Positions 1-64,000 of a stretch of DNA of 64,000 nt are shown here, piece by piece (positions within the stretch are counted from its first letter, which is position 1; every line of letters starts with the position of its first letter). The stretch lies in contig NZ_LT607753.1 in the NCBI RefSeq assembly GCF_900090295.1, positions 2,232,001 to 2,296,000 of the forward strand, read 5' to 3'. The translations under genes were made by a program, and so were the position numbers. The stretch comes from Micromonospora coxensis. Lineage in GTDB: Bacteria; Actinomycetota; Actinomycetes; Mycobacteriales; Micromonosporaceae. The notes below the pieces were generated by a model. That model was given only the letters and a program-made list of their open reading frames with translations. It had not been told where the DNA came from and searched no databases.

Positions 1-1992
1 TCGGCCAGCGCGGTGCTCTTCATCGGCGACGACGTCACCGACGAGAACGCCTTCGGCAACCTGCACGGCCCGGACGTCGGCATCAAGATCGGCCCCGGCG
101 ACACCCAGGCCCACTACCGGGTCGCCGAGCCGATCGAGGCCGCCCGCGCGCTCGGGCTGCTGCTGGAGACCCGCCGGCACTGGCTCTTCGGCGAGCGGGC
201 CGTCCCGATCGAGCGGCACTCGATGCTGGCCAACGGCCGGACCGTCGCGCTGCTCACCCCCGAGGCCAAGGTCAGCTGGCTCTGCCACCCCAAGCCCGAC
301 TCGGCGGCGATCTTCGCCGACCTGGTCGGCGGCAGCCCGGCCGGCCACTTCACCGTCGGCCCGGAGCGCGGCGGCATCCCGCTGGGGCAGCGCTACCGCA
401 ACGGCACGATGACCGTGGAGACCCGCTGGTCCGGCCTGACCGTCACCGACTGGCTCGACCTGCCCGCCCGGGAGACCACCCCGGACGGCCCGGCGATCAT
501 CACCGGCGACTCGACCCTGGTACGGGTGCTCACCGGCTCCGGCAAGGCCCGGATCGAGTTCGCCCCGCGGCCCGAGTTCGGCCAGGTCGCCACGCAGCTC
601 CAGCCGATGGACGACGGCCTGCTGGTGCTCGGCTCCAACGAGCCGGCCGCGCTCTACGCCCCCGGCGTGGAGTGGGAGATCAGCAACGACGGCGGCTACG
701 AGACCGCCAAGGCGGTGGTGGACCTGCGCGCGGCCGGCGGGCAGGTCGTGCTGGAGCTGCGCTTCGGCACGCACAGCCTGGAGCACCACACCGACTCGAT
801 CCACGACCGGCAGGCCGCCGCCGAGCAGCCCTGGAAGGACTGGGTGGCCTCGCTGCGGCTGCCGACCACCGCCCGGGACCTGGTCGCCCGCAGCGCGCTC
901 ACGCTGCGCGGGCTCTGTCACGAGGCGACCGGCTCGATCCTGGCGGCGGCGACCACCTCGCTGCCGGAGGAGCTGGGCGGCGTCCGGAACTGGGACTACC
1001 GGTACTGCTGGCTGCGCGACGCGGCGATGACCGCGCGGGCGCTGGTCGACCTCGGCTCGATCGAAGAGGCCGAGGCGCTGCTGCGCTGGGTGGACGGCTG
1101 CATCGAGCGCACCGGCGGGCACCCGGAACGGCTGCACCCGCTCTACACCGTGGACGGCTACGAGCTGGGCGCCGAGGCGGTCATCGACACCCTGCCCGGG
1201 TACGCCGGCTCCCGGCCGGTCCGGGTCGGCAACCTCGCCAACCACCAGCTCCAGCTCGACGTCTTCGGCCCGATCGCCGACCTGATCGCCGCCGTGGCCG
1301 ACGCCCGGGGCTCGGTCCGCGAGGACGAGTGGCGGGTGCTGGAGAACATGGTCGAGGCGGTGCGCCGCCGCTGGCACGAGCCCGACCACGGCATCTGGGA
1401 GGCCCGCCTGCCTCCCCGGCACCACATCTTCTCCAAGGTGATGTGCTGGATGACCGTGGACCGGGCGCTGCACGTGATGCGTCAGCACGGCGGCGAGGAC
1501 CGGCCCGAGTGGGTCGAGCTGCGCGACCGGATCGGCGCGAACGTGCTGGAGAACGGCTGGCACGAGGAGGTCGAGGCGTACAGCGTCGCGTACGGCGACG
1601 AGGACATGGACGCCTCCTCGCTCTGGATCGGCCTGTCCGGGCTGCTCCCGGGCGACGACCCGCGCTTCCTCTCCACGGTGCTGCGGATCGAGGCGGACCT
1701 GCGCAGCGGCCCGGTCGTCTACCGGTACCACTGGGACGACGGCCTGCCCGGCCGGGAGGGCGGCTTCCACATCTGCACGGCGTGGCTGATCGAGGCGTAC
1801 CTGCGCACCGGTCGCCGCACCGACGCCGAGGAGCTGTTCGCCCAGATGGTCGACACCGCCGGCCCCACCGGCCTGCTCCCCGAGCAGTACGACCCGCTCG
1901 CCGAGCGCGGGCTGGGCAACCACCCGCAGGCGTACAGCCACCTCGGCCTGATCCGCTGCGCCCTGCTCCTGGACAACATGCTCAAGCAGTGA
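1..1992 (+). CDS. Trehalose-phosphatase / GH15 glucoamylase-trehalase fusion (5' truncated)
   Basis: The reading frame is open from the first base, so the true start lies upstream of the window; 663 residues are visible. The first ~45 residues carry the last HAD-phosphatase motif (IGDDVTDENAF), typical of the C-terminal end of trehalose-6-phosphate phosphatase OtsB. From about residue 75 the protein is a glycoside hydrolase family 15 enzyme: RNWDYRYCWLRDA near residue 329 and PEQYDPLAERGLGNHPQAY near 627 match the (alpha/alpha)6-barrel active site, including the general-base Glu region. Family 15 members in actinobacteria include glucoamylases and trehalases. The fusion suggests coupling of trehalose-6-P dephosphorylation to trehalose or glucan hydrolysis; this is inference. 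It could also be a readthrough of two adjacent domains whose junction is ancient. A strong terminator follows. Confidence 0.85.
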   Translation, partial: SASAVLFIGDDVTDENAFGNLHGPDVGIKIGPGDTQAHYRVAEPIEAARALGLLLETRRHWLFGERAVPIERHSMLANGRTVALLTPEAKVSWLCHPKPDSAAIFADLVGGSPAGHFTVGPERGGIPLGQRYRNGTMTVETRWSGLTVTDWLDLPARETTPDGPAIITGDSTLVRVLTGSGKARIEFAPRPEFGQVATQLQPMDDGLLVLGSNEPAALYAPGVEWEISNDGGYETAKAVVDLRAAGGQVVLELRFGTHSLEHHTDSIHDRQAAAEQPWKDWVASLRLPTTARDLVARSALTLRGLCHEATGSILAAATTSLPEELGGVRNWDYRYCWLRDAAMTARALVDLGSIEEAEALLRWVDGCIERTGGHPERLHPLYTVDGYELGAEAVIDTLPGYAGSRPVRVGNLANHQLQLDVFGPIADLIAAVADARGSVREDEWRVLENMVEAVRRRWHEPDHGIWEARLPPRHHIFSKVMCWMTVDRALHVMRQHGGEDRPEWVELRDRIGANVLENGWHEEVEAYSVAYGDEDMDASSLWIGLSGLLPGDDPRFLSTVLRIEADLRSGPVVYRYHWDDGLPGREGGFHICTAWLIEAYLRTGRRTDAEELFAQMVDTAGPTGLLPEQYDPLAERGLGNHPQAYSHLGLIRCALLLDNMLKQ

Positions 1993-2001
1993 GCCGACCG
2001 A

Positions 2002-2041
2002 CGACGGCGGCCCCGGACCTCCCGGTCCGGGGCCGCCGTCG
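2002..2041. terminator. Strong hairpin terminator after the GH15 gene
   Basis: An 18-bp perfect stem (2002-2019 with 2024-2041) closed by a TCCC tetraloop starts 10 nt after the stop codon. There is no T-tract, as is usual for high-GC actinobacterial terminators. Confidence 0.8.
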
Positions 2042-2053
2042 CACCCGGGTAGA

Positions 2054-2128
2054 TCCACTCCGTTTGCGGCGTGTCGCGGTGACCTGACGCGCGGAGACCG
2101 CGGCCCGCCGCAAACGGCGGAGGGTGGA
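2054..2128. repeat. Composite intergenic inverted repeat
   Basis: Arms CCGTTTGCGGCG (2060-2071) and CGCCGCAAACGG (2106-2117) are a perfect 12-bp inverted repeat. They are extended outward by TCCAC/GTGGA with small bulges, and enclose a second stem (CGCGGT/ACCGCG). It lies between the convergent GH15 and cobA genes just before the cobA stop, so it probably terminates the cob cluster; it is longer than a terminator needs to be. Confidence 0.6.
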
Positions 2129-2132
2129 CGGG

Positions 2133-3356
2133 TCAGGTGTCGAGCGCCCCCACGACGGAGCCGATCACCACGATGGCGGGTGGACGCAGACCGGCGGCGG
2201 CCACGTCCGCCGCCACCGTGCCGAGCGTCGAGCGCAGGGTCCGCTGGGCGCCGGTGGTGCCCTCCTGGATCACCGCGACCGGGGTGGCCGGGTCCTTGCC
2301 GTGCCCGGTCAGGGTGTCGGCGATGGCGGCGAGGTTCTTCAGCCCCATCAGCACCACCAGGGTGCCGCGCAGGCCGGCGAGGGCCGGCCACCGCACCAGC
2401 GAGGCCGGCGAGTCCGGCGCGACGTGCCCGGAGACGACGGTGAACTCGTGCGCCACCGCGCGGTGGGTGACCGGGACACCGGCCACCGCCGGCACGGCGA
2501 TCGCGCTGGTCACCCCCGGGACGACGGTCACCGGCACCCCCGCCTCGGCGCAGGCGAGCAGTTCCTCGCCGCCGCGGCCGAAGACGTACGGGTCGCCGCC
2601 CTTGAGGCGTACCACGAAGTTGCCGGCCAGCGCCCGCTCGACCAGGATCCGGTTGATCTCCTCCTGGGCCCGGGACGGCCCGTACGGGATCTTGGAGGCG
2701 TCGACCAGCTCCACGTCGGGGCGCAGCTCGTCCAGGAGCAGCCCGGGGACGAGGCGGTCGGCGACCACCACGTCCGCCTCGGTGAGCAACCGCCAGCCCT
2801 TGACGGTGATCAGCTCCGGGTCGCCCGGGCCGGCACCGACCAGCGCCACCCGACCGGGGGCGGCCCCGGTGGGCGCCTGCGGGGCCGTCGCGGCGAGACC
2901 GGTGCGGACGTTGAGCAGGTCGCGTACCGCGTCGCGCACGCTCATCGCCCGGCGCGGGTCCCCGCCGCCGAGCACCGCGACGGTGACCGGGCCGTGCCGG
3001 GTGACCGCCGGGGTCCAGGCGGTGGCGGCGGCGCGGTCGTCGGCCCGGACGCAGAAGATCTTCCGCTCGGCGGCGGCGGCGCTGACCGACGCGGCGGCGA
3101 GCGGGTCGTCGACGGCTACCTGCACCAGCCAGGCCCCGTCGAGGTCGTCCGGGACGAACCGGCGCCGCGCCCAGTGCACCCGCCCGGCGTCGACGTGCCC
3201 GTGCAGGGCGGGGGTCAGCTCCGGGGCGACGAGGAAGACGTCCGCGCCCGCGTCGAGCAGCGCCGGCACCCGGCGGGTGGCGACCGCTCCCCCGCCCACC
3301 ACGACCACCCGCCGGCCGGCCAACCGCAGGCCGAGGGGGTAGGGATTGACCGTCAC
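2133..3356 (-). CDS. cobA: Uroporphyrinogen-III C-methyltransferase with siroheme-synthase N-domain
   Basis: 407 residues. The N-terminal ~150 residues form a Rossmann precorrin-2 dehydrogenase/ferrochelatase-like domain (VVVVGGGAVATRR near residue 18). Residues ~165-400 are the SUMT tetrapyrrole methylase domain with GAGPGDPELITVKG and VVRLKGGDPYVFGRGGEE. The enzyme makes precorrin-2 from uroporphyrinogen III with two SAM, the branch point to siroheme and cobalamin; the CysG-like layout suggests it may serve both. The start is GTG, overlapping the cobT stop by 4 bp (GTGA), so translation is probably coupled. It is the last gene of the cobC-cobT-cobA operon. Confidence 0.9.
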   Translation of the reverse strand: MTVNPYPLGLRLAGRRVVVVGGGAVATRRVPALLDAGADVFLVAPELTPALHGHVDAGRVHWARRRFVPDDLDGAWLVQVAVDDPLAAASVSAAAAERKIFCVRADDRAAATAWTPAVTRHGPVTVAVLGGGDPRRAMSVRDAVRDLLNVRTGLAATAPQAPTGAAPGRVALVGAGPGDPELITVKGWRLLTEADVVVADRLVPGLLLDELRPDVELVDASKIPYGPSRAQEEINRILVERALAGNFVVRLKGGDPYVFGRGGEELLACAEAGVPVTVVPGVTSAIAVPAVAGVPVTHRAVAHEFTVVSGHVAPDSPASLVRWPALAGLRGTLVVLMGLKNLAAIADTLTGHGKDPATPVAVIQEGTTGAQRTLRSTLGTVAADVAAAGLRPPAIVVIGSVVGALDT

Positions 3357-4426
3357 TTCTCCGAGACCCCCGCCGAGTCGAAGGTGGCGACCTCGTGCAG
3401 CACCCGCACCGCGCCGGTGACCACCGGCAGCGCCAGCAGCGCCCCGGTCCCCTCGCCCAGGCGCAGCCCGAGGTCGATCAGCGGGTCCAGCCCGAGGTGC
3501 CGCAGCGCGACGGTGGCGCCCGGCTCGGCCGAGCGGTGCCCGGCGACCATCGCGCCGACCGCGTCCGGCGCCAGGGCCGCCGCGACGAGCGCGGCGCTCG
3601 CCGCGATCACCCCGTCCAGCAGCACCGGCACGCGGCGCGCGGCGGCGCCGAGGACCAGGCCGGCCAGCGCCGCGTGCTCCAGGCCGCCGACGGCGGCCAG
3701 CACGCCCAGCGGGTCGGCCGGGTCGGGCTCGTGGCGGCGCAGCGCGGCCCGCACCACGCCGACCTTGCGCCGGTACGTCTCGTCGTCCACCCCGGTGCCG
3801 CGTCCGGTCGCCTCGGCCGGGTCGACCCCGGTGAGGGCGGCGATCAACGCGGCCGACGGGGTGGTGTTGGCGATGCCCATGTCGCCGGTGAGCAGGATCC
3901 CCGCCCCGGCGTCGACCAGCTCACCGGCGATGCGGATGCCGGTCTCGACCGCCGCGCGGGCCTCGTCGCGGGTGAGGGCGGCGGTGACGGTCATGTCCCG
4001 GGTGCCCCGGCGGACGTTGGCCTCGACCAGCCGGGGACCGTCCCGCTCGGCGTCGGGGTCGACCGGGAGCGCGGTGGCGACGCCGACGTCGACCACGGTG
4101 ACCGACGCGCCGGCCTGCCGGGCGAACGCGTTGACCACCGCGCCACCGGCCAGGAAGTTGCCGATCATCTGGGCGGTGACCTCCTGCGGCCAGGGGGTCA
4201 CCCCCTGGGCGTGCACGCCGTGGTCCCCGGCGAAGATCGCCACCGCGGCCGGCTCGGGCAGCGGCGGCGGGCAGGTCCCGGCCAGCCCGGCCAGGCGTAC
4301 GGAGAGCTCCTCCAGGGCGCCGAGGGAGCCGGCGGGCTTGGTCAGCCGCCCCTGGAGGTCCCGGGCGGCGGCCATCGCCGGTTCGTCGGGCGGTCGGATC
4401 GCCGCGATGGTGGTCTCCAGCATCAT
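3353..4426 (-). CDS. cobT: Nicotinate-nucleotide--dimethylbenzimidazole phosphoribosyltransferase
   Basis: 357 residues, typical family length. It transfers ribose-5-phosphate from nicotinate mononucleotide to 5,6-dimethylbenzimidazole, giving alpha-ribazole phosphate for the lower ligand of cobalamin. Visible family signatures are KPAGSLGALEEL near residue 30, FAGDHGVHAQGVTPWPQEVT near 88, and LRLGEGTGA near the C-terminus with the catalytic Glu. The start ATG overlaps the cobC stop by 4 bp, with a second in-frame ATG immediately after it; the first is annotated. It is in a tight operon with cobC upstream and cobA downstream. Confidence 0.92.
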   Translation of the reverse strand: MMLETTIAAIRPPDEPAMAAARDLQGRLTKPAGSLGALEELSVRLAGLAGTCPPPLPEPAAVAIFAGDHGVHAQGVTPWPQEVTAQMIGNFLAGGAVVNAFARQAGASVTVVDVGVATALPVDPDAERDGPRLVEANVRRGTRDMTVTAALTRDEARAAVETGIRIAGELVDAGAGILLTGDMGIANTTPSAALIAALTGVDPAEATGRGTGVDDETYRRKVGVVRAALRRHEPDPADPLGVLAAVGGLEHAALAGLVLGAAARRVPVLLDGVIAASAALVAAALAPDAVGAMVAGHRSAEPGATVALRHLGLDPLIDLGLRLGEGTGALLALPVVTGAVRVLHEVATFDSAGVSEK

Positions 4427-5631
4427 GCCTCCAGGATCTCGGCCAGTACCTCGGTGAACGCGTCGGAGGTGGCCGGGTCGCGCACGGCCACCCGCAGCCA
4501 GTCCGGGCCCAGGCCGGGGAAGGTGTCCCCGCGCCGGACCGCCCAGCCGCGCTCGCGCAGCGTCTCGCGCACCCGGTCCGCGCCGGCCAGGTGGATCAGA
4601 ACGAAGGCGCTGGCCGGGCGGCCCGCCACGCGTACCCCGGGCAGGGCCGACAGGCGGGCGACCAGGTGGTCGCGGTCGGCGGCGAGCCGGGCGGCGATCG
4701 CGCGCTCGGCGGCGACGGCGGCCGGCGCGGCGATGGCCGTGGCGGCGGCGAGCGCCGGAGTGGAGACCGCCCAGAGCGGCTGGCCGGCGGCGAACCGCGC
4801 CAGCAGGGCGGGCTCACCGAGCAGGTAGCCGATCCGCAGGCCGGCCAGGCCCCAGGTCTTGGTGAGGCTGCGGACCACGACCAGGCCGGGCAGGTCGCGC
4901 CGGCCGGCGAGGGACTCCGGCTCGCCCTCGACGCCCGGGGCGAGCGTGGTGTCGGCGAACGCCTCGTCCACCACGAGCACCCGGCCGGGCCGGGCCAGCG
5001 CGGCCAGGTCGGCGGCGGGGTGCAGCACCGAGGTGGGGTTGGTCGGGTTGCCGATCATGACGAGGTCGGCGTCGTCGGGCACCCGCGCGGGGTCGAGGCG
5101 GAAGCCGTCGGCCGGGTCGAGCAGCACCCGCTCGACGGAGTGCCCGGCGGCCCGCAGCGCGGCCTCCGGCTCGGTGAACTGCGGGTGCACCACCACCGGG
5201 CGGCGTACCCCGGCCAGGGCGCGGGCGATCAGCACGAAGCCCTCGGCGGCGCCGGCGGTGAGCAGCACCTCCTCCGGGGGGCGGCCGTGCCGGGCCGCCA
5301 CGGCCGCCCGGGCGGGGCGCGGGTCCGGGTACGCGGTCAGGTCGGCCAGCGAGGCGGTGAGCGGGTCGGCCAGCCAGTCCGGCATCTCGTCGCGGCGGAC
5401 GTTGACGGCCAGGTCGACCAGGCCGGGGGTCGCCTCGGCGTCCCCGTGGTGGCCGAGGTCCGGTTCGTCCCCGGGCGTCCGGTCCGGCCCGACAGCGGCC
5501 GGTGCGGCGGACGGCTCGTCCGGCCCGACGGCGGCCCGTGCGGCGGACGGCTCGTCCGGCCCGACGGTGGCCGGGCCGGGGGCCGGCGCTCCTCCGGCGG
5601 CCGGCGCCGCCCCGATCAGTTGCCCACGCAT
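4423..5631 (-). CDS. cobC: Threonine-phosphate decarboxylase-like PLP aminotransferase
   Basis: About 402 residues. A fold-type I PLP aminotransferase core runs from about residue 75 to the end, with SLTKTWGLAGLRIGY holding the PLP lysine and MIGNPTNPT and VVDEAF as cofactor motifs. In this context it is most likely the L-threonine-O-3-phosphate decarboxylase that supplies aminopropanol phosphate for the nucleotide loop. The first ~70 residues are an Ala/Pro-rich low-complexity extension containing 12-residue repeats. The start was set at ATG 5631 because CAGGAT sits 7 nt upstream (5639-5644), the leaderless spacing seen across this window. In-frame ATGs exist upstream, but the peptide they would add does not look like protein. 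Histidinol-phosphate aminotransferase is an alternative reading by fold alone. Confidence 0.8.
   Translation of the reverse strand: MRGQLIGAAPAAGGAPAPGPATVGPDEPSAARAAVGPDEPSAAPAAVGPDRTPGDEPDLGHHGDAEATPGLVDLAVNVRRDEMPDWLADPLTASLADLTAYPDPRPARAAVAARHGRPPEEVLLTAGAAEGFVLIARALAGVRRPVVVHPQFTEPEAALRAAGHSVERVLLDPADGFRLDPARVPDDADLVMIGNPTNPTSVLHPAADLAALARPGRVLVVDEAFADTTLAPGVEGEPESLAGRRDLPGLVVVRSLTKTWGLAGLRIGYLLGEPALLARFAAGQPLWAVSTPALAAATAIAAPAAVAAERAIAARLAADRDHLVARLSALPGVRVAGRPASAFVLIHLAGADRVRETLRERGWAVRRGDTFPGLGPDWLRVAVRDPATSDAFTEVLAEILEA
5487..5574. repeat. 36-bp tandem repeat inside cobC
   Basis: Two near-identical 36-bp units (5503-5538 and 5539-5574) preceded by a partial copy encode the repeated VGPDEPSAA-type N-terminal linker of the CobC protein. 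The length is a multiple of three, so the frame is kept. Confidence 0.75.
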
Positions 5632-5730
5632 GTCCGCGATCCTGCCGGGAAGCCGCCGTACGGGACAGCGGATCCCGGCGTGGGACGCGTCACCACCGCC
5701 GAACCCTCCGGCCCGTTTATGAATTCTTCT

Positions 5731-5764
5731 CATTTCCGAATCGGAAATGTCATAACTTGACCCC
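5731..5764 (+). promoter_or_regulatory. Palindromic operator overlapping the PBP promoter
   Basis: A perfect 9-bp inverted repeat around one central base (CATTTCCGA-a-TCGGAAATG, 5731-5749) lies directly upstream of a -10 hexamer TAACTT (5753-5758). Transcription is predicted to start at about 5765, the GTG of the PBP gene, so the mRNA is probably leaderless and the palindrome occupies the -35/spacer. This stretch is strikingly AT-rich for the window. The binding protein is unknown. Confidence 0.6.
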
Positions 5765-7897
5765 GTGAGCAACCGACCCCTTGCTGCCGCTGGTCGTTCC
5801 GTTCCGCTCCTGCGTGCCGGCCTGATCGCCGGCCTCGTCGTGGCCGCCCTCGCCTACCCGCTGGCCGCCGTCACCGGCATCGGCGCGAAGGCCACCGCGC
5901 ACGCCATGGAACAGAAGACGGACATCCTGCGCACCGCGATGCCGGCCGAGACGTCGTACCTCTACGCCCCCGACGGCAAGACGATCCTGACCATGTTCTA
6001 CGAGGAGTACCGGCAGTACACGAAGCTGTCGGACATGTCGCCGCACATCCAGCAGGCGATCGTCGCCGCCGAGGACAACCGCTTCTACCAGCACCACGGC
6101 GTCGACCCGAAGGGCGTCGCCCGCGCCTTCGTGGCCAACGCCCGCTCCAGCGGCGTCTCCCAGGGCGCCTCCACGCTGACCATGCAGTACGTGCGGATGG
6201 CGCTGCGCGACAGCGCCAAAACCCCGAAGGAGGTCCAGGAGGCCACCCAGCAGACCAGCCTGCGCAAGGTCAAGGAGATGCGGATGGCACTGGACATCGA
6301 GAAGGAGCTCACCAAGGAACAGATCATGGAGCGCTACCTCAACTCGGCGTACTTCGGGCACCGGGCGTACGGCATCTACGCCGCCGCGCAGATCTTCTTC
6401 TCCAAGACCCCGGCCACCCTCACCCCGGTCGAGGCGGCCACCCTCGCCGGCCTGGTCAAGTCCCCCTCCGCGTACGACCCGATCAGCTCCGACCAGAAGG
6501 AGGCCACCGGACGGCGCAACTACGTGCTCGACCGGATGGCCCAGCTCGGCTACCTGTCCCCGGACGCCGCCGCGGCGGCCCGCGCCGAACCGATCCGTAC
6601 CCGGGTGACCACCCCGGCCAACGACTGCGCCTCGATCGACAAGCGCTACCAGAGCTGGGGCTTCGCCTGCGACTACGTGAAGAACTGGTGGAGCGCGCAA
6701 CCCGCCTTCGGCGAGAACCGGCTGGAGCGGATGGACAAGCTGCGCCGGGGCGGCTACCGCATCGTGCTCAGCCTCGACCCGAAGGTCCAGGCGGCGGCCG
6801 AGAAGAACGTCGGCGCCAAGGAGAACACCGGCAGCCCCTTCGCCAACGGCATCGTGGTCGCCGAACCGGGCACCGGCCGGGTCAAGGCGATGGCCGTCAA
6901 CCGCAACTACTCGCTGGACCTCAGCGAGAACGGGCCCAGCTCCAACCCGGAGGCCAGCCCCAACATCAAGGCCAACTACCCGAACACGGTGGCGCCCCTG
7001 CTCGGCGGCGGCAGCCTCCCCGGCTACCAGGCCGGATCCACGTTCAAGATGTTCCCGATGCTGGCCGCGCTCGACGCCGGGATGCCGCTGTCCACCGCGT
7101 TCGACTCGCCCCACCGGTACACCTCGCAGGTGTACGACGGCTGGTCGCCGTCCAACGCCAGCGGGGCGATGAGCGGACGGCAGACCATGTGGTCCGGCTT
7201 CGGCAAGTCGGTGAACACCTACTTCGTCTGGCTGGAGGAGCAGGTCGGCGCGGACCGGGCGGTGCACATGGCCGAGCAGCTCGGGCTGCGCTGGCGTACC
7301 GACGTGGACCGGGAGCACGCCTCCCCGGCCAAGGCCAAGAAGTGGGGCGCGTTCACCCTGGGCGTCTCCGACGCCACCCCACTGGAGATGGCCAACGCCT
7401 ACGCCGCGGTCGCCGCCGACGGGCGCTACTGCGAGGCCATCCCGGTCAACTCGATCACCAACCGGGACGGCACGCCGGCCACGTACCGGACCGCGAGCGG
7501 CATCGAGCGGGAGGTGGCCAAGCCCCGCTGCCGGCAGGTGGTCAGCGCCGACGCGGCCCGCGCCGCCACCGACGCCGCCCGCTGCCCCACCGGCGACACC
7601 CCGGCCAAGGGCAGCTGCGGCGGCTGGTCGACGGCGGACAGCGTCCGGGGCACGGTGGGCCGTCCGGTGGCCGGCAAGACCGGCACCACGGACAGCACCC
7701 GGTCGGCCTGGTTCGTCGGCTACACCCCGGAACTCGCGGCGGCCAGCTTCATCTCCGACCCGGACAACCCGTTCAACGCGGTCGGCGACGGGCAGTCCCA
7801 GATCCCCATCCAGGCGGTGGCCAACACGCTCAAGGAGGCGTTGAAGGGCAAGCCCGTCCGCCAGTTCACCCCGCCGTCGGACGCGATCGTCGGCTGA
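5765..7897 (+). CDS. Class A penicillin-binding protein (transglycosylase/transpeptidase)
   Basis: 710 residues. A signal-anchor helix at about residues 15-40 is followed by the GT51 transglycosylase domain (AEDNRFYQHHGVD, Glu near residue 103; QGASTLTMQYVR near 137). The penicillin-binding transpeptidase domain has all three motifs: STFK at 425-428, SVN at 482-484 and KTG at 638-640. It polymerises lipid II glycan chains and cross-links peptides outside the membrane. The start is GTG, with a -10 element 6 nt upstream and no Shine-Dalgarno sequence, so a leaderless mRNA is likely. The gene is transcribed alone, divergent from cobC and behind a palindromic operator candidate; a strong hairpin follows. 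Confidence 0.93.
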   Translation: MSNRPLAAAGRSVPLLRAGLIAGLVVAALAYPLAAVTGIGAKATAHAMEQKTDILRTAMPAETSYLYAPDGKTILTMFYEEYRQYTKLSDMSPHIQQAIVAAEDNRFYQHHGVDPKGVARAFVANARSSGVSQGASTLTMQYVRMALRDSAKTPKEVQEATQQTSLRKVKEMRMALDIEKELTKEQIMERYLNSAYFGHRAYGIYAAAQIFFSKTPATLTPVEAATLAGLVKSPSAYDPISSDQKEATGRRNYVLDRMAQLGYLSPDAAAAARAEPIRTRVTTPANDCASIDKRYQSWGFACDYVKNWWSAQPAFGENRLERMDKLRRGGYRIVLSLDPKVQAAAEKNVGAKENTGSPFANGIVVAEPGTGRVKAMAVNRNYSLDLSENGPSSNPEASPNIKANYPNTVAPLLGGGSLPGYQAGSTFKMFPMLAALDAGMPLSTAFDSPHRYTSQVYDGWSPSNASGAMSGRQTMWSGFGKSVNTYFVWLEEQVGADRAVHMAEQLGLRWRTDVDREHASPAKAKKWGAFTLGVSDATPLEMANAYAAVAADGRYCEAIPVNSITNRDGTPATYRTASGIEREVAKPRCRQVVSADAARAATDAARCPTGDTPAKGSCGGWSTADSVRGTVGRPVAGKTGTTDSTRSAWFVGYTPELAAASFISDPDNPFNAVGDGQSQIPIQAVANTLKEALKGKPVRQFTPPSDAIVG

Positions 7898-7927
7898 CCG
7901 CCGGCCCGCGCCCGGGTGGTCACGGAC

Positions 7928-7961
7928 TCTGCGTCAGGAACGGTGCGGTTCCTGACGCAGA
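7928..7961. terminator. Bidirectional terminator hairpin
   Basis: A perfect 14-bp stem (7928-7941 with 7948-7961) and a 6-nt loop GGTGCG sit between the convergent PBP and GNAT genes and can serve both strands. Confidence 0.8.
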
Positions 7962-7976
7962 ACCCTGTCCGGTCGA

Positions 7977-8546
7977 TCAGCGGAGATCGGCGGTGACCAG
8001 GGACCACATCTCCAGGTCGACCCGGGCGCCCCGGACGAAGCCGGCGTTGCGCAGCAGGCCCTCGTAGCTGAAGCCGGCCTTCTCGGCCACCCGGCGCGAC
8101 GCGGTGTTCCCCGGCGCGACCCGCAGCTCCACCCGCTGGAAGCCGTGCTCCAGGATCAGCGCGATGGCCAGCGCGTCCACCGCCTCGGCGGCCAGGCCGT
8201 AGCCGCGCGCGTGCGGGGCGATCGCGTACGACACCTCGGTGAGCCGGGCGCCCCAGTCGGTACGCCGGGTCCAGAGACAGCCGACCACCCGGTCGTCCTC
8301 CCGGCGCAGCACCGCGTAGTGGTCGCCGTCACCGCTGTCCCGACGCTGCCGGGCCAGGTCGGTGCACCAGGCCAGCCCCTCGATCTGCCCGGCCGACTCG
8401 GCCAGCGGCAGCCAGCGCTGGGTCTGCCGGTCGGCGAAGACCTCGTCCACCGCCTTCGCGTCCGCGGCCCGCAGCGGGCGCACCTCCGTACGCGGGGTGG
8501 AGACCGTCAGCTCCGGGAAGCGGCGGACCGCCACCTGCCCGATCAC
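7977..8546 (-). CDS. GNAT-family N-acetyltransferase (RimJ/RimL-like)
   Basis: 189 residues. The fold is that of RimJ/RimL-type acetyltransferases: an RPLRAADA N-terminal strand, YAIAPHARGYGLAAEAV as the acetyl-CoA binding loop (the usual RGxGxA has become RGYGLA), and RVAPGNTASRRVAEKAGFSYEG as the family C-terminal signature. The substrate is unknown; ribosomal-protein N-termini or small amines are typical for the group. The GTG start overlaps the stop of the CobB-like gene by 4 bp (GTGA), so the two are translationally coupled and probably act together. Confidence 0.85.
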   Translation of the reverse strand: MIGQVAVRRFPELTVSTPRTEVRPLRAADAKAVDEVFADRQTQRWLPLAESAGQIEGLAWCTDLARQRRDSGDGDHYAVLRREDDRVVGCLWTRRTDWGARLTEVSYAIAPHARGYGLAAEAVDALAIALILEHGFQRVELRVAPGNTASRRVAEKAGFSYEGLLRNAGFVRGARVDLEMWSLVTADLR

Positions 8547-9919
8547 ACCGGCGCCCCGACGCCCTCGGCCACCCCGGCGGCGGCCACCAGCCGGGTCGCG
8601 ATCGCCGGATCCGCCGCCCAGTGCAGGCCGAGCTGCGACGCGTGCACGCCCCGCCAGACGAAACCCTCGGGGCTGCCGCCCTCCCAGCTCCACGCCGGGT
8701 GCTCGCCCGCCCGGGGACTGAGCACCGCGGCGTGCTGCTTGTAGCCGACCACGCTCGCCCCGGCATCGGCGACCACGCTGGCCGTCCGGGCCGTCGCCTC
8801 CCGGTAGCCGACGACCATGCCGTCCCGGCTCGTCCCGACCGCGTCCAGCACCCCGCACATCGGCGCGCCGTCCAGCTCACGGGCCAGCCAGAGCAGCCCG
8901 GCCCCCTCGGCGAGCAGCGGACGGCCGGTGCGGGCCAGCTCGGCCACCGCGATGCAGAGCCGGCGGTTGGCGGAGAGTTCCCGGGCGTACGACTCGGGCA
9001 GGCCGGCGCCGACGACCAGCGCGCGGGTGCCGGCGGGCAGGGCCTCGTCGCGCAGCGGGTCGACGGCGACCACCTCGGCCCCGGCGGCGTGCAGCAGCTC
9101 GGCCGTCTCGGCGTAGCTGTAGCTGCCGCCCGGCCCACCGGCCAGCGCCACCAGCGGTGGCCGCGCACCCCCCGGCTCCGCCGGCGCGACGGCCGGCGAC
9201 CAGGGCTGCACCGGCAGGGCCGGGGCGGAACGGGCCAGCGCGAGCAGCCGGTCCAGCTCGACCGTGCCGGCCACCGCCTCACCGAGCCGGCGCACCGCCC
9301 GGGTCGCCTCCGCGTCGCCGCGCAGGACCGGCAGCACCCCGTGCCGCCGCGCGGGCAGCACCGGGGGCAGCTCGTGGCGGCGCAGGACCCCGTAGACGGG
9401 GACGTCGATGTCGTCGAGCGCCTCGCGCAGCATCGTCTCGTGCCGGGGGGAGGCGACCTGGGTGAGGATCACGCCGCCGAGCCAGAGCTGCTCGTCGTAC
9501 GACCGGAAGCCGTGCACCAGGGCGGCCACCGACTGCCCCATCGCGGTCACGTCCACCACCAGCACCACCGGGCTGCGCAGCGCGGTGGCGACGGCGGCCG
9601 TCGACTCCGCCTCGGGACGGCCGGAGACCGAGTCGTAGAGACCCATGGTGCCCTGGACCACCGCCAGCCCGGCGCCCGCGGCGCCGTGCGCGAAGAGCGG
9701 ACCGATCCGGTCGGCCCCGACCAGCCGGGCGTCCAGGTTCCGCCCCGGCCGGCCGGCCGCCAGGCCGAGGTACGCGGCGTCCACGAGGTCCGGCCCGACC
9801 TTGAAGCCGGCGACCTGGACGCCACGGTCGGCGAGAGCGGCGAGCAGGCCGATGGCCAGGGCGTTCGTGCCGTGTCCGGAGGACGGCGCGCTGAGCACGA
9901 GGCGCGGCACCGCGGTCAT
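8543..9919 (-). CDS. CobB/CbiA-like protein lacking both catalytic signatures
   Basis: 458 residues, collinear with cobyrinate a,c-diamide synthase: an N-terminal dethiobiotin-synthetase-like ATPase domain (GFKVGPDLVDAAYLG at 38-52, AGRPGRNLD at 55-63, VVQGTMGLYD at 87-96) and a C-terminal class I glutamine-amidotransferase-like domain. However the Walker A segment reads APSSGHGTNA (11-20) instead of APxSGxGKTT, so the P-loop Lys is absent. The nucleophile segment reads AEGAGLLWL (337-345) instead of AECGGxxYL, so the catalytic Cys is absent. By conventional logic it can neither hydrolyse ATP normally nor release ammonia from glutamine. ATG 9919 is preceded by GAGGAG at good spacing; ATG 9922 is also possible. 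It overlaps a GNAT gene. Automatic annotation would call it cobB; I regard its activity as unknown. Confidence 0.8.
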   Translation of the reverse strand: MTAVPRLVLSAPSSGHGTNALAIGLLAALADRGVQVAGFKVGPDLVDAAYLGLAAGRPGRNLDARLVGADRIGPLFAHGAAGAGLAVVQGTMGLYDSVSGRPEAESTAAVATALRSPVVLVVDVTAMGQSVAALVHGFRSYDEQLWLGGVILTQVASPRHETMLREALDDIDVPVYGVLRRHELPPVLPARRHGVLPVLRGDAEATRAVRRLGEAVAGTVELDRLLALARSAPALPVQPWSPAVAPAEPGGARPPLVALAGGPGGSYSYAETAELLHAAGAEVVAVDPLRDEALPAGTRALVVGAGLPESYARELSANRRLCIAVAELARTGRPLLAEGAGLLWLARELDGAPMCGVLDAVGTSRDGMVVGYREATARTASVVADAGASVVGYKQHAAVLSPRAGEHPAWSWEGGSPEGFVWRGVHASQLGLHWAADPAIATRLVAAAGVAEGVGAPV

Positions 9920-10091
9920 CATCGACTCCTCGCAGGAGGCAGGGGGTGGCGCACGGACGGCCGGGAGGAACTCGGACGGCGATCCGCTCGCGTGACCATA
10001 CCCGTCCGGACCGACGCGTGGCGGCATCCGGGCGGCCCGGGTACGGGCCGTCGCGGTCAGTGGCCCCGGTCATACGGGTAGCCTCGTGCCT

Positions 10092-10910
10092 GTGTACCGG
10101 TTCCTGCTGACCCCCCGCTGGCTGGGCATCCTCGCGCTGACCCTGGTCGCCGCCGCGGTGATGGTCCTGCTCGGCAACTGGCAGCTGGCCCGTTACGAGG
10201 AGCGCACCGCGGTCAACGAGCGCATCGACGCGGGCAGTGGGGGAACCCCGGCGCCGCTGCGTGACCGGGTGCCGGCGCCCACCGGCGGCGCGGGCACGGC
10301 CGGGCCCGCCCCGGCCGAGGAGGCCGAGTGGAGCCGGGTCACCGCCACCGGCCGGTACGACCCGTCGAACGTGATCCTGGTCCGGGGCCGGACGGTCGAC
10401 CGCACGGTCGGCTTCGAGGTGCTCGCCCCGCTGGTGCTCGCCGACGGCAGCGCCCTGCTGGTGGACCGGGGCTGGATCCCGCCCGCCCCGGGCGGCGGCG
10501 CGCTGACCGTGCCAGAGGTGCCCGCCCTGCCCACCGGTGAGGTGACGGTCGTCGGCCGGGTGCACCCCACGGAGACCGGCGGCAGCGGCGTGGGCCGCCG
10601 CGACGGCCGGCTGGAGACCCGCCGGGTCACCCTCGACAAGCTGGCCCGCGAGCTGCCGTACCCGGTACACGGGGCGTACCTGCTGCTCGACGAGCAGACG
10701 CCGGCGAACGACCCGGCCTTCCGGGCGGTGCCGATCGGGCACGCCAACAACTGGCAGAACCTCGGCTACGTCGTCCAGTGGTGGATCTTCGCGGCGATGA
10801 CGCTGGTCGGCTACGGCTGGGTGGCGCGCCGGGAGGCCCGTCGGGCGGCCGGGTTGGACAAGCCCAGGCCGCCGGTCGACCGGGCCGCCGAACCGGTCAC
10901 CCCCGCCTGA
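10092..10910 (+). CDS. SURF1-family cytochrome oxidase assembly protein
   Basis: 272 residues with the SURF1 layout: transmembrane helix at about 8-28 (LGILALTLVAAAVMVLLGNWQLARY), a soluble extracytoplasmic domain with VRGRTVDRTVGFEVLAPLV and LLVDRGWIPP, and a second membrane helix near the C-terminus (WWIFAAMTLVGYGWV). SURF1 proteins help insert haem a into aa3-type cytochrome oxidase. TAGCCT at 10079-10084 lies exactly 7 nt before GTG 10092, which argues for this start over the in-frame GTG at 10086 and for a leaderless mRNA. Confidence 0.88.
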   Translation: MYRFLLTPRWLGILALTLVAAAVMVLLGNWQLARYEERTAVNERIDAGSGGTPAPLRDRVPAPTGGAGTAGPAPAEEAEWSRVTATGRYDPSNVILVRGRTVDRTVGFEVLAPLVLADGSALLVDRGWIPPAPGGGALTVPEVPALPTGEVTVVGRVHPTETGGSGVGRRDGRLETRRVTLDKLARELPYPVHGAYLLLDEQTPANDPAFRAVPIGHANNWQNLGYVVQWWIFAAMTLVGYGWVARREARRAAGLDKPRPPVDRAAEPVTPA

Positions 10911-10932
10911 CGTAACACCCCGCCCGGGTGGC

Positions 10933-10953
10933 GGGCCGGCGTCGCGCCGGCCC
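10933..10953. terminator. Terminator hairpin between SURF1 and ligB
   Basis: A 9-bp GC stem (10933-10941 with 10945-10953) with a TCG loop lies between convergent genes. Confidence 0.65.
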
Positions 10954-10980
10954 GGTCGCGGCGGATGGTCCGGCTCGCCC

Positions 10981-12573
10981 TCAGCCGCCAACCCGACCGG
11001 CGTGGATCGCCCGGACCATGTCGATGGTGTCCGCCTCGGCGGCGGTCTTGTCCTCCCGGTAGCGCACCACCCGGGCGAAGCGCAGCGCCATCCCGCCCGG
11101 GTACCGGGAGCTGGTCTGCACCCCGTCGAAGGCGATCTCGACGACCTGCTCGGGACGGACCCGCACCACCCAGTCGCCGCGCTCCACGGCGAGGCCGAGG
11201 AATCGTTCGGTCTGCCACCGCAGCAGCTCGTCGGTGAGCCCCTTGAACGTCTTGCCGAGCATGACGAAGTCCCCCGTACGGGGATCACGCGCGCCGAGGT
11301 GGAGGTTGGACAGCCAGCCCTGCCGGCGGCCGCTGCCCCACTCGACCGCCAGCACCACCAGGTCGAGGGTGTGCCGGGGCTTGACCTTGACCCAGGCCGC
11401 GCCGCGCCGGCCGGCGTCGTAGGGCGCCTCCGGCGCCTTCACCACGACCCCCTCCTGACCGGCGTCGAGCGCCGCGGCGAAGGCCGCGCCCGCCTGCTCG
11501 GCGTCGTCGACCTCGACCCGCCCGACCAGCAGGGACTCGTCGACCGCGCCGGCCAGGGCGGCCCACCGCTCCCGGCCGGGCCGGTCGATCAGGTCCTCGC
11601 CGTCGAGGTGCAGCAGGTCGAAGAAGTACGGCGTCAGCACCGTCTCGCCGGTGGTCTCGGCGGCGGCGAGCACCGCCGGGGCGACCGGGCTGGCGCCGCT
11701 GGTGCTGGGCGTGGCCCGGCGGGCGGCCCGGCTGGAGGTCTGCTGGAACGGCAGCGGCCGGCCGGTCGCGTCCAGCCCGATCGCCTCACCGTCGAGCACG
11801 AGTTCACGGGCCGGCAGCGCGCGGACGGCGGCGACCACCTCCGGCACCCGGGTGGTGATCTCGTCCAGGCTGCGGGTGTACACCGCGATGTCGTCGCCCG
11901 AGCGGTGCACCTGGATGCGGATGCCGTCCAGCTTGACGTCCACCACCGCCGGGACGCCGGTGGCGTCGAGCGCCGCGTCGACCGTGGGGGCGCTCTGCGC
12001 CAGCATCGGGGCGAGCGGACGGCCCACCCGCAGCCCGAACCCGGCCAGCGCGGCGGCGCCCCCGCCGAGTGCGGCCGTCGCGACGGCGCGCAGGTCACCG
12101 GCGAGCAGCAGGGCCCGGCGTACGGCGGCGACCGGCACCTCCGCGGCCCGGGCGATCGCCTCGGCGAGCAGCCCGGCCTGCGCCCCCTGGCGCAGCTCAC
12201 CGCTGAACAGCCCGACCAGCAGCCGCTGCTCGTCGGCGGTGGCGGCGGTGAAGAGCGCGCCGAGCAGCTCCCGACGCCGGGCCTGCGATCCCGGCCCGCG
12301 CACCGCCGCGATCCGGTCGATCGCCGCGTCGACCTCGCCGACGGTCAGGGTCGGCTCGGCGGCCGGGGGCGGCAGGTCGCGCAGGCTGGCCCAGCCGACC
12401 CCGGTCTGCCGTTGGCGCAGCTCACCGGCGAGGTAGCCGGAGCCGGCCGGCACCTCGGCCGGGTCGAGCGAGCGCAGGGCCGCGGCGAGCAGCTCCACCT
12501 TGGCCCGCCGGCCGCTGGTGGCGCCGACGGCTGCGGAGGTGGCTGCCAGGTCGAGGAACCGCACGGACCTCAT
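10981..12573 (-). CDS. ligB: ATP-dependent DNA ligase LigB
   Basis: 530 residues. It has an N-terminal ligase DNA-binding domain (to ~180), an adenylation domain with KLDG at 214-217 giving the AMP-accepting lysine (VVDVKLDGIRIQVH), LVLDGEAIG and GVVVKAP as later nucleotidyltransferase motifs, and a C-terminal OB domain. It seals nicked DNA using ATP; in actinobacteria such enzymes accompany the essential NAD-dependent LigA and are thought to act in repair. ATG 12573 was chosen because conserved ligase sequence begins there (MRSVRFLDLA); the frame upstream is GC-rich noise. The gene is monocistronic and convergent with SURF1. Confidence 0.92.
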   Translation of the reverse strand: MRSVRFLDLAATSAAVGATSGRRAKVELLAAALRSLDPAEVPAGSGYLAGELRQRQTGVGWASLRDLPPPAAEPTLTVGEVDAAIDRIAAVRGPGSQARRRELLGALFTAATADEQRLLVGLFSGELRQGAQAGLLAEAIARAAEVPVAAVRRALLLAGDLRAVATAALGGGAAALAGFGLRVGRPLAPMLAQSAPTVDAALDATGVPAVVDVKLDGIRIQVHRSGDDIAVYTRSLDEITTRVPEVVAAVRALPARELVLDGEAIGLDATGRPLPFQQTSSRAARRATPSTSGASPVAPAVLAAAETTGETVLTPYFFDLLHLDGEDLIDRPGRERWAALAGAVDESLLVGRVEVDDAEQAGAAFAAALDAGQEGVVVKAPEAPYDAGRRGAAWVKVKPRHTLDLVVLAVEWGSGRRQGWLSNLHLGARDPRTGDFVMLGKTFKGLTDELLRWQTERFLGLAVERGDWVVRVRPEQVVEIAFDGVQTSSRYPGGMALRFARVVRYREDKTAAEADTIDMVRAIHAGRVGG

Positions 12574-12679
12574 CCTGCCAGCCACCCCCGACACCACCCG
12601 GGTATTGCCGTACCCGGGCCATCCGGCGGGCCGTGCCCGGGGACGCGGCCCGGCCCCGGTTCGACCGATCAGGGCGGGG

Positions 12680-12886
12680 TCAGGCGGAGACAGGTTCCTC
12701 GATCCGCAGGCCGCGGGCGCGGACCTCGTCGGCGACCCGGGAGAGCACGCCGTCGAGGGCGACCAGCGCCGCGGAGAGCTCGCCGAGCTGTTCCTTGAGC
12801 GTGTCCTCGGGCCACGCGGAGACGTCGACGTCCCCCAGAGCACTCACGGCGGCTTCGAGCCGCGCCATCACGTCGTTCGTACGCAT
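12680..12886 (-). CDS. Small helical protein of unknown function
   Basis: 68 residues, predicted mostly alpha-helical and acidic (ELSAALVALDGVLSRVADEVRARG). The helix resembles the N-terminal segment of DUF222/HNH proteins, but nothing else of that family is present, so this is only a suggestion. The ATG lies 7 nt after a -10 hexamer TAGCCT (12894-12899), indicating a leaderless transcript and supporting reality of the gene. Confidence 0.6.
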   Translation of the reverse strand: MRTNDVMARLEAAVSALGDVDVSAWPEDTLKEQLGELSAALVALDGVLSRVADEVRARGLRIEEPVSA

Positions 12887-12981
12887 GTTCGAGAGGCTAT
12901 AACAGCCGCGCGCCCGACACACCGCAAACTCCGACATCGACCCCGAAGTTACGGTTCCGCGACCTTTCCTCCCCCCGAACG

Positions 12982-13015
12982 GGTTCGGCCGCCCCGCAGT
13001 CGGGACGGCCGAACC
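12982..13015. terminator. Hairpin downstream of the M20 peptidase gene
   Basis: A 10-bp stem GGTTCGGCCG/CGGCCGAACC (12982-12991, 13006-13015) encloses a 14-nt loop that can itself pair (CCCC/GGG). It lies 18 nt past the stop of the minus-strand M20 gene. Confidence 0.65.
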
Positions 13016-13032
13016 TCGCGGGCGGTGACGGA

Positions 13033-14400
13033 CTAGCCGGCCCGGTGTCCCGCCTCGGCGACCCGCGCCAGCAGCAACGCCTCGGCCAGGCACACCCGGG
13101 CGAACTCGCCGAGGTGCAGGCTCTCGTTCGGGCCGTGCGCCCGGGCGTGCGGGTCCTCCACGCCGGTGACCAGGATCGCCGCCTGCGGGAACATCTCCTG
13201 GAAGGTGGCGATGAACGGAATCGAGCCGCCCACGCCGATGTCCACCGGGTCGGTGCCGTCCCAGGCGGTACGGAAGGCCGAGCGGGCGGCGTCGAACATC
13301 GGCCCGGTCGCGTCGATGACGCACGGGTTCCCGTCGTGCTCGAAACTCACCGTGACCCGGGCACCCCACGGGGCGTGCTTCTCCAGGTGCGCGCGGAGCG
13401 CGTCGTACGCCCGCTCGGGGTCGTCGCCCGGCGCCAGCCGTACGCTCAGCTTCGCCTTGGCCGACGGGACCAGCGCGTTGGGCGCCTCGCCGGTGGCCGG
13501 GGCGTCGACGCCGAGCACCGCCAGGGCCGGCTTGGTCCAGAGCCGGTCGGTGATCCGTCCGGTGCCGATGAGCGACGCCCCCTCGACCAGTCCGGCCTCG
13601 GCGCGGAACCGGTCCTCCGGGTAGTCGACGGTGGCGCCCTCCCGGCCGATCAGCCCCTCGACGGCGACGTCACCGGCGTCGTCGTGCAGCGTCGACAGCA
13701 GCCGGACCAGGGCGGTCAGCGCGTCCGGCACCGCGCCGCCGAACATCCCGCTGTGCACGGCGTGGTCCAGGGTGCGGACCTCGACGAAGCAGTTGACGAT
13801 GCCGCGCAGCGAGGTGGTCAGCGCGGGCACGCCGACGTCCCAGTTGGTGGAGTCGGCGATCACGATGACGTCGGAGGCGATCTCCTCGCGGTGCTCGGCG
13901 AGCAACCGCTCCAGGGAGTCGGAGCCGTACTCCTCCTCGCCCTCGATGAACAGGACCACACCGACCGGGAGTTGGTCGCCGAAGGCGCGCAGCGCGGCCA
14001 CGTGCGCCATGATGCCGGCCTTGTCGTCGGCGGCGCCCCGGCCGTAGAGCCGGCCGTCGCGCTCCACCGGCTCGAACGGGTCGGACTCCCACAGCGACAG
14101 GTCCCCGACCGGCTGCACGTCGTGGTGCGCGTACATCAGGACGGTCGGCGCGCCGGGCGGGGCCGGCTTCGTCCCGATCACGGCGGGCTGGCCGCCGGAG
14201 CGCACGATCCTCGTGTCCAGGCCGCACCCGCGCAGCAGCTCGGCGACCGCCTCGGCGGACCGCTCCACGTGCGAGTGGTCGAAGCCCTCGAAGGCGATGC
14301 CGGGGATGCGGACGAGGCGTTCCAGGTCGGCGCGGACTCCGGGCAGCTCCCGCTCGACGGCGGCCCGGATCTCGGACTCGGACATGATCGGAGTGGTCAT
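13033..14400 (-). CDS. M20-family dipeptidase / metallopeptidase
   Basis: 455 residues. Metal ligands and catalytic motifs of M20 peptidases are present: VLMYAHHDVQP near residue 92, YGRGAADDKAGIMAH near 122 and FIEGEEEYGSDS near 157, with a lid/dimerisation domain in the middle. Such cytosolic enzymes hydrolyse dipeptides or N-acyl amino acids with two zinc ions; the exact substrate is not readable. ATG 14400 was chosen because TACGAT lies 7 nt upstream (14408-14413) and overlaps the alternative upstream ATG, which therefore cannot be translated from this transcript. Confidence 0.88.
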   Translation of the reverse strand: MTTPIMSESEIRAAVERELPGVRADLERLVRIPGIAFEGFDHSHVERSAEAVAELLRGCGLDTRIVRSGGQPAVIGTKPAPPGAPTVLMYAHHDVQPVGDLSLWESDPFEPVERDGRLYGRGAADDKAGIMAHVAALRAFGDQLPVGVVLFIEGEEEYGSDSLERLLAEHREEIASDVIVIADSTNWDVGVPALTTSLRGIVNCFVEVRTLDHAVHSGMFGGAVPDALTALVRLLSTLHDDAGDVAVEGLIGREGATVDYPEDRFRAEAGLVEGASLIGTGRITDRLWTKPALAVLGVDAPATGEAPNALVPSAKAKLSVRLAPGDDPERAYDALRAHLEKHAPWGARVTVSFEHDGNPCVIDATGPMFDAARSAFRTAWDGTDPVDIGVGGSIPFIATFQEMFPQAAILVTGVEDPHARAHGPNESLHLGEFARVCLAEALLLARVAEAGHRAG

Positions 14401-14421
14401 GACCGGCATCGTATGCCGGCC

Positions 14422-15078
14422 TTACCGGGTCGTACCGTCCGAGCCCGCGTCCGGGCCGGTCAACCGCACGTAGTAGCGGCGGTCGTCGTGCGGCAGCGAG
14501 GGCGCGCCGTCGACCACCAGGTCGACGTGCGCGGCGGTGGCGTCGGCGGCGAAGTGCGCGCGCTCGCCGGCGTGCCAGCGGCGCAGCTCGGGCAGGATCT
14601 CGGCCCCGTCCCGGGCCACCGCGCGGGTCGACCGCAGGCCGGCGGGCGCGGTGACGAAGACGGCGAGGCTCAGCTCCGGCCGGATCGCCGCCCGCGCCGC
14701 GCTCACCCCCTCCACCAGCAGCACCGGCGCGACCGGCACCGGCACCGCCCGGGGCAGGAAGGCCCGCCGCACCCAGCTGTACCGGTGGTACGCGCCGGGC
14801 CGGCCGGCCCGCAGCGGCGCCAGCACGCCGTCGACCAGCCGGGGCCAGAAGGTGAGCTGGTCGTCCCAGCCGTCGAGCAGGTCGTCGGTGTGCACCACCG
14901 GTGGGCGCGCGCCGCCCGGCAGGTCGGCGAGGGCGTCCGCGAGGCGCGCGGCGAAGACGCTCTTGCCCGCGCCGCTCGGCCCGTCGACGGCCACCAGTCG
15001 GGTACGCCCGAGCCGCGCCGGCCGGGCCAGCACCCGCCGCGCCAGCGTCGCGTACGCCTCGACCACCGCCACCGTCAC
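14422..15078 (-). CDS. Uridine-kinase-like P-loop kinase
   Basis: 218 residues. The Walker A motif DGPSGAGKS near residue 31, HTDDLLDGWD as the acceptor-side Asp motif, and LLVEGVSA as the following strand place it in the uridine kinase/phosphoribulokinase superfamily. The nucleoside or sugar substrate is not certain. The start is GTG with -10 TAGCGT 7 nt upstream (15086-15091), leaderless. It is divergent from the rhodanese gene and its 5' end is close to that gene's promoter. Confidence 0.8.
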   Translation of the reverse strand: MTVAVVEAYATLARRVLARPARLGRTRLVAVDGPSGAGKSVFAARLADALADLPGGARPPVVHTDDLLDGWDDQLTFWPRLVDGVLAPLRAGRPGAYHRYSWVRRAFLPRAVPVPVAPVLLVEGVSAARAAIRPELSLAVFVTAPAGLRSTRAVARDGAEILPELRRWHAGERAHFAADATAAHVDLVVDGAPSLPHDDRRYYVRLTGPDAGSDGTTR

Positions 15079-15175
15079 GGACGTGACGCTAGTGGGTGTC
15101 CCCCGTGAGTTGGGTTCCGCCGCTGGTGGCGACGTTCGCCGGTGGGCCGGTGCCGGCGACCGGCATGATCTGGAC

Positions 15176-15592
15176 GTGCTCAATGACGTGATGAGTCCGG
15201 GCGTGGACGCCCTGCTGGAACAGGCTCGTGCCGGGCTGCGCCGGCTGAGCCCGCTGGAGACCGTCGAGGCGGTACGGGCGGGCGCGTTGCTGGTCGACAC
15301 CCGCACCGAGGCACAGCGCCGCGAGCAGGGCGAACTGCCCGGCGCGATCGTCATCGAGCGGACCGTGCTGGAGTGGCGGCTCGACCCGGCCAGCGAGTGG
15401 CGCATCCCCGAGGCGACCGGCTACGACCGGGAGATCGTCGTGGTGTGCCGACACGGGTACAGCTCCAGCCTGGCCGCCGCGAGCCTGCAGGCGCTGGGGT
15501 TGCGCAACGCTACGGACATGATCGGTGGGGTGGAGGGCTGGCGGGAGGCGGGACTGCCGCTCAACGACGGCCCCGCCGACGTCCGCCCCTGA
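15176..15592 (+). CDS. Single-domain rhodanese-like protein
   Basis: About 138 residues with one rhodanese domain: LLVDTRTEAQRREQGELPGA (N-terminal half) and the active loop VVVCRHGYSSSLAA with the sulfur-accepting Cys. Single-domain rhodaneses move sulfane sulfur; a role in sulfur trafficking or cyanide or peroxide stress cannot be resolved here. The start is uncertain among GTG 15176, GTG 15188 and ATG 15191; GTG 15176 follows CATGAT by 6 nt. It is divergent from the kinase gene. Confidence 0.82.
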   Translation: MLNDVMSPGVDALLEQARAGLRRLSPLETVEAVRAGALLVDTRTEAQRREQGELPGAIVIERTVLEWRLDPASEWRIPEATGYDREIVVVCRHGYSSSLAAASLQALGLRNATDMIGGVEGWREAGLPLNDGPADVRP

Positions 15593-15615
15593 CCGACGGG
15601 CGGCCAGCGGCCGGC

Positions 15616-17160
15616 TCAGGCGGCCGGTGGGGCGCCGGGTGGGATGAACGGCAGGTCGGCCGGCGGCCCCGACTCGATCAGCCGCCACAGGGCGTCGGTG
15701 TCCAGGTGCTCCTCGACCAGGTCGCCGAGCAGGTCCAATGAGCGTTCCCGGGCGGCGGCGAAGGCGGTGTCCGGGGCGACCCGGAACCCGTGCCGCCCCG
15801 CCGTGCGGGCCACCTCGGTGAGGAAGTGCCGGCGGAACTCGTCGGACTCGAACGCCCCGTGCCAGTGGGTGCCGTACACGGCGCCGAGCCGGGCGCCCTC
15901 GCCGCCGCCGTCGGCGTACCTGAGCAGCGGGGTCAGGGTCGGGTCGGCGGCGGAGACGTGCCCGTGGTGGATCTCGTAGCCGCGGACCGGGACGACGTCG
16001 GCGGCGGTGCCGACGGCCTGCCGGACGGTCTTGCGCGGGTCGAAGGTGATCTCCACGGGGAGCAGGCCGAGGCCGGGGACGCTGCCCCGGCGGCTCTCCA
16101 CCGGGTCGTGGATGGCCCGGGCGAGCATCTGGAAGCCGCCGCAGATGCCGAGCAGCGGCCTACCGGCCGCCGCGTGCGCGGTGACGGCGTCGGCCAGCCC
16201 GGTCTCCCGCAGCCAGGCCAGGTCGGCGACGGTGGACTTGGATCCGGGCAGGACGACCAGGTCGGCGGCGGCCAGTTCGGCGGGCTCGACGGTCAGCCGG
16301 ACCCGGACGCCGGGCTCGGTGGCGAGCGCCTCGACGTCGGTGGCGTTGCTGATCCGGGGCAGCCGGACGACGGCGACGTCCAGCCAGTCGGTGCCGTGCG
16401 GGGCGGCGGGCCGGCCGAGCACCCGCCCGTACGCCAGCGAGTCCTCGGCGTCGAGCCAGAGGTCGAGGTGCCAGGGCAGCACCCCGTACGTGGGCCGCCC
16501 GGTCACCCGGTGCAGCATGTCCAGCCCCGGCTGGAGCAGACCGAGGTCGCCCCGGAACTTGTTGATCACGAAGCCGGCGATCAGCGCCTGGTCGGCCGGG
16601 TCGAGCAGGGCCACCGTGCCGAACATCGAGGCGAACACCCCGCCCCGGTCGATGTCGCCGACCACGATCGTGGGCAGGCCGGCGTGCCGGGCCAACCCCA
16701 TGTTGACGTAGTCACCGGCGCGCAGGTTGATCTCGGCCGGGCTGCCCGCGCCCTCGCAGATCACCACGTCGTACGCGGCGCGCAGGTCGGCCAGCGCCGC
16801 GTACGCGGTCTCGGCGAGTCGGGGGCGCAGTTGGCGGAAGTTGCCGGCGGTGACGGTGTCGACGGCCTCGCCGAGGAGCACCACCTGGCTGGCCAGGTCG
16901 CTGCCCGGCTTGAGCAGCACCGGGTTGAACCGCAGGTCCGGGGTGAGGCCGCAGGCCGCCGCCTGCATCGCCTGGGCCCGGCCGATCTCGCCGCCCCGAC
17001 CGTCCGGGCCGACCACCACGGCGGAGTTGTTCGACATGTTCTGCGCCTTGAACGGCGCGACCTTGACCCCGCGCCGGTACAGCCAGCGACAGATGCCGGC
17101 GGTGAGCACGCTCTTGCCGGCGTCGGAGGTGGTGCCCGCGACCAGCAGACCGCCGCTCAC
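15616..17160 (-). CDS. cobQ: Cobyric acid synthase
   Basis: 514 residues, full length. The N-terminal dethiobiotin-synthetase-like domain has an intact P-loop ([15 protein letters not shown]) and [12 protein letters not shown]; the C-terminal glutaminase domain has [12 protein letters not shown] with the catalytic Cys and GTHWHGAFE with the His. It amidates four carboxylates of adenosylcobyrinate a,c-diamide using glutamine and ATP. Its intact motifs contrast with the CobB-like protein elsewhere in this window. GTG 17160 overlaps the cobD stop by 4 bp. Confidence 0.93.
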
Positions 17161-18191
17161 CGGCCCCTCCCCCGCCGCGCACCGACGGCCGTGGCGACGG
17201 TGGCGGCCAGGGCGGCCGATCCGCGCCGGCCCACGGCGCCCACCAGCCTGCCCCCGGTGAGCGGCCAGGCCGCCGCGATGCCGAGCGCGGCGAGGCCGAC
17301 CGCGCCGGAGATCCGGGCGGCCCGCTTGAGGTGCCGCGCCTCGGGGCGGGGCCCGTCGCCGAGGTACGGGCGCACCTCGGAGCGGCCGAAGTAGACGTTG
17401 CGTCCGCCGAGCCGGACGCCGAGGGCGCCGGCCATGGCCGCCTCGCACTGACCGGCGTTCGGGCTGGGGTGGTCGTCGCGGTCCCGTCGCCAGACACGCC
17501 AGGCCCGGCCCCGGTCGCCGTGGGCCACCGGGGCGACGGCGATGGTGAGCAGGCCGGTCAGTCGGGCGGGCGCCAGGTTGAGCAGGTCGTCGAGGCGGGC
17601 CGACGGGGTGCCGAAGCGGGCGTACCGGGGGGACCGGTGGCCGACCATGGCGTCGAGGGTGTTGGCCGCCCGGTAGCCGAGCAGGCCGGGCAGGCCGGCG
17701 ACCGCTCCCCAGAGCAGGGGCGCGACCACGGCGTCGGAGGTGTTCTCGGCGACCGACTCGACGGTGGCCCGGGCCAGTTCGGGCTCGTCGAGGGCGGACG
17801 GGTCCCGGCCGCAGAGGTTGCCCAGCCGGCCGCGGGCCGCGGGCAGGTCGCCGCCGCGCAGGGCGGCCCCCATCAGCTCGGCCTCGCGGCGCAGGGTGCG
17901 CCCGCCGAGCACCGTCCAGGTGCCGGCCGCGACCAGCAGGGCGCGGGCCAGCGGACGGCGTCGGGTGGCCACGGTGGCCGCCGCGCCGAGCAGGACCGGG
18001 GCGCCCACCGCGAGTGCGGTGAAGACCGCCCCGGCGGCACGGTCGGGGCGATGGATGCGCCGCTCCAGCGCACCGGCGGCCCGGCCGAACCCGGCCACCG
18101 GGTGCCAGCGGGCGGGGTCGCCGAGCAGGCTGTCCAGGGCGTACCCCGCCAGCAGTCCGGTCGCGTTCGCCACGGCGGTCGCCTGACGCAC
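17157..18191 (-). CDS. cobD: Adenosylcobinamide-phosphate synthase (CobD/CbiB)
   Basis: 344 residues, an integral membrane protein that attaches aminopropanol (or its phosphate) to adenosylcobyric acid. Recognisable features are [24 protein letters not shown] at the N-terminus, [42 protein letters not shown] and [20 protein letters not shown], all family hallmarks. The GTG start is preceded by GGAGG with 9-nt spacing, so this mRNA has a leader. First gene of the cobD-cobQ pair. Confidence 0.92.
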
Positions 18192-18335
18192 CTGTCACCA
18201 CCTCCGGCCGGCCAGCCTAGCCGTACGCGGGGTGGCCACGTCGCCGTCGCCACCCCGCCCTCCGTCCCGCGTCGTCCGACCCGGATCGCCCGTGCCACGA
18301 CCGCGCACGTCACCCGGGCTCGGGTCCACCGGCTC

Positions 18336-19169
18336 TCAGGCCGGCACCGGCACCCGGCCCCGGGTGCGCCGTCCACGGCCGGACCGGGCGACGGCGGCCT
18401 GTGCCGGCGCCGGGTCGAGGTCGCCCGGCTCCCCCGCGTCGGTGTCGTCGTCGCGCCGGTCATCCGGCGCCGGGTCGAGGTCGTCGTCGTGGGCCCGGCC
18501 GTCCTCGTCGTCGTCGAACGGGTCGGCCGAGCCCACCAGCCCGTCGCCGGCCGGGCCGCCGACGTCACCGGACAGGTCGTCGCCGGACAGGTCGTCGCCG
18601 GACAGGTCGTCGCCGGGCGAGCCGGGACCGTCGGGCAGCCCGTGGCCGGCGTGCGGCACGGCGAACCCGGCGAACGCGAAGTCCTCGTCGAACGGCCGGT
18701 CCTCCGGCGAGGCGGGGGCCTGCTCGTGCGGCACCGGCTCCGTCGGCTCGCCGTGCACCCGGACGGCCGCCTCGGCGTCCTCCACGGCGCTGGTGGTCAG
18801 CGTGGGGCGGTTGCGCAGGAAGCGGGCCCGGCCCCGGGACAGGTCGTGCCCGACCGCGACCGCCTCCAGCTCGTAGAGGGTGCGGTGGTTGCCCGCGTCG
18901 TCGGTCCAGTCGCGGGTGTAGAGGCGGCCGGCCACCACCACCGGGTCGCCGACCATCACCGAGGCGGCCACCCCCTCGGCCAGCTTGCGCCAGCAGTTGA
19001 CCCGGACGCGGAGGCTGTTGCCGTCCACCCACCGGCCGCTGTCCCGGTCGAGCCGGCGGGCGGTCGAGGCGACCTTGAAGTTGGCGACCAGGGTGTTGCT
19101 CTGCGTGGTGCGACGCCACTCCGGAGCGGTCAGCACATTACCGACAATGGTCACGTACGTATCGAACAT
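18336..19169 (-). CDS. Single-stranded DNA-binding protein paralogue
   Basis: 277 residues. The first ~110 form an OB-fold SSB domain (MFDTYVTIVGNVLTAPEWR, VNCWRKLAEGVAASVMVGDPVVVAGRLYTRDW). The rest is a long acidic Gly/Asp-rich tail with three exact GDDLS repeats. The C-terminus is basic and ends VPVPA; the acidic DDDIPF-type tip that recruits replication partners in housekeeping SSB is absent. It is also not in the usual rpsF-ssb-rpsR context, so it is probably an accessory SSB. ATG 19169 has a strong GGGAGGGG ribosome site. DnaA-box-like sequences lie upstream. Confidence 0.85.
   Translation of the reverse strand: MFDTYVTIVGNVLTAPEWRRTTQSNTLVANFKVASTARRLDRDSGRWVDGNSLRVRVNCWRKLAEGVAASVMVGDPVVVAGRLYTRDWTDDAGNHRTLYELEAVAVGHDLSRGRARFLRNRPTLTTSAVEDAEAAVRVHGEPTEPVPHEQAPASPEDRPFDEDFAFAGFAVPHAGHGLPDGPGSPGDDLSGDDLSGDDLSGDVGGPAGDGLVGSADPFDDDEDGRAHDDDLDPAPDDRRDDDTDAGEPGDLDPAPAQAAVARSGRGRRTRGRVPVPA
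18571..18615. repeat. Three perfect 15-bp tandem repeats in the ssb-like gene
   Basis: The unit GACAGGTCGTCGCCG occurs three times in a row and encodes GDDLS repeats in the acidic linker. Copy number may vary between strains. Confidence 0.9.
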
Positions 19170-19487
19170 CGTCCCCTCCCAGGGGTTGAGGGCCTGCCGT
19201 GGTGAGTCGACTCGCCGCCGAGCCTGGCCGGTACGGAGGTCCGGGCGCAGCACCATCCGGCCGCCCTGTGGACGACCGGGCCGCCTGTGGACAAGGACCT
19301 GATCAAGGTCCCGGTCTGCTAGGGCCGACCGACCCTGGGTGGCGGGCGCAGGGGGCGACCAAGATCGAGGTGCGGGATCACCGGGAGTGAGGAGGATCCC
19401 GGCTGGGTATGGAATTGATCAACCAGAGACGGCCACCACCACGGCCACCACGGCACGTCGACCGAGCGCCGCACGGCTCGCGGTCAG
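19170..19487. promoter_or_regulatory. Intergenic region with two DnaA-box-like sequences
   Basis: No gene is visible. TGTGGACAA at 19286-19294 is the exact reverse complement of TTGTCCACA, the high-GC DnaA box; TGTGGACGA at 19267-19275 differs at one base and lies 19 bp away in the same orientation. They are upstream of the minus-strand ssb-like gene. The remainder presumably holds the divergent promoters; no clear -35/-10 pair was recognised. Confidence 0.5.
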
Positions 19488-19565
19488 ATGAGAAAGGTCA
19501 GCGAGATGATTCTCAGCCCGCGTACGACCGGCTCCGTCCGTACCGAGCGGGAGGTGCGGCGATGA
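19488..19565 (+). CDS. Putative 25-residue upstream ORF coupled to the hibernation-factor gene
   Basis: An ATG-initiated frame of 25 codons beginning MRKVSEMILSPRT ends in a TGA that overlaps the ATG of the next gene (ATGA). The overlap is the same type used by real operon genes here. It has no obvious ribosome site. It may be a leader peptide that couples translation, or chance. Confidence 0.35.
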   Translation: MRKVSEMILSPRTTGSVRTEREVRR

Positions 19566-19984
19566 GCGCGGTGACCAACCCGGCGACCGTCGCCGAGTGC
19601 CTGCGCGTCGGCGCCGGCTTCTCCCAGGGCGACCGGAACTGGATCGTGGAGCAGTTCGCGACCCTGGACGCGCGGCTGGCCGCGTTCCACGCCGACGCCA
19701 CCGAGCTGGAGGTGTCGGTCAAGGACCGCGAGGCGCGGGGGCAGAAGGTCACGCTGGAGTGCTGGATCGCCGGCCGGCAGAAGATCGTGACCACCTCCAG
19801 CGAGGAGGACCTGCGCGCGGCGCTCAACGACGCCCGGGACGACCTGCGTCGGCGGCTCAACGACGCCAAGACGAAGCAGGAGCCCCGGCACAACAAGCAC
19901 ATCCGGGAGATCGGCCAGCCCGGTCCGGGTCAGGTGGCCGACACCGACGCCGACCTCGACCGGGTCGACGCCGAGACGGCCTGA
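19562..19984 (+). CDS. HPF/RaiA-like ribosome-associated protein
   Basis: 140 residues. An S30AE-type beta-alpha-beta-beta-beta-alpha arrangement is visible: TLDARLAAFHADATELEVSVKDREARGQKVTLECWIAG, then EEDLRAALNDARDDLRRRLNDAKTKQEPR as the C-terminal helix. Proteins of this family bind the 30S decoding region and promote ribosome hibernation. It lacks the long C-terminal dimerisation domain of long HPF. ATG 19562 has GGGAGGTG upstream; the longer in-frame start at 19409 adds an Arg/Pro-rich tail that looks like shadow coding. Confidence 0.7.
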   Translation: MSAVTNPATVAECLRVGAGFSQGDRNWIVEQFATLDARLAAFHADATELEVSVKDREARGQKVTLECWIAGRQKIVTTSSEEDLRAALNDARDDLRRRLNDAKTKQEPRHNKHIREIGQPGPGQVADTDADLDRVDAETA

Positions 19985-20079
19985 GTGACACGCGATTCGT
20001 CCCCGTTCGTCCGGTGCGGGCGGACGGGGACGGACCCGGGGGCTACCGCCCGGTAGCTTCCGGGCGTACCGTCGCCCTC

Positions 20080-21123
20080 GTGGAACCGGACGTGCTGGGG
20101 CCGCCGTACGAGCGGCAGACGATCGACCTGGGCACCGACGACGAGGGCGCGGTGGTCGCCACCCTGGTGCGGCGGCGTGCCGAGCGCCCCACCCGGCGGG
20201 CCGTGCTCTACGTGCACGGCTACGTCGACTACTTCTTCCAGACCCACCTGGCCGACTTCTTCGCCGAGCGCGGGTGGGACTTCTACGCCCTCGACCTGCG
20301 CAAGTACGGCCGCAGCCTGCTGGCGCACCAGACCCCGAACTTCTGCCGGGACCTGAGCGACTACTTCCCGGAACTGGACGCCGCCGCGAAGATCATCCGC
20401 GAGGACGACGGCCACGACACCGTGCTCGCCATGGGGCACTCCACCGGCGGCCTGATCATCTCGCTCTGGGCGCACGCCCGACGCGACGCCGGCCTGGTCG
20501 ACGGGCTCTTCCTGAACAGCCCCTTCTTCGACATCAACGCCCCCTGGGTCATCCGTCGACCCCTCGCGGCCGCCGTCGCCCGCCTGGGCCGTCGCGCGCC
20601 GCACCGCGTCCTCCCCTTCGGCCTCAACACCGTGTACGGCGAGAGCCTGCACGCCGAGCATCGCGGCAGCTGGACGTACGACCTGAGCTGGAAGCCGCTG
20701 GCCGGGTTCCCCGTCCGGGCCGGCTGGCTGCGCGCGATCCGCGCCGCCCAGCGGCAGCTGCACGCCGGGCTGGACATCCCCGTACCGGTGCTGCTGGCCT
20801 GCTCGACCCGCAGCTTCAAGGGCACGAAGTGGCACGACTCGGCGGCCCTCGCCGACGCCGTGCTCGACGTCGAGCACATGGTCCGCTGGGCGCCCCGGCT
20901 CGGCCGGCACGTCACCCTGGCCCGCTTCGACGGCGGCATGCACGACCTGACACTCTCCGGCCCCGCCGTACGCCAGCAGGTCTTCGCCGAGGTCGGGCGG
21001 TGGGCCGAGGCCTTCCTCGGCGCGGGCCCGACGGACGCCGGCCCGACCGCGCCCGCGACGGTGCCCGGCAGCCGACCCCCGGCCGACGCGGACGAGCCCG
21101 CCCGGGCCACGCACGGCGGCTGA
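20080..21123 (+). CDS. Alpha/beta hydrolase (serine aminopeptidase S33 / monoglyceride-lipase type)
   Basis: 347 residues. LYVHGYVDYFF is the oxyanion strand, MGHSTGGLI the nucleophile elbow with the catalytic Ser, and GGMHDLTLS the probable catalytic His loop. The family includes lysophospholipases and monoacylglycerol lipases; the substrate is unknown. GTG 20080 lies 7 nt after TACCGT (20067-20072), so a leaderless mRNA is likely. The last ~30 residues are low complexity (Ala/Pro/Thr). It ends 1 nt from the convergent pseudo-protease gene. Confidence 0.82.
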   Translation: MEPDVLGPPYERQTIDLGTDDEGAVVATLVRRRAERPTRRAVLYVHGYVDYFFQTHLADFFAERGWDFYALDLRKYGRSLLAHQTPNFCRDLSDYFPELDAAAKIIREDDGHDTVLAMGHSTGGLIISLWAHARRDAGLVDGLFLNSPFFDINAPWVIRRPLAAAVARLGRRAPHRVLPFGLNTVYGESLHAEHRGSWTYDLSWKPLAGFPVRAGWLRAIRAAQRQLHAGLDIPVPVLLACSTRSFKGTKWHDSAALADAVLDVEHMVRWAPRLGRHVTLARFDGGMHDLTLSGPAVRQQVFAEVGRWAEAFLGAGPTDAGPTAPATVPGSRPPADADEPARATHGG

Positions 21124-21124
21124 G

Positions 21125-21874
21125 TCAGCCCGTGACGACCCGGTCGAGGGCGGCCACCGGGTGGCCGCCCTCGCCGGGCAGCACCACGCCCAGGCAGCGC
21201 AGCCCGACCTCGCCCGCCGCGTCGGCCCCGACGCCGAAGACCGGCGCGCCGACGTAGCCGGCCGGCAGCTCGCCGGTGAGCCGCAGCCCGTCACCCGCGC
21301 GGACCGCCCGCTCGACCGCCACTTCCAGCGGCCGGGACCCGTCGTCGCGGACACCGAGCGCGAGGACGATCGCCGAGACCGGCTCCGCGCCGATCCGGGT
21401 CACGTCGTCCGCGCGGGCCGCGATCGCGTCCGGCACCGACTGGGTACGCCAGCGCCAGCCCTCCCGCGCCGCCCGGTCGTGCAGCCCGCTGGTGGGCAGC
21501 ACCGCCACCCCGCCCTCCGGCCGGCGCGACCACCACGCGCCGGGCAGGGCCAGCACATCGGCGGCCACCCCCGCCGGCTCGGTGACGCTCGGCCGCAACC
21601 CGATCTCCGCGACCTCGGCGTACGTCAGCACGTCCGCCGCCGTGAGCAGGTACTCCCCGGTCGGATGGTCGAAGAGGAACGCCGTGCCGGCCGGGCCGTC
21701 ACCGGCCGGACGGATCGGCAGGATCGCCCGCCCGAGCAACTGGCACAGCTCGTAGGCGACCTCGTTCTCGGCATCCGGTTCCAGCAGCACGGCACCGAGG
21801 GTACGGGGCGGGCGGGACCCGGCTGCGGCTGACGGGCCCTCGTCACCGAGCTGCAGCGGAACCCTGGTGACCAC
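21125..21874 (-). CDS. Trypsin-fold pseudoprotease-like protein
   Basis: 249 residues, not a named family I recognise. The pattern of a chymotrypsin-fold protease is visible with every catalytic residue replaced: GTAFLFDHPTGEYLLTAADVL has Asp81 where LLTAAHV has His; EGGVAVLP has Gly122 where DVAVL has Asp; AGYVGAPVF has Val208 where GDSGGPVF has Ser. No signal peptide is seen, so it is probably cytosolic. It may have kept the fold for binding. The GTG start has no ribosome site or clear -10, so the N-terminus is uncertain. It is convergent with the hydrolase gene. Confidence 0.55.
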   Translation of the reverse strand: MVTRVPLQLGDEGPSAAAGSRPPRTLGAVLLEPDAENEVAYELCQLLGRAILPIRPAGDGPAGTAFLFDHPTGEYLLTAADVLTYAEVAEIGLRPSVTEPAGVAADVLALPGAWWSRRPEGGVAVLPTSGLHDRAAREGWRWRTQSVPDAIAARADDVTRIGAEPVSAIVLALGVRDDGSRPLEVAVERAVRAGDGLRLTGELPAGYVGAPVFGVGADAAGEVGLRCLGVVLPGEGGHPVAALDRVVTG

Positions 21875-21977
21875 GGCGGCGGTGGCGTGCGACGCTGATC
21901 ACCGTGCCGGGACGGCCACCCGTTCCCCCGCCGGGCGGGGGTGCGGCGGTACCCTCTTGGCGCGAGTTGCATGTTGC

Positions 21978-22050
21978 GCGCCCGTAGCTCAGCGGATAGA
22001 GCAGGGGACTTCTAATCCCAAGGCCGCAGGTTCGAATCCTGCCGGGCGCA
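21978..22050 (+). tRNA. tRNA-Arg (UCU)
   Basis: 73 nt. The acceptor stem GCGCCCG pairs with CGGGCGC, with discriminator A. The D arm is GCTC/GAGC, the anticodon loop is CTTCTAA (anticodon TCT), and the T arm is GCAGG-TTCGAAT-CCTGC. The 27-43 pair of the anticodon stem is a G-A mismatch. CCA is not encoded. No flanking direct repeat or integrase indicates use as an attachment site. Confidence 0.95.
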
Positions 22051-22129
22051 CCCTCCCCACCGAGGACCGGACGACGCCCACCACGCAGCCGTCCCGATCG
22101 TGTCGGTCCGGCTCGCTACCCTCCGCCGC

Positions 22130-22669
22130 GTGACCGAGACTGCTGACCTGGCGCGAGTGCCGACGACCGAGGACGAGGCCCGGTTCTGGGCCCTGGTGGA
22201 GGCGGCCTGGGCGTCGCTCGGGCCGGAGCCGGCGGCACTGCGCCGGGCCGTGACCGCCCGGGACCCGGAGGCCGACGACGTCGACCCGTACGCCCTGGAC
22301 GCCTGGCTGGACCCGTTCCTCGCTCGGCTCCGCGCCCTCTGCGCCGACCTGTCCAGTCGCGAGCTGACCGACCTCGACCGGGTGGTGGAGCGCAAGCTGT
22401 ACGACATCGACCGGCAGGACGTCCACGACGTGACCGACGGCTCCGACGACGGGTTCCTCTACTGCCGGGGGTGGATCGTCGCCCTCGGCCGCGAGTTCTA
22501 CGAGGCGGTGCGCGCCGACCCGGCGATGGCCGTGCTGGACGCCGACTGCGAGCGGATGTGCTACTTCTTCGCGCACCTGCACGCCGAGCGCTTCGGCGAC
22601 TGGCCCGACACGGGCTCGGGCATCTCCCGGGAGTCGGTCAGCAACCCGGCGGGCTGGCCGGAGGAGTGA
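22130..22669 (+). CDS. DUF4240 domain protein
   Basis: 179 residues, soluble and acidic. The layout FWALVEAAWASLG near the N-terminus, then LDAWLDPFLARLRALCADLSSRELTDLDRVVERKLY and FLYCRGWIVALGREFYEAV, matches the DUF4240 family, whose function is not established. GTG 22130 lies 7 nt after TACCCT (22117-22122), so a leaderless start. It directly follows the tRNA gene. Confidence 0.75.
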   Translation: MTETADLARVPTTEDEARFWALVEAAWASLGPEPAALRRAVTARDPEADDVDPYALDAWLDPFLARLRALCADLSSRELTDLDRVVERKLYDIDRQDVHDVTDGSDDGFLYCRGWIVALGREFYEAVRADPAMAVLDADCERMCYFFAHLHAERFGDWPDTGSGISRESVSNPAGWPEE

Positions 22670-22724
22670 CGGGCCGCGACCGGTCGGGTCCCGGCTGTCG
22701 GTGCCGCGCCCTAGGCTCGGCCGC

Positions 22725-23567
22725 ATGGTGACGCAGACCGACCTCGCCCTGCCCGGCGGGGACACCCTGCACGTCTACGACACCGGCGACGACTCCGGCG
22801 ACCGGCTCGCAATCTTCTGGCACCACGGCACGCCGAACGTCGGCGCCCCACCGGCGCCGCTCTTCGCCGCCGCCGACCGGCTGGGCCTGCGCTGGGTGTC
22901 GTACGACCGGCCCGGCTACGGCGGGTCGACCCGCCGCCCGGGGCGGGACGTGGCCTCGGCGGCGGGGTTCACCGCCCGGGTCGCCGACGCGCTGGGCATC
23001 GCACGGTTCGCCGCCATGGGCCACTCCGGCGGCGCGCCGCACGCCCTGGCCTGCGCGGCGCTGCTGCCGGACCGGGTGCTCGCGGTGGTGAGCGGGGCGG
23101 GCCTGGCGCCGTACGACGCCGAGGGGTTGGACTGGTTCGCCGGCATGATCCCCTCCGGGGTGGCGTCGCTGCGGGCGGCCACCGAGGGGCGCGCGGCCAA
23201 GGAGCGGTACGAGACCTCCGGCGTCGAGTACGACCCGGAGTTCACTCCGACAGACCTGGCCGCGCTGCGGGGCCCGTGGTCCTGGTTGGAGAGTGTGGTC
23301 GGCCCGGCCGTGCAGGGTGGCCCGGGTGGGCTGGTCGACGACGACATCGCCTACGTGACGCCGTGGGGCTTCGACCCGGCCCAGGTCACCGCCCCGGTGC
23401 TGCTGCTGCACGGGGAGCGGGACCGGCTGGTGCCGGCGGCCCACAGTGTCTGGCTGGCCCGCCGGTGCCCCTCCGCCGAGCTGCGGCTGGGCCCGCAGGA
23501 CGGGCACATCTCGGTGCTGAACGACAGCGAGGCCGCCCTGGAGTGGCTCCGCCACCGCGCCGGCTGA
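22725..23567 (+). CDS. Alpha/beta hydrolase
   Basis: 280 residues. WHHGTPNVGAPP supplies the oxyanion HG motif, MGHSGGAPHAL the Ser nucleophile, HGERDRLVP the Asp loop and DGHISVL the His, so the triad appears complete. Proteins of this group include epoxide hydrolases, haloalkane dehalogenases and lactonases; none can be singled out. ATG 22725 follows TAGGCT (22712-22717) by exactly 7 nt, so it is probably leaderless. Confidence 0.85.
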   Translation: MVTQTDLALPGGDTLHVYDTGDDSGDRLAIFWHHGTPNVGAPPAPLFAAADRLGLRWVSYDRPGYGGSTRRPGRDVASAAGFTARVADALGIARFAAMGHSGGAPHALACAALLPDRVLAVVSGAGLAPYDAEGLDWFAGMIPSGVASLRAATEGRAAKERYETSGVEYDPEFTPTDLAALRGPWSWLESVVGPAVQGGPGGLVDDDIAYVTPWGFDPAQVTAPVLLLHGERDRLVPAAHSVWLARRCPSAELRLGPQDGHISVLNDSEAALEWLRHRAG

Positions 23568-23576
23568 GAGGTCAGC

Positions 23577-23627
23577 GGGGCGGCGGCCGCGGGACCGGCC
23601 GCCGCCCCGGCGTGCCCGTAGGGGCAC
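23577..23627. terminator. Double hairpin terminator
   Basis: A 12-bp stem (23577-23588 with 23597-23608) is followed at once by a 6-bp stem GTGCCC/GGGCAC (23612-23617 with 23622-23627). It lies between convergent genes. The next ~125 bp up to 23754 hold nothing recognisable. Confidence 0.7.
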
Positions 23628-23754
23628 AGGGTCGGCACGCGTCGCTCGGTCGGCCCGGGGGGTGGGTGCCGACCGGTGCGACGCGGCCTGGCCGACGCCG
23701 GGGCGGGGCGAGGGGGGGGAGTGTGGGGAGGTGCCCCGCCCTCGGCGTCGGAGT

Positions 23755-24276
23755 TCAGGTGGTGGGTGGTGTGCTCGGCCGGTGGCCGCCACCCGGGTGC
23801 TCGGTACGGGGGCTCTCCGGGGCGCCGGGCCGGACGTCCGGCTTGCCGGCCGGCCGGCTCGGGGTGACCGAGGAGCGCGTCGAGGGACGACCGGAGGGCT
23901 TGCCCTTCTCGGCGGCGAGCAGGCTGTCGCAGTACGCGGCGACCTTCTCCCGGTCACCGGCGGTGGTGACCAGCACGGTGAAGGCGGGGTTCTCCAGTGC
24001 CTTGCCGGGGTTGTCGGCGGCCTTGGCGACGTACGCCCGGCAGAGGCCGACCAGCGACGGCGAGGGGGTGCCCTTCGCGCCGGTCGAGCCGGTTGTCGTC
24101 CCCTTGTCGGCGGGGGCGCCGGTGGCGTGCGCGGACGGCTTCGCGCCGGCCTCGGTGAGCGGGTGGGGCAGGGCGCCGTTCGCGGCGGCGACCGCGACCC
24201 CGCCGGTGGCGGTCACGGCGAGCACCGTGGCACCGGCCTTCAGGGTGAGCAGCTTCGCCAGGGCGGTCTCGAGCAT
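23755..24276 (-). CDS. Small membrane-anchored Pro/Thr-rich protein of unknown function
   Basis: 173 residues. The N-terminus LETALAKLLTLKAGATVLAVTATGGVAVAAANG is one hydrophobic segment, anchor or signal. A central stretch LCRAYVAKAADNPGKALENPAFTVLVTTAGDREKVAAYCDSLL looks like a small helical domain with two Cys. The C-terminus is a Pro/Arg/Ser-rich tail. No enzymatic motif was seen. ATG 24276 has GGAG 6 nt upstream; ATG 24282 is too close to it. Confidence 0.65.
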   Translation of the reverse strand: MLETALAKLLTLKAGATVLAVTATGGVAVAAANGALPHPLTEAGAKPSAHATGAPADKGTTTGSTGAKGTPSPSLVGLCRAYVAKAADNPGKALENPAFTVLVTTAGDREKVAAYCDSLLAAEKGKPSGRPSTRSSVTPSRPAGKPDVRPGAPESPRTEHPGGGHRPSTPPTT

Positions 24277-24567
24277 GGACATCTCCGGTTCTGGGGGCGA
24301 CGGAGTGGCGGCGGGATCCGGGGCGCCTTCCGGATCAACACCTTCCGTGCCCCTCAGCGCCGGCAGCGGCCCCGGTGTCACATGGCGGGGGTCGGCACGG
24401 TGGACCTGGTCGGCGGCGGGGGTGGGGCACGGGGCGCGCGGGCACAGCCGTGGGCGACGTGACGCGTACCGTCGGTCACGACAGCGCTCTCCTCGTGGTA
24501 TTCTCCTGCGTCGATCCACTGTCGCGCGGGCCTGGACGGGCCGCTGCCCGAAGGACGCCTCCCCCCG
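24277..24567 (+). promoter_or_regulatory. Intergenic region with histidine-kinase promoter candidate
   Basis: No gene. GTCACG (24475-24480) and TATTCT (24499-24504) are spaced 18 bp and would start transcription near 24511, giving a ~57-nt leader to the kinase gene at 24568. Confidence 0.45.
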
Positions 24568-25746
24568 ATGTCGGCCGTACCCGCTCCGACCTCGCCGCCG
24601 TCGCTGCCGGATCGGCCGGCCGAGGGCGCGTTCCACCTCATCTTCACCACCCTGCCGGCGCTGCTGCGGCTCACCTGCGGACTGGCCGGTGCGGTGGCCG
24701 CCCTGGTGGTGCGTACCCCGCCGGTGCGCACCGGGCTGCTGGTCACGGTCGTCGCGCTGCTCACCGCCTGGTCGGTGCTCTACGCGGTCCGGGCGTTCCG
24801 GGTCGGGATCGGCGCCGGGCTGGTCGCCGGGGACCTCGCGCTCACCGTGGCCGCCTGCCTGCTCATGCCCGTCCTGGTCGCGCCGGAGGTGCTGCCCGGT
24901 GAGGGGAGCTGGATCGCGGTGCTGGCCAGCACCACGGTGATCAACACCCAGGCCACCGCCCCGGCGCGCTGGTCGGTCCCGGCCGGCCTGCTCGTCACCG
25001 CCGGGTACGCCACCGGGTCGTGGGCGGCGGGCGATCCGACGGAGGCGGGTGCGCACGCGGCGACCCTGCTGGGGCAGACCGGCCTGGCGGCGCTGATGAC
25101 CTGGGTGATGCGGCGGTGGATCGGGCGGGCGGACCACGCCTTCGCCGACTACCAGCGGCTGCGCCGCGAGGCGCTGGTCGCCCGGGCCGCCCGGGAGGCG
25201 GAGCGGCGGCAGAACCGGGACCTGCACGACACCGTGCTGTCCACGTTGACCATGGTGGGTCTGGGCGCGGTGCCGGACGACTCCCCCGCGTTGCGGCGCC
25301 GGGCCGCGGCGGACCTGCGTACCCTCGTCGGGCTCGTCGGCGACGACGGCACGTCGCCCACCGGCCCGGTCTCGCTCGACGCGTGGCTGCGGGCGGTCGT
25401 CGAGGCCCGGACGGAGCTGTCACCCCAGGTCGAGCTGGCCCCGTGCGTCGCGCCGGCCGAGGTGGCGCGGGCGCTGGCCGACGCCACCGCCGCCGCGCTG
25501 GCGAACGTCGTCCGGCACGCCCCCGACGCGGCCGTCACCGTCCGTTTGTCCCGGACCGGGGAGACCGTGCTGGTCGAGGTGGTCGACGACGGTCCCGGCT
25601 TCGACCCGGCCACCGTCCCCACCCACCGGTACGGGCTGCGCGAGTCGATCCGGGCCCGGACGGCCGAGGTCGGCGGGCGGGCAGAGGTGACCTCCGCCCC
25701 TGGTCGGGGTACCCGCATCCGGATGGAATGGCCGTATGTCCGCTGA
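24568..25746 (+). CDS. Sensor histidine kinase, NarL/DesK-type
   Basis: 392 residues. About five membrane helices fill residues 20-190. The dimerisation/phosphoacceptor motif NRDLHDTVLSTL is near residue 220, and the ATP-binding domain has the N-box ATAAALANVVRHA, VVDDGPGF and GRGTRIRMEW. The sensor is entirely membrane-embedded with no periplasmic domain, suggesting detection of membrane or envelope state. Its 3' end overlaps the next gene by 11 bp. With 25736 and 26887 it forms a three-gene operon. Confidence 0.88.
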   Translation: MSAVPAPTSPPSLPDRPAEGAFHLIFTTLPALLRLTCGLAGAVAALVVRTPPVRTGLLVTVVALLTAWSVLYAVRAFRVGIGAGLVAGDLALTVAACLLMPVLVAPEVLPGEGSWIAVLASTTVINTQATAPARWSVPAGLLVTAGYATGSWAAGDPTEAGAHAATLLGQTGLAALMTWVMRRWIGRADHAFADYQRLRREALVARAAREAERRQNRDLHDTVLSTLTMVGLGAVPDDSPALRRRAAADLRTLVGLVGDDGTSPTGPVSLDAWLRAVVEARTELSPQVELAPCVAPAEVARALADATAAALANVVRHAPDAAVTVRLSRTGETVLVEVVDDGPGFDPATVPTHRYGLRESIRARTAEVGGRAEVTSAPGRGTRIRMEWPYVR

Positions 25747-26917
25747 CCTCGACACCGCCGCCGCGGCGGTCGTACCCCCGCGCGGGGCGGCGCGGGCGCG
25801 GCCGGACGGCGGTCCGGTGGTGGACGTCGGTCGGGCCTCCGACCAGGGCGCCCGGATCGCGGCGGTGGCGATCGCCGGGGTCTGGCACGTGGCGATCGGG
25901 TTGCCGGCGCTGCTCGGCGCCCGCGCCGACCTGGCCGCCCCGGCGGTGGTGGCCGGCGGCTGGCTGGTCACCGCGGCGGTCGGCGGGTACGCCGGAGCCC
26001 GCCTGCTGCGCGGCGCCCGCCCTCCGGCGCTGCCCCTGGTCGTGCTGCTGCTGGTGGTGGATGCGGCGGTCTTCGCGGCGGCCGGGCCACAGCAGCTGTT
26101 CACCGCGGCCAACTGGGTGTGGGGCACGCTCGGGTGGTTCTTCGTGGTGGTGGCATGGGGACGCCGGATCCGGTGGCTGCTCGTCCCGCTCGCCGGCCAC
26201 TCGCTGATCGCGTTGGCGGCGCTGCTCGGCCACGGCGCGACCGCACCCGCCGACCTGACCCGGTACGCCATGTACGTCTACGGCACGTCGTCGCTGCCGG
26301 TGGCGGTCTTCGCCGGCGCGGCGGTGATCGCCACGCTGGCCCGTGGCCGGGCCGACGCGGCGGCGGCCGCCCTCGCGGTGGCGGCGGAGCGGGAGGCGGC
26401 CGAGCGGGCCCGGCAGGAGCGGCGGGCGCGGCTCGCGCTGGCCGGCGGCGCCGCCGGGACGGTCCTGGCGGAGCTGGCCGACGGGCGCGCCGACCCGGCC
26501 GACCCGCTGGTGCAGCGCCGCTGCGTGCTGGCGGCGGCCCGGCTGCGGCGGCTGATCGCCGAGTCCGACGACGTGCCGGACCCGCTGCTGCACGAGCTGC
26601 GCGCCGCCGTCGACCTGGCCGAGCGCAACGGCCTGCCGATCGAGATGGTCGCCGTCGGCACGCCCCCACCGCTGCCGGTGGAGGTGCGCCGCCGGCTGGT
26701 GGACCCGCCCACCGCCGCGCTGGCGGAGGCGTCGGGGTGGGCCCGGTTGACCGTGGTCGCCGGCCCGGACGAGGTGGCGGTCAGCCTGGTCACGCCGGAG
26801 GTGGCCGGCCCGGGGGCGGTCGGGGCGCCGGTCGCCGCCGACGACGGCCAGGTGGAGCACACGGACGAGCGGGACGGGGAGATCAGGTGGACGCAGACCC
26901 GGTGGCGCAGGACGTGA
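25736..26917 (+). CDS. Degenerate histidine-kinase-like membrane protein
   Basis: 393 residues. An N-terminal set of about five membrane helices (residues ~35-200) is followed by a helical segment rich in Ala/Arg/Glu and a C-terminal domain in the position of a kinase. The segment aligning with the phosphoacceptor (RARLALAGGAAGTVLAEL) has no His. The C-terminal part (LVDPPTAALAEASGWARLTVV) lacks the N-box Asn and any DxGxG ATP motif. I infer a pseudokinase, possibly a heterodimer partner or regulator of the kinase encoded just before it. It overlaps that gene by 11 bp. Confidence 0.65.
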   Translation: MSADLDTAAAAVVPPRGAARARPDGGPVVDVGRASDQGARIAAVAIAGVWHVAIGLPALLGARADLAAPAVVAGGWLVTAAVGGYAGARLLRGARPPALPLVVLLLVVDAAVFAAAGPQQLFTAANWVWGTLGWFFVVVAWGRRIRWLLVPLAGHSLIALAALLGHGATAPADLTRYAMYVYGTSSLPVAVFAGAAVIATLARGRADAAAAALAVAAEREAAERARQERRARLALAGGAAGTVLAELADGRADPADPLVQRRCVLAAARLRRLIAESDDVPDPLLHELRAAVDLAERNGLPIEMVAVGTPPPLPVEVRRRLVDPPTAALAEASGWARLTVVAGPDEVAVSLVTPEVAGPGAVGAPVAADDGQVEHTDERDGEIRWTQTRWRRT

Positions 26918-27603
26918 ACGGCCCACGGCCGGTCGGGGTGGCCATCGTGGACGACCACCCGGTGGTCGTCGACGGGGTACGCGCCTGGCTGGCCACCGAG
27001 CCGAGGCTGCGGGTGCTGGCCACCGGGGACGACCCGGACGAGGTGCTGCGGTCCGCGCCGGAGGCCGACGTGGTCCTGCTGGACCTGCGCCTGCACGGGC
27101 GGATGGTGCTGGACAAGCTGGCCGAGCTGAGCGCCGCCGGGCACCGGGTGGTGGTCTACTCCGAACACACCGACCCGGCGACGATGCTGGCCGCGCTGGA
27201 CGCCGGGGCGACGGCGTTCCTGGCCAAGCACGAGGGGCGGGAGCACTGCGTGGCGACGGTGCTGGCTGCCGCCAGCGACCGCCCGTACGTGCCGCCGACG
27301 CTGGCCGGGGCGATGGTCGGTGACCCGCGTCCGGACCGGCCGGCACTGTCCGACAAGGAGCGTGAGGCGCTGCTGCTGTGGTTCCAGTCAATGTCGAAGG
27401 CGTCGGTGGCCCGCCGGATGCGGATCAGCGAGCACACCGTCAAGCAGTACGTCGACCGGGCGCGGATCAAGTACACCCGGGCGGGGCGACCGGCGGCCAC
27501 CAAGGCGGCGTTACTGGCCCGGGCGATCGAGGACGGGCTCGTCCGACCGGAGGAGATCGGTATCTACCGGTCGCAGGCGTCGGCCGACCGGCCGACCCCC
27601 TAA
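26887..27603 (+). CDS. NarL/FixJ-family response regulator
   Basis: 238 residues. The receiver domain has the acidic pair in AIVDDHP (22-23), phosphoacceptor Asp66 in VVLLDLRLHG and the conserved Lys in FLAKHEG. The C-terminal HTH is LuxR-type but slightly unusual (LSDKEREALLLWFQSMSKASVARRM, then ISEHTVKQYVDRARIKY). The GTG start lies inside the preceding gene after GGGGAG. It is the output of the adjacent kinase pair; the target genes are not visible. Confidence 0.88.
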   Translation: MDADPVAQDVNGPRPVGVAIVDDHPVVVDGVRAWLATEPRLRVLATGDDPDEVLRSAPEADVVLLDLRLHGRMVLDKLAELSAAGHRVVVYSEHTDPATMLAALDAGATAFLAKHEGREHCVATVLAAASDRPYVPPTLAGAMVGDPRPDRPALSDKEREALLLWFQSMSKASVARRMRISEHTVKQYVDRARIKYTRAGRPAATKAALLARAIEDGLVRPEEIGIYRSQASADRPTP

Positions 27604-27676
27604 CGGGTGTCATGACAGCGCGGGTCGGTTCGACCAGGCTCGTCAGGCACGGACCAACCGCCCGGAGGTGATGCCG

Positions 27677-28384
27677 ATGCGCGAGGACGCGGCCCCGTTC
27701 TTCATCGCGCCGCACCGGTTCGACGCGCCGGACGACGAGTGCCGGCCGATGCTGGACCGCGACGACGAACTGGTCCCGGAGCCGGGTGAGCAGGTGCTCC
27801 GCCGGGTCCGGGCGGCGGTGGCGGGCTGCCTGCTCAGTCCCACCGGCACCCGACGGCAGTGGGTGCTGCCGGCGCCGGCCACCGTCACGGTCACCGACCG
27901 GCGGTTGGCCTACGTCTGCGCCGGCGCGGAGCTGTCCGTGGTGCCCGGGCGGGACGGGGGCGGCGGCACCCGGCACCGGCGCGGGCTCTGGCCGTCCCGC
28001 CTGGTCAGTGGGCAGATCCGCTGGCAGTGGCCGTCCCGGTTGGAGCTGCCGGTGCCGGGCCGGTCCGACCCGGAGGTGCTGGTGGTCTGCGACTCGCTAC
28101 GGACCATCCAGCAGCCGGCGCTGGCCCTCGCCGGCCCGTCCCCCACGGTGGTGGAGCTGGCCCGGCTGGTCCGCCGGGCGGTGGCCCGGTTCCGGATCAC
28201 CCGCCCGGAGCTGGTGGACCTCTCCCCGCCCGAGCGCGACGAACTGGTCCGCCGGGCCGGGCCGGTGCCGTTGGCCGGGCAGTCCCGGATCGCGCTGCCC
28301 GGCTCGCTGCCGGTGGAGTTCCTCTCCCGCGACGACTACTACCGGACGCCGGCCCCGCCGACGTGGGACGCGGTCGGCGGGTGA
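27677..28384 (+). CDS. Conserved-looking protein of unknown function
   Basis: 235 residues, soluble, no recognised family. A central part (VTVTDRRLAYVC ... SGQIRWQWPSRLELPVPG) reads like a PH-like beta barrel of the kind found in small actinobacterial stress proteins; this is a guess from strand pattern. ATG 27677 is preceded by GGAGG at 8 nt; ATG 27671 is in frame but too close. Its last 46 nt overlap the 3' end of the convergent GlxA-type gene. Confidence 0.6.
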   Translation: MREDAAPFFIAPHRFDAPDDECRPMLDRDDELVPEPGEQVLRRVRAAVAGCLLSPTGTRRQWVLPAPATVTVTDRRLAYVCAGAELSVVPGRDGGGGTRHRRGLWPSRLVSGQIRWQWPSRLELPVPGRSDPEVLVVCDSLRTIQQPALALAGPSPTVVELARLVRRAVARFRITRPELVDLSPPERDELVRRAGPVPLAGQSRIALPGSLPVEFLSRDDYYRTPAPPTWDAVGG

Positions 28385-29286
28385 CCCCGGGCGCGGAGCC
28401 GGCGCAGCATCCGCGCGTCGGTGAAGCCGACCGCCCGGGCGGCGGACTCGACGGTCGCGCCGTGCCCGATCAGGTGCTCGGCCCGTTCGAGGCGGAGCAG
28501 TTGCTGGTAGCCGAGCGGGGTGAGCCCGGTGGCCTGGCGGAACAGCCGGGTGAGGGTGCGTTCGGCGACCCCGCAGGCGGCGGCCAGGTCGGCCAGGGGC
28601 AGCGGTTCGGAGAACCGGCTGTCGATCAGGTCCTGCACCCGGTGGGCCGCGTCGGACAGGTGCGACCGGTACCGCATCATCGCGCTGGCCTGCTGTTCGT
28701 GGCCGTTGCGCCGGGCGTAGACGACGAGGGTGCGGGCGATCCGGGCGGCCGCCGCCGGGCCGTGCCGGGTGGCCACCAGGTGCAGCGCCACGTCGATGCC
28801 GCTGGCGATGCCGGCGGAGGTGACCACCCGGTCGTCCACCACGTAGAGCACGTCGCGGACCACCCGGGCGGCCGGGAAGACCCGGGCCAGCCGGTCCTGG
28901 ACGTCGTGGTGGGTGGTGCAGCGCCGGCCGGCGAGCAGACCGGCCCGGCCGAGCGCGAACGCGCCGGCACAGATGCTGGCCACGGTGCCGCCGCGACCGT
29001 GGTGCTCGGCCAGGCGCCGCAGGTCGTCCCGGCCGACCGGCCCCGCCGGGCCGTGCGCGCCGACCCGCCAGCCGGGTACGACCACCAGGTCGTCGGCGGC
29101 CAGCTCCGGCCATTCGGTGACGGCCCCCAGCGGTACGCCCTGCACGGTCGGCACCGTCTCCCGCTCGGCGACGTAGTGCAGCCGGTAGTCGTACCCGAGG
29201 TCGGCGGCGGCGGAGAAGACCTGGGCCGGGCCGGCGAGGTCCAGCAGGTGCAACTGCGGCACCAGCAGGAAGACGACCCGGGCCAC
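28339..29286 (-). CDS. GlxA-type AraC-family transcriptional regulator
   Basis: 315 residues. The N-terminal DJ-1/PfpI-like domain has SICAGAFALGRAGLLAGRR, with Cys at the nucleophile-elbow position, and TSAGIASGIDVALHLV. The C-terminal AraC helix-turn-helix pair is DLAAACGVAERTLTRLFRQATGLTPLGYQQLLRLERA. The GTG start lies 5 nt after the isochorismatase stop, so the two are co-transcribed; regulation of that or nearby amide/hydroxamate metabolism is plausible. Confidence 0.88.
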   Translation of the reverse strand: MARVVFLLVPQLHLLDLAGPAQVFSAAADLGYDYRLHYVAERETVPTVQGVPLGAVTEWPELAADDLVVVPGWRVGAHGPAGPVGRDDLRRLAEHHGRGGTVASICAGAFALGRAGLLAGRRCTTHHDVQDRLARVFPAARVVRDVLYVVDDRVVTSAGIASGIDVALHLVATRHGPAAAARIARTLVVYARRNGHEQQASAMMRYRSHLSDAAHRVQDLIDSRFSEPLPLADLAAACGVAERTLTRLFRQATGLTPLGYQQLLRLERAEHLIGHGATVESAARAVGFTDARMLRRLRARGHPPTASHVGGAGVR

Positions 29287-29291
29287 GGCCG

Positions 29292-29900
29292 TCAGGCTCC
29301 CGCGCCGGCTGGCACCAGGCCGGTGACCTCGTCGACGGTCCGCACGGTGGCGAACCGGCCGGCGAGCGCGTACTCGGTGCGGGCGATCATCTCCTCGTTG
29401 GACAGGGTGCGCGGGTCGGCGAGGATCTCCGCCAGGCTCGCGTCGGCGGGGAGGTCCCGGTGCGGGGTCGGGAAGGTCATCGTCGCGTCGGTCACGAAGG
29501 TCATCCGGTAGCCGAGGTCGCAGCCGACCCGGGTGGTCGTCTCGACGCACTGCTCGGTCCGGATGCCGCAGACGGTCAGGTCACGTACGCCCGCCGTGGT
29601 GAGGATCTGCTGGAGGTTGGTGGTGGTGAAGGCGTTGTGCGCGGTCTTCACCAGGGTCGGCTCGTCGGGCCGGGCGGCCAGCCCGTCGATCAGCCGCACG
29701 TGCCCGGACGCCGGGTCGAAGACCGTCCCGCTGCCGGGTTCGGCGTGCAGGACCCAGACCACCAGGTCGCCACGGCGGCGGGCGGCGTCGACCAGCCGGC
29801 CGACCTGGCCGACGATGTCGGGGTTCGAGCCGTGGGCCCAGATCGGGCGCTGACGGAAGGACTCCTGGACGTCGATGACGACGAGTGCTGCTCTGCTCAT
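29292..29900 (-). CDS. Isochorismatase-family cysteine hydrolase
   Basis: 202 residues. The catalytic triad of the family is visible: Asp in LVVIDVQESF, Lys in TLVKTAHNAF and Cys in CGIRTEQCVETTTR. Family members hydrolyse amides such as nicotinamide or N-carbamoyl compounds, or vinyl ethers; the substrate here is not known. It is first in a two-gene unit with a GlxA-type regulator. No convincing ribosome site precedes the ATG. Confidence 0.88.
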   Translation of the reverse strand: MSRAALVVIDVQESFRQRPIWAHGSNPDIVGQVGRLVDAARRRGDLVVWVLHAEPGSGTVFDPASGHVRLIDGLAARPDEPTLVKTAHNAFTTTNLQQILTTAGVRDLTVCGIRTEQCVETTTRVGCDLGYRMTFVTDATMTFPTPHRDLPADASLAEILADPRTLSNEEMIARTEYALAGRFATVRTVDEVTGLVPAGAGA

Positions 29901-30034
29901 GGAAGAGATCCTGGCCGGGGGGACGCCGAGGCGGCAGGCACCATCATGCCCGGCTGCGGAACGATCCGGCCACCGTCGTGGCCCGGTCGGCCCCGGGCCA
30001 CCGCCCGAGGCCGTTCCGACGGCCGTGGGGTGGG

Positions 30035-30784
30035 TCAGGAGGTGGCGGTGCGGCGACCCCGCCGGTCCAGCTCGACGGCCTCGGCGGGGGTCGGCGCGGT
30101 GCCGCCCAGGTGCGCCGGCTGCCACCAGGCGTCCTCCGGGCCGGCGGGCTTCTCCGGGTACTCCTGCTGGGCGCGGTCCACCAGGGCGGTGAGCCGGGTC
30201 TTCAGCTCGGCCGTCATGGCGTTGGCGTCCGGGTAGTCGGCCGGGTTCATCGGCTCGCCGACCAGGATGGTGATCGGGGTGTGCCGGCGGGTGAGGTCCT
30301 TCGGCCGGCCCTTGGTCCACATCCGCTGGGTGCCCCAGAGGGCCACCGGCAGCAGCGGCACCTCGGCCGCCTGCGCCATCCGGGCGGCGCCGCTCTTGAG
30401 CTCCTTGACGGTGAACGACCGGCTGATCGTCGCCTCGGGGAAGACTCCCACCACCTCGCCGCGCCGCAGCGCGTCCACCGCCGTGTTGTACGACCCGGCG
30501 CCCGCCGCCCGGTTCACCGGGATGTGCTTCATGCCGCGCATCAGCGGACCGGAGATCCTGTGCGCGAACACCTCGTGCTTGGCCATGAAGCGGACCAGCC
30601 GGCGGGACTCGTGCGCGCCGAACCCGCAGAAGATGAAGTCCAGGTAGCTGACGTGGTTGCTGGCCAGCACCGCCCCGCCGGTGCGGGGAACGTGGTGGCT
30701 GCCCTCGACGGTCAGTCGCAGGTCGAGGACCCGGAACATGGTCTTGGCGGCGGTGATCACGGGGGGGTACACGAGTTCCGGCAT
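30035..30784 (-). CDS. plsC: 1-acyl-sn-glycerol-3-phosphate acyltransferase
   Basis: 249 residues. The HX4D motif (SNHVSYLDF) and the substrate block VFPEATISRS (family FPEGTRS, so Gly and Arg are changed) define a PlsC/LPLAT enzyme of phosphatidic-acid synthesis on the cytoplasmic membrane face. VPLLPVALWG is the third block. ATG 30784 lies 6 nt after TAAAGT (30791-30796, minus strand), indicating a leaderless mRNA. An inverted repeat flanks this -10 element. Confidence 0.87.
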   Translation of the reverse strand: MPELVYPPVITAAKTMFRVLDLRLTVEGSHHVPRTGGAVLASNHVSYLDFIFCGFGAHESRRLVRFMAKHEVFAHRISGPLMRGMKHIPVNRAAGAGSYNTAVDALRRGEVVGVFPEATISRSFTVKELKSGAARMAQAAEVPLLPVALWGTQRMWTKGRPKDLTRRHTPITILVGEPMNPADYPDANAMTAELKTRLTALVDRAQQEYPEKPAGPEDAWWQPAHLGGTAPTPAEAVELDRRGRRTATS

Positions 30785-30785
30785 C

Positions 30786-30813
30786 CCGTAACTTTACCCC
30801 GCGTAGGTTACGG
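30786..30813. promoter_or_regulatory. Inverted repeat around the plsC -10 element
   Basis: CCGTAAC (30786-30792) and GTTACGG (30807-30813) are perfect 7-bp arms spaced 14 bp. The plsC -10 hexamer overlaps the first arm. This could be a repressor site controlling phospholipid synthesis; no regulator is encoded next to it. Confidence 0.45.
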
Positions 30814-30868
30814 TCCCGTAGGGGCCGAACGCCCCCGGTGGGCGGGGCGGGACGGATACCGTCGGCCC

Positions 30869-31243
30869 ATGCCGGAGCTGCACGCCATCGTGATCCACTG
30901 CCGCGACCCGTACCTGCTGGCGCCGTTCTGGAGTCTGGTCACCGGCCTGCCGGTGACGCCGGAGGACGAGGCCAAGCTGGCCGAGAAGTCGCTCACCCCG
31001 GGCGAGGCGGTCCTGCTGCGCGACCCGCACCACCGGCACCGGCCCCAGGTCTGGATCTCGCCGGTGCAGGACGGAGCCGAGCTGCCCCGGCCCGGCCGGA
31101 TCCACCTGGACCTGGTCGGCGACGCCGAGGAACGCGCCGCCGTGCTGGAGGCCGGCGCCACCGTGGTACGCGAACTGCCGCGCTGGACCGTCTTCGCCGA
31201 CCCGGAGGGCAACGAGTTCTGCCTGCTCCCCCACCGGTCCTGA
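30869..31243 (+). CDS. VOC-superfamily (glyoxalase-like) protein
   Basis: 124 residues. A beta-alpha-beta-beta-beta module pair reads MPELHAIVIHCRDPYLLAPFWSLVTGLPV and ends VFADPEGNEFCLLPH, the usual VOC ending with the metal-ligand Glu. Function ranges from dioxygenase to antibiotic binding; none can be chosen. TACCGT (30857-30862) lies 6 nt before the ATG, so the mRNA is probably leaderless. Confidence 0.82.
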   Translation: MPELHAIVIHCRDPYLLAPFWSLVTGLPVTPEDEAKLAEKSLTPGEAVLLRDPHHRHRPQVWISPVQDGAELPRPGRIHLDLVGDAEERAAVLEAGATVVRELPRWTVFADPEGNEFCLLPHRS

Positions 31244-31306
31244 GCCGGTCCGCCCCGGCCCCGCGACCGGCGCCGCCCGGTAACCGGCGGAGGAGCAGCC
31301 CCGCGG

Positions 31307-33367
31307 TCAGTCGGCGAGTTTGTGCAGGTCGAGCCGGCCCCGGGCGAAGGCGTCCACCCGGCCCCAGCGGCCCGGGATGTCGAGCACCTCGATGCGACCC
31401 ATGCCCACCGGCAGCACCGGCTCCACGGCCAGGTGCCCCTCGTGCGGCTCCAGCCCCAGCATCGTCCGCAGCAGCAGCAACGGGGTGCCGGTGGACCAGG
31501 CCTGCGGGCTGCACGCGGTCGGGTACTCCACCGGGAACTTGGTCTGCTCCCGGGGGTAGCCGCCGAACGCCTCCGGCAGCCGCCCGTCGAAGTACCGGGC
31601 CGCGTCGAGGATGCCGCTGGCGATGGTGGCGGCCTCCTCGGTGAAGCCGTACCGGCGCAGACCCCAGGCGATGAAGGAGTTGTCGAACGGCCAGATCGTG
31701 CCGTTGTGGTAACCGATCGGGTTGTACCGGACCTCCCCCTCGGCGAGGGTGCGTACGCCCCAGCCGGTGAAGAGCCGTGGCCCGACCAGGTGGTGGGCGA
31801 TCTTCTCGGCCCGGTCGTGGTCGACGATGCCGCTCCACAGCAGGTGCCCGATGTTGGAGCTGAGGGTGCCGCACTGCCGGCCCTCGGGATCCAGGGCCAG
31901 CGCGTAGTACTCCCCGTCCTCGACCCACCAGTCCCGGTTGAAGCGCTCCTTGAGCTGCGCGGCCTCCCGCTCCAACTGGTCGGCGTACGCCGGGTCGCCC
32001 CAGAACTCCCGCGCCATCCGGGCGGCACGCACCTTCGCGTCGTACGCGTACCCCTGCACCTCGCAGGTGGCGCGGGGGAACGGTGGCAGCGTCCCGTCCC
32101 GGTACGAGATCGAGTCCCAGGAGTCCTTCCAGCACTGGTTCTCCAGGCCGGTGTCGGTGTTGCGCCGCTCGTACCAGATGTAGCCGTTGCCGACCAGGTC
32201 GGCGTAGTCGTCGATCCACTTCAGCGCGGCCCGGCACTCCTGCTCCAGTTCCCGGACCAGGGCGACGTCCCCGCTCCACTTCTCGTACTCGTCGAGCAGG
32301 ATCACGAAGAGCGGGGTGGCGTCCACCGAGCCGTAGTACGGCGAGTGCGGCTGCTCCTCGAAGGCGGCCGTCTCGCCGTAGCGCATCTCGTGCAGGATCC
32401 GGCCCGGGTCCTCGTCCCGGAAGTCGTCGAACCGGGTGCCCTGCAACGACGCCAGGATGCGCAGCGTGGTCTTGGACATCTCCGGCGCGAAGGGCAGCAC
32501 CTGGAGGCAGGTCAGGATGCTGTCCCGCCCGAACATCGTCATGAACCAGGGCAGGCCGGCCGCGGGCAGCGTCTGGCCGCCGAGCGACAGCGGCGAGAAG
32601 CGCAGCGCGGCGAGGTCCACCAGGCTGCGCCGGTAGGTGGCCGCCAGGTCCTCGTGCTCGCTGTTCACCTTGGGCGCCTTGGCGATCCACTCCTCCAGGT
32701 CGTGCTGGAGGGCGAGCCGTTCGGTGCCGTGCACCCGCAGCCCGATCCGCAGGTCGCGTCCGCCCGGGCCGATCGCGTGGGTCTGCACGTCGATCCGGGT
32801 CTCCCACTGCTCGTTCGGCTCCAGGTGCACGCTGTACGAGAAGCCGTTGCGGTCGTACCGGGCCGACTCGGACGACGAGATGACCGTCTCCCGGATGAAG
32901 CTTCCCCGCCGGTAGCCCAGCCGCAGCCGGTCCGGCTCCACCTCGGCGTAGATCTCGCCCTTCTTGTTCAGGATCTCGTCCTTGACCTGGAACAGGTCGG
33001 CGAAGTCCGAGCCGGCGTCCATCCGGATCTCCAGGTCCACCGGCCGCTCGTCGTGGTTGAGGATGGTGACCTGTTCCCGGAAGCTCGCGCCGACCGTCCG
33101 CTCCCGGATGATCGACAACTTGGCGTCGACGTAGTGGGTGGCCATCCCGGGCACGAGGAAGAACCGGGCCTCGTAGTACTGGAGGTCGTCGTACGAGAGG
33201 GCGTTGAGGCGCTCGCCGTTGACGGTCAGCACCCAGCGGGACAGGAACCGGGTGTCGATGGAGAACAGGCCGGTCGGCTCGCTGGGGGTGGCCTCGATGT
33301 CGCCGGTGTCCTCCGAGACGACGAAGGTGTTGCCGTCCAGGATCCGGATCGTGTTGCTCTGCCCCAT
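31307..33367 (-). CDS. Amylo-alpha-1,6-glucosidase / glycogen-debranching-type enzyme
   Basis: 686 residues. The N-terminal ~220 residues are the beta-sandwich glycogen-debranching N-domain (IRILDGNTFVVSEDTGDIEATPSEPTGLF). The C-terminal (alpha/alpha)6 barrel carries LPAAGLPWFMTMFGRDSILT, ESWDSISYRDG-type and FPVEYPTACSPQAWSTGTPLLLLR segments. It is expected to remove alpha-1,6-linked glucose from glycogen or related glucans in the cytosol. The ATG shares one base with the stop of the SCP2-like gene (TGATG), so the two are coupled. Confidence 0.87.
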   Translation of the reverse strand: MGQSNTIRILDGNTFVVSEDTGDIEATPSEPTGLFSIDTRFLSRWVLTVNGERLNALSYDDLQYYEARFFLVPGMATHYVDAKLSIIRERTVGASFREQVTILNHDERPVDLEIRMDAGSDFADLFQVKDEILNKKGEIYAEVEPDRLRLGYRRGSFIRETVISSSESARYDRNGFSYSVHLEPNEQWETRIDVQTHAIGPGGRDLRIGLRVHGTERLALQHDLEEWIAKAPKVNSEHEDLAATYRRSLVDLAALRFSPLSLGGQTLPAAGLPWFMTMFGRDSILTCLQVLPFAPEMSKTTLRILASLQGTRFDDFRDEDPGRILHEMRYGETAAFEEQPHSPYYGSVDATPLFVILLDEYEKWSGDVALVRELEQECRAALKWIDDYADLVGNGYIWYERRNTDTGLENQCWKDSWDSISYRDGTLPPFPRATCEVQGYAYDAKVRAARMAREFWGDPAYADQLEREAAQLKERFNRDWWVEDGEYYALALDPEGRQCGTLSSNIGHLLWSGIVDHDRAEKIAHHLVGPRLFTGWGVRTLAEGEVRYNPIGYHNGTIWPFDNSFIAWGLRRYGFTEEAATIASGILDAARYFDGRLPEAFGGYPREQTKFPVEYPTACSPQAWSTGTPLLLLRTMLGLEPHEGHLAVEPVLPVGMGRIEVLDIPGRWGRVDAFARGRLDLHKLAD

Positions 33368-33738
33368 CAGTGCACCTCCGCGTGGAAGAGCCGTCGTGGT
33401 CCCTTGGAGTCCGGCGGCCCGGGGAAGATCCGTTCGATCTGGACCACCAACCGGGCGTCACCGGTCACCGTCATGTCGCCGCGCAGCACCGCCGCGAGCC
33501 CGTGCTCCCGGCCGGCGGCCATCTCCTCGAAGAGCGCCGGGCTGATCCCGATCACGGTGTCCGCCTCGCGGTCCTGCTGGCTGACCCGGACCCGGCCCCG
33601 GTCGATCTCGACCAGCCAGTGGGTGGTCTGCGCCCCCTCGTGCAGGTCGAACCGGAGTGTCCCGGAGGTCTTGGCCAGCACGGGCTCGTACCCTCGCCGG
33701 TCGAGGTCCTCGAAGAACCTCGTGGTCGCGTCCACCAT
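33367..33738 (-). CDS. SCP2 sterol-carrier-like domain protein
   Basis: 123 residues. A single SCP2-like fold is suggested by TLRFDLHEGAQTTHWLVEIDRGRVRVSQQDREADTVIGISPALFEEMAAG and LRGDMTVTGDARLV. The family binds hydrophobic ligands; a link to glucan debranching is known only from this gene order. ATG 33738 has GAGAGG upstream. It is first of a two-gene operon with the debranching enzyme. Confidence 0.78.
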   Translation of the reverse strand: MVDATTRFFEDLDRRGYEPVLAKTSGTLRFDLHEGAQTTHWLVEIDRGRVRVSQQDREADTVIGISPALFEEMAAGREHGLAAVLRGDMTVTGDARLVVQIERIFPGPPDSKGPRRLFHAEVH

Positions 33739-33885
33739 CAGGTCCTCTCCCCGTCGTCGCACTCCCTGGTGACGTACCTCGGCCGGGTCCCCGTCCGGCG
33801 GCCGGTCAACCTCGCCCGGATCGGGTGAGTCGTCGCGCGACACGTCGTACCGGCGCAGTACGGTGCCGGACGGAAGGGGGCGCGG

Positions 33886-34980
33886 ATGGCGGCGGAGGTG
33901 GACCGGCGGCGGGTGCTCGCCCACCGCGCGGTCCGGCAGCAGCTCGACCGGCCCGGGTCACGCCCGGCCGACCTGGCCGTGCTGGATCTCGGCGTGCAGG
34001 ACACCCCGTACGGCTCGGCGCGGCAGGCGCTGGCCGCCCGGGGCGCGGACGGCCTCGACGACGACCGGCTGGAGCTGGTCTGGTCGGTGCGCGGCGCACC
34101 GCACCTGCACCGCCGGGCCGAGCTGCCGGCGCTGGCCGCCGCGCTCTGGCCGTTGAGCGACGCCGACGCGACCCGGCGGATCGCCGGCCAGATCCGTGCG
34201 GGCGCCGAGCGGGGACGGGCGGCGTTCCGGGCCACCGCCGAGGCGTTCCGGGAGGTGGTCACCGCCCCGACCGACAAGGGCGAGGCCAGCCGCGCGGTGA
34301 CCGCGCGGATCCCGCCCGAGCTGAGCTACGAGTGCGGCCCGTGCGGGGCGCGGCACGTCTCCGGCGCGCTCTTCCAGCAGGCCGGCCTCGCCGGTGGCGT
34401 ACGGCTGGTGGTCTCCGGCCGGGCGGCCCGGCTGGCGCCGCTGGCCGTCCGGCCGACACCGCCCGAGCAGGCGTCGGGCACCACCGCCCTCGTCCTGGCC
34501 TACCTGCGGCTGCTCGGCCCGGCCACCCCCGCCGACGTGGCCGGCTTCCTGGGCACGACCGCGACCGAACTGCGCGCCGTGTGGCCCGAGGGCCTGGCCG
34601 AGGTACGCGTGGACGGCCGCCGCGCGTGGCTGCCGGCGGAGCACCTCGACGCGCTGCGGGGCGCGGAGCCGGTCGAGGGGGTCCGGCTGCTGCCGCCCGG
34701 TGACCCGTTCCTCCAGGCCCGGGATCGTGACCTGCTGGTCCCCGACCGGGCCCGGCAGCGGGAGCTGTGGCGAGTGCTCGGCAACCCGGGCGCGCTGCTG
34801 GTCGACGGCGACGTCGCCGGCACCTGGCGGGTCCGGCAGGTCGGCGGCCGACTGGAGCTGACCGTCCGCCCGTTCACCGCGCCGCCGAAGCGGGTCGGCC
34901 GGTCGATCGAGGCCGAGGCCGAACGGGTACGGGACGCCCGGGGCGCCTCCGACGTGGCGGTCCGGATCGACCCGGCCTGA
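33886..34980 (+). CDS. HTH_42 winged-helix DNA-binding protein (AlkZ/YcaQ-like)
   Basis: 364 residues. The layout of tandem winged-helix domains and the motif GVQDTPYGSARQALAARG near residue 36 match the HTH_42 superfamily, which includes DNA glycosylases that unhook crosslinks or remove alkylated bases; the Q-x-Q/D residues there are catalytic in characterised members. Activity here is inferred only. ATG 33886 follows GGAAGGGG. It is monocistronic and followed by a hairpin. Confidence 0.75.
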   Translation: MAAEVDRRRVLAHRAVRQQLDRPGSRPADLAVLDLGVQDTPYGSARQALAARGADGLDDDRLELVWSVRGAPHLHRRAELPALAAALWPLSDADATRRIAGQIRAGAERGRAAFRATAEAFREVVTAPTDKGEASRAVTARIPPELSYECGPCGARHVSGALFQQAGLAGGVRLVVSGRAARLAPLAVRPTPPEQASGTTALVLAYLRLLGPATPADVAGFLGTTATELRAVWPEGLAEVRVDGRRAWLPAEHLDALRGAEPVEGVRLLPPGDPFLQARDRDLLVPDRARQRELWRVLGNPGALLVDGDVAGTWRVRQVGGRLELTVRPFTAPPKRVGRSIEAEAERVRDARGASDVAVRIDPA

Positions 34981-34987
34981 CCGTGCC

Positions 34988-35022
34988 GCGACGCCGGCCC
35001 TCGGGCAGAGGACCGGCGTCGC
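34988..35022. terminator. Bidirectional terminator hairpin
   Basis: A 10-bp stem GCGACGCCGG/CCGGCGTCGC (34988-34997, 35013-35022) with an inner CCTC/GAGG extension lies between convergent genes. Confidence 0.75.
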
Positions 35023-35040
35023 GTCGCCCGCGGCGGACGA

Positions 35041-35457
35041 TCAGTTGTTCGGCTCGTCGGCGGAGATGTCCGCCAGCACCGACTGCGGCTCCCGCTCGAC
35101 CGCCAGGTCCCCCATCGAGACCAGGCCGACGAGCTTGCCGTCGTCGATCACCGGCAACCGCCGGACGGCGTACGTCCGCATCAGGTCGGCGGCGGCCACC
35201 GCGTCGTCGTACTGGCTGACGGTCACCAGGTCCCGGCTGGTGATCTGCTTGAGCCGGGTGGTGTCCGGGTTCATGCTCTCGGCCACCCCACGGACCGTGA
35301 TATCCCGGTCCGTGACGATGCCGATCACGTCGTCACCTGCCGTCACCACCACGTCGCCGATGGCCCTGTCGCGCATCTCCTGCGCCGCCGCGGTGAGCGT
35401 GTCGTCGCCGTCCATCGTCACCAACCGGGTCGTCATGAACTCTCCGACCGTTGTCAT
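35041..35457 (-). CDS. Tandem CBS-domain protein
   Basis: 138 residues made of two CBS motifs: MTTRLVTMDGDDTLTAAAQEMRDRAIGDVVV with GIVTDRDITVRGV, and TSRDLVTVSQYDDAVAAADLMRTYAVRRLPVIDDGKLVGLVSMGDLA. Stand-alone CBS pairs sense adenylates (AMP/ATP/SAM) and in mycobacteria occur in dormancy regulons; the target here is unknown. ATG 35457 is preceded by GAGGGGAGC. Confidence 0.9.
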   Translation of the reverse strand: MTTVGEFMTTRLVTMDGDDTLTAAAQEMRDRAIGDVVVTAGDDVIGIVTDRDITVRGVAESMNPDTTRLKQITSRDLVTVSQYDDAVAAADLMRTYAVRRLPVIDDGKLVGLVSMGDLAVEREPQSVLADISADEPNN

Positions 35458-35519
35458 GGTGCTCCCCTCTCGGTGTCGGCACGGCCGTCTACCCGGCGCC
35501 CCGGAGCAGGTAACGCCGG

Positions 35520-37278
<1,759 letters not shown>

Positions 37279-37364
37279 CTACCGCCCCTACGGACTCCCG
37301 ACCCCACCCCCACGCGACCAGAATCACACCCCCACCCCCACCTGCCTGTCCCGCCTCTCCCCGC

Positions 37365-37430
37365 TCCCGCGGAGATCTTGGTACGAAGTGACCCCTGGAA
37401 GGGCCGATTCGTACCAAGATCCCGGCGGGA
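37365..37430. repeat. Large intergenic palindrome (66 bp)
   Basis: A perfect 14-bp inverted repeat (37374-37387 with 37408-37421) beginning with GATC is flanked by a further GC-rich stem (37365-37370 with 37425-37430) separated by mismatches. The 20-nt centre is itself weakly symmetric. It lies in a 384-bp gap with no gene, between asd (leftward) and the end of the M16 pair. C-rich runs precede it. The design matches the element at 43848. Confidence 0.75.
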
Positions 37431-37500
37431 CCGGCGCGGACCGGCCAGCGGACCGGCCCGGACCGGAGCGGGCCGGAACCGGCATGGAGCGGGTCGCAGC

Positions 37501-38844
37501 TCAGACGTGGTCGGTGACCTCGCCGAGGCCGGCGGCCACCAGGTCGTCCCGGATCAGCGCCGAGTCGCCCTCGACGACGAGGGTGAGCGCCTCCGGACGC
37601 AGGTGCGTGGCCGCCGCCGCGGAGACCTGCGCCACGTCTGCGGCAAGCAGCGACTCGCGCAGCCGGGCGTGGTAGTCGTCCGGCAGGTCGTGCACCACCA
37701 GCGTGGTCAGTGCGGAGGCGATCGCCCGAGGGCTCTGCAACTCGACCGAGAGCTGCCCGGCCCGCCAGGAGCGGGCCACCGCCAGCTCGTCCTCGGTCAC
37801 CCCGGTCACCTGGGTACGGGTGATCTCCCCGACCGCCTCGACCAGGGCCGGCGCGGTCACCGCGGTCTGTACGCCGGAGGCGACCGCGAACCGGCCGAAC
37901 CGGCGGGACGAGGCGAAGTCGCCCCGGATGCCGTACGTGTAGCCGCGCACCTCGCGGATCAGGTGGTTGAGCCGGGAGGTGAACGCCCCGCCGAGCACCG
38001 TGCCGGCCAGCGTCATCGGCACGTGGTCGGGGTGGGCGCGGTGCGGCGACGGGTGCCCGAGGCGCAGCGTCGACTGCACCGAGCCGGGCCGGTCCACCAG
38101 GATGATCCGGCGTTCCGCGCGGGCCGGCACCTCGATCGGCCCGCCCCGGTCGACGGGGCCGCCGCCGGTGCCGGCGAACGCCGCCGCGCCCAGCGCGTCC
38201 AGGTCGAGACGGTCCAGGTCACCGGCGACGACCAGGGTGCCGGGGCGGATGAACCACTCCGAGTGGAAGACGGTGACGTCCTCGGCGTCGAGCGCGGCCA
38301 CCGACTCCGGGTCGCCGTACATCGGGCGGCCCCAGCGGTTGTCGGCGCCGAACAGGTCGGCGCGGAGCACGGCGTCGGCGCGCGGACCGGGGTTGGCCCA
38401 GTCCATCCGCAGCGCGGTGGCCTCGTCGTCGCGGACCCGGCGTACGTCGTCCGGGTCGAGCCGGGGGGTGCGGACCGCCTCGGCGAGCAGTTCGACGGCG
38501 GCGCTCAGCCGGTCGACCGGCACCTGGACGCTGACCTGGAAGGAGTCCCAGTCCAGCCCGGTGACCAGTTCGGTGCCGAGCCCCTCGACGGCGAGCGCGA
38601 GCGCGGTGGCGTCCCGTTGGGCGGTGCCCTCCTCCAGGGCCTTGGCGAGCACCCCGGCGAGCCCCTCCTTGCCGACCGGTTCGCGGCCGGCGCCCGCGTC
38701 GAGCAGCAGCACCGCGACGGCGAGGTTCTGCCCGGGCAGGTGGGCGGCGACGACGCGGCCACCGGCGACGTCGCGCCGGACGACCGTCGGGAACCGGTAC
38801 GGGCGGGCGGCCCCGGCACCGGGACGGGCGGCGATCAACGTCAT
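37501..38844 (-). CDS. M16-family peptidase-like subunit, non-catalytic
   Basis: 447 residues with two M16 half-domains but no HxxEH zinc motif where the catalytic partner has it. The C-terminal half keeps GGAFTSRLNHLIREVRGYTYG, whose Arg/Tyr pair binds substrate in characterised M16B heterodimers. It therefore probably forms a closed-chamber protease with the catalytic subunit encoded just upstream. Its ATG overlaps that gene's stop by 4 bp (ATGA), fitting a 1:1 complex. Confidence 0.85.
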   Translation of the reverse strand: MTLIAARPGAGAARPYRFPTVVRRDVAGGRVVAAHLPGQNLAVAVLLLDAGAGREPVGKEGLAGVLAKALEEGTAQRDATALALAVEGLGTELVTGLDWDSFQVSVQVPVDRLSAAVELLAEAVRTPRLDPDDVRRVRDDEATALRMDWANPGPRADAVLRADLFGADNRWGRPMYGDPESVAALDAEDVTVFHSEWFIRPGTLVVAGDLDRLDLDALGAAAFAGTGGGPVDRGGPIEVPARAERRIILVDRPGSVQSTLRLGHPSPHRAHPDHVPMTLAGTVLGGAFTSRLNHLIREVRGYTYGIRGDFASSRRFGRFAVASGVQTAVTAPALVEAVGEITRTQVTGVTEDELAVARSWRAGQLSVELQSPRAIASALTTLVVHDLPDDYHARLRESLLAADVAQVSAAAATHLRPEALTLVVEGDSALIRDDLVAAGLGEVTDHV

Positions 38845-40136
38845 GCGGTCTTCTCCTCCGGCACGTAGGTCAGGGTCACCCGGTCCGTCGCGCCGAGCAC
38901 CTCGGCGGCCAGTTCGGCGATCTGTTCGGCGGTCACCGCGAGCCAGGCGGGCAGCCGTTCGGCCGCCTTCGCCGGGTCGCCGAACTGGGTGGCGTACCGG
39001 CCGAGGGTGTCCGCCCGGCCGTCCACCGTGGACATCTGCCGCCACCAGGCGGTGCTCAGCAGCGCCTTGGCCCGGTCCAGCTCGGCGTGGGTGACCGGCA
39101 CGGTGGCCAGCTCGTCGACGACCTCGGCGACCCCGGCGGCCAGCCGCTCGGCGCTCACCCCGGGGCGGGCGGTGGCGGTGACGATGAGCGGCGCGGGGGC
39201 GTGCGCCAGGTCCACCCCGTACGCGCCCACGCTGTCCGGCTGGGCGATCCGCTCCCCGTCGGCGAGGCGCTGGTAGAGCCGGCTGCCCCGGCCGCTGCCG
39301 AGCACGGCGGCGAGCACGGTCGCCACGTCGTTGCCGGGGGTGCCGAACGGGTGGGTGCGGTGCGCGACGTAGACCCGAGGGGCGGGCACGTCGGCGGTGA
39401 CGGTCTCGACGGCGGCCCGCCCGGTGACCGGGACGGTCCGGCCGTCCGGCGCGGCGGGGATGTCCGCGCGGGCCGGGATCGCGCCGAAGTACTTGTCGGC
39501 CAGCGCGAAGACCTCGGCGGCGGAGGTGTCCCCGACGACGGTGAGCACCGCGTTGTTCGGCGCGTAGTAGGTGCTGTGGAACGCCTGGAAGGTGGCCAGG
39601 TCGGCGGCGTTCAGGTCGGCCATCGAGCCGATCGTCGCGTGGTGGTACGGGTGCCCCGGCGGGTAGAGCAGCGGCAGCAGCCGCAACCACGCGTCGCCGT
39701 ACGGGACGTTCTCGTAGCGCTGGCGGCGTTCGTTCTTGACCACGTCACGCTGGTTGTCCAGGGTCTCCTGGGTCAGCGCCGGGACGAGGCCGCCCATCCG
39801 GTCGGCCTCCAGCCAGAGCGCCAGCTCCAGGTGCTCGGCCGGGACGGTCTCGAAGTAGTTGGTCCGGTCCGGGTTGGTGGTGGCGTTGAGCGAGCCGCCG
39901 GAGCCCTGGATCAGCTTCATGTGCTCGGTCTTGGCGACGTTGACCGAGCCCTCGAACATCAGGTGCTCGAAGAGGTGGGCGAAGCCGGTCTGCCCGTCCG
40001 GCTCGTGCCGGGAGCCCACGTCGTACCAGAGGTTGACCGCCACCGCCGGCGCGGTGCGGTCCTCGCTCACCACCACGCGCAGGCCGTTGTCCAGTCGGGT
40101 CGTCTCGATGGGCCAGGGGTAACCGCTGTCGGGCAT
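38841..40136 (-). CDS. M16-family zinc peptidase, catalytic subunit
   Basis: 431 residues. The inverted zinc motif is intact (FAHLFEHLMFEGS, HxxEH near residue 52) with the distal Glu in the ERRQRYENVPYGDAW region. It degrades oligopeptides or signal-peptide-like fragments in partnership with the non-catalytic gene it overlaps. ATG 40136 lies 6 nt after TAGCGT (40143-40148, minus strand), so the operon mRNA is probably leaderless. No signal peptide, so cytosolic. Confidence 0.88.
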   Translation of the reverse strand: MPDSGYPWPIETTRLDNGLRVVVSEDRTAPAVAVNLWYDVGSRHEPDGQTGFAHLFEHLMFEGSVNVAKTEHMKLIQGSGGSLNATTNPDRTNYFETVPAEHLELALWLEADRMGGLVPALTQETLDNQRDVVKNERRQRYENVPYGDAWLRLLPLLYPPGHPYHHATIGSMADLNAADLATFQAFHSTYYAPNNAVLTVVGDTSAAEVFALADKYFGAIPARADIPAAPDGRTVPVTGRAAVETVTADVPAPRVYVAHRTHPFGTPGNDVATVLAAVLGSGRGSRLYQRLADGERIAQPDSVGAYGVDLAHAPAPLIVTATARPGVSAERLAAGVAEVVDELATVPVTHAELDRAKALLSTAWWRQMSTVDGRADTLGRYATQFGDPAKAAERLPAWLAVTAEQIAELAAEVLGATDRVTLTYVPEEKTA

Positions 40137-40244
40137 GACCCGACGCTATCCGATCTCCGGGGCGGAAAGGTGACGTGTGGCCGCGCGACGAGCCGAAGCG
40201 GCGCGGCGGGCATCGAGTGGGCGGCGGCGGGTACCGGAGGTGCC

Positions 40245-40949
40245 ATGCCCTCCCGTCTCGCCACCGCCGTCACCGCCGGGGCCGCCGCGCTCACCCGGCT
40301 GCGCGGCGGAGGCCGCCGCCTGCTGCATCCGGCCGGCCGCGCGTTCGCCGCCGAGGTGACGATCTGGGGTACGCCGGGTCCGCCGACCGGCGTGCCGCTG
40401 CTGGACGCGCCGGGGCGGTACCGGGCCACGGCGCGGCTGTCCAAGGGGGTGCCCACCCCGGGTAGCTGGCCGGACGTGCTGGGGCTGGCGGTGCGGCTGC
40501 ACCGGGCCGAGGGAGGCCCGGTCGACCTGCTGGTCAGCTCCGCCGGCGCGGCCCCGGTGCTGCGTCACCTGCCGCTGCCCCGGCGGCGCTTCACCGGGAC
40601 GTACAGCTCGATCATGTCGTACCGGGCGGGCGCGCGGCGGCTCTGGCTGGCGGCGCTGGCCGACCCGGACTCGGTCGAGCTGGGCCGCAGCCTGGGCGAG
40701 GTGGCGGCGGCGGCCCGGTCGGCGGACGCGCCGCGCCTGGTGCTCGCGGTCGCGTCCGCCGTCGGTCCGTGGCGGCCGTTCGGTCAGGTGGCCCTGGGCG
40801 AGAAGCTCGACGCCCGGACGGACGCCGCACTGGCCTTCGACCCGGTCGGCAACCTGCCGCCCGACCTGCGCCTGGCGGGCCCGCTCGCCTGGCTGCGCGA
40901 GCGGACCTACGCCGGTTCCCGCCGGGTGCGGGGCGCGTCGACGTCCTAG
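40245..40949 (+). CDS. Conserved protein, possibly catalase-fold
   Basis: 234 residues. The stretch RYRATARLSKGVPTPGSWPDVLGLAVRLH, followed by FTGTYSSIMSYRAGARRLWLAAL, resembles catalase-related proteins that mycobacterial genomes often label phosphodiesterase. No haem-ligand Tyr motif can be confirmed, so the function is open. ATG 40245 follows GGAGG. Its 3' end overlaps the stop of the small minus-strand gene by 4 bp. Confidence 0.5.
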   Translation: MPSRLATAVTAGAAALTRLRGGGRRLLHPAGRAFAAEVTIWGTPGPPTGVPLLDAPGRYRATARLSKGVPTPGSWPDVLGLAVRLHRAEGGPVDLLVSSAGAAPVLRHLPLPRRRFTGTYSSIMSYRAGARRLWLAALADPDSVELGRSLGEVAAAARSADAPRLVLAVASAVGPWRPFGQVALGEKLDARTDAALAFDPVGNLPPDLRLAGPLAWLRERTYAGSRRVRGASTS

Positions 40950-41161
40950 TCGGGGGGCTCGATCGGGGTCACGGTCTGGTCGGAGGTGCGGTGTTCCAAC
41001 ACGGTGTCCGGGGCGGCGTTGCGGTCCTCCTCACGGATGTCCGACTCGGTGAGGATCGCGTCGGCCTGGGCCTGCGGGTCGTCGCTGCCGACCGCCGCCT
41101 CCTCGGGCAGCAGGTGGGCACGGGACTCCACCCGCTCCTGGTCGCTCTGCTCGTGGGTCAT
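40946..41161 (-). CDS. Small acidic protein of unknown function
   Basis: 71 residues, hydrophilic and acidic, no Cys or Trp, probably disordered (EEAAVGSDDPQAQADAILTESDIREED). ATG 41161 lies 7 nt after TAACAC, near the leaderless arrangement common here. Conserved-looking codon use; no family recognised. Confidence 0.55.
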   Translation of the reverse strand: MTHEQSDQERVESRAHLLPEEAAVGSDDPQAQADAILTESDIREEDRNAAPDTVLEHRTSDQTVTPIEPPD

Positions 41162-41247
41162 GCCGGTGGTGTTACCCCGCCCGCCCCGCCCGCACTCCGC
41201 AGGCTCCCGGCCGCCGGTCAGCTCCGGCAGCGACCATGCGAGCCCGG

Positions 41248-42402
41248 TCAGCGGAACGGGCCGCGCACCTCGTAGGTGATCCCGCCGGACGACGAGCCGG
41301 AGGTGCCGCGCTGTGACGAGAAGTAGAAGCGGCTGCCGTCCGGGGAGAACGCCGGGCCGCAGATCTCGGACGACGACTGGCCGTTGATCCGCAGGAACGG
41401 CGTCACCACCCCCTCCGGGGTGATCATGTTGATCTCCATGTTGCCGCCGTCCTCGGCGACGTACAGGTCACCCCGGGTCGAGCCGGTGATGTTGTCCACG
41501 CCGGTGAGCGGGGCGGTGCCGCCGGTGACCAGCGAGTCGTCGTACGCCAGGTCGATGCGCTGGGCGACCGCGTCGTACGCCCACACCCGGTTGTCGCCCT
41601 TGGTGGTGAACCAGCAGGTGCCGTCGGCGTACCAGCAGCCCTCGCCGCCGTTGAACCGCTTCGCCCCGGAGACCTGCTGGCGGGTCGACGTCGGGTAGCC
41701 GTCCGGGTCGGGGACCCGCGCCCAGCTGACCGGGCCGCTGGTCGCGGTGCCGGCGACCAGCACCTCCAGGGTGCCGCTGGACAGGTCGCCCCAGACCGTC
41801 GGCCGGAACCGGTAGAAGCAGCCATTGCTCTCGTCCTCGGTCAGGTAGATCACCTTGCGGTCCGGGTCGGCCGCCGCCGCCTCGTGGTTGAAGCGCCCCA
41901 TCGCCGCGCGCCGCACCGCGGCGGTGCCGCCCTGCGGGTACGTCTCGTAGACGTAGCCCCGGCTGACCTCCTCGCAGGAGAGCCAGGTCCCCCACGGGGT
42001 CGCGCCGCCGGCACAGTTGCGGTTGGTGTTCGACAGGATCCGGTACGCCGAGGCGATCGTCCCGTCGGCGCGGAAGCGCACCGCCGAGGCCCCGCCGGTG
42101 GTGGAGATCTCCGAGTTGGAGACGTAGATCCAGCCGGTGCCGGCGGTGAAGCAGGCGCCCCCGTCGGGCGCGTCGTGCCAGGCGTACGAGGTGCCGGGCA
42201 CGACCTGCCGGGAGCGGGCGATCACCCGGCTGGCGAAGCCGGCGGGCAGCTGGATCCCGTTGGCGTCGGCCGCGCCGAGCGGCCCGTACGGGCCGACGCC
42301 GGGCTGGGCCGGGGCGGCCGACGCGGCGCCGGACCAGAGGCTGCCGGCGAAGGCGGCGGCGCCACCGGCGACGGTGGCGCGCAGGACGGTACGACGGTCC
42401 AT
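41248..42402 (-). CDS. Tat-exported PhoX/DUF839-type protein
   Basis: 384 residues. The N-terminus MDRRTVLRATVAGGAAAFAG is a twin-arginine signal followed by an ASA cleavage region. The mature part is a beta-propeller of the PhoX/DUF839 group (TPWGTWLSCEEVSRGYVYE, GRFNHEAAAADPDRKVIYLTEDE, GCFYRFRP, ICGPAFSPDGSRFYFSSQRG). PhoX members are secreted Ca/Fe phosphatases; the catalytic set was not verified. ATG 42402 follows GGGAGG. Confidence 0.85.
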   Translation of the reverse strand: MDRRTVLRATVAGGAAAFAGSLWSGAASAAPAQPGVGPYGPLGAADANGIQLPAGFASRVIARSRQVVPGTSYAWHDAPDGGACFTAGTGWIYVSNSEISTTGGASAVRFRADGTIASAYRILSNTNRNCAGGATPWGTWLSCEEVSRGYVYETYPQGGTAAVRRAAMGRFNHEAAAADPDRKVIYLTEDESNGCFYRFRPTVWGDLSSGTLEVLVAGTATSGPVSWARVPDPDGYPTSTRQQVSGAKRFNGGEGCWYADGTCWFTTKGDNRVWAYDAVAQRIDLAYDDSLVTGGTAPLTGVDNITGSTRGDLYVAEDGGNMEINMITPEGVVTPFLRINGQSSSEICGPAFSPDGSRFYFSSQRGTSGSSSGGITYEVRGPFR

Positions 42403-42518
42403 CGAGACCTCCCGGATTGCTGTAGGTGTCGAGGACGTTACCGCTGGTGGCATCGACGTGGGTAAACTTCAGGCGAGGGTTTCCGGACGACCCGGTGAGC
42501 CCTCCCCGACCGGTCGGG

Positions 42519-42524
42519 TACGCT
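42519..42524 (+). promoter_or_regulatory. -10 element of the aroF leader transcript
   Basis: TACGCT ends exactly 7 nt before the GTG of the leader peptide, so the transcript probably begins at that codon. This places the whole attenuator inside the mRNA. Confidence 0.65.
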
Positions 42525-42531
42525 GGTCGAC

Positions 42532-42591
42532 GTGACGCGCTCGTATCGATGGTTTAGGCAGCCGGCTCCGACGCCGGTGACCTCACCATGA
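42532..42591 (+). CDS. Aromatic leader peptide of the aroF attenuator
   Basis: A 19-residue peptide MTRSYRWFRQPAPTPVTSP starts at a leaderless GTG and ends at TGA 42589-42591. Codons 5, 7 and 8 are Tyr, Trp and Phe, the three end products of the pathway whose first enzyme is encoded downstream. This is the hallmark of a ribosome-mediated attenuator; ribosomes would pause there when aromatic aminoacyl-tRNAs are scarce. Confidence 0.7.
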   Translation: MTRSYRWFRQPAPTPVTSP

Positions 42592-42668
42592 GCTGACGTC
42601 ACCTGAGTTCGAGCCGGCCGGGCAGGAGCTGAAGTTCCTGCCCTTTTGCGTACGAGCAGCCGGCTCGA
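42561..42668 (+). promoter_or_regulatory. Alternative pairing segments of the aroF leader
   Basis: GCAGCCGGCTC occurs twice (42558-42568 and 42656-42666). The intervening GAGCCGGC (42611-42618) is complementary to both; TCGAGCCGGC (42609-42618) pairs 10 bp with GCCGGCTCGA (42659-42668), enclosing the terminator. GGTGAC (42576-42581) can pair with GTCACC (42598-42603). The first copy lies where a ribosome paused on the aromatic codons would cover it. Which structure is the antiterminator is not settled by inspection. Confidence 0.5.
42620..42647 (+). terminator. Intrinsic terminator in the aroF leader
   Basis: GGGCAGGAGC-tgaa-GTTCCTGCCC (one G-U pair) is followed directly by TTTT (42644-42647). 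It is the only U-tract-type intrinsic terminator in the window and lies 57 bp before the ATG at 42705. Confidence 0.8.
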
Positions 42669-42713
42669 CCCGGGTACCGGCCCCGGGGCACGGTCGGCGG
42701 AAGGATGCCCACC

Positions 42714-43805
42714 GTGACGACCCCGGACACCGAGACCGGCGCGGTCATCGACCAGCGGATCGACCGCGTCGTGCCGTTGACCACCCCCGCCCTGCTCCTG
42801 CACGAACTGCCCCTGGACGCCCCGCTCACCTCGGCCGTGCTGGCCGGGCGACGCGCGGTCGGCCGGGTGCTGGACCATGCCGACGACCGCCTGCTGGTGG
42901 TGGTCGGCCCCTGCTCGGTGCACGACCCGGCCGCCGCCCTGGACTACGCCCACCGGCTGCGGGAGGCCGCCGACCGGCACGCCGAGGACCTGCTGGTGGT
43001 GATGCGGGTCTACTTCGAGAAGCCGCGCTCGACGGTGGGCTGGAAGGGCCTGATCAACGACCCGGCGCTGGACGGCTCCGGCGACGTCAACCGGGGGCTG
43101 CGCACCGCCCGCGCGCTCCTGCTCGACGTGCTGCGCCTCGGCCTGCCGGTCGGCTGCGAGTTCCTCGACCCGATCACCCCGCAGTACATCGCCGACACGG
43201 TGGCCTGGGGCGCGATCGGCGCCCGGACGGTGGAGAGCCAGGTGCACCGCCAGCTCGCCTCCGGCCTGTCGATGCCGATCGGCATGAAGAACCGCCCGGA
43301 CGGGAGCATCTCGACGGCGGTGGACGCGATCCGGGCGGCCGGCGTGCCGCACGTCTTCCCCGGCATCGACGTCTCCGGCACCCCGGCGATCATGCACACC
43401 CGGGGCAACGCCGACGGTCACCTGGTGCTGCGCGGCGGCGGCGGCCGGCCCAACTACGACGCCGAGTCGGTGGCCGGCGCGCTGGACCTGCTGCGCAAGG
43501 CCGGACTGCCGGAGCGGGTGGTGCTGGACGCCAGCCACGCCAACAGCGGCAAGGACCACCGCAACCAGCCGAAGGTGGCCGCCGACGTGGCGGAACAGCT
43601 CGCCGCCGGCCAGCGCGGCATCGTCGGCATCATGCTGGAGAGCTTCCTGCTCGACGGCCGGCAGGACCTGGACCCGACCCGCGAGCTGACCTACGGCCGC
43701 TCGGTCACCGACGCCTGCATCGGCTGGGACACCACCGCCGACGTCCTCGACCACCTGGCCTCCGCCGTCCGCGCCCGCCGCGCCACCCTCCCCACCCCCG
43801 CCTGA
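42714..43805 (+). CDS. aroF: 3-deoxy-7-phosphoheptulonate (DAHP) synthase, class I
   Basis: 363 residues. The AroF/G/H family is clear: VVVGPCSVHDPAAALDYA, VVMRVYFEKPRSTVGWKGLINDP, GCEFLDPITPQYIADTVAWGAIGARTVESQVHRQLASG, MPIGMKNRPDG and VLDASHANSGKDH. It condenses PEP and erythrose-4-phosphate, the first step to chorismate. Many actinomycetes use class II enzymes as the housekeeping form, so this may be a second isozyme. GTG 42714 is favoured (GGAAGGA 8 nt upstream); ATG 42705 is in frame but abuts the ribosome site. Attenuation by the leader is inferred. Confidence 0.92.
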   Translation: MTTPDTETGAVIDQRIDRVVPLTTPALLLHELPLDAPLTSAVLAGRRAVGRVLDHADDRLLVVVGPCSVHDPAAALDYAHRLREAADRHAEDLLVVMRVYFEKPRSTVGWKGLINDPALDGSGDVNRGLRTARALLLDVLRLGLPVGCEFLDPITPQYIADTVAWGAIGARTVESQVHRQLASGLSMPIGMKNRPDGSISTAVDAIRAAGVPHVFPGIDVSGTPAIMHTRGNADGHLVLRGGGGRPNYDAESVAGALDLLRKAGLPERVVLDASHANSGKDHRNQPKVAADVAEQLAAGQRGIVGIMLESFLLDGRQDLDPTRELTYGRSVTDACIGWDTTADVLDHLASAVRARRATLPTPA

Positions 43806-43847
43806 CCCTCCCCTCCCCCTCCCCCGACCGCCCCACCCGGACCCCCA

Positions 43848-43916
43848 CCCCGTGGATCAAGAGGTTTTGGTTCCCCACACCGGCGTGTCATGACCAAAAC
43901 CTCTTGATCAACGGGG
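43848..43916. repeat. Large intergenic palindrome (69 bp)
   Basis: A perfect 17-bp inverted repeat (43855-43871 with 43893-43909), beginning with GATC, is continued outward after one mismatch by CCCCGT-type pairing (43848-43853 with 43911-43916). A small ACAC/GTGT stem is inside. It follows a C-rich run after the aroF stop. The arms are AT-rich relative to surroundings. Architecture matches 37365-37430 though the arm sequence differs. Confidence 0.8.
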
Positions 43917-43991
43917 CGGGGCCGGGGTCGGGCGGCGGGGCGGGGACCGGGGGTGGGTTTGGGGGGTTTGGTGGCGGGTAGGTGTGCCGGC

Positions 43992-44243
43992 GTGACCGAC
44001 GACGTTCCCGTGACCGACGCGCCCACCACCGACGCGGCCGTCGACGAGCCGGACATCCGGCGCCTCGACGACCTGCTGGAGGACCTGTACCACGGCCAGG
44101 AGCGGATCAGCCAGGCGGACATCTACCGCCGGGCCGTCGCGGCGGAACTGCCCGCGCAGCTGCTCACCCGGATCGCCGCCCTGCCCCAGGGCGAGTACGC
44201 GGTGGACGAGGTGGCGGACCTGCTCGGCGGCTCGGTCACCTGA
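43992..44243 (+). CDS. Small DUF2795-like protein
   Basis: 83 residues. The C-terminal half (AVAAELPAQLLTRIAALPQGEYAVDEVADLLGG) resembles the DUF2795 helix-turn motif common in actinobacterial small proteins; function unknown. GTG 43992 follows TAGGTG by 7 nt. It is 32 bp upstream of the next small gene and likely co-transcribed. Confidence 0.6.
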   Translation: MTDDVPVTDAPTTDAAVDEPDIRRLDDLLEDLYHGQERISQADIYRRAVAAELPAQLLTRIAALPQGEYAVDEVADLLGGSVT

Positions 44244-44275
44244 CCCCCGGCAGTCCCCGGCGAGAGGAGACCGCA

Positions 44276-44479
44276 ATGTCCCACCACGAGGAGCGCCACG
44301 AGAAGGTGCCGGCGCTCGGCCAACCGCCGGAGGGCACGGACACCCTCCCCGAGCCGGACTTCGCCAACGAGCACGACCGCACCGCGGTCGACCGGGACAT
44401 CATCACCGGCGAGGACGAACGGGAGCCGGAGACGTCGCGCGGCTGGGCCGGCGAGAACGGCGGCAGCACGCCGACCTGA
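44276..44479 (+). CDS. Small acidic hydrophilic protein
   Basis: 67 residues, charged and Gly/Pro-containing, probably disordered (EGTDTLPEPDFANEHDRTAVDRDIITGEDERE). Good ribosome site GAGAGGAG before ATG 44276. No family recognised; followed by a perfect palindromic terminator. Confidence 0.6.
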   Translation: MSHHEERHEKVPALGQPPEGTDTLPEPDFANEHDRTAVDRDIITGEDEREPETSRGWAGENGGSTPT

Positions 44480-44491
44480 CGAACAGCCACG

Positions 44492-44529
44492 GAGCGAGGG
44501 GGCCGGCAGCGCTGCCGGCCCCCTCGCTC
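44492..44529. terminator. Perfect 38-bp palindrome terminator
   Basis: Two 19-bp arms (44492-44510 and 44511-44529) meet with no spacer, between convergent genes; works on both strands. Confidence 0.85.
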
Positions 44530-44540
44530 GCGCGTACGGG

Positions 44541-45083
44541 TCAGTCCTCGTCGTGGTGTCCGCCCTCGGCGGCCTGCTGGGCGACCGCGTACCCCATCTG
44601 GAGGAAGTCCGACGCGGCCACCGCGGTCAGCGCGGTGGCGACCAGGCGGGTGAGCCGGGGCGCCAGCACCAGACCGGCGGTCATGCCGGTGGCGACCCAG
44701 ACCGCGAGGCAGAACGGGCAGCTCAGCAGCTCCCCGATGGCGTGCCGGGTCGGGCTGCCGGAGTCGCGGACCTGCTCCATCACCTCGCCGCTGCCGATCG
44801 GGTGGTCGTAGCGGGTGAACGGCGCCCGCAGCGGGCTGGTCACCGCGTCCTTGGCGAGCAGCCGGCTCAGCTTGTGCGTGGCGATGCCGAGCAGCACCAC
44901 GTCGGCGGTGGCGGGCCGCTCCGGCACCGGCCGCCCGGTGACCTTCACCAGCCCGGCCAGGGACGCGGCGACGGTGGCGTAGGTGCCCATCGCCTTGAGG
45001 TAGCCGTCCAGCGGCCGGTACTCGTCCGGCGCGTACGCGCGGCGCAGCCGCGCCACCCTCTGCTTCAAGCCAGTCCCGGTCAA
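44541..45083 (-). CDS. DUF1360 membrane protein
   Basis: 180 residues. The DUF1360 hallmarks are VVLLGIATHKLSRLLAKDAVTSPLRAPFTRY and GELLSCPFCLAVWVATGM. At least two membrane helices. Function unknown; often near small envelope genes. The start is TTG (45083), supported by GAGGAGG five nt upstream; no ATG/GTG fits better. Last gene of a three-gene minus-strand operon. Confidence 0.85.
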   Translation of the reverse strand: MTGTGLKQRVARLRRAYAPDEYRPLDGYLKAMGTYATVAASLAGLVKVTGRPVPERPATADVVLLGIATHKLSRLLAKDAVTSPLRAPFTRYDHPIGSGEVMEQVRDSGSPTRHAIGELLSCPFCLAVWVATGMTAGLVLAPRLTRLVATALTAVAASDFLQMGYAVAQQAAEGGHHDED

Positions 45084-45113
45084 GCCGGCCTCCTCGTGCT
45101 GGTCAGGGTCCGC

Positions 45114-45440
45114 TCATCCGGCGGTCAGGTTGTCGGCCACCTCACGGGCGAGGTTGGCCAGGGTCTCGTCGGCCAGGCCGTCGGCCCCGTCCCCGGACAG
45201 GTCGAGCCGGACCCGGGATCCGCCGGCGTCGGCGGGCTCCACCTGGATCTCGGCCGACCAGCCGGGGGCGGAGCCGCTGCTCCACCGGGCCCGGAGCTGC
45301 TCGGCGCTGGTCTGCGGGCGTTCCCCGCCGTCGACCCGCAGCGGCTCCGGCAACCAGGCCGACACCCGGTCGGGGTCGGTCGCCGTGCTGAAGACCACCT
45401 CGGGTGGGGCGGACATGCCCCGCTCGGCGCGCGCGTCCAT
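45114..45440 (-). CDS. SRPBCC (polyketide-cyclase-like) domain protein
   Basis: 108 residues. APPEVVFSTATDPDRVSAWLPEPLRV at the start and GSRVRLDLSGDG at the middle fit the START/SRPBCC hydrophobic-pocket fold. Ligand unknown. Its ATG shares one base with the stop of the preceding DUF6158 gene (TGATG). Confidence 0.75.
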   Translation of the reverse strand: MDARAERGMSAPPEVVFSTATDPDRVSAWLPEPLRVDGGERPQTSAEQLRARWSSGSAPGWSAEIQVEPADAGGSRVRLDLSGDGADGLADETLANLAREVADNLTAG

Positions 45441-45751
45441 CAGGCGTCCCGCAACCGACTCGGGTCGATCTCGCGCCCCGGGTGCCGGGCCAGGTACTCG
45501 GTCTCCAACTCGGCGGTGCGGCGCAGGTGGTTGGCGAGGGCGGAGTCCGAGGCGTGCCGCAGGGTGTCCAGCCGGGTGCGGTGCAGGCTCTGCAGCTCCC
45601 GGATCAGGTCCTCGTCACCCAGCTCCGCCGGGTCCACCCCGAGCAGCTCGCCGTCGAGGTCGCCGGACGCGCCGGAGGCGGCGTGGTCGCCGTCCCACTC
45701 GGTCACCCGCTGCTCCGGGCTGGCTCCGGTCTGGCGTACTGATTCGGTCAT
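45440..45751 (-). CDS. DUF6158 family protein
   Basis: 103 residues, helical. LGDEDLIRELQSLHRTRLDTLRHASDSALANHLRRTAELETEYLARHPGREIDP is the family core, known from actinobacteria without assigned function. First gene of the DUF6158-SRPBCC-DUF1360 operon; ATG 45751 follows a G-rich ribosome site. Confidence 0.8.
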   Translation of the reverse strand: MTESVRQTGASPEQRVTEWDGDHAASGASGDLDGELLGVDPAELGDEDLIRELQSLHRTRLDTLRHASDSALANHLRRTAELETEYLARHPGREIDPSRLRDA

Positions 45752-45868
45752 GTCGCCCCCCTGGGCTCGTTTGGGCTGGCGACTAGACGGATGCCCACAC
45801 CGGGTGTCACCAAACCCACCTACGACACCGTGTCGGAGACGGCGGGTCGCCCCGGTACGCTCGACGCC

Positions 45869-46297
45869 ATGAAACGGCTCTGGACACCGGCGTGGATCGT
45901 CCGCCACGTGGCCATGGTCGTGCTGGTCGTCGGGTTCCTGGCGCTGGGCTGGTGGCAGATCAGCCGCGCCGCCTCGGGAAACACGCTCAGCTGGGCTTAC
46001 GCGGTGGAGTGGCCGATCTTCGCCGGCTTCGTGGTCTTCGTCTGGTGGCGCGAGGTCCGGCACACGCTGCGCGGCCGGCCCGCCGCCGCGCCGGAGGCGG
46101 CCACCGCGCCGACCGAGCCGGTCACGCCCGGTGACGCCGCGTCCGGTCCCACCCCGGCGGTACGCCGCCCGGTGCGGGTGACCCGGGTGCCGGCGACGAG
46201 CGGCGGGCCGGAGGACGCCGACCTGGCCGAGTACAACCGCTACCTGACATGGTTGAACGCCAACCCGGGCGCGAAGCCCGGCGACTATCCCGGCTGA
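45869..46297 (+). CDS. Small membrane protein (two helices) with Pro/Ala-rich tail
   Basis: 142 residues. Two membrane helices (WIVRHVAMVVLVVGFLALGWW and YAVEWPIFAGFVVFVWW), then a long Pro/Ala linker and a conserved-looking end EDADLAEYNRYLTWLNANPG. Such proteins precede DUF3817 genes in many actinobacteria. ATG 45869 follows TACGCT by exactly 7 nt, so leaderless. Function unknown. Confidence 0.75.
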   Translation: MKRLWTPAWIVRHVAMVVLVVGFLALGWWQISRAASGNTLSWAYAVEWPIFAGFVVFVWWREVRHTLRGRPAAAPEAATAPTEPVTPGDAASGPTPAVRRPVRVTRVPATSGGPEDADLAEYNRYLTWLNANPGAKPGDYPG

Positions 46298-46322
46298 GGC
46301 CGGTGCGGAAGGACGGACGACG

Positions 46323-46655
46323 GTGGGCGGAGCCCTTACCCGGTACCGCGTGATCGCCTGGATCGTGGGCGTGGCGCTGGTCGTGCTGGTGCTGATCGGC
46401 ATGCCGCTGAAGTACGCGGCCGACGAGCCGATCGTGGTGGAGGTCGTCGGCACCGCGCACGGCTGGCTCTACATGCTCTACCTGGCCGCCACCTTCGACC
46501 TGGGCCGCCGGGTGCACTGGCCGTTGAAGCGGATGCTGCTGGTGATGCTCGCCGGCACGGTCCCGTTCGTGTCCTTCGTCGCCGAGCGCAAGGTCACCCG
46601 GGAGTTGGCGGCCCGGCTCGGCGAGCAGGCCCCGGAGCCGGTCGCCGCCGGCTGA
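46323..46655 (+). CDS. DUF3817 membrane protein
   Basis: 110 residues with three membrane helices; VIAWIVGVALVVLVLIGMPLKYAADEP and GTAHGWLYMLYLAATFDLGRRVHWPLKRMLLVMLAGTVPFVSFVAE are the DUF3817 core. GTG start. Co-transcribed with the preceding membrane gene, with a 25-bp gap. Function unknown. Confidence 0.82.
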   Translation: MGGALTRYRVIAWIVGVALVVLVLIGMPLKYAADEPIVVEVVGTAHGWLYMLYLAATFDLGRRVHWPLKRMLLVMLAGTVPFVSFVAERKVTRELAARLGEQAPEPVAAG

Positions 46656-46662
46656 GCCCCGC

Positions 46663-47175
46663 TCAGCGCTCCGGCCGCCAGTAGCCCGCGTCGGGCGCCT
46701 GCTCGGCGTCGACGTAGCGGTGTCCCTCGCGGGCCTTCCGCAGCGCCGCGACGACCTGGTCGAACTGCCCCGCGTCGTCGCTGCTGAACAGCAGCGCCTC
46801 GACACCCTGGCAGTGCCCCCACAGCTCGTACGCGGGCGGCCGCCAGCGGTCCCCGGCGAGCACCAGCAGCACCGGCAGCATCCAGACCAGCCCCAGGGTC
46901 AGGTACGCCCCGGCGGTGAGCCGCTGCAACCCGCCGGTGAAGCCGAGCAGGACGCCCACCGTGGTGATCAGGGCGGTGGTGACCGCGACGACCCGCACGG
47001 CGAGGCGGTCGTGCGGGCCCCGGCAGGTGCGCAGGTGGGTGAGGTCGGCGACCGCGTAGGTGTTCCGGCCGACGGTGAACCGCTCGGTGGTCACCACGAT
47101 GCCGGGGCGGGCGTAGAGGAGTGTGGTCCGCCGCGACGATCGGGGCGGGCGGGTGGCGGATCGGTGTGCCTGCAC
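46663..47175 (-). CDS. DUF6232-type membrane protein
   Basis: 170 residues. TTLLYARPGIVVTTERFTVGRNTYAVADLTHLRTCRG is the N-terminal beta-rich half, followed by two membrane helices (VVAVTTALITTVGVLLGF; LTLGLVWMLPVLLVLAGD) and a short cytoplasmic end. This organisation matches DUF6232. GTG 47175 has GGGAGG 5 nt upstream; in-frame ATG 47259 is possible but lacks a site. Confidence 0.72.
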   Translation of the reverse strand: MQAHRSATRPPRSSRRTTLLYARPGIVVTTERFTVGRNTYAVADLTHLRTCRGPHDRLAVRVVAVTTALITTVGVLLGFTGGLQRLTAGAYLTLGLVWMLPVLLVLAGDRWRPPAYELWGHCQGVEALLFSSDDAGQFDQVVAALRKAREGHRYVDAEQAPDAGYWRPER

Positions 47176-47437
47176 GGCGTCCTCCCACGGGCCGGCGGCG
47201 CCGGTGCTCCCATCGCCACGCGCCTGCGTACGACGGGATTCCCGGCCTCGAGGCTCCATTCTGTTGCCGGTCGGCAAGGGGCGCGCGGCGAAATCGGCAC
47301 CGGTGGTCCGGTCCACGGCTGTCGCGACGCCGGGATCTGCCGGCCATTTCGGTTTTGTCGGGCAGTCGACGCCGCGACGAGGCACGTCATCCGCCCGGAA
47401 GGACGAATCGGTCGGCAAGCCGCAGAAGCATCCGGAA

Positions 47438-47486
47438 GTTACGAAACGGCAGACCCGGCGGTCACAACGGCGTCACGAGAGGTCAC
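47438..47486 (+). promoter_or_regulatory. Phased GTCAC direct repeats upstream of the NlpC/P60 gene
   Basis: GTCAC occurs at 47461, 47472 and 47482, spaced 11 and 10 bp, so on one helical face; GTTAC at 47438 is two turns further up. Direct repeats of GTNAC are the type of site bound by the response regulator MtrA, which controls cell-wall hydrolases in actinobacteria. Confidence 0.45.
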
Positions 47487-47671
47487 CACGCACAGCGTCT
47501 TTTCCTGCCTCTTTGCCAACTTTCGCCCCTGCTTCACCTGCGGGTGACATCCGTCCCGGGTTAGGTTGGGCGGGTCGGCCCGGTCGGCCGCCATCCGTCC
47601 GGATGGCCCCGGGCCGGTGTCGCCGCAGGCGTGGCACCCCGCGGCGACCGGTGGAGAGGAGCATTCCGCTC
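47487..47671 (+). promoter_or_regulatory. Promoter and structured 5' leader of the NlpC/P60 gene
   Basis: TAGGTT (47562-47567) would start transcription near 47575, leaving a ~97-nt leader that folds into two hairpins (CCATCCG/CGGATGG inside CGGCCCGG/CCGGGCCG, then TCGCCGC/GCGGCGA). No riboswitch class was recognised. The pyrimidine-rich stretch before it (47496-47537) is unusual. Nothing gene-like is seen from 47176 on. Confidence 0.4.
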
Positions 47672-48649
47672 TTGTCGTCCTTACGGATGCTGGTGCGAAC
47701 GCTCACGGTCGCCGGCCTCACGGCCGCGCTGATCGCCCCGTCGGCGGTGGCTCGGGCCGAGCCGTCCGTCGCCGAGCTGACCGCACGGATCGAGAAGTCC
47801 TCGACCGAGCTGGAGCGGGTCGTCGAGTCGTACAACAAGCTCAACGAGGAGATCAAGGCCAACAAGGCGGCCGCGGCCCGGCTGCACGCCCGGATCGGCC
47901 CGCTGGAGGCCCAGACCGCGCAGAGCCGCGCCGACGTCGGCGAGCTGGCCGCGACCGCGTACAAGACCGGCGGGCTGCGCACCGCCCAGGCGCTGCTCGA
48001 ACCGGGCGGCTCCGGCTCCCTGATGGACCGGCTGAGCACGCTGGACCACCTCACCCGGCAGCGCCAGGAGCGGATCGCCGGGTTCACCGACAGCCAGCGC
48101 CGGCTGCTCGACCAGAAGGCCCGGCTGGACGCGACGCTGGCCCGGGAGGCCGCACAGGCGAAGGCCATGTCGGGCACCAGGCGGACCATCGAACGGGACC
48201 TGGCCAAGCTCTACGAGTTGCGCCGGCAGGCGTACGGCCGGGCCACCGAGGCGCCCGCCCCACGACCGGCCTCGTCGAGCCGGGACGACGCGCCCGCCGT
48301 CTCCGGCAAGGCCGGCATCGCGGTGCGCTACGCGTACGGGGCGGTCGGCAAGCCGTACGTCTGGGGCGGCGACGGCCCCGACGGGTACGACTGCTCGGGC
48401 CTGACCTCCGCCGCCTGGCGGGCGGCCGGCAAGTCCCTGCCGCACAACACCCGGATGCAGTGGGGTGTGGTGGCGCACATCAGCCGCAGCGAACTACGAC
48501 CGGGCGACCTGGTCTTCTACAGCGGCCTCGGGCACATGGGCATGTACGTCGGCGGCGGGCAGATCATCGACGCGCCCAGCGCCGGCCGCAACGTGCTGAA
48601 ACGGGACATGGACATCATGCCCATCCAGGGCTACGGCCGCGTCCGGTAG
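47672..48649 (+). CDS. Secreted NlpC/P60 peptidoglycan endopeptidase
   Basis: 325 residues. Signal peptide (VRTLTVAGLTAALIAPSAVARA), a coiled coil of ~150 residues (TARIEKSSTELERVVESYNKLNEEIKANK onward), a short linker, and a C-terminal NlpC/P60 domain with Cys in YDCSGLTSAAW and His in GLGHMGMYVGGG. RipA/RipC-type proteins cut D-Glu-mDAP bonds, the coil giving autoinhibition or FtsEX docking. The start is TTG 47672, with GAGGAG 10 nt upstream; ATG 47687 is too far from it. Confidence 0.9.
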   Translation: MSSLRMLVRTLTVAGLTAALIAPSAVARAEPSVAELTARIEKSSTELERVVESYNKLNEEIKANKAAAARLHARIGPLEAQTAQSRADVGELAATAYKTGGLRTAQALLEPGGSGSLMDRLSTLDHLTRQRQERIAGFTDSQRRLLDQKARLDATLAREAAQAKAMSGTRRTIERDLAKLYELRRQAYGRATEAPAPRPASSSRDDAPAVSGKAGIAVRYAYGAVGKPYVWGGDGPDGYDCSGLTSAAWRAAGKSLPHNTRMQWGVVAHISRSELRPGDLVFYSGLGHMGMYVGGGQIIDAPSAGRNVLKRDMDIMPIQGYGRVR

Positions 48650-48660
48650 CACCGACCGCA

Positions 48661-48709
48661 GACGGCGAACGGCCGGCGTCCCCCTATCGGACGCCGGCCG
48701 TTCGCCGTC
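48661..48709. terminator. Strong bidirectional terminator
   Basis: A perfect 21-bp stem (48661-48681 with 48689-48709) and 7-nt loop CCCTATC-type, between convergent NlpC/P60 and sigma-factor genes. Confidence 0.85.
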
Positions 48710-48722
48710 AATTGTTACCAGG

Positions 48723-49724
48723 TCAGGCGGCCTGAAGCCCCTCCGCCCGAGCCAGCTCACGGAGCCGGCCGAGGGCCTGGATCTCCAGCTGGCGGATCCG
48801 CTCGCGAGAGAGCGAGAAGCGCGACGCGACCTCGGTCAGCGAGTGCTCCCGCCCGTCCTCCAGTCCGTACCGGGCCCGCATGATGCCGGCGGACCGGTCG
48901 TCGAGGTGGTTGAGCAGACCCTCGATGCGCTGCCGCTCCAGGCCGGTGAGCACGATCTCCTCCGGCGACGGGGCGTCGCTGTCGGCGACCAGGTCACCGA
49001 GGTTGGTGTCGCCGTCGTCGCCCACCGGGGTGTCCAGCGACACGGTGTCCTGCGACCAGCGGACCAGCTCGTTGACCCGCTCGACGGTGACGCCGAGGGC
49101 CGCCGCGATCTGCTCCGGCTCCGGGTCGCTGCCCAGCTCACGGGTGAGCTGCCGGGCCACGTTGCGCATCCGGTTGACGTCCTCCACCAGGTGCACGGGC
49201 AGTCGGACGGTGCGCTCCTGCTGCGCGATCGCCCGGCTGATCGCCTGACGGATCCACCAGGTGGCGTAGGTGGAGAACTTGTAGCCGCGCTCGTAGTCGA
49301 ACTTCTCGACCGCCCGGACCAGGCCGGTGTTGCCCTCCTGGATCAGGTCCAGCATGGGCATCCCGGAGCGCACGTAGCGGCGGGCGATGGAGACGACCAG
49401 CCGCAGGTTGGCCCGGATGAACAGGTCCTTGGCCCGCTCGCCCTCGACGACGAGGCGCTCCAGGTCCTCCCGGTCGACGCCGGCGGGGACGCGGTCCTCA
49501 CCGAGCAGGTGCTCGGCGTAGAGGCCGGCCTCGATGGCCTTGGAGAGATCGACCTCCTTGGCGGCGTCCAGCAGCGGCGTCCGGGAGATCTCGTGAAGGT
49601 AGACGCCGACCAGGTCGCGCTCCTCGGCGACCTCGTCGGTCCGCATGCCGATGTTCTTGTCCACGTTGCCCACGGTCCCCTCGCTCGCGCCGGTTGCCCG
49701 GTTCCTTGCCATCCCCACGTCCAT
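48723..49724 (-). CDS. Group 2 sigma-70 factor (HrdD/SigB-like)
   Basis: 333 residues. Regions 1.2-4.2 are present: DLVGVYLHEISRTPLL, LFIRANLRLVVSIARRYVRSGMPMLDLIQEGN (2.1-2.2), FDYERGYKFSTYATWWIRQAI (2.3-2.4), the 3.0-3.1 block VRLPVHLVEDVNRM, and 4.2 SLTEVASRFSLSRERIRQLEIQALGRLR. It lacks the long N-terminus of the primary factor, so group 2. ATG 49724 follows GGGGGAGGG. An exact SigR-type promoter lies ~50 bp upstream. Confidence 0.9.
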   Translation of the reverse strand: MDVGMARNRATGASEGTVGNVDKNIGMRTDEVAEERDLVGVYLHEISRTPLLDAAKEVDLSKAIEAGLYAEHLLGEDRVPAGVDREDLERLVVEGERAKDLFIRANLRLVVSIARRYVRSGMPMLDLIQEGNTGLVRAVEKFDYERGYKFSTYATWWIRQAISRAIAQQERTVRLPVHLVEDVNRMRNVARQLTRELGSDPEPEQIAAALGVTVERVNELVRWSQDTVSLDTPVGDDGDTNLGDLVADSDAPSPEEIVLTGLERQRIEGLLNHLDDRSAGIMRARYGLEDGREHSLTEVASRFSLSRERIRQLEIQALGRLRELARAEGLQAA

Positions 49725-49774
49725 CAGCCCTCCCCCGTAACCTCCGCTGTGCCCGTCGGTGCTGACACCTACAC

Positions 49775-49800
49775 AACAGATGAGACGTGTCGGGGATTCC
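49775..49800 (-). promoter_or_regulatory. SigR/SigH-type promoter of the sigma-factor gene
   Basis: On the minus strand GGAAT (49796-49800) and GTTG (from 49777) are separated by exactly 18 nt, the consensus of the thiol-oxidative-stress factor SigR/SigH (GGAAT-N18-GTT). In Streptomyces hrdD is a known SigR target, so the match fits the gene. Confidence 0.65.
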
Positions 49801-50147
49801 ATGTCGTGAGTCGAAAGTGTCACGAATGCCTGAGTATCAGCTGAAAGCTCGGTCCACGTTTGCTGTCAGCACCCATTCGGGCTCACTGGCCACGCATCTC
49901 GAACGGGCCGGCGGATCAGGGAAGATGGCCCTGCGCCAGCACACATCGCACCATTGCGACGCCTGATGACGCAGCGACCCTGGTCACCGCCGGGCTGCGA
50001 TCCTGGTCACTGCCAGATACGCGTCGGTGGACCGGCCGGTTCATTCACGGAAGTAGGATTACCCCACGCCCTGGACAACAATCCGTCCGCCGTCGGACGT
50101 CCCGTCCACGACGTGTTCCGCGTCTCACCCTCGGGTGACGGGGCGGC
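49801..50147. other. Intergenic region between the sigma-factor promoter and murQ end
   Basis: No convincing gene. TAGGAT at 50055-50060 resembles a plus-strand -10 element but has no -35 and no ORF after it. A short CACCC/GGGTG stem near 50129-50140 may terminate murQ. Confidence 0.35.
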
Positions 50148-51095
50148 TCAGGAGGCGAGCAGGGCCAGCGCGCCGCGCACCTGGTGCGCGCACCGGGCCA
50201 GCGCGGCCCGCGCGGCGGGCACCTCCGCGCCGGAGACGAGCGAGACCAGGGCGGTCTTGAGGTCGCCGTCGGCCTCGTGCAGCGCGCGACGGGAGATCTC
50301 CTCGGAGCAGCCGGTGGCCTCCATCAGGATCGAGATCATCCGGCCCCGGAGCTTGGCGTTGGTGGCGACCATGTCGATCATGAGGTTGGAGTAGACCCGG
50401 CCGAGTCGCACCATCACGGCCGTGGAGAAGGTGTTCAGCACCAGCTTCTGCGCGGTGCCCGCCTTCATCCGGGTCGAGCCGGTGACCACCTCCGGTCCGG
50501 TGTCCACCCCGATGAACACGTCGACCACGCCGGCGGCCGACGCCTCCGGGTTCGCGCAGAGCAGCACGGTCGAGGCGCCCTGCGCCCGGGCTGCGGCGAG
50601 CGCCCCGAGCACGTACGGGGTGCGTCCGCTGGCCGCCAGGCCGACCACCAGGTCACCGGCGCGGACGCAGTCGGCCGCCTCGGCGGCACCGCCCCGGTCG
50701 TCGTCCTCGGCGTCCTCGACGGCGCGCCACATGGCGTCCGGGCCGCCGGCCAGGTGGGCGCAGAACCAGTCACGCGGGGAGTTGAACGTCGGGGCCAGCT
50801 CGGCGGCGTCGAGCACTCCCAGCCGGCCGGACGTGCCGGCGCCGAAGTAGTGCACCCGGTGCCCGCCGCGCAGCGCGGCCACCGCGAGGTCGACCGTCGC
50901 GGCGATCTCGTCGAGCACCGCCGCGACCGCGTCCGGCACCCGGCGGTCGGCCTCGTTGATGACGGTGAGCACGTCCCGGGTCGACATCAGGTCGAGGTCG
51001 AGGCTGTGCGGGTTGCGCCGCTCGGTGGGGGCGCCGACGCGTACCACCGGTCGGACCACCGCGGCCTCGTCGGGCTCCACCCGACCGGCCGTCAT
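50148..51095 (-). CDS. murQ: N-acetylmuramic acid 6-phosphate etherase
   Basis: 315 residues. HYFGAGTSGRLGVLDAAELAPTFN is the SIS-domain signature and VTGSTRMKAGTAQKLVLNTFSTAVMVRLGRVYSNLMIDM the family motif with catalytic residues. It converts MurNAc-6-P to GlcNAc-6-P and lactate in wall recycling. ATG 51095 overlaps the murR stop by 4 bp. No MurNAc transporter or kinase is adjacent, so the substrate source is elsewhere. Confidence 0.93.
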   Translation of the reverse strand: MTAGRVEPDEAAVVRPVVRVGAPTERRNPHSLDLDLMSTRDVLTVINEADRRVPDAVAAVLDEIAATVDLAVAALRGGHRVHYFGAGTSGRLGVLDAAELAPTFNSPRDWFCAHLAGGPDAMWRAVEDAEDDDRGGAAEAADCVRAGDLVVGLAASGRTPYVLGALAAARAQGASTVLLCANPEASAAGVVDVFIGVDTGPEVVTGSTRMKAGTAQKLVLNTFSTAVMVRLGRVYSNLMIDMVATNAKLRGRMISILMEATGCSEEISRRALHEADGDLKTALVSLVSGAEVPAARAALARCAHQVRGALALLAS

Positions 51096-52006
51096 GCCCG
51101 CCTCCGCCCGGCACCGACCCGATGCGACTGGACCGCGTCGGCGGTCGCCTCCAGGGCCTTGCGGGCCCGTGCCCGGTTCCGGGCGGCCACCCCGACGAAG
51201 AGGACGTCGACGACGGTCAGCTGGGCGAGGCGGCTGGCCGTCGCGCCCGAACGGTAGGTCGTCTCGCGGGCCGCGGTGGTGAGCACGAAGTCGGCCACCT
51301 CGGTGATCGGCGAGCGGGGGAAGTTGGTCAGCGCCACCGTGGAGGCGCCCCGGGCCCGGGCCTGTTCGAGCACCTCGATGACGTCGGAGGTGGTGCCGGT
51401 GTGCGAGATGCCGACCGCGACGTCGCCCTTGCCGAGCAGGGCGGCGGAGGTCAGCGCGGTGTGCACGTCCGGGAAGTAGAAGGCGGTGCGGCCGATGCGG
51501 TGCAGCTTCTGCTGGAAGTCGGAGGCGACGAAGCCGCTGGCCCCGGCGCCGTAGACGTCGATGCGGCCGGCGGCGGCGATGGCGTCCACCACCCGCTCGC
51601 AGACCGCCGGGTCGAGCTGCTCGGCGGTCTCCTCGACGGCCCGCGCGTCGTTGAACGCGATGGTGGCGATGATCTGCGCCAGGTCGGCCCCGGGCGGGAT
51701 GTCGCCGCCGACCACCCGGGCGTCCGGCGGCTCGACCCGGCGGGCGGCCTCCGCGGCGAGCCGGATCCGCAACTGCGGGTAGCCGTCCATGCCCACCGAC
51801 CGGCAGAACCGGATGACGGTGGCCTCGGATGTCTCGGCGGCGGTGGCGAGATCGGTGATCGTCCGCCGCGCGGCGTCGGCCGGGTCGGAGACGACCAGCC
51901 GGGCCACCCGCTGCTCGGCGGGGGACAGCGAGGGGAGCAGGCCACTGATGTGGACGATCAGGCCACCGGGCTCGTGACTCGCAGAAATCTTCGGACTCTT
52001 CGCCAC
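51092..52006 (-). CDS. murR: RpiR/MurR-family transcriptional regulator
   Basis: 304 residues. N-terminal RpiR helix-turn-helix (LSPAEQRVARLVVSDPADAARRTITDLATAAETSEATVIRFCRSVGMDGYPQLRIRLA) and C-terminal SIS domain (IDVYGAGASGFVASDFQQKLHRIG; VGISHTGTTSDVIE) that would bind a phosphosugar such as MurNAc-6-P. GTG 52006 lies 6 nt after TAAGTT, leaderless. A palindrome spans that promoter, so autorepression is likely. It is co-transcribed with murQ. Confidence 0.9.
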   Translation of the reverse strand: MAKSPKISASHEPGGLIVHISGLLPSLSPAEQRVARLVVSDPADAARRTITDLATAAETSEATVIRFCRSVGMDGYPQLRIRLAAEAARRVEPPDARVVGGDIPPGADLAQIIATIAFNDARAVEETAEQLDPAVCERVVDAIAAAGRIDVYGAGASGFVASDFQQKLHRIGRTAFYFPDVHTALTSAALLGKGDVAVGISHTGTTSDVIEVLEQARARGASTVALTNFPRSPITEVADFVLTTAARETTYRSGATASRLAQLTVVDVLFVGVAARNRARARKALEATADAVQSHRVGAGRRRA

Positions 52007-52008
52007 GG

Positions 52009-52025
52009 ATGAAACTTACTTTCAT
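52009..52025. promoter_or_regulatory. MurR operator candidate
   Basis: ATGAAA-CTTAC-TTTCAT is a perfect inverted repeat with a 5-nt centre covering the murR -10 (minus-strand TAAGTT, 52013-52018) and ending 2 nt before the start codon. TGAAA/TTTCA arms are typical in form of RpiR-family sites. Confidence 0.6.
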
Positions 52026-52163
52026 GAGTCGCGACCGTCAACCATCACCACGCGTATCCGACAGAAGTATCCCCCTCCGGTGCCGGGACCCGGCACCGGC
52101 CGTCGCCGCAGCATGACGCGCCTCGTCCGCGGGCCGCGCATCGACCGGGATACGGTGTGCCCC

Positions 52164-52856
52164 ATGGCGGATCGCAGTGTGCTGGTCACCGGGGGAACGG
52201 GCGGACTCGGCGGGGCGGTGACCGCCGCCTTCGGCCAGGCGGGTTGGCGGGTGGTCGTACCGCAGCGGGAGAGCGGGCCCCCGGCGGGGCCGGCGGGCAA
52301 CGGCGTGGTCCGGCCCACCGCGGACCTGCTCGACCCGGTGGCGGTGGCCCGGGCCGTCGAGGTGGCCGCCGGCGACCCGGCCGCGCCGCTGCGCGCGGTG
52401 GTCAACCTGGTCGGCGGGTACGCCAGCGGCGGCCGGGTGCACGAGACCCCGGTCGAGGAGTTCGAGCGGATGCTGGCGATCAACCTGCGCCCGACCTACC
52501 TGGTCACCCAGGCGGCCCTGCCGCACCTGATGGCGGCCGGCGGTGGGGCGGTCGTCTGCGTCTCGGCCCGCGCCGCGCTCGCCCCCTTCCCCGGCGCGGC
52601 CGGGTACGCCACCGCCAAGGCGGCGGTGCTCGCCTTCGCCAACGCGGTCGCGGTCGAGTACAAGGGCTCCGGGGTGCGCTGCAACACGGTGCTGCCGAGC
52701 GTGATCGACACCCCCGCCAACCGGGCCGCCCAGCCGGGGGCCGACCACCGTCGCTGGGTCGGCCCGGCGGAGATCGCCCCGGTGATCCGCTTCCTCGCCT
52801 CCGACGAGTCCGCCCCGACCAGCGGCGCGGCCGTCCCGGTCTACGGGCGGGCCTGA
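52164..52856 (+). CDS. Short-chain dehydrogenase/reductase
   Basis: 230 residues. TGGTGGLG is the NAD(P) glycine motif, NLVGGYASG the strand-4 motif, Ser in VCVSARAA and YATAK the catalytic Tyr/Lys. The substrate is unknown. ATG 52164 follows TACGGT by 7 nt, leaderless. Its end overlaps the convergent dTMP-kinase-like gene by 16 bp. Confidence 0.87.
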   Translation: MADRSVLVTGGTGGLGGAVTAAFGQAGWRVVVPQRESGPPAGPAGNGVVRPTADLLDPVAVARAVEVAAGDPAAPLRAVVNLVGGYASGGRVHETPVEEFERMLAINLRPTYLVTQAALPHLMAAGGGAVVCVSARAALAPFPGAAGYATAKAAVLAFANAVAVEYKGSGVRCNTVLPSVIDTPANRAAQPGADHRRWVGPAEIAPVIRFLASDESAPTSGAAVPVYGRA

Positions 52857-53602
52857 GCCACCACCGGTTCCCGGGGCGGTTCGACGGCCGGCGGCGCCGG
52901 CCGCTCCGGCGGTTCGACGACCGGCGACGGCGCCCGCTCCGGCGGTGTCGGGGGCGGCGTGACGACGCCGGACGGCAGCCACTCGGAGAGGTGGGCCAGG
53001 ATCCGCCGGGACACCTCGTCCGGCGGCCCCGAGGCGTCCACCACCACGAAGGTGGGGTACTCGGGCAGCGTCCGGTAGGCCGTGTCGGCGGCGGCCAGCC
53101 ACTCCATCGTCTCGTGGTCGGTGCCCCGCCGTTCGATCCGCCGGTACGCCTCCGTCGGGTCGACGGTGAGCAGCAGGGTGACCTGCGGGCGGGGGAAGAC
53201 CCGGTAGCCGACCCGGGCCAGCCGCTCCCAGCGCTGCCCACCGTGTGCCCGGATGCTGGCGTACTGGCAGGCGGCGTAGCGGTCCATCACCGCCACCCGC
53301 CCGGTGAGCAGGCAGCTCAGCAGGGCGGCGGCGATGGCCAGCCAGCGCAGCAGGGACTCCACGGCGAGCACGCCGTTGCGCCCGATCAGGCGCTGCGCGT
53401 CGGGGCGGCCCAGCCGGTGGGCGAGCCGGCCCAGCCAGCGCCGGCCGCCGGCGTTGCGGTGATAGGTGGCCGGTCGACCGGCCTGGGTGAGGGCGTCGGC
53501 GAGCCGGTGCGCCTGGGTGGTCTTGCCCGAGCCGTCGATGCCGATCAGGGCGACCCGGCGTAGTCGGGCCGCGCCGCCGGTCGTCCGCAGTGATCTGGCC
53601 AC
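52841..53602 (-). CDS. Thymidylate-kinase-like P-loop protein
   Basis: 253 residues. Walker A is IGIDGSGKTTQAHRLADAL; DRYAACQYASIRAHGG is the dTMP-kinase DRY/H motif, and VDPTEAYRRIERRGTDHE the lid. It resembles Tmk but diverges in the middle (WLAIAAALLSCLLTGRVAV is hydrophobic) and ends in a Pro-rich tail, so it may phosphorylate something else. GTG 53602 lies 7 nt after TAGTCT, leaderless. Confidence 0.72.
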   Translation of the reverse strand: MARSLRTTGGAARLRRVALIGIDGSGKTTQAHRLADALTQAGRPATYHRNAGGRRWLGRLAHRLGRPDAQRLIGRNGVLAVESLLRWLAIAAALLSCLLTGRVAVMDRYAACQYASIRAHGGQRWERLARVGYRVFPRPQVTLLLTVDPTEAYRRIERRGTDHETMEWLAAADTAYRTLPEYPTFVVVDASGPPDEVSRRILAHLSEWLPSGVVTPPPTPPERAPSPVVEPPERPAPPAVEPPREPVVAQARP

Positions 53603-53767
53603 CCTGCACAGACTATCCGACCCACGCTCATCTCCCGGAAACTCGTCCCGGTTCGTCCCTCGCCGTCCACCCCTCGACCCACCGGATGTGTGGGCGGGCG
53701 GCCTGCCGGGTACGCGATGTCATTTCCGACCGCCTGTCCACCTTCACACGACCGACGGGAGCACCAG

Positions 53768-54373
53768 ATGGCCGAGCGCGGGGACGAGAGCCTGTTGCAC
53801 ACCCTCAAGCGGGTCGCCGCCGTGCTCAAGCAGAACGAGATCCCCTTCGCGCTGGGCGGCAGCTTCGCCGTGTACGCGCACGGCGGGCACTCCAGCGAGC
53901 ACGACGTCGACTTCCTGATCCGGGAGGAGGACGTCGAGCGGTCCCTGGAGGCGCTCACCGCCGAGGGCTTCACCGCCGAACGGCCGCCGGAGGACTGGCT
54001 CGTCAAGGTCTACGACGAGGGGCGGATGGTCGACCTGATCCACCGGCCGATCGAGACCCCGGTGACCGGGGAGACCTTCGCCGACACGGTGGTCCGGCCG
54101 GTCGACGCCATCCACATGCCGGTGCTCTCGGCCACCCAGCTGATGGTGCACAAGCTGCTCAGCTTCTCCCAGCACTACTGCGACTTCGCCCGGGGCCTGC
54201 CGCTGGCCCGCTCGCTGCGGGAACAGATCGACTGGGAACGGGTACGGAAGGAGACGCAGCACTCGCCGTACGCCGAGGCGTTCCTGGTGCTGCTGGACCG
54301 GCTGGACGTGGTCCCGTACGCCGGCACCCCGGTGCCGTACGCCCGTACGCCCGAAGGGAAGGAGACATCGTGA
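53768..54373 (+). CDS. Nucleotidyltransferase-fold protein
   Basis: 201 residues. FALGGSFAVYAHGGHSSEHDVDFLIREEDVE has the GGS and DxD-type metal motif of pol-beta-like nucleotidyltransferases (HDVDF). ATG 53768 follows GGGAGC. It overlaps the BON gene by 4 bp (GTGA), so they are coupled. Substrate unknown. Confidence 0.78.
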   Translation: MAERGDESLLHTLKRVAAVLKQNEIPFALGGSFAVYAHGGHSSEHDVDFLIREEDVERSLEALTAEGFTAERPPEDWLVKVYDEGRMVDLIHRPIETPVTGETFADTVVRPVDAIHMPVLSATQLMVHKLLSFSQHYCDFARGLPLARSLREQIDWERVRKETQHSPYAEAFLVLLDRLDVVPYAGTPVPYARTPEGKETS

Positions 54374-54636
54374 CCGAGCATGGCGCCGGCCCGCCGGACG
54401 AGTACGTCGAGGCGGAGATCCACCGGATGCTCGCCGAGGACCCGGACGTCGCCGAGCAGGGGATCACCGTGGTGCGTCGCGAGCGCGGACTGGTCCTCTA
54501 CGGCGAGGTGGAGAGCCCGCACCGGCGGGAGGAGATCCTGCGCCGGGTGTCCGAGCGCTTCCCCGACGTGCCGGTCACCAGCGACATCGGGGTGATCCGC
54601 ACGCAGGCGCCGACCCAGGCGGAGGAACTGCCGTGA
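54370..54636 (+). CDS. BON-domain protein
   Basis: 88 residues, one BON (OsmY-like) domain: YVEAEIHRMLAEDPDVAEQGITVVRRERGLVLYGEVESPHRREEILRRVSERFPDVPVTSDIGV. No signal peptide, so cytosolic, unlike OsmY. GTG 54370 overlaps the nucleotidyltransferase stop. Confidence 0.82.
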   Translation: MTEHGAGPPDEYVEAEIHRMLAEDPDVAEQGITVVRRERGLVLYGEVESPHRREEILRRVSERFPDVPVTSDIGVIRTQAPTQAEELP

Positions 54637-54649
54637 GGAGGACCCGACG

Positions 54650-55375
54650 ATGATCCGGATCGCCGCCGTCGGCGACGTGCATCTGGACGAGGACGTGGTC
54701 GGCCGCTTCCGGCCGGCCCTGGAGGAACTGCCCGGCTCCGCCGACGTGCTGCTGCTCGCCGGTGACCTGACCCGGCACGGCACCGAGTCCGAGGCCCGCT
54801 GCGTGGCCCAGGAGTTCGGCGGGCTCGGGGTTCCGGTGGTCACCGTGCTCGGCAACCACGACCACCAGTGCGACCAGGTGCCGCAGGTGGTGAAGGTGCT
54901 GGAGGACGCCGGCATCACGGTGCTGGAGGGCACCGGCGTCGTGCTGGAGACCCCGGGTGGTCGGCTCGGCGTGGCGGGGGTGAAGGGCTTCGGCGGTGGT
55001 TTCGCCGGGCGGTGCGCCAGCGACTTCGGCGAGCCGGAGATGAAGGCGTTCGTCCGGACGACCAACGAGAGCGCCGACGCGCTCGGCCGGGCGCTGCGCG
55101 AGCTGGACTGCGACCTGCTGGTCGCGCTCACCCACTACTCCCCCGTGCCCGACACCCTCGCCGGCGAGCCGCTGGAGATCTACCCGTTCCTCGGGTCGTA
55201 CCAGTTGGGTCAGGCGATCGACTCGGCGCCGACCGCGCTGGCCCTGCACGGGCACGCGCACCACGGCACCGAGCGGGGCACCACACCCGGCGGAGTACGC
55301 GTGCGCAACGTCGCCCACCCGGTCATCAAGCAGGCGTACAGCGTCTTCCACCTCGGAGATCATCTGGTCGGCTGA
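54650..55375 (+). CDS. Metallophosphoesterase
   Basis: 241 residues. All calcineurin-like motifs are visible: GDVH, GDLTRHG, GNHDHQ, ALTHYSP and LHGHAHHG. The substrate could be a phosphodiester or a cyclic nucleotide. It lies 13 bp after the BON gene with GAGGAG before the ATG, so is in the same operon. Confidence 0.87.
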   Translation: MIRIAAVGDVHLDEDVVGRFRPALEELPGSADVLLLAGDLTRHGTESEARCVAQEFGGLGVPVVTVLGNHDHQCDQVPQVVKVLEDAGITVLEGTGVVLETPGGRLGVAGVKGFGGGFAGRCASDFGEPEMKAFVRTTNESADALGRALRELDCDLLVALTHYSPVPDTLAGEPLEIYPFLGSYQLGQAIDSAPTALALHGHAHHGTERGTTPGGVRVRNVAHPVIKQAYSVFHLGDHLVG

Positions 55376-55414
55376 CCAGGTTTCCTGGCCGCCGACGACG
55401 GGTATTCAGCAGCC

Positions 55415-55558
55415 ATGGAGCTGATTCTCTGGATTCTCGCAGTGGTACTCGTGGTCGCCGGCATCCTCGCGCTGTTCCGCCGGCAGATCCTGTGGGGCAT
55501 CGTCCTCATCGTGGTCGGCCTGCTGGTCGGCCCGGGTGGCGTCAGCATCTTCAGTTGA
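55415..55558 (+). CDS. GPGG-motif small membrane protein
   Basis: 47 residues, two hydrophobic segments around an RR turn (LWILAVVLVVAGILALFRRQ and ILWGIVLIVVGLLVGPGG). The terminal GPGG motif defines a family of tiny actinobacterial membrane proteins of unknown role. TATTCA (55403-55408) lies 6 nt before the ATG, so possibly its own leaderless promoter. Confidence 0.75.
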   Translation: MELILWILAVVLVVAGILALFRRQILWGIVLIVVGLLVGPGGVSIFS

Positions 55559-55700
55559 CGCCGGTTCACACCACCGGACCCGCCGGGGTCGTCGATTCCA
55601 CCTCTCCGTCCTCCCAGACCTGGAGATCCGGAACCGACGGCCCCGGCGCTGTGCTGTCCGGGGTGGTTTGTCGGGCCGCTCCGGCGGAAACATCTCGACC

Positions 55701-56195
55701 ATGGAGATAACTCGGAGCACCACGCGCACTCACGGCGCGCGCACCTGGTGGGCGCTGCTCGGCTTCGGCGCGGCCGTGACGGTCGCCGCCGCGATCGGCG
55801 GCCTGGGGGTGCAGGGCACCACCGACGAGTACGCCGCCCTGCGGCAGCCGGACTGGGCGCCGCCCTCCTGGCTGTTCGGCCCGGTCTGGACCGTCCTGTA
55901 CGCGCTGATCGCGCTCGCCGGCTGGCTGGTCTGGCGGAAGGTCGGCTTCGGCCCGGCGCTCTGGGCCTGGATCGCGCAGCTGGTGCTGAACGCGATCTGG
56001 ACCCCGCTCTTCTTCGGCGCCGGACAGTACGGCCTGGCGTTCGCCGAGATCGTGCTGATGTGGCTGGCCATCGCCGTGACGGTGGCGCTCTTCTGGCGGA
56101 TCTCCCGCCCGGCGGCGGCGCTGATGCTGCCCTACTGGGCCTGGGTGACCTTCGCCGCCGCGCTCAACTTCTCCATCTGGCAGCTCAACACCTGA
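55701..56195 (+). CDS. tspO: TspO/MBR-family tryptophan-rich sensory protein
   Basis: 164 residues, five membrane helices. Family motifs are visible: LRQPDWAPPSWLFGPVWTVLYALIALAGWLVWR, AQLVLNAIWTPLFFG and PYWAWVTFAAALNFSIWQLN. TspO binds porphyrins and other hydrophobic ligands. No strong ribosome site precedes the ATG. A hairpin follows. Confidence 0.9.
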   Translation: MEITRSTTRTHGARTWWALLGFGAAVTVAAAIGGLGVQGTTDEYAALRQPDWAPPSWLFGPVWTVLYALIALAGWLVWRKVGFGPALWAWIAQLVLNAIWTPLFFGAGQYGLAFAEIVLMWLAIAVTVALFWRISRPAAALMLPYWAWVTFAAALNFSIWQLNT

Positions 56196-56203
56196 CCGCG
56201 CGG

Positions 56204-56239
56204 CGTCGGCGGTGTGGGCCGGAACCCACACCGCCGACG
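56204..56239. terminator. Bidirectional terminator hairpin
   Basis: A perfect 15-bp stem (56204-56218 with 56225-56239), 6-nt loop CCGGAA, between convergent tspO and M23 genes. Confidence 0.8.
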
Positions 56240-56243
56240 GGCG

Positions 56244-57020
56244 TCAGCAGCGCGGCACGTTCGGGATGAAGCCGTCGTACCCGGTGTGCACGTAGGCGTC
56301 GGCGATGTAGCGCCCACTGCCGATCCGGTCCCAGATGTTGCTGGTGCCGTAGGTGCCGGTGACGGTGGTGCCGGTGGTCTGGCAGTAGATGGTCACCCGG
56401 GTGCCGTCGGCCACCGTGCCGACCGCGTCGTAGCCGGTGCCGGGGCCGGAGCGGACGGTGAGGTTGGCGCCCGCGGTGTTGACCGTGCCGGAACCCGTCG
56501 ATCCGGAGCAACCGTTGTCGCTGGTGTACGTCTTCGAGCCCCAGTAGAGCGCGAGCGCGCCGTTGAACCGGATCTGGATGTCGTTGCCGTTGAGCCGCTG
56601 CTCGTAGTGCAGGTGCGGGCCGGTCGAGCCGCCGGTGCTGCCGACCCAGCCGATCACCTTGCCGTAGCCGACGGTCTGGCCGACCGAGACGTTGAAGCCG
56701 TTGAGGTGGGCGTAGTAGGTGGTGTAGCCGCCGCCGTGGTTGATCCGGACGTACTTGCCGTAGCTGGTGCCGCCGAGGTCGGTCACCCGGTCGACGGTCC
56801 CGGGCGCGCTGGCCACCACCGGGTCGCCGAGGTCGTCGGTGCGGTTGAAGTCGATCGAGTACGGCGGGCTGTGGTTGGTCCGGGTCTGCCCGGTCCAGGA
56901 CTGGTTACAGGGGAAGGGGACCTTGAAGGTCGGGGCCGCCATCGCCGGGCTCGCCGGCACCACCAGGGCACCCACCGAGAGCAGCGCGGCCGCCGCCAGG
57001 CTCCACCACCGTCTGCGCAT
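56244..57020 (-). CDS. Secreted M23-family endopeptidase with SH3-like domain
   Basis: 258 residues. Signal peptide (RRRWWSLAAAALLSVGALVVPASPAMA). M23 motifs: HSPPYSIDFN with the H...D zinc ligands and GPHLHYEQRL with the HxH. After an Ser/Gly linker the C-terminal ~70 residues form a bacterial SH3-type domain (LTVRSGPGTGYDAVGTVADGTRVTIYC). Expected to cut wall cross-links or other Gly-rich peptides outside the cell. ATG 57020 follows AGGTGG. Confidence 0.87.
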   Translation of the reverse strand: MRRRWWSLAAAALLSVGALVVPASPAMAAPTFKVPFPCNQSWTGQTRTNHSPPYSIDFNRTDDLGDPVVASAPGTVDRVTDLGGTSYGKYVRINHGGGYTTYYAHLNGFNVSVGQTVGYGKVIGWVGSTGGSTGPHLHYEQRLNGNDIQIRFNGALALYWGSKTYTSDNGCSGSTGSGTVNTAGANLTVRSGPGTGYDAVGTVADGTRVTIYCQTTGTTVTGTYGTSNIWDRIGSGRYIADAYVHTGYDGFIPNVPRC

Positions 57021-57204
57021 CGCACACCACCTCACCGTGTAGAGATTCTTCGATGCCTGAGATGAGAGTGACAGAAACCTCCATCGATGGGAAGAGATGC
57101 CCACCCCGAAACCAGCCCCAACCTGCGCCGATCCGTCCGTGGGAGCGAGCCCACGGCTGGTGAGCAGGTTTCGGCATTGTTACCGGGCCGTGTCCGAACA
57201 GGGG

Positions 57205-57234
57205 TGGACCAATCGAGATGCAAGCGCTTACATG
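57205..57234 (+). promoter_or_regulatory. Promoter and LacI-type operator of the alpha-glucoside operon
   Basis: TGGACC (57205-57210) and TACATG (57229-57234) are 18 bp apart. Between them TGCAAGCGCTTACA (57219-57232) is a palindrome around AAGCGCTT with central CG, the form bound by LacI-family regulators such as the one encoded at 60789. No gene lies between 57021 and 57299. Confidence 0.6.
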
Positions 57235-57299
57235 TGGGGACGACCATCGGACCGGCGCGGGTTCGATCCCTCCACGCGCCGGCAAGGAAGGAGAACGGC

Positions 57300-58640
57300 A
57301 TGGCGTTTGCCAGATCACGCCAGGCTCTCGCGATCGCCGGCGTGCTGGGGCTGGCGCTCGGCGCCACCGCCTGCGGCACCGGCAACGACAAGAAGAGCAG
57401 CAACGCGGGCTCCGCGGAGTGCGCCGCATACGAGAAGTACGGCGACAACGACGGCAAGAAGGTCAGCATCTACTCGTCCATCCGGGACATCGAGGCCGAC
57501 CGCCTCGAGCAGTCCTGGAAGCAGTTCGAGGACTGCACCGGCATCGAGATCGACCACGAGGGCTCCGGCGAGTTCGAGGCCCAGCTCGGTGTCCGCGTCG
57601 ACGGCGGCAACGCCCCCGACCTGGCCTTCATCCCGCAGCCCGGTCTGCTGAAGCGGTTCGTCGACTCCGGCAAGCTCAAGCCGGTCGGCGCCCAGACCAA
57701 GGCCGAGGCCGAGGCCAACTACTCCCCCGACTGGCTGAAGTACAGCACCGTCAACGGCCAGCTCTACGGTGCCCCGCTGGGCTCGAACGTCAAGTCCTTC
57801 GTGTGGTACTCGCCGAAGACCTTCAAGGAGAAGGGCTGGACCGTCCCGACCACGTGGGACGAGCTGGTCAAGCTCAGCGACACCATCGCGGCCAGCGGCA
57901 CCAAGCCGTGGTGCGCGGGCATCGAGTCCGGTGACGCCACCGGCTGGCCGGCCACCGACTGGATCGAGGACGTGCTGCTGCGCACCGGCGGTCCCGAGGT
58001 CTACGACCAGTGGACCACCCACGGCATCCCGTTCAACGACCCGAAGGTCGCCGACGCCCTCGACCGCGCCGGCACCATCCTCAAGAACGAGAAGTACGTC
58101 AACGGCGGCTTCGGCGGCGTGAAGAGCATCGCCACCACCTCCTTCCAGGAGGCCGGCGTGCCGATCACCACCGGCAAGTGCGCCCTGCACCGCCAGGCGT
58201 CCTTCTACGCCAACCAGTGGCCGCAGGGCACCAAGGTGGCCGAGGACGGCGACGTCTTCGCGTTCTACTTCCCGGCGATCGACCCGGCCAAGGGCAAGCC
58301 GGTGCTGGGCGGCGGCGAGTTCGTCGCGGCCTTCGCCGACCGTCCCGAGGTCCAGGCGGTGCAGACCTACCTGGCCTCCGGCGAGTACGCCAACTCCCGC
58401 GCCAAGATCGGTGACTGGGTGTCGGCGAACAAGAAGCTCGACATCGCCAACGTGCCGAACCCGGTGGACAAGCTCTCCGTCGGCATCCTCCAGGACCCGA
58501 AGACGGTCTTCCGCTTCGACGGCTCGGACCTGATGCCGGCCGCGGTCGGCGCGGGCACCTTCTGGAAGGGCATGGTCGACTGGGTGAACGGCAAGGACAC
58601 CAAGACCGTGCTCGACGGTATCGAGGGCAGCTGGAAGTGA
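57300..58640 (+). CDS. Sugar ABC transporter substrate-binding lipoprotein (AglE-like)
   Basis: 446 residues. Signal with lipobox (LALGATACG), so a membrane-anchored binding protein; the body is a family 1 solute-binding fold (VSIYSSIRDIEADRLEQSWKQFEDCTGIEI; PDLAFIPQPGLLKRFV; GATGWPATDWIED-type loop). The subfamily matches alpha-glucoside binders (AglE). ATG 57300 follows AAGGAAGGAG. First gene of an importer operon. Confidence 0.87.
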   Translation: MAFARSRQALAIAGVLGLALGATACGTGNDKKSSNAGSAECAAYEKYGDNDGKKVSIYSSIRDIEADRLEQSWKQFEDCTGIEIDHEGSGEFEAQLGVRVDGGNAPDLAFIPQPGLLKRFVDSGKLKPVGAQTKAEAEANYSPDWLKYSTVNGQLYGAPLGSNVKSFVWYSPKTFKEKGWTVPTTWDELVKLSDTIAASGTKPWCAGIESGDATGWPATDWIEDVLLRTGGPEVYDQWTTHGIPFNDPKVADALDRAGTILKNEKYVNGGFGGVKSIATTSFQEAGVPITTGKCALHRQASFYANQWPQGTKVAEDGDVFAFYFPAIDPAKGKPVLGGGEFVAAFADRPEVQAVQTYLASGEYANSRAKIGDWVSANKKLDIANVPNPVDKLSVGILQDPKTVFRFDGSDLMPAAVGAGTFWKGMVDWVNGKDTKTVLDGIEGSWK

Positions 58641-58646
58641 TCTGAG

Positions 58647-58682
58647 CCGGTGGCCCGGCCCCCGCGGGGGCCGGGCCACCGG
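58647..58682. repeat. Perfect 36-bp palindrome in the ABC operon
   Basis: Two 18-bp arms without a loop separate the binding-protein gene from the permeases. It likely protects or partially terminates the upstream mRNA, giving more binding protein than permease. Confidence 0.8.
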
Positions 58683-58711
58683 TCCACGACCGAACCCTTG
58701 AAGGAGGGTCG

Positions 58712-59761
58712 ATGGAGTTCGACTGGCTGGAGGAACAGCCCAAGTTCTTCATGCTCGGCTACGGGCTGCTCGCCTTCGTCGTGGTGGTGGGCGGTCTGCT
58801 CCTGCTCCTCGACGTGGTGCCGTCCTGGTTCGCCCGCCGTCGCGAGGCGCAACTGGTCGCCGCCTCGGCGAGCGGCGCGGCGCTGCCCCGCCGGCCGAAG
58901 CAGCGGGAGGGGCTCTTCGCCCTGTTCTTCCTGCTGCCGACGCTGCTGCTGCTCGGCGTCGGCCTGGTGGTGCCGGCCATCCGCACCACGCTGCTCTCCT
59001 TCATGGACGCCGGCAGCAACGACTGGGTGGGGCTGCGCAACTACGGGTGGATGTTCTCCGAGGACTCGATCGTCCGAGTCCTGATCAACACGCTGATCTG
59101 GGTGCTGCTGGTCCCGCTGGTGGCCACCTCGTTCGGCCTGCTCTACGCCGTGATGGTGGACAAGGCCCGGTTCGAGGCGATCGCCAAGTCGCTGATCTTC
59201 CTGCCGATGGCGATCTCGTTCGTCGGCGCGAGCATCATCTGGAAGTTCGTCTACGCGTACCGCGGTGACGGGCAGGAGCAGATCGGTCTGCTCAACCAGA
59301 TCGTGGTCAGCCTCGGCGGCGAGCCGAAGCAGTGGCTGCTGGAGTCGCCGCTGAACACGTTCCTGCTCATCGTGATCATGGTGTGGATCCAGGCCGGTTT
59401 CGCGATGGTGGTGCTCTCCGCCGCCATCAAGGCGATCCCCGCCGACATCGTGGAGGCCGCCCGCCTCGACGGGGTCAGCCCCTGGCAGATGTTCTGGCAG
59501 ATCACCATGCCGAGCATCCGGCCGGCGCTGATCGTCGTGGTGGTGACGCTGTCGATCGCCACCCTCAAGGTCTTCGACATCGTCCGCACCGCGACCAACG
59601 GCAACTACGACACCAGCGTGATCGCCAACGAGATGTACAACCAGGCGTTCCGGTACGGCCAGAACGGGCAGGGCTCCGCCCTTGCGGTCTTCCTGTTCAT
59701 CCTGGTCATCCCGATCGTGATCTACCAGATCCGCAACCTGCGTCAGCAGCGGGAGGGCTGA
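58712..59761 (+). CDS. Sugar ABC transporter permease (AglF-like)
   Basis: 349 residues, six or more membrane helices after an N-terminal extra helix. The EAA loop EAARLDGVSPWQMFWQITMPSIRPALIVV is conserved for docking the ATPase. Subfamily of alpha-glucoside permeases. ATG 58712 follows GGAGGG. No ATPase gene is present, so a shared MsiK-type ATPase is expected. Confidence 0.9.
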   Translation: MEFDWLEEQPKFFMLGYGLLAFVVVVGGLLLLLDVVPSWFARRREAQLVAASASGAALPRRPKQREGLFALFFLLPTLLLLGVGLVVPAIRTTLLSFMDAGSNDWVGLRNYGWMFSEDSIVRVLINTLIWVLLVPLVATSFGLLYAVMVDKARFEAIAKSLIFLPMAISFVGASIIWKFVYAYRGDGQEQIGLLNQIVVSLGGEPKQWLLESPLNTFLLIVIMVWIQAGFAMVVLSAAIKAIPADIVEAARLDGVSPWQMFWQITMPSIRPALIVVVVTLSIATLKVFDIVRTATNGNYDTSVIANEMYNQAFRYGQNGQGSALAVFLFILVIPIVIYQIRNLRQQREG

Positions 59762-59762
59762 G

Positions 59763-60725
59763 ATGACCACCGCCACGCCCACCGTCGGAGCCGGCACCCA
59801 GGCCGTGGGTAAGACCACGACCGCGGGCCGCGTCCGCAAGCGGCTGAACACCCGTGCCGCCACCCTGATCTCGATCGTCATCGCGCTGTTCTGGACGATC
59901 CCGACCTTCGGCCTGTTCGTCTCGTCCTTCCGGCCGGAGGACCAGATCAAGAGCAGCGGCTGGTGGACGTTCTTCACCGACCCCCAGTTCACCCTGGAGA
60001 ACTACCAGGAAGTGCTCTTCGGCAGCAGTTCGTCGTCGGGGCAGCTCGCCAGCTACTTCATCAACTCGTTGGCGATCACCATCCCGTCGGTGCTCTTCCC
60101 GCTCGCCTTCGCCTCGCTGGCCGCGTACGCGCTGGCCTGGATCAACTTCCGGGGGCGGGACTGGCTCTACATCGCGATCTTCGCGATGCAGATCGTGCCG
60201 TTGCAGATGGCCCTGGTGCCGCTGCTGAAGTTCTTCTCCACCGGCGTCACGGTCGCGGGCGTCACCCTGATGCCGGCCTGGGACCTGGTGGACGAGCAGA
60301 AGTTCGCCCAGGTGTGGTTCGCGCACACCTGCTTCGCCCTGCCCTTCGCGGTGTTCCTGCTGCACAACTTCATCTCGCAGCTGCCCAAGGACCTGATGGA
60401 GGCGGCCCGGGTCGACGGGGCCACCCACCCCAAGATCTTCCGCACCATCGTCCTGCCGCTGATCACCCCGGCCCTGGCGGCCTTCGGCATCTTCCAGTTC
60501 CTCTGGGTCTGGAACGACCTGCTGGTCGCGCTGATCTTCGCCGGGGGCGGCAACGAGACCGCCCCGCTCACCGTCCGGCTGGCCGAGATGGCCGGCACCC
60601 GGGGCAACGAGTGGCAGCGCCTCACCGCCGGTGCGTTCGTCTCGATCGTCGTACCGCTGATCGTGTTCCTGTCCCTGCAGCGCTACTTCGTGCGGGGTCT
60701 GCTCGCCGGCAGCGTCAAGGGCTGA
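59763..60725 (+). CDS. Sugar ABC transporter permease (AglG-like)
   Basis: 320 residues, six membrane helices. EAA loop MEAARVDGATHPKIFRTIVLPLITPALAAFG. Starts 2 nt after the AglF stop. Together with AglF forms the channel. Confidence 0.9.
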   Translation: MTTATPTVGAGTQAVGKTTTAGRVRKRLNTRAATLISIVIALFWTIPTFGLFVSSFRPEDQIKSSGWWTFFTDPQFTLENYQEVLFGSSSSSGQLASYFINSLAITIPSVLFPLAFASLAAYALAWINFRGRDWLYIAIFAMQIVPLQMALVPLLKFFSTGVTVAGVTLMPAWDLVDEQKFAQVWFAHTCFALPFAVFLLHNFISQLPKDLMEAARVDGATHPKIFRTIVLPLITPALAAFGIFQFLWVWNDLLVALIFAGGGNETAPLTVRLAEMAGTRGNEWQRLTAGAFVSIVVPLIVFLSLQRYFVRGLLAGSVKG

Positions 60726-60734
60726 CGCCGGTCC

Positions 60735-60761
60735 GCCGCCGCCCGCCTGCCGGGCGGCGGC
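60735..60761. terminator. Hairpin after the ABC permease genes
   Basis: An 11-bp stem (60735-60745 with 60751-60761), 5-nt loop, 10 nt after the stop; may reduce readthrough into the lacI gene. Confidence 0.7.
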
Positions 60762-60788
60762 GGCGCCGTCGTGGAGCGGGGGAACATC

Positions 60789-61862
60789 GTGACCAGGATT
60801 GATGACGTCGCCCGGCTCGCCGGGGTCTCGACCGCCACCGTCTCCCGCGCGCTGCGCGGGCTGCCGACGGTGTCGGCCGCGACGCGCCGGCGGGTGCTCG
60901 CCGCCGCCGAGCAACTGGAGTACGCGGTCTCGCCGAGCGCCTCCCGGCTGGCCGGCGGCCGGACCGGGACGGTGGCCGTGGTGGTCCCCCGGATCACCCG
61001 GTGGTTCTTCGGCACCGTCGTCGAGGCGGTCGAGGACCACCTCCACCAGGCCGGGTACGACCTGCTGCTGTACAACCTCGGCGGGCGCGAACAGATCCGG
61101 CAGCGGGTGCTGCGCACCGCCAACCTGCACAAGCGGGTGGACGCGATCATGCTGGTCGCCACCCCGCTGCGCCCGGCCGACCTGACCGCGCTGGCCCGGC
61201 TGGAGCTGCCCGGCATCACCATCAGCTCCGGCAGCCACGTGCCGGGCTGGCCCTGCGTGCGCATCGACGACGTGGCCGCCGCCCGGACGGCCACCCGGCA
61301 CCTGCTCGACCTCGGCCACCGCCGGATCGCGCACATCTCCGGCGACCCGGACGACGAGCTGGCCTTCACCACCCACCTGGACCGCCGCCGCGGCTACCGG
61401 GAGGCACTGCGCGCGGCCGGCATCGACCCCGACCCGAGCCTGGACGTGGAGTCGCAGTTCACCATCGACGGGGGCACCCGGGCCACCGCCGAACTGCTCG
61501 CCCGGGGCGAGCCGCCGACGGCGATCTTCGCGGCCTGCGACGAGATGGCGATGGGGGCGATCAGCGCGCTGCGCGACGCCGGGCTGCGGGTGCCGCAGGA
61601 CGTCAGCGTGATCGGCGTCGACAACCACGACCTGGCCGGGGTGCTGGGGCTGAGCACCATCGCCCAGCCCGCCGCCGAGCAGGGGCGGCTCGCCGTCCGG
61701 CTGCTCCTCGACCCGCTGCGCACCCGGACCGCCGACCCGTACGCCACCCGGGTTCCGGAGCAGCGCGTCACCGACGACCCGGGCGACCCGCCGGGTCAAC
61801 CGGTGATCCTGCCCACTCGGCTGGTGGTGCGTGAATCGACCGCGCCACCGCGGGCAAACTGA
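60789..61862 (+). CDS. LacI-family transcriptional regulator
   Basis: 357 residues. N-terminal HTH (TRIDDVARLAGVSTATVSRALRG) and hinge (VSPSASRLAGGRTGTVAVVVP) followed by a periplasmic-binding-protein-like effector domain. Likely represses the importer and the downstream alpha-glucosidase, binding the palindrome at 57219. GTG 60789 follows GGGGGA. Confidence 0.9.
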   Translation: MTRIDDVARLAGVSTATVSRALRGLPTVSAATRRRVLAAAEQLEYAVSPSASRLAGGRTGTVAVVVPRITRWFFGTVVEAVEDHLHQAGYDLLLYNLGGREQIRQRVLRTANLHKRVDAIMLVATPLRPADLTALARLELPGITISSGSHVPGWPCVRIDDVAAARTATRHLLDLGHRRIAHISGDPDDELAFTTHLDRRRGYREALRAAGIDPDPSLDVESQFTIDGGTRATAELLARGEPPTAIFAACDEMAMGAISALRDAGLRVPQDVSVIGVDNHDLAGVLGLSTIAQPAAEQGRLAVRLLLDPLRTRTADPYATRVPEQRVTDDPGDPPGQPVILPTRLVVRESTAPPRAN

Positions 61863-61897
61863 ACGGATTCGACACCCGCACGACCCAGGGAGAAGCT

Positions 61898-63568
61898 CTG
61901 AACACCGACGCGACGCAGCAGGAACAGCCCGGTGGCCCGGCCGGCGGGTGGTGGACCGAGGCCGTCATCTACCAGATCTACCCGCGCTCCTTCGCCGATT
62001 CCGACGGCGACGGCATGGGCGACCTGCCGGGCATCACGGCCCGCCTCGGCCACCTCGCCGAGCTGGGCGTCGACGCGGTCTGGCTGTCCCCGTTCTACCC
62101 GTCGCCGCAGGCCGACGCCGGGTACGACGTGGCCGACTACCGGGACGTCGACCCGCTCTTCGGCAAGCTCTCGGACGCCGACGCGCTGATCGCCGAGGCC
62201 CGCGCCAAGGGGCTGCGGGTCATCGTCGACCTGGTGCCGAACCACACCTCCTCCGCGCACCGCTGGTTCCGGACCGCGCTGGTCGCCGGCCCGGGCAGCC
62301 CGGAGCGCGCCCGGTACGTCTTCCGCGACGGCCTGGGCCCGGACGGCGACCAGCCGCCAAACGACTGGCAGAGCGTCTTCGGCGGCCCCGCCTGGACCCG
62401 GGTGACCGAGCCGGACGGCCGGCCCGGCCAGTGGTACCTGCACCTCTTCGACCCCGGGCAGCCCGACCTCAACTGGGACAACCCGGAGGTCCGCGAGGAG
62501 TTCCTCGACGTGCTGCGCTTCTGGCTGGACCGGGGCGTGGACGGCTTCCGGGTGGACGTCGCGCACGGCCTCGTCAAGCAGGCCGACCTGGCGAACTGGC
62601 AGGAGCCGCAGGAGATCCTCTCCGGCAACGACGTGGACAAGCCCCGGCCCCCGATGTGGGACCAGGACGGCGTGCACGAGATCTACCGGGAGTGGCGCCG
62701 ACTGCTCGACACGTACCCCGGGGAGCGGATCCTGGTGGCCGAGGCGTGGGTGGAGCCGGCCGAGCGGCTGGCCCGCTACGTGCGCCCCGACGAGATGCAC
62801 CAGGCGTTCAACTTCGAGTACCTGCTCGCCGCGTGGAGCGCGCCGGCCCAGTACGCGGTCGTCACCCGGTCCCTGGAGGCCACCGACGCGGTGGGCGCGC
62901 CGACGACGTGGGTGCTGTCGAACCACGACGTGGTCCGGCACGCGTCCCGGCTGGGCCTCACCGCCGACGGCGGCCGGCTCAACGGCGTCGGGATCGGCGA
63001 CCCGCAGCCGGACGCCGCGCTGGGGCTGCGCCGGGCCCGGGCGGCCAGCCTGCTCATGCTGGCCCTGCCCGGCTCCGCCTACCTCTACCAGGGCGAGGAG
63101 TTGGGCCTGCCCGAGCACACCACGCTGCCGGACGAGGCCCGGCAGGACCCGACCTGGGAGCGCAGCGGGCACACCCAGCGCGGCCGGGACGGCTGCCGGG
63201 TGCCGATCCCGTGGGAGGCCGACGCCCCGTCGTACGGCTTCGGGCCGACCGACGCGAGCTGGCTGCCGCAGCCGCCGTCCTGGGCCGAGTACGCCCTGGA
63301 CCGGCAGCGCGACGTGCCCGGCTCGACGTACGAGATGTACCGCACCGCGCTGCGGCTGCGCCGCGAGCACGGGCTCGCCCGAGGGCCGCTGGCGTGGCTC
63401 TCCACCGGCGACGAGGTGCTGGCCTTCCGCAACGGCGGGCTGACCGTGCTGACCAACTTCGGCGCGGCGGCCGTCCCGGTCCCGGCCGGTGAGCTGCTGT
63501 GCAGCAGCGCTCCGCTCGACGAGGACGGCCGGGTCCCGACCGACGTCACGGTCTGGGTCCGCGGCTGA
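61898..63568 (+). CDS. GH13 alpha-glucosidase (oligo-1,6-glucosidase type), CTG start
   Basis: 556 residues. Conserved regions: WWTEAVIYQIYPRSFADS at the first strand, DLVPNHTS, GVDGFRVDVAHG (nucleophile Asp), ILVAEAWVE (acid Glu) and SNHDVVRH. It hydrolyses imported alpha-glucosides in the cytosol. No ATG, GTG or TTG exists in frame upstream of the first strand: the first ATG is codon 40 and would delete it. CTG 61898, preceded by GGGAG with 5-nt spacing, is the only reasonable start. Confidence 0.88.
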   Translation: MNTDATQQEQPGGPAGGWWTEAVIYQIYPRSFADSDGDGMGDLPGITARLGHLAELGVDAVWLSPFYPSPQADAGYDVADYRDVDPLFGKLSDADALIAEARAKGLRVIVDLVPNHTSSAHRWFRTALVAGPGSPERARYVFRDGLGPDGDQPPNDWQSVFGGPAWTRVTEPDGRPGQWYLHLFDPGQPDLNWDNPEVREEFLDVLRFWLDRGVDGFRVDVAHGLVKQADLANWQEPQEILSGNDVDKPRPPMWDQDGVHEIYREWRRLLDTYPGERILVAEAWVEPAERLARYVRPDEMHQAFNFEYLLAAWSAPAQYAVVTRSLEATDAVGAPTTWVLSNHDVVRHASRLGLTADGGRLNGVGIGDPQPDAALGLRRARAASLLMLALPGSAYLYQGEELGLPEHTTLPDEARQDPTWERSGHTQRGRDGCRVPIPWEADAPSYGFGPTDASWLPQPPSWAEYALDRQRDVPGSTYEMYRTALRLRREHGLARGPLAWLSTGDEVLAFRNGGLTVLTNFGAAAVPVPAGELLCSSAPLDEDGRVPTDVTVWVRG

Positions 63569-63575
63569 CGCCGTT

Positions 63576-63620
63576 CGGTCCCGCCGACTCCCGGCGCCGG
63601 TCCGGGAGCCGGCGGGACCG
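63576..63620. terminator. Terminator after the GH13 gene
   Basis: An 11-bp outer stem CGGTCCCGCCG/CGGCGGGACCG (63576-63586, 63610-63620) with an inner CCCGG/CCGGG stem. Nothing else is seen to 63719. Confidence 0.75.
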
Positions 63621-63719
63621 TTCCGTCCGCGCGGCGCGGCGCCCACGCCCGTCGCCGCCGTGCGCGGCCCCGACGAGCCGCGACGCGGCGCCCACCCGCG
63701 CCGGCCGACGGAGCGCTGC

Positions 63720-64000
63720 TCAGAGCCGGTCGGCGCGAGCGTGCAGCAGCTCGTGCACGGAGTCGATGTCACCGGGCGAGGTACGCGAGGCGAGCCAGTA
63801 CATGACCCCGGTGGGGATGAAGAAGAGCTGGAAGACGGCCAGCCCGACGGCGTAGTTCAGCGGCGGCGGGAACGCCGCGCGCAGGCCGTGGAAGGCCACC
63901 CCGACCAGGCCGTTGCCCGCCGCCCGTCCCACCCCGTTGACCAGGTTGCCCAGGCTGTAGACGGTGCCCCGGTGCTCGGGCGGGTTGACGTCGGCGATCA
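63720..64000 (-). CDS. MFS-type transporter, C-terminal fragment
   Basis: About 93 residues are visible; the gene continues past the window edge, so the start is missing. DVNPPEHRGTVYSLGNLVNGVGRAAGNGLVG reads like the loop before the last helices of major-facilitator transporters, and LAVFQLFFIPTGVMYWLASRT is a final membrane helix. Substrate not readable. Confidence 0.65.
   Translation of the reverse strand, partial: IADVNPPEHRGTVYSLGNLVNGVGRAAGNGLVGVAFHGLRAAFPPPLNYAVGLAVFQLFFIPTGVMYWLASRTSPGDIDSVHELLHARADRL

Follow-up and report, generated by a model that had tools for sequence, protein, structure and literature searches.

The window, by which we mean the whole 64-kb stretch of DNA that was analysed, belongs to a genome assembled as a single contig of 6.77 Mb and contains, on the forward strand at 42714-43805, a gene for a class I DAHP synthase (aroF/aroG/aroH family) that starts with GTG. 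An earlier reading of the letters alone (the sequence-only reading) had named this enzyme downstream of a leader peptide, and the assignment is borne out by TIGR00034 (aroFGH), against which the gene product scores 470.8 bits where the cut-off is 173.2. The gene has its best named relatives in Micromonospora, and the closest solved structures are Phe-regulated DAHP synthases, Tyr-regulated ones being lower in score. A longer open reading frame (ORF) could be drawn from ATG 42705; GTG 42714, which stands behind the Shine-Dalgarno sequence GGAAGGA (42699-42705), was preferred and is, judging from the sequence, most likely the start. This synthase is the only PF00793 match in the genome. A class II DAHP synthase is encoded elsewhere in the same genome, and no aromatic-rich small ORF was found within 480 bases upstream of it.

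The region of interest (42519-42714, forward strand) precedes the class I gene. A putative leader promoter is represented by the -10 element TACGCT (42519-42524), which on inspection of the sequence ends 7 nt before a GTG start codon (42532-42534); transcription would thus start at or beside the GTG, and the ORF that it opens would therefore be leaderless. This predicted leader-peptide ORF, VTRSYRWFRQPAPTPVTSP (42532-42591, stop included), has 19 codons followed by TGA (42589-42591) and carries the conserved regulatory codons TAT-CGA-TGG-TTT at 42544-42555 (Tyr TAT 42544, Arg CGA 42547, Trp TGG 42550, and Phe TTT 42553). The leaderless GTG, the promoter element, and the 19-residue peptide with its cluster of Tyr, Trp, and Phe all lie where the sequence-only reading had placed them.

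From 5' to 3', the aromatic codons are followed on the same strand by copy 1, 1b, P2 at the stop codon, C, T, copy 2, E, and the Shine-Dalgarno sequence. The string GCAGCCGGCTC occurs at 42558 and 42656, and its complement GAGCCGGC is found at 42611. Copy 1 (GCCGGCTC, 42561-42568) starts 8 nt downstream of the first base of the Phe codon, and 1b (GCCGG, 42573-42577), delimited from the alignment, could form a short local hairpin with it. The P2 hairpin (GGTGACcTCA...TGAcGTCACC, 42576-42603) spans the stop codon; in the alignment its outer six pairs are 90.1% paired and its inner three only 54.7%. Element C (GAGCCGGC, 42611-42618) can pair with copy 1 or copy 2 and stops one base short of T, a predicted intrinsic terminator (42620-42647) composed of a stem-loop at 42620-42643 (10 pairs, loop of 4) and a TTTT tract. 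Copy 2 (again GCCGGCTC, 42659-42666) lies beyond T and would pair with C around it, and E (GTCGGC), recognised from the sequence and the alignment, together with the Shine-Dalgarno sequence GGAAGGA occupies 42693-42705. T is one of two terminator-like sites in 3 kb on both strands, where shuffled sequences lead one to expect 0.3. When both strands of the whole window were scanned for stems with 8 or more pairs and, behind them, 4 or more T within 5 bases, T stood alone, which confirms that it is the only one of its kind there. An Rfam search of 41500-44000 (to E 5) gave no match on the leader; all seven matches were microRNA models on an inverted repeat at 43822-43940. The same search of seven related loci (to E 0.01) gave two matches only, both to a microRNA model in L070.

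Conservation was followed outwards from the window. A relative of the synthase gene is held by 219 of 250 genomes of the family, and an aromatic leader was accepted at 128 of 140 same-family loci (30 + 80 + 30, the 80 being chosen among the high-scoring relatives and not at random). A leader was accepted if an ORF of 8-45 codons had at least three aromatic residues within 7; when several starts were possible, the script chose one with a -10 element. The 12 loci without an accepted leader are L199, L228, L230, L236, L237, L243, L244, and L246-L250, and the ORFs found at two of them (L228 and L236) were judged to be chance occurrences. The aligned set of 120 consists of 115 family leaders and five from named relatives (three Micromonospora, Kribbella, and Paractinoplanes). 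F, W, and Y are found together in 119 of these 120, in all 13 of the remaining accepted leaders of the family, and in 58 of 59 leaders from other actinobacteria, counts that are conditional on the acceptance rule because it asks for at least three aromatics in 7. Within the recognised aromatic-rich leaders, reading all three aromatic amino acids is thus the rule and not the unusual feature that the sequence-only reading took it to be. The start codon of the 120 aligned leaders is GTG in 112 and ATG in 8, and a TAnnnT motif ends 6-7 nt before it in 116 and 10 nt before it in four; a -10 element ends 6-8 nt before the start in 58 of the 59 leaders from other actinobacteria. Spacings between the elements, taken from alignment columns, are also constrained: the start of the last aromatic codon and copy 1 are 8 nt apart in 108 of the 120 leaders (2 nt in 12), the distance from the GCCGGC of C to T is 7 nt in 113, and copy 2 follows T by 8-24 nt. 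In 20 leaders of other genera, in which T was sought near C only, the gap between C and T is at most 3 nt in 16 and 4-6 nt in four.

In a second family the leader is present at all 30 loci inspected, these being the best 30 of 127 genomes with the gene. A sample of the phylum yielded the synthase gene in 57 of 396 genomes; among 28 further loci from this sample, such a leader was recognised by eye at nine (L131-L135 and L137-L140) and not at the other 19, most of which belong to more distant families. Related leaders precede the synthase in named Rhodococcus, Amycolatopsis, Mycobacterium, Streptomyces, and Kribbella loci, as well as in loci that are probably, though not by name, from Corynebacterium. 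The alignment across Micromonosporaceae that had been proposed as a check therefore speaks for the leader: both the Tyr/Trp/Phe codons and the covarying stems are conserved, and this extends beyond the family. An element model built from 49 leaders finds a single place on its strand in its own genome (a second match, with E 0.02, falls on that place too, but on the opposite strand). In a 296-genome sample of the phylum it finds strongly only the window and one congener, with five marginal matches (E 0.0036-0.0086); more distant leaders escape this model.

The codon choice in the leader is the reverse of that in the window. The 120 leaders use TAT 120 times versus TAC once and TTT 129 times versus TTC seven times, whereas 34 long ORFs of the window, which may include some non-genes, contain one TAT versus 183 TAC and seven TTT versus 209 TTC. 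All 61 congeners are identical at TAT, TGG, and TTT; in these sequences codons 2, 3, 4, 6, 9, and 13 vary, and codon 1 and codons 10-12, which contain part of copy 1, do not. The 59 leaders of other groups show TAT 59 versus TAC 1 and TTT 62 versus TTC 30, and by eye TTT is the usual choice for the final Phe codon and TTC is frequent at an earlier one. TAT and TTT would, as is general for these codons, each be read through wobble by single tRNAs. The preference could also reflect selection for an A+U stretch that stays unpaired.

The paired elements were examined for co-variation. In an alignment of 49 sequences, 88.8% of the cells in 1:C, P2, and T are paired, compared with 82.5% after shuffling. 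Changes on both sides occur in 12 of 27 pairs, seven of them in T (7 of its 10 pairs) and two in 1:C. Six of the eight 1:C pairs are invariant in this alignment; since most pairs of this helix are thus uninformative, duplex energies were compared within and between species, each of 34 representatives being scored with its own and with swapped partners. Own partners were better for T (z -9.3, 32 of 34), 1:C (z -5.2, 27 of 34), C:2 (z -4.7, 25 of 34), and P2 (z -4.0, 26 of 34), statistics that, like those from shuffling, retain the relatedness among the sequences. The control pairs, namely the 5' arm of T with copy 1 (z -0.6) and copy 1 with copy 2 (z -1.4), were not clearly better within species, and D:E (z -1.8), 1b:C (z -2.1), and copy 1:1b (z -2.0) gave weak signals. 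E showed no co-evolution in this test with either copy 2 (z +1.9) or copy 1 (z +1.4). Over 60 sequences from many genera, C and the region downstream gave z -7.8, a signal that persists in each group (-3.5 in the window's type, n=19; -5.0 in other leaders with T, n=20; -3.0 in those without T, n=21). In copy 1 and the downstream region the corresponding values are 0.1, -0.1, and 0.3 within the three groups and -1.7 over all 60. In this larger set C was chosen by its pairing, which makes a 1:C test circular and leaves the C:2 test free of circularity; the automatic choice failed for L013, at the least, and in L280 extended into the hairpin; both were kept. C therefore has two partners supported by sequence comparison, one on either side of T. 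The suggestion that GAGCCGGC can pair with either copy was thus right, as both pairings co-vary.

How the position of a ribosome might influence these pairings was modelled by folding with fixed ribosome footprints, without kinetics or pseudoknots, the footprint extending to 13 nt past the start of the A-site codon. If the RNA ends at the U tract, 1:C forms with a mean probability over the 120 leaders of 0.93 when the ribosome is at the stop codon, 0.97 when it is at Tyr (n=119), 0.62 at Trp, and 0.17 at Phe; the window leader gives 1.00, 0.99, 0.71, and 0.24, respectively, and ribosome-free RNA of this length gives 0.84. When the RNA reaches into the gene and copy 2 competes, the means are 0.46 at stop, 0.69 at Tyr, 0.14 at Trp, and 0.00 at Phe, and C:2 stands at 0.92 in the Phe stall. 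The model thus predicts that copy 1 is masked by a ribosome stalled at Phe, partly by one stalled at Trp, and not by one stalled at Tyr. In both RNA lengths modelled the Phe codon would count most and the Tyr codon hardly at all, although in the RNA ending at the U tract the Trp effect is weaker than in RNA holding copy 2 (1:C at 0.62 vs. 0.14) and the Tyr effect is gone (0.97). T itself is very likely to be folded whichever state is modelled. The accessibility of the Shine-Dalgarno sequence is nearly constant between states (0.62 vs. 0.58 on average). Its sequestration by copy 1 or copy 2, which had been suggested by eye, was set aside, as there is neither co-evolution nor a change in accessibility.

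The sequence-only reading had left the antiterminator as a structure not resolved by eye. Equilibrium folding of T was rejected as a diagnostic, since at equilibrium the terminators of E. coli trpL and hisL are formed too; it was replaced by the capture of the 5' arm of T before synthesis of the 3' arm (value when stalled minus value at stop). Three E. coli controls were positive: trpL (0.56 stalled vs. 0.06 at stop, +0.50), pheL (0.65 vs. 0.21, +0.44, at six of seven Phe codons and +0.28 at the last), and hisL (approx. 0.7 vs. 0.38, about +0.3, at six of seven His codons and -0.13 at the last). In the 120 leaders the mean is -0.08, with values above +0.2 in six and below -0.2 in 37. In 20 leaders of other genera the mean is -0.29, and 19 values are negative; these values probably arise in part because the first bases of the leader are free in the at-stop state, and we read them only as no capture. 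Two probable Corynebacterium leaders (L292 and L293) stalled at Phe8 show no gain in 5'-arm capture either. A conventional antiterminator was thus not found by a test that detects it in all three controls. The pairing of C with copy 2 cannot itself be an antiterminator, because copy 2 lies beyond T. The earlier proposal of an aromatic attenuator in front of DAHP synthase consequently stands with respect to its leader, codons, and stems, which are conserved, and not with respect to a conventional antiterminator.

Taken as a whole, the element is, with high confidence, an aromatic leader-peptide attenuator, in which a tiny peptide gene and RNA hairpins very probably sense tyrosine, tryptophan, and phenylalanine. 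The sensing part of this switch is well supported; we are less sure how termination is altered. The best explanation, in which we place moderate confidence, is a sensor of ribosome position on a leaderless transcript that would control the class I DAHP synthase through a 1:C helix raising termination at T. When aromatic tRNAs are charged, the ribosome would pass TAT-CGA-TGG-TTT and leave; copy 1 would then pair with C, the helix would end one base before T, and transcription would stop at the short U tract. Under a shortage of Phe-tRNA (less so of Trp-tRNA, and hardly of Tyr-tRNA), the ribosome would wait with its leading edge over copy 1, C would be unpaired as RNA polymerase reaches T, and read-through would rise, C pairing afterwards with copy 2. 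The C:2 pairing is conserved yet falls outside the account given by the 1:C model. Four points of this scheme are inferred: that the leader is translated, that transcripts end at T, that the response has the direction given, and above all that the 1:C helix sets the efficiency of T. Because T is folded in all states, the computation gives no reason for 1:C to change termination. Nonetheless, the 1:C reading is the simplest one with the right sign, and it uses only parts common to the Corynebacterium-like loci (copy 1, C, and T).

Leaders from some genera depart from this arrangement. Those of the Rhodococcus type keep copy 1, C, and copy 2 and have no T by eye; therefore, termination at T is not the whole story there, and in genera without T an exchange between copies 1 and 2 must act otherwise. 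In Dietzia-like leaders T is present and the U tract absent. More broadly, and more tentatively, these leaders could form a family of attenuators free of an antiterminator, in which the ribosome picks the partner of C before or beyond T, the neighbouring helix sets termination, and the rare TAT and TTT codons give sensitivity.

Several other explanations have to be weighed against the 1:C sensor. A classical attenuator of the trp/phe type, in which a stall would let an antiterminator take the 5' arm of T, appears quite unlikely, even though the predicted ORF with its end-product codons and the intrinsic terminator, a predicted hairpin between leader and gene, stand in the classical order. The leader-peptide genes of C. 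glutamicum are explained by an anti-terminator in PMC6892785, and for the 5' arm of T and 1b own partners have a small advantage over swapped ones (z -1.9, p 0.03). Nevertheless, the 120 leaders show no stall-dependent capture in the computed test, unlike the E. coli controls, and the 5' arm co-evolves neither with copy 1 nor with the 3' side of P2 (z +1.8). It is also possible, though unlikely, that translation initiation, RNA decay, or Rho is the step controlled, with C swapping between copies 1 and 2 and the unmasked copies holding E near the Shine-Dalgarno sequence. The 1-C-2 skeleton does survive in genera without T, and in 22 Actinoplanes-like genomes E:copy 2 pairing is 0.02 at the Phe stall vs. 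0.45 at stop; however, total E pairing in these genomes is nearly the same (0.82 vs. 0.92). Similarly, in the ribosome-free state 6 of 14 Rhodococcus-type leaders have copy 1 paired close to the start of the gene (0.2-0.7), and none does with the ribosome stalled, but the values for copy 1 and the downstream region, near 0 within each group, the positive values for E with both copies, and the hardly altered Shine-Dalgarno accessibility argue against such control.

The terminated leader RNA could also be a small RNA that acts in trans, its C pairing with copy 2 of full-length transcripts, as copy 2 is complementary to C and present in read-through RNA only. This is very improbable: a released leader is expected to have C closed by copy 1, as in the ribosome-free state, and co-variation of C and copy 2 is accounted for equally well in cis. 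Finally, the possibility of a chance ORF next to an unrelated terminator is practically negligible. Some aromatic-rich small ORF does occur in 133 of 2000 dinucleotide shuffles of 42225-42723, but only two of the 2000 have one with a -10 element ending 6-7 nt before the start, both of them with F, W, and Y, and the conservation at the great majority of the same-family loci refutes it; judged from the sequences, this conservation counts against a chance origin far more strongly than does the shuffle test.

The closest known system is aroR-aroF of C. glutamicum, where an aromatic leader peptide likewise precedes a DAHP synthase gene called aroF. Neshat (2014) is reported to have studied this attenuator. 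Work on it is cited by PMC11802643 and PMC6892785, as far as their available text goes. The leader of C. glutamicum aroF contains FYF and was detected by RNA-seq (PMC4046766), and aroF transcription is reported to rise on Phe limitation and to be independent of Tyr (the review PMC11802643), with which the modelled dependence on Phe over Tyr agrees. At L292 and L293, which are probably from Corynebacterium, a W-R-F-Y-F leader with copy 1 and with C next to T precedes a relative of the window's enzyme, matching the FYF given in PMC4046766 for C. glutamicum aroF. The grouping that we call aroR-type is made here on the basis of a leaderless aromatic-rich ORF directly upstream of a class I DAHP synthase gene and of copy 1:C pairing around the stop codon with C beside T, all of which are found in the window as predicted features. 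The Phe-Tyr-Phe signature is absent from the window's peptide, which reads Tyr-Arg-Trp-Phe, and is taken as a species variant and not as a defining trait of aroR-type leaders. Copy 2 also differs: here it co-varies, whereas by eye it is unrecognisable in L292 and partial in L293.

With E. coli trpL, pheL, and hisL the leader shares a short ORF with end-product codons followed by an intrinsic terminator; however, those leaders show stall-dependent capture of the 5' arm and these do not, and here the ORF is leaderless and sensing occurs at the pathway entry. In the available text of Seliverstov 2005 (PMC1262725), which covers actinobacterial trp attenuators and the LEU element of leuA, leader peptides are likewise described, some without all the ordinary parts of an attenuator. 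According to that same text, no conserved RNA structure was seen in front of the Phe or Tyr operons, and the element described here is not among the systems that it covers. Several leaders of Streptomyces lividans are also leaderless, and some are without a clear terminator, but the table of eight leader peptides in the available part of that paper (PMC8079986) has none for DAHP synthase. Our search of the open-access literature found no description of such a leader beyond Corynebacterium. Wolf (2017), a work on Actinoplanes cited in PMC8079986, may list one. What is known, then, is the aromatic leader before aroF; what is new is that the antiterminator test gives no capture and that a different RNA element is conserved.

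A leader peptide at the entry to the aromatic pathway, described for Corynebacterium only in the open-access literature searched, thus precedes many actinobacterial class I DAHP synthase genes. The genera with such leaders include antibiotic producers, whose precursors come from the aromatic pathway. The question posed is how a ribosome might control a terminator without an antiterminator, and the compact, conserved RNA parts lend themselves to a sharp prediction, namely a response to Phe above that to Trp, with Tyr mattering hardly at all. At one locus from another genus (L294), the terminator is formed by C itself and is followed by six T; this leader may work differently.

The pairing of copy 1 (42561-42568) with element C (42611-42618) may not have the same consequence in the leader of locus L294 as in that of M. 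coxensis. In the leader of locus L294 (genus g304), which reads MHNAYFWFARPARVGTVGGWMR, the 5' arm of the terminator is element C itself, and the hairpin is followed by TTTTTT; the helix between copy 1 and element C would therefore exclude termination. Thus, the two structures are predicted to be mutually exclusive in L294, whereas they are not in the M. coxensis leader, in which the terminator (42620-42647) begins one base after element C. In the Dietzia-like genus g282 (loci L272, L276, L278, L281, and L282), a long hairpin without a U tract was seen by eye at the same place (for example, GAGGCGGTGACC...GGTCGCCGCCTC and then CCG), and those of L272, L276, and L281 were also covered by the analysis of further actinobacterial leaders. 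This hairpin is either a terminator that lacks a U tract or no terminator at all.

In several Proteobacteria, class I DAHP synthase genes are likewise preceded by small ORFs with a very high content of Phe, Tyr, and, in many cases, Trp codons, e.g., MSAKFYFYFFWHLRPLADREG (Burkholderia-type genomes), MNANRSFYFWYYGFPMPLAEEG (Xanthomonas), and MITVATSYFWYFSYDSSLAAGG (Bradyrhizobium). Judging from such examples (among the named relatives of the synthase gene, e.g., loci L020, L024, L034, L035, L067, L070, and L072), aromatic leaders of this enzyme look to extend beyond actinobacteria.

Within M. coxensis itself, TACGCT lies shortly upstream of the class II DAHP synthase ATG (G000:C1 near 1746238, locus L002); hence, this gene may also be leaderless, with a -10 element identical to that of the class I leader (42519-42524). 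The divergent gene (41248-42402, minus strand) encodes a 384-residue protein without a match in NCBIfam, which we presume to resemble a PhoX/DUF839 protein. Directly downstream of the class I gene lies a perfect 16-bp inverted repeat (43856-43908; ATCAAGAGGTTTTGGT and its complement). A genome-wide search at ≤1 mismatch gave 10 occurrences of its arm (vs. 0 for the reversed control), which stands as an inverted pair at two places; the repeat would be either a dispersed repeat or a two-way terminator.
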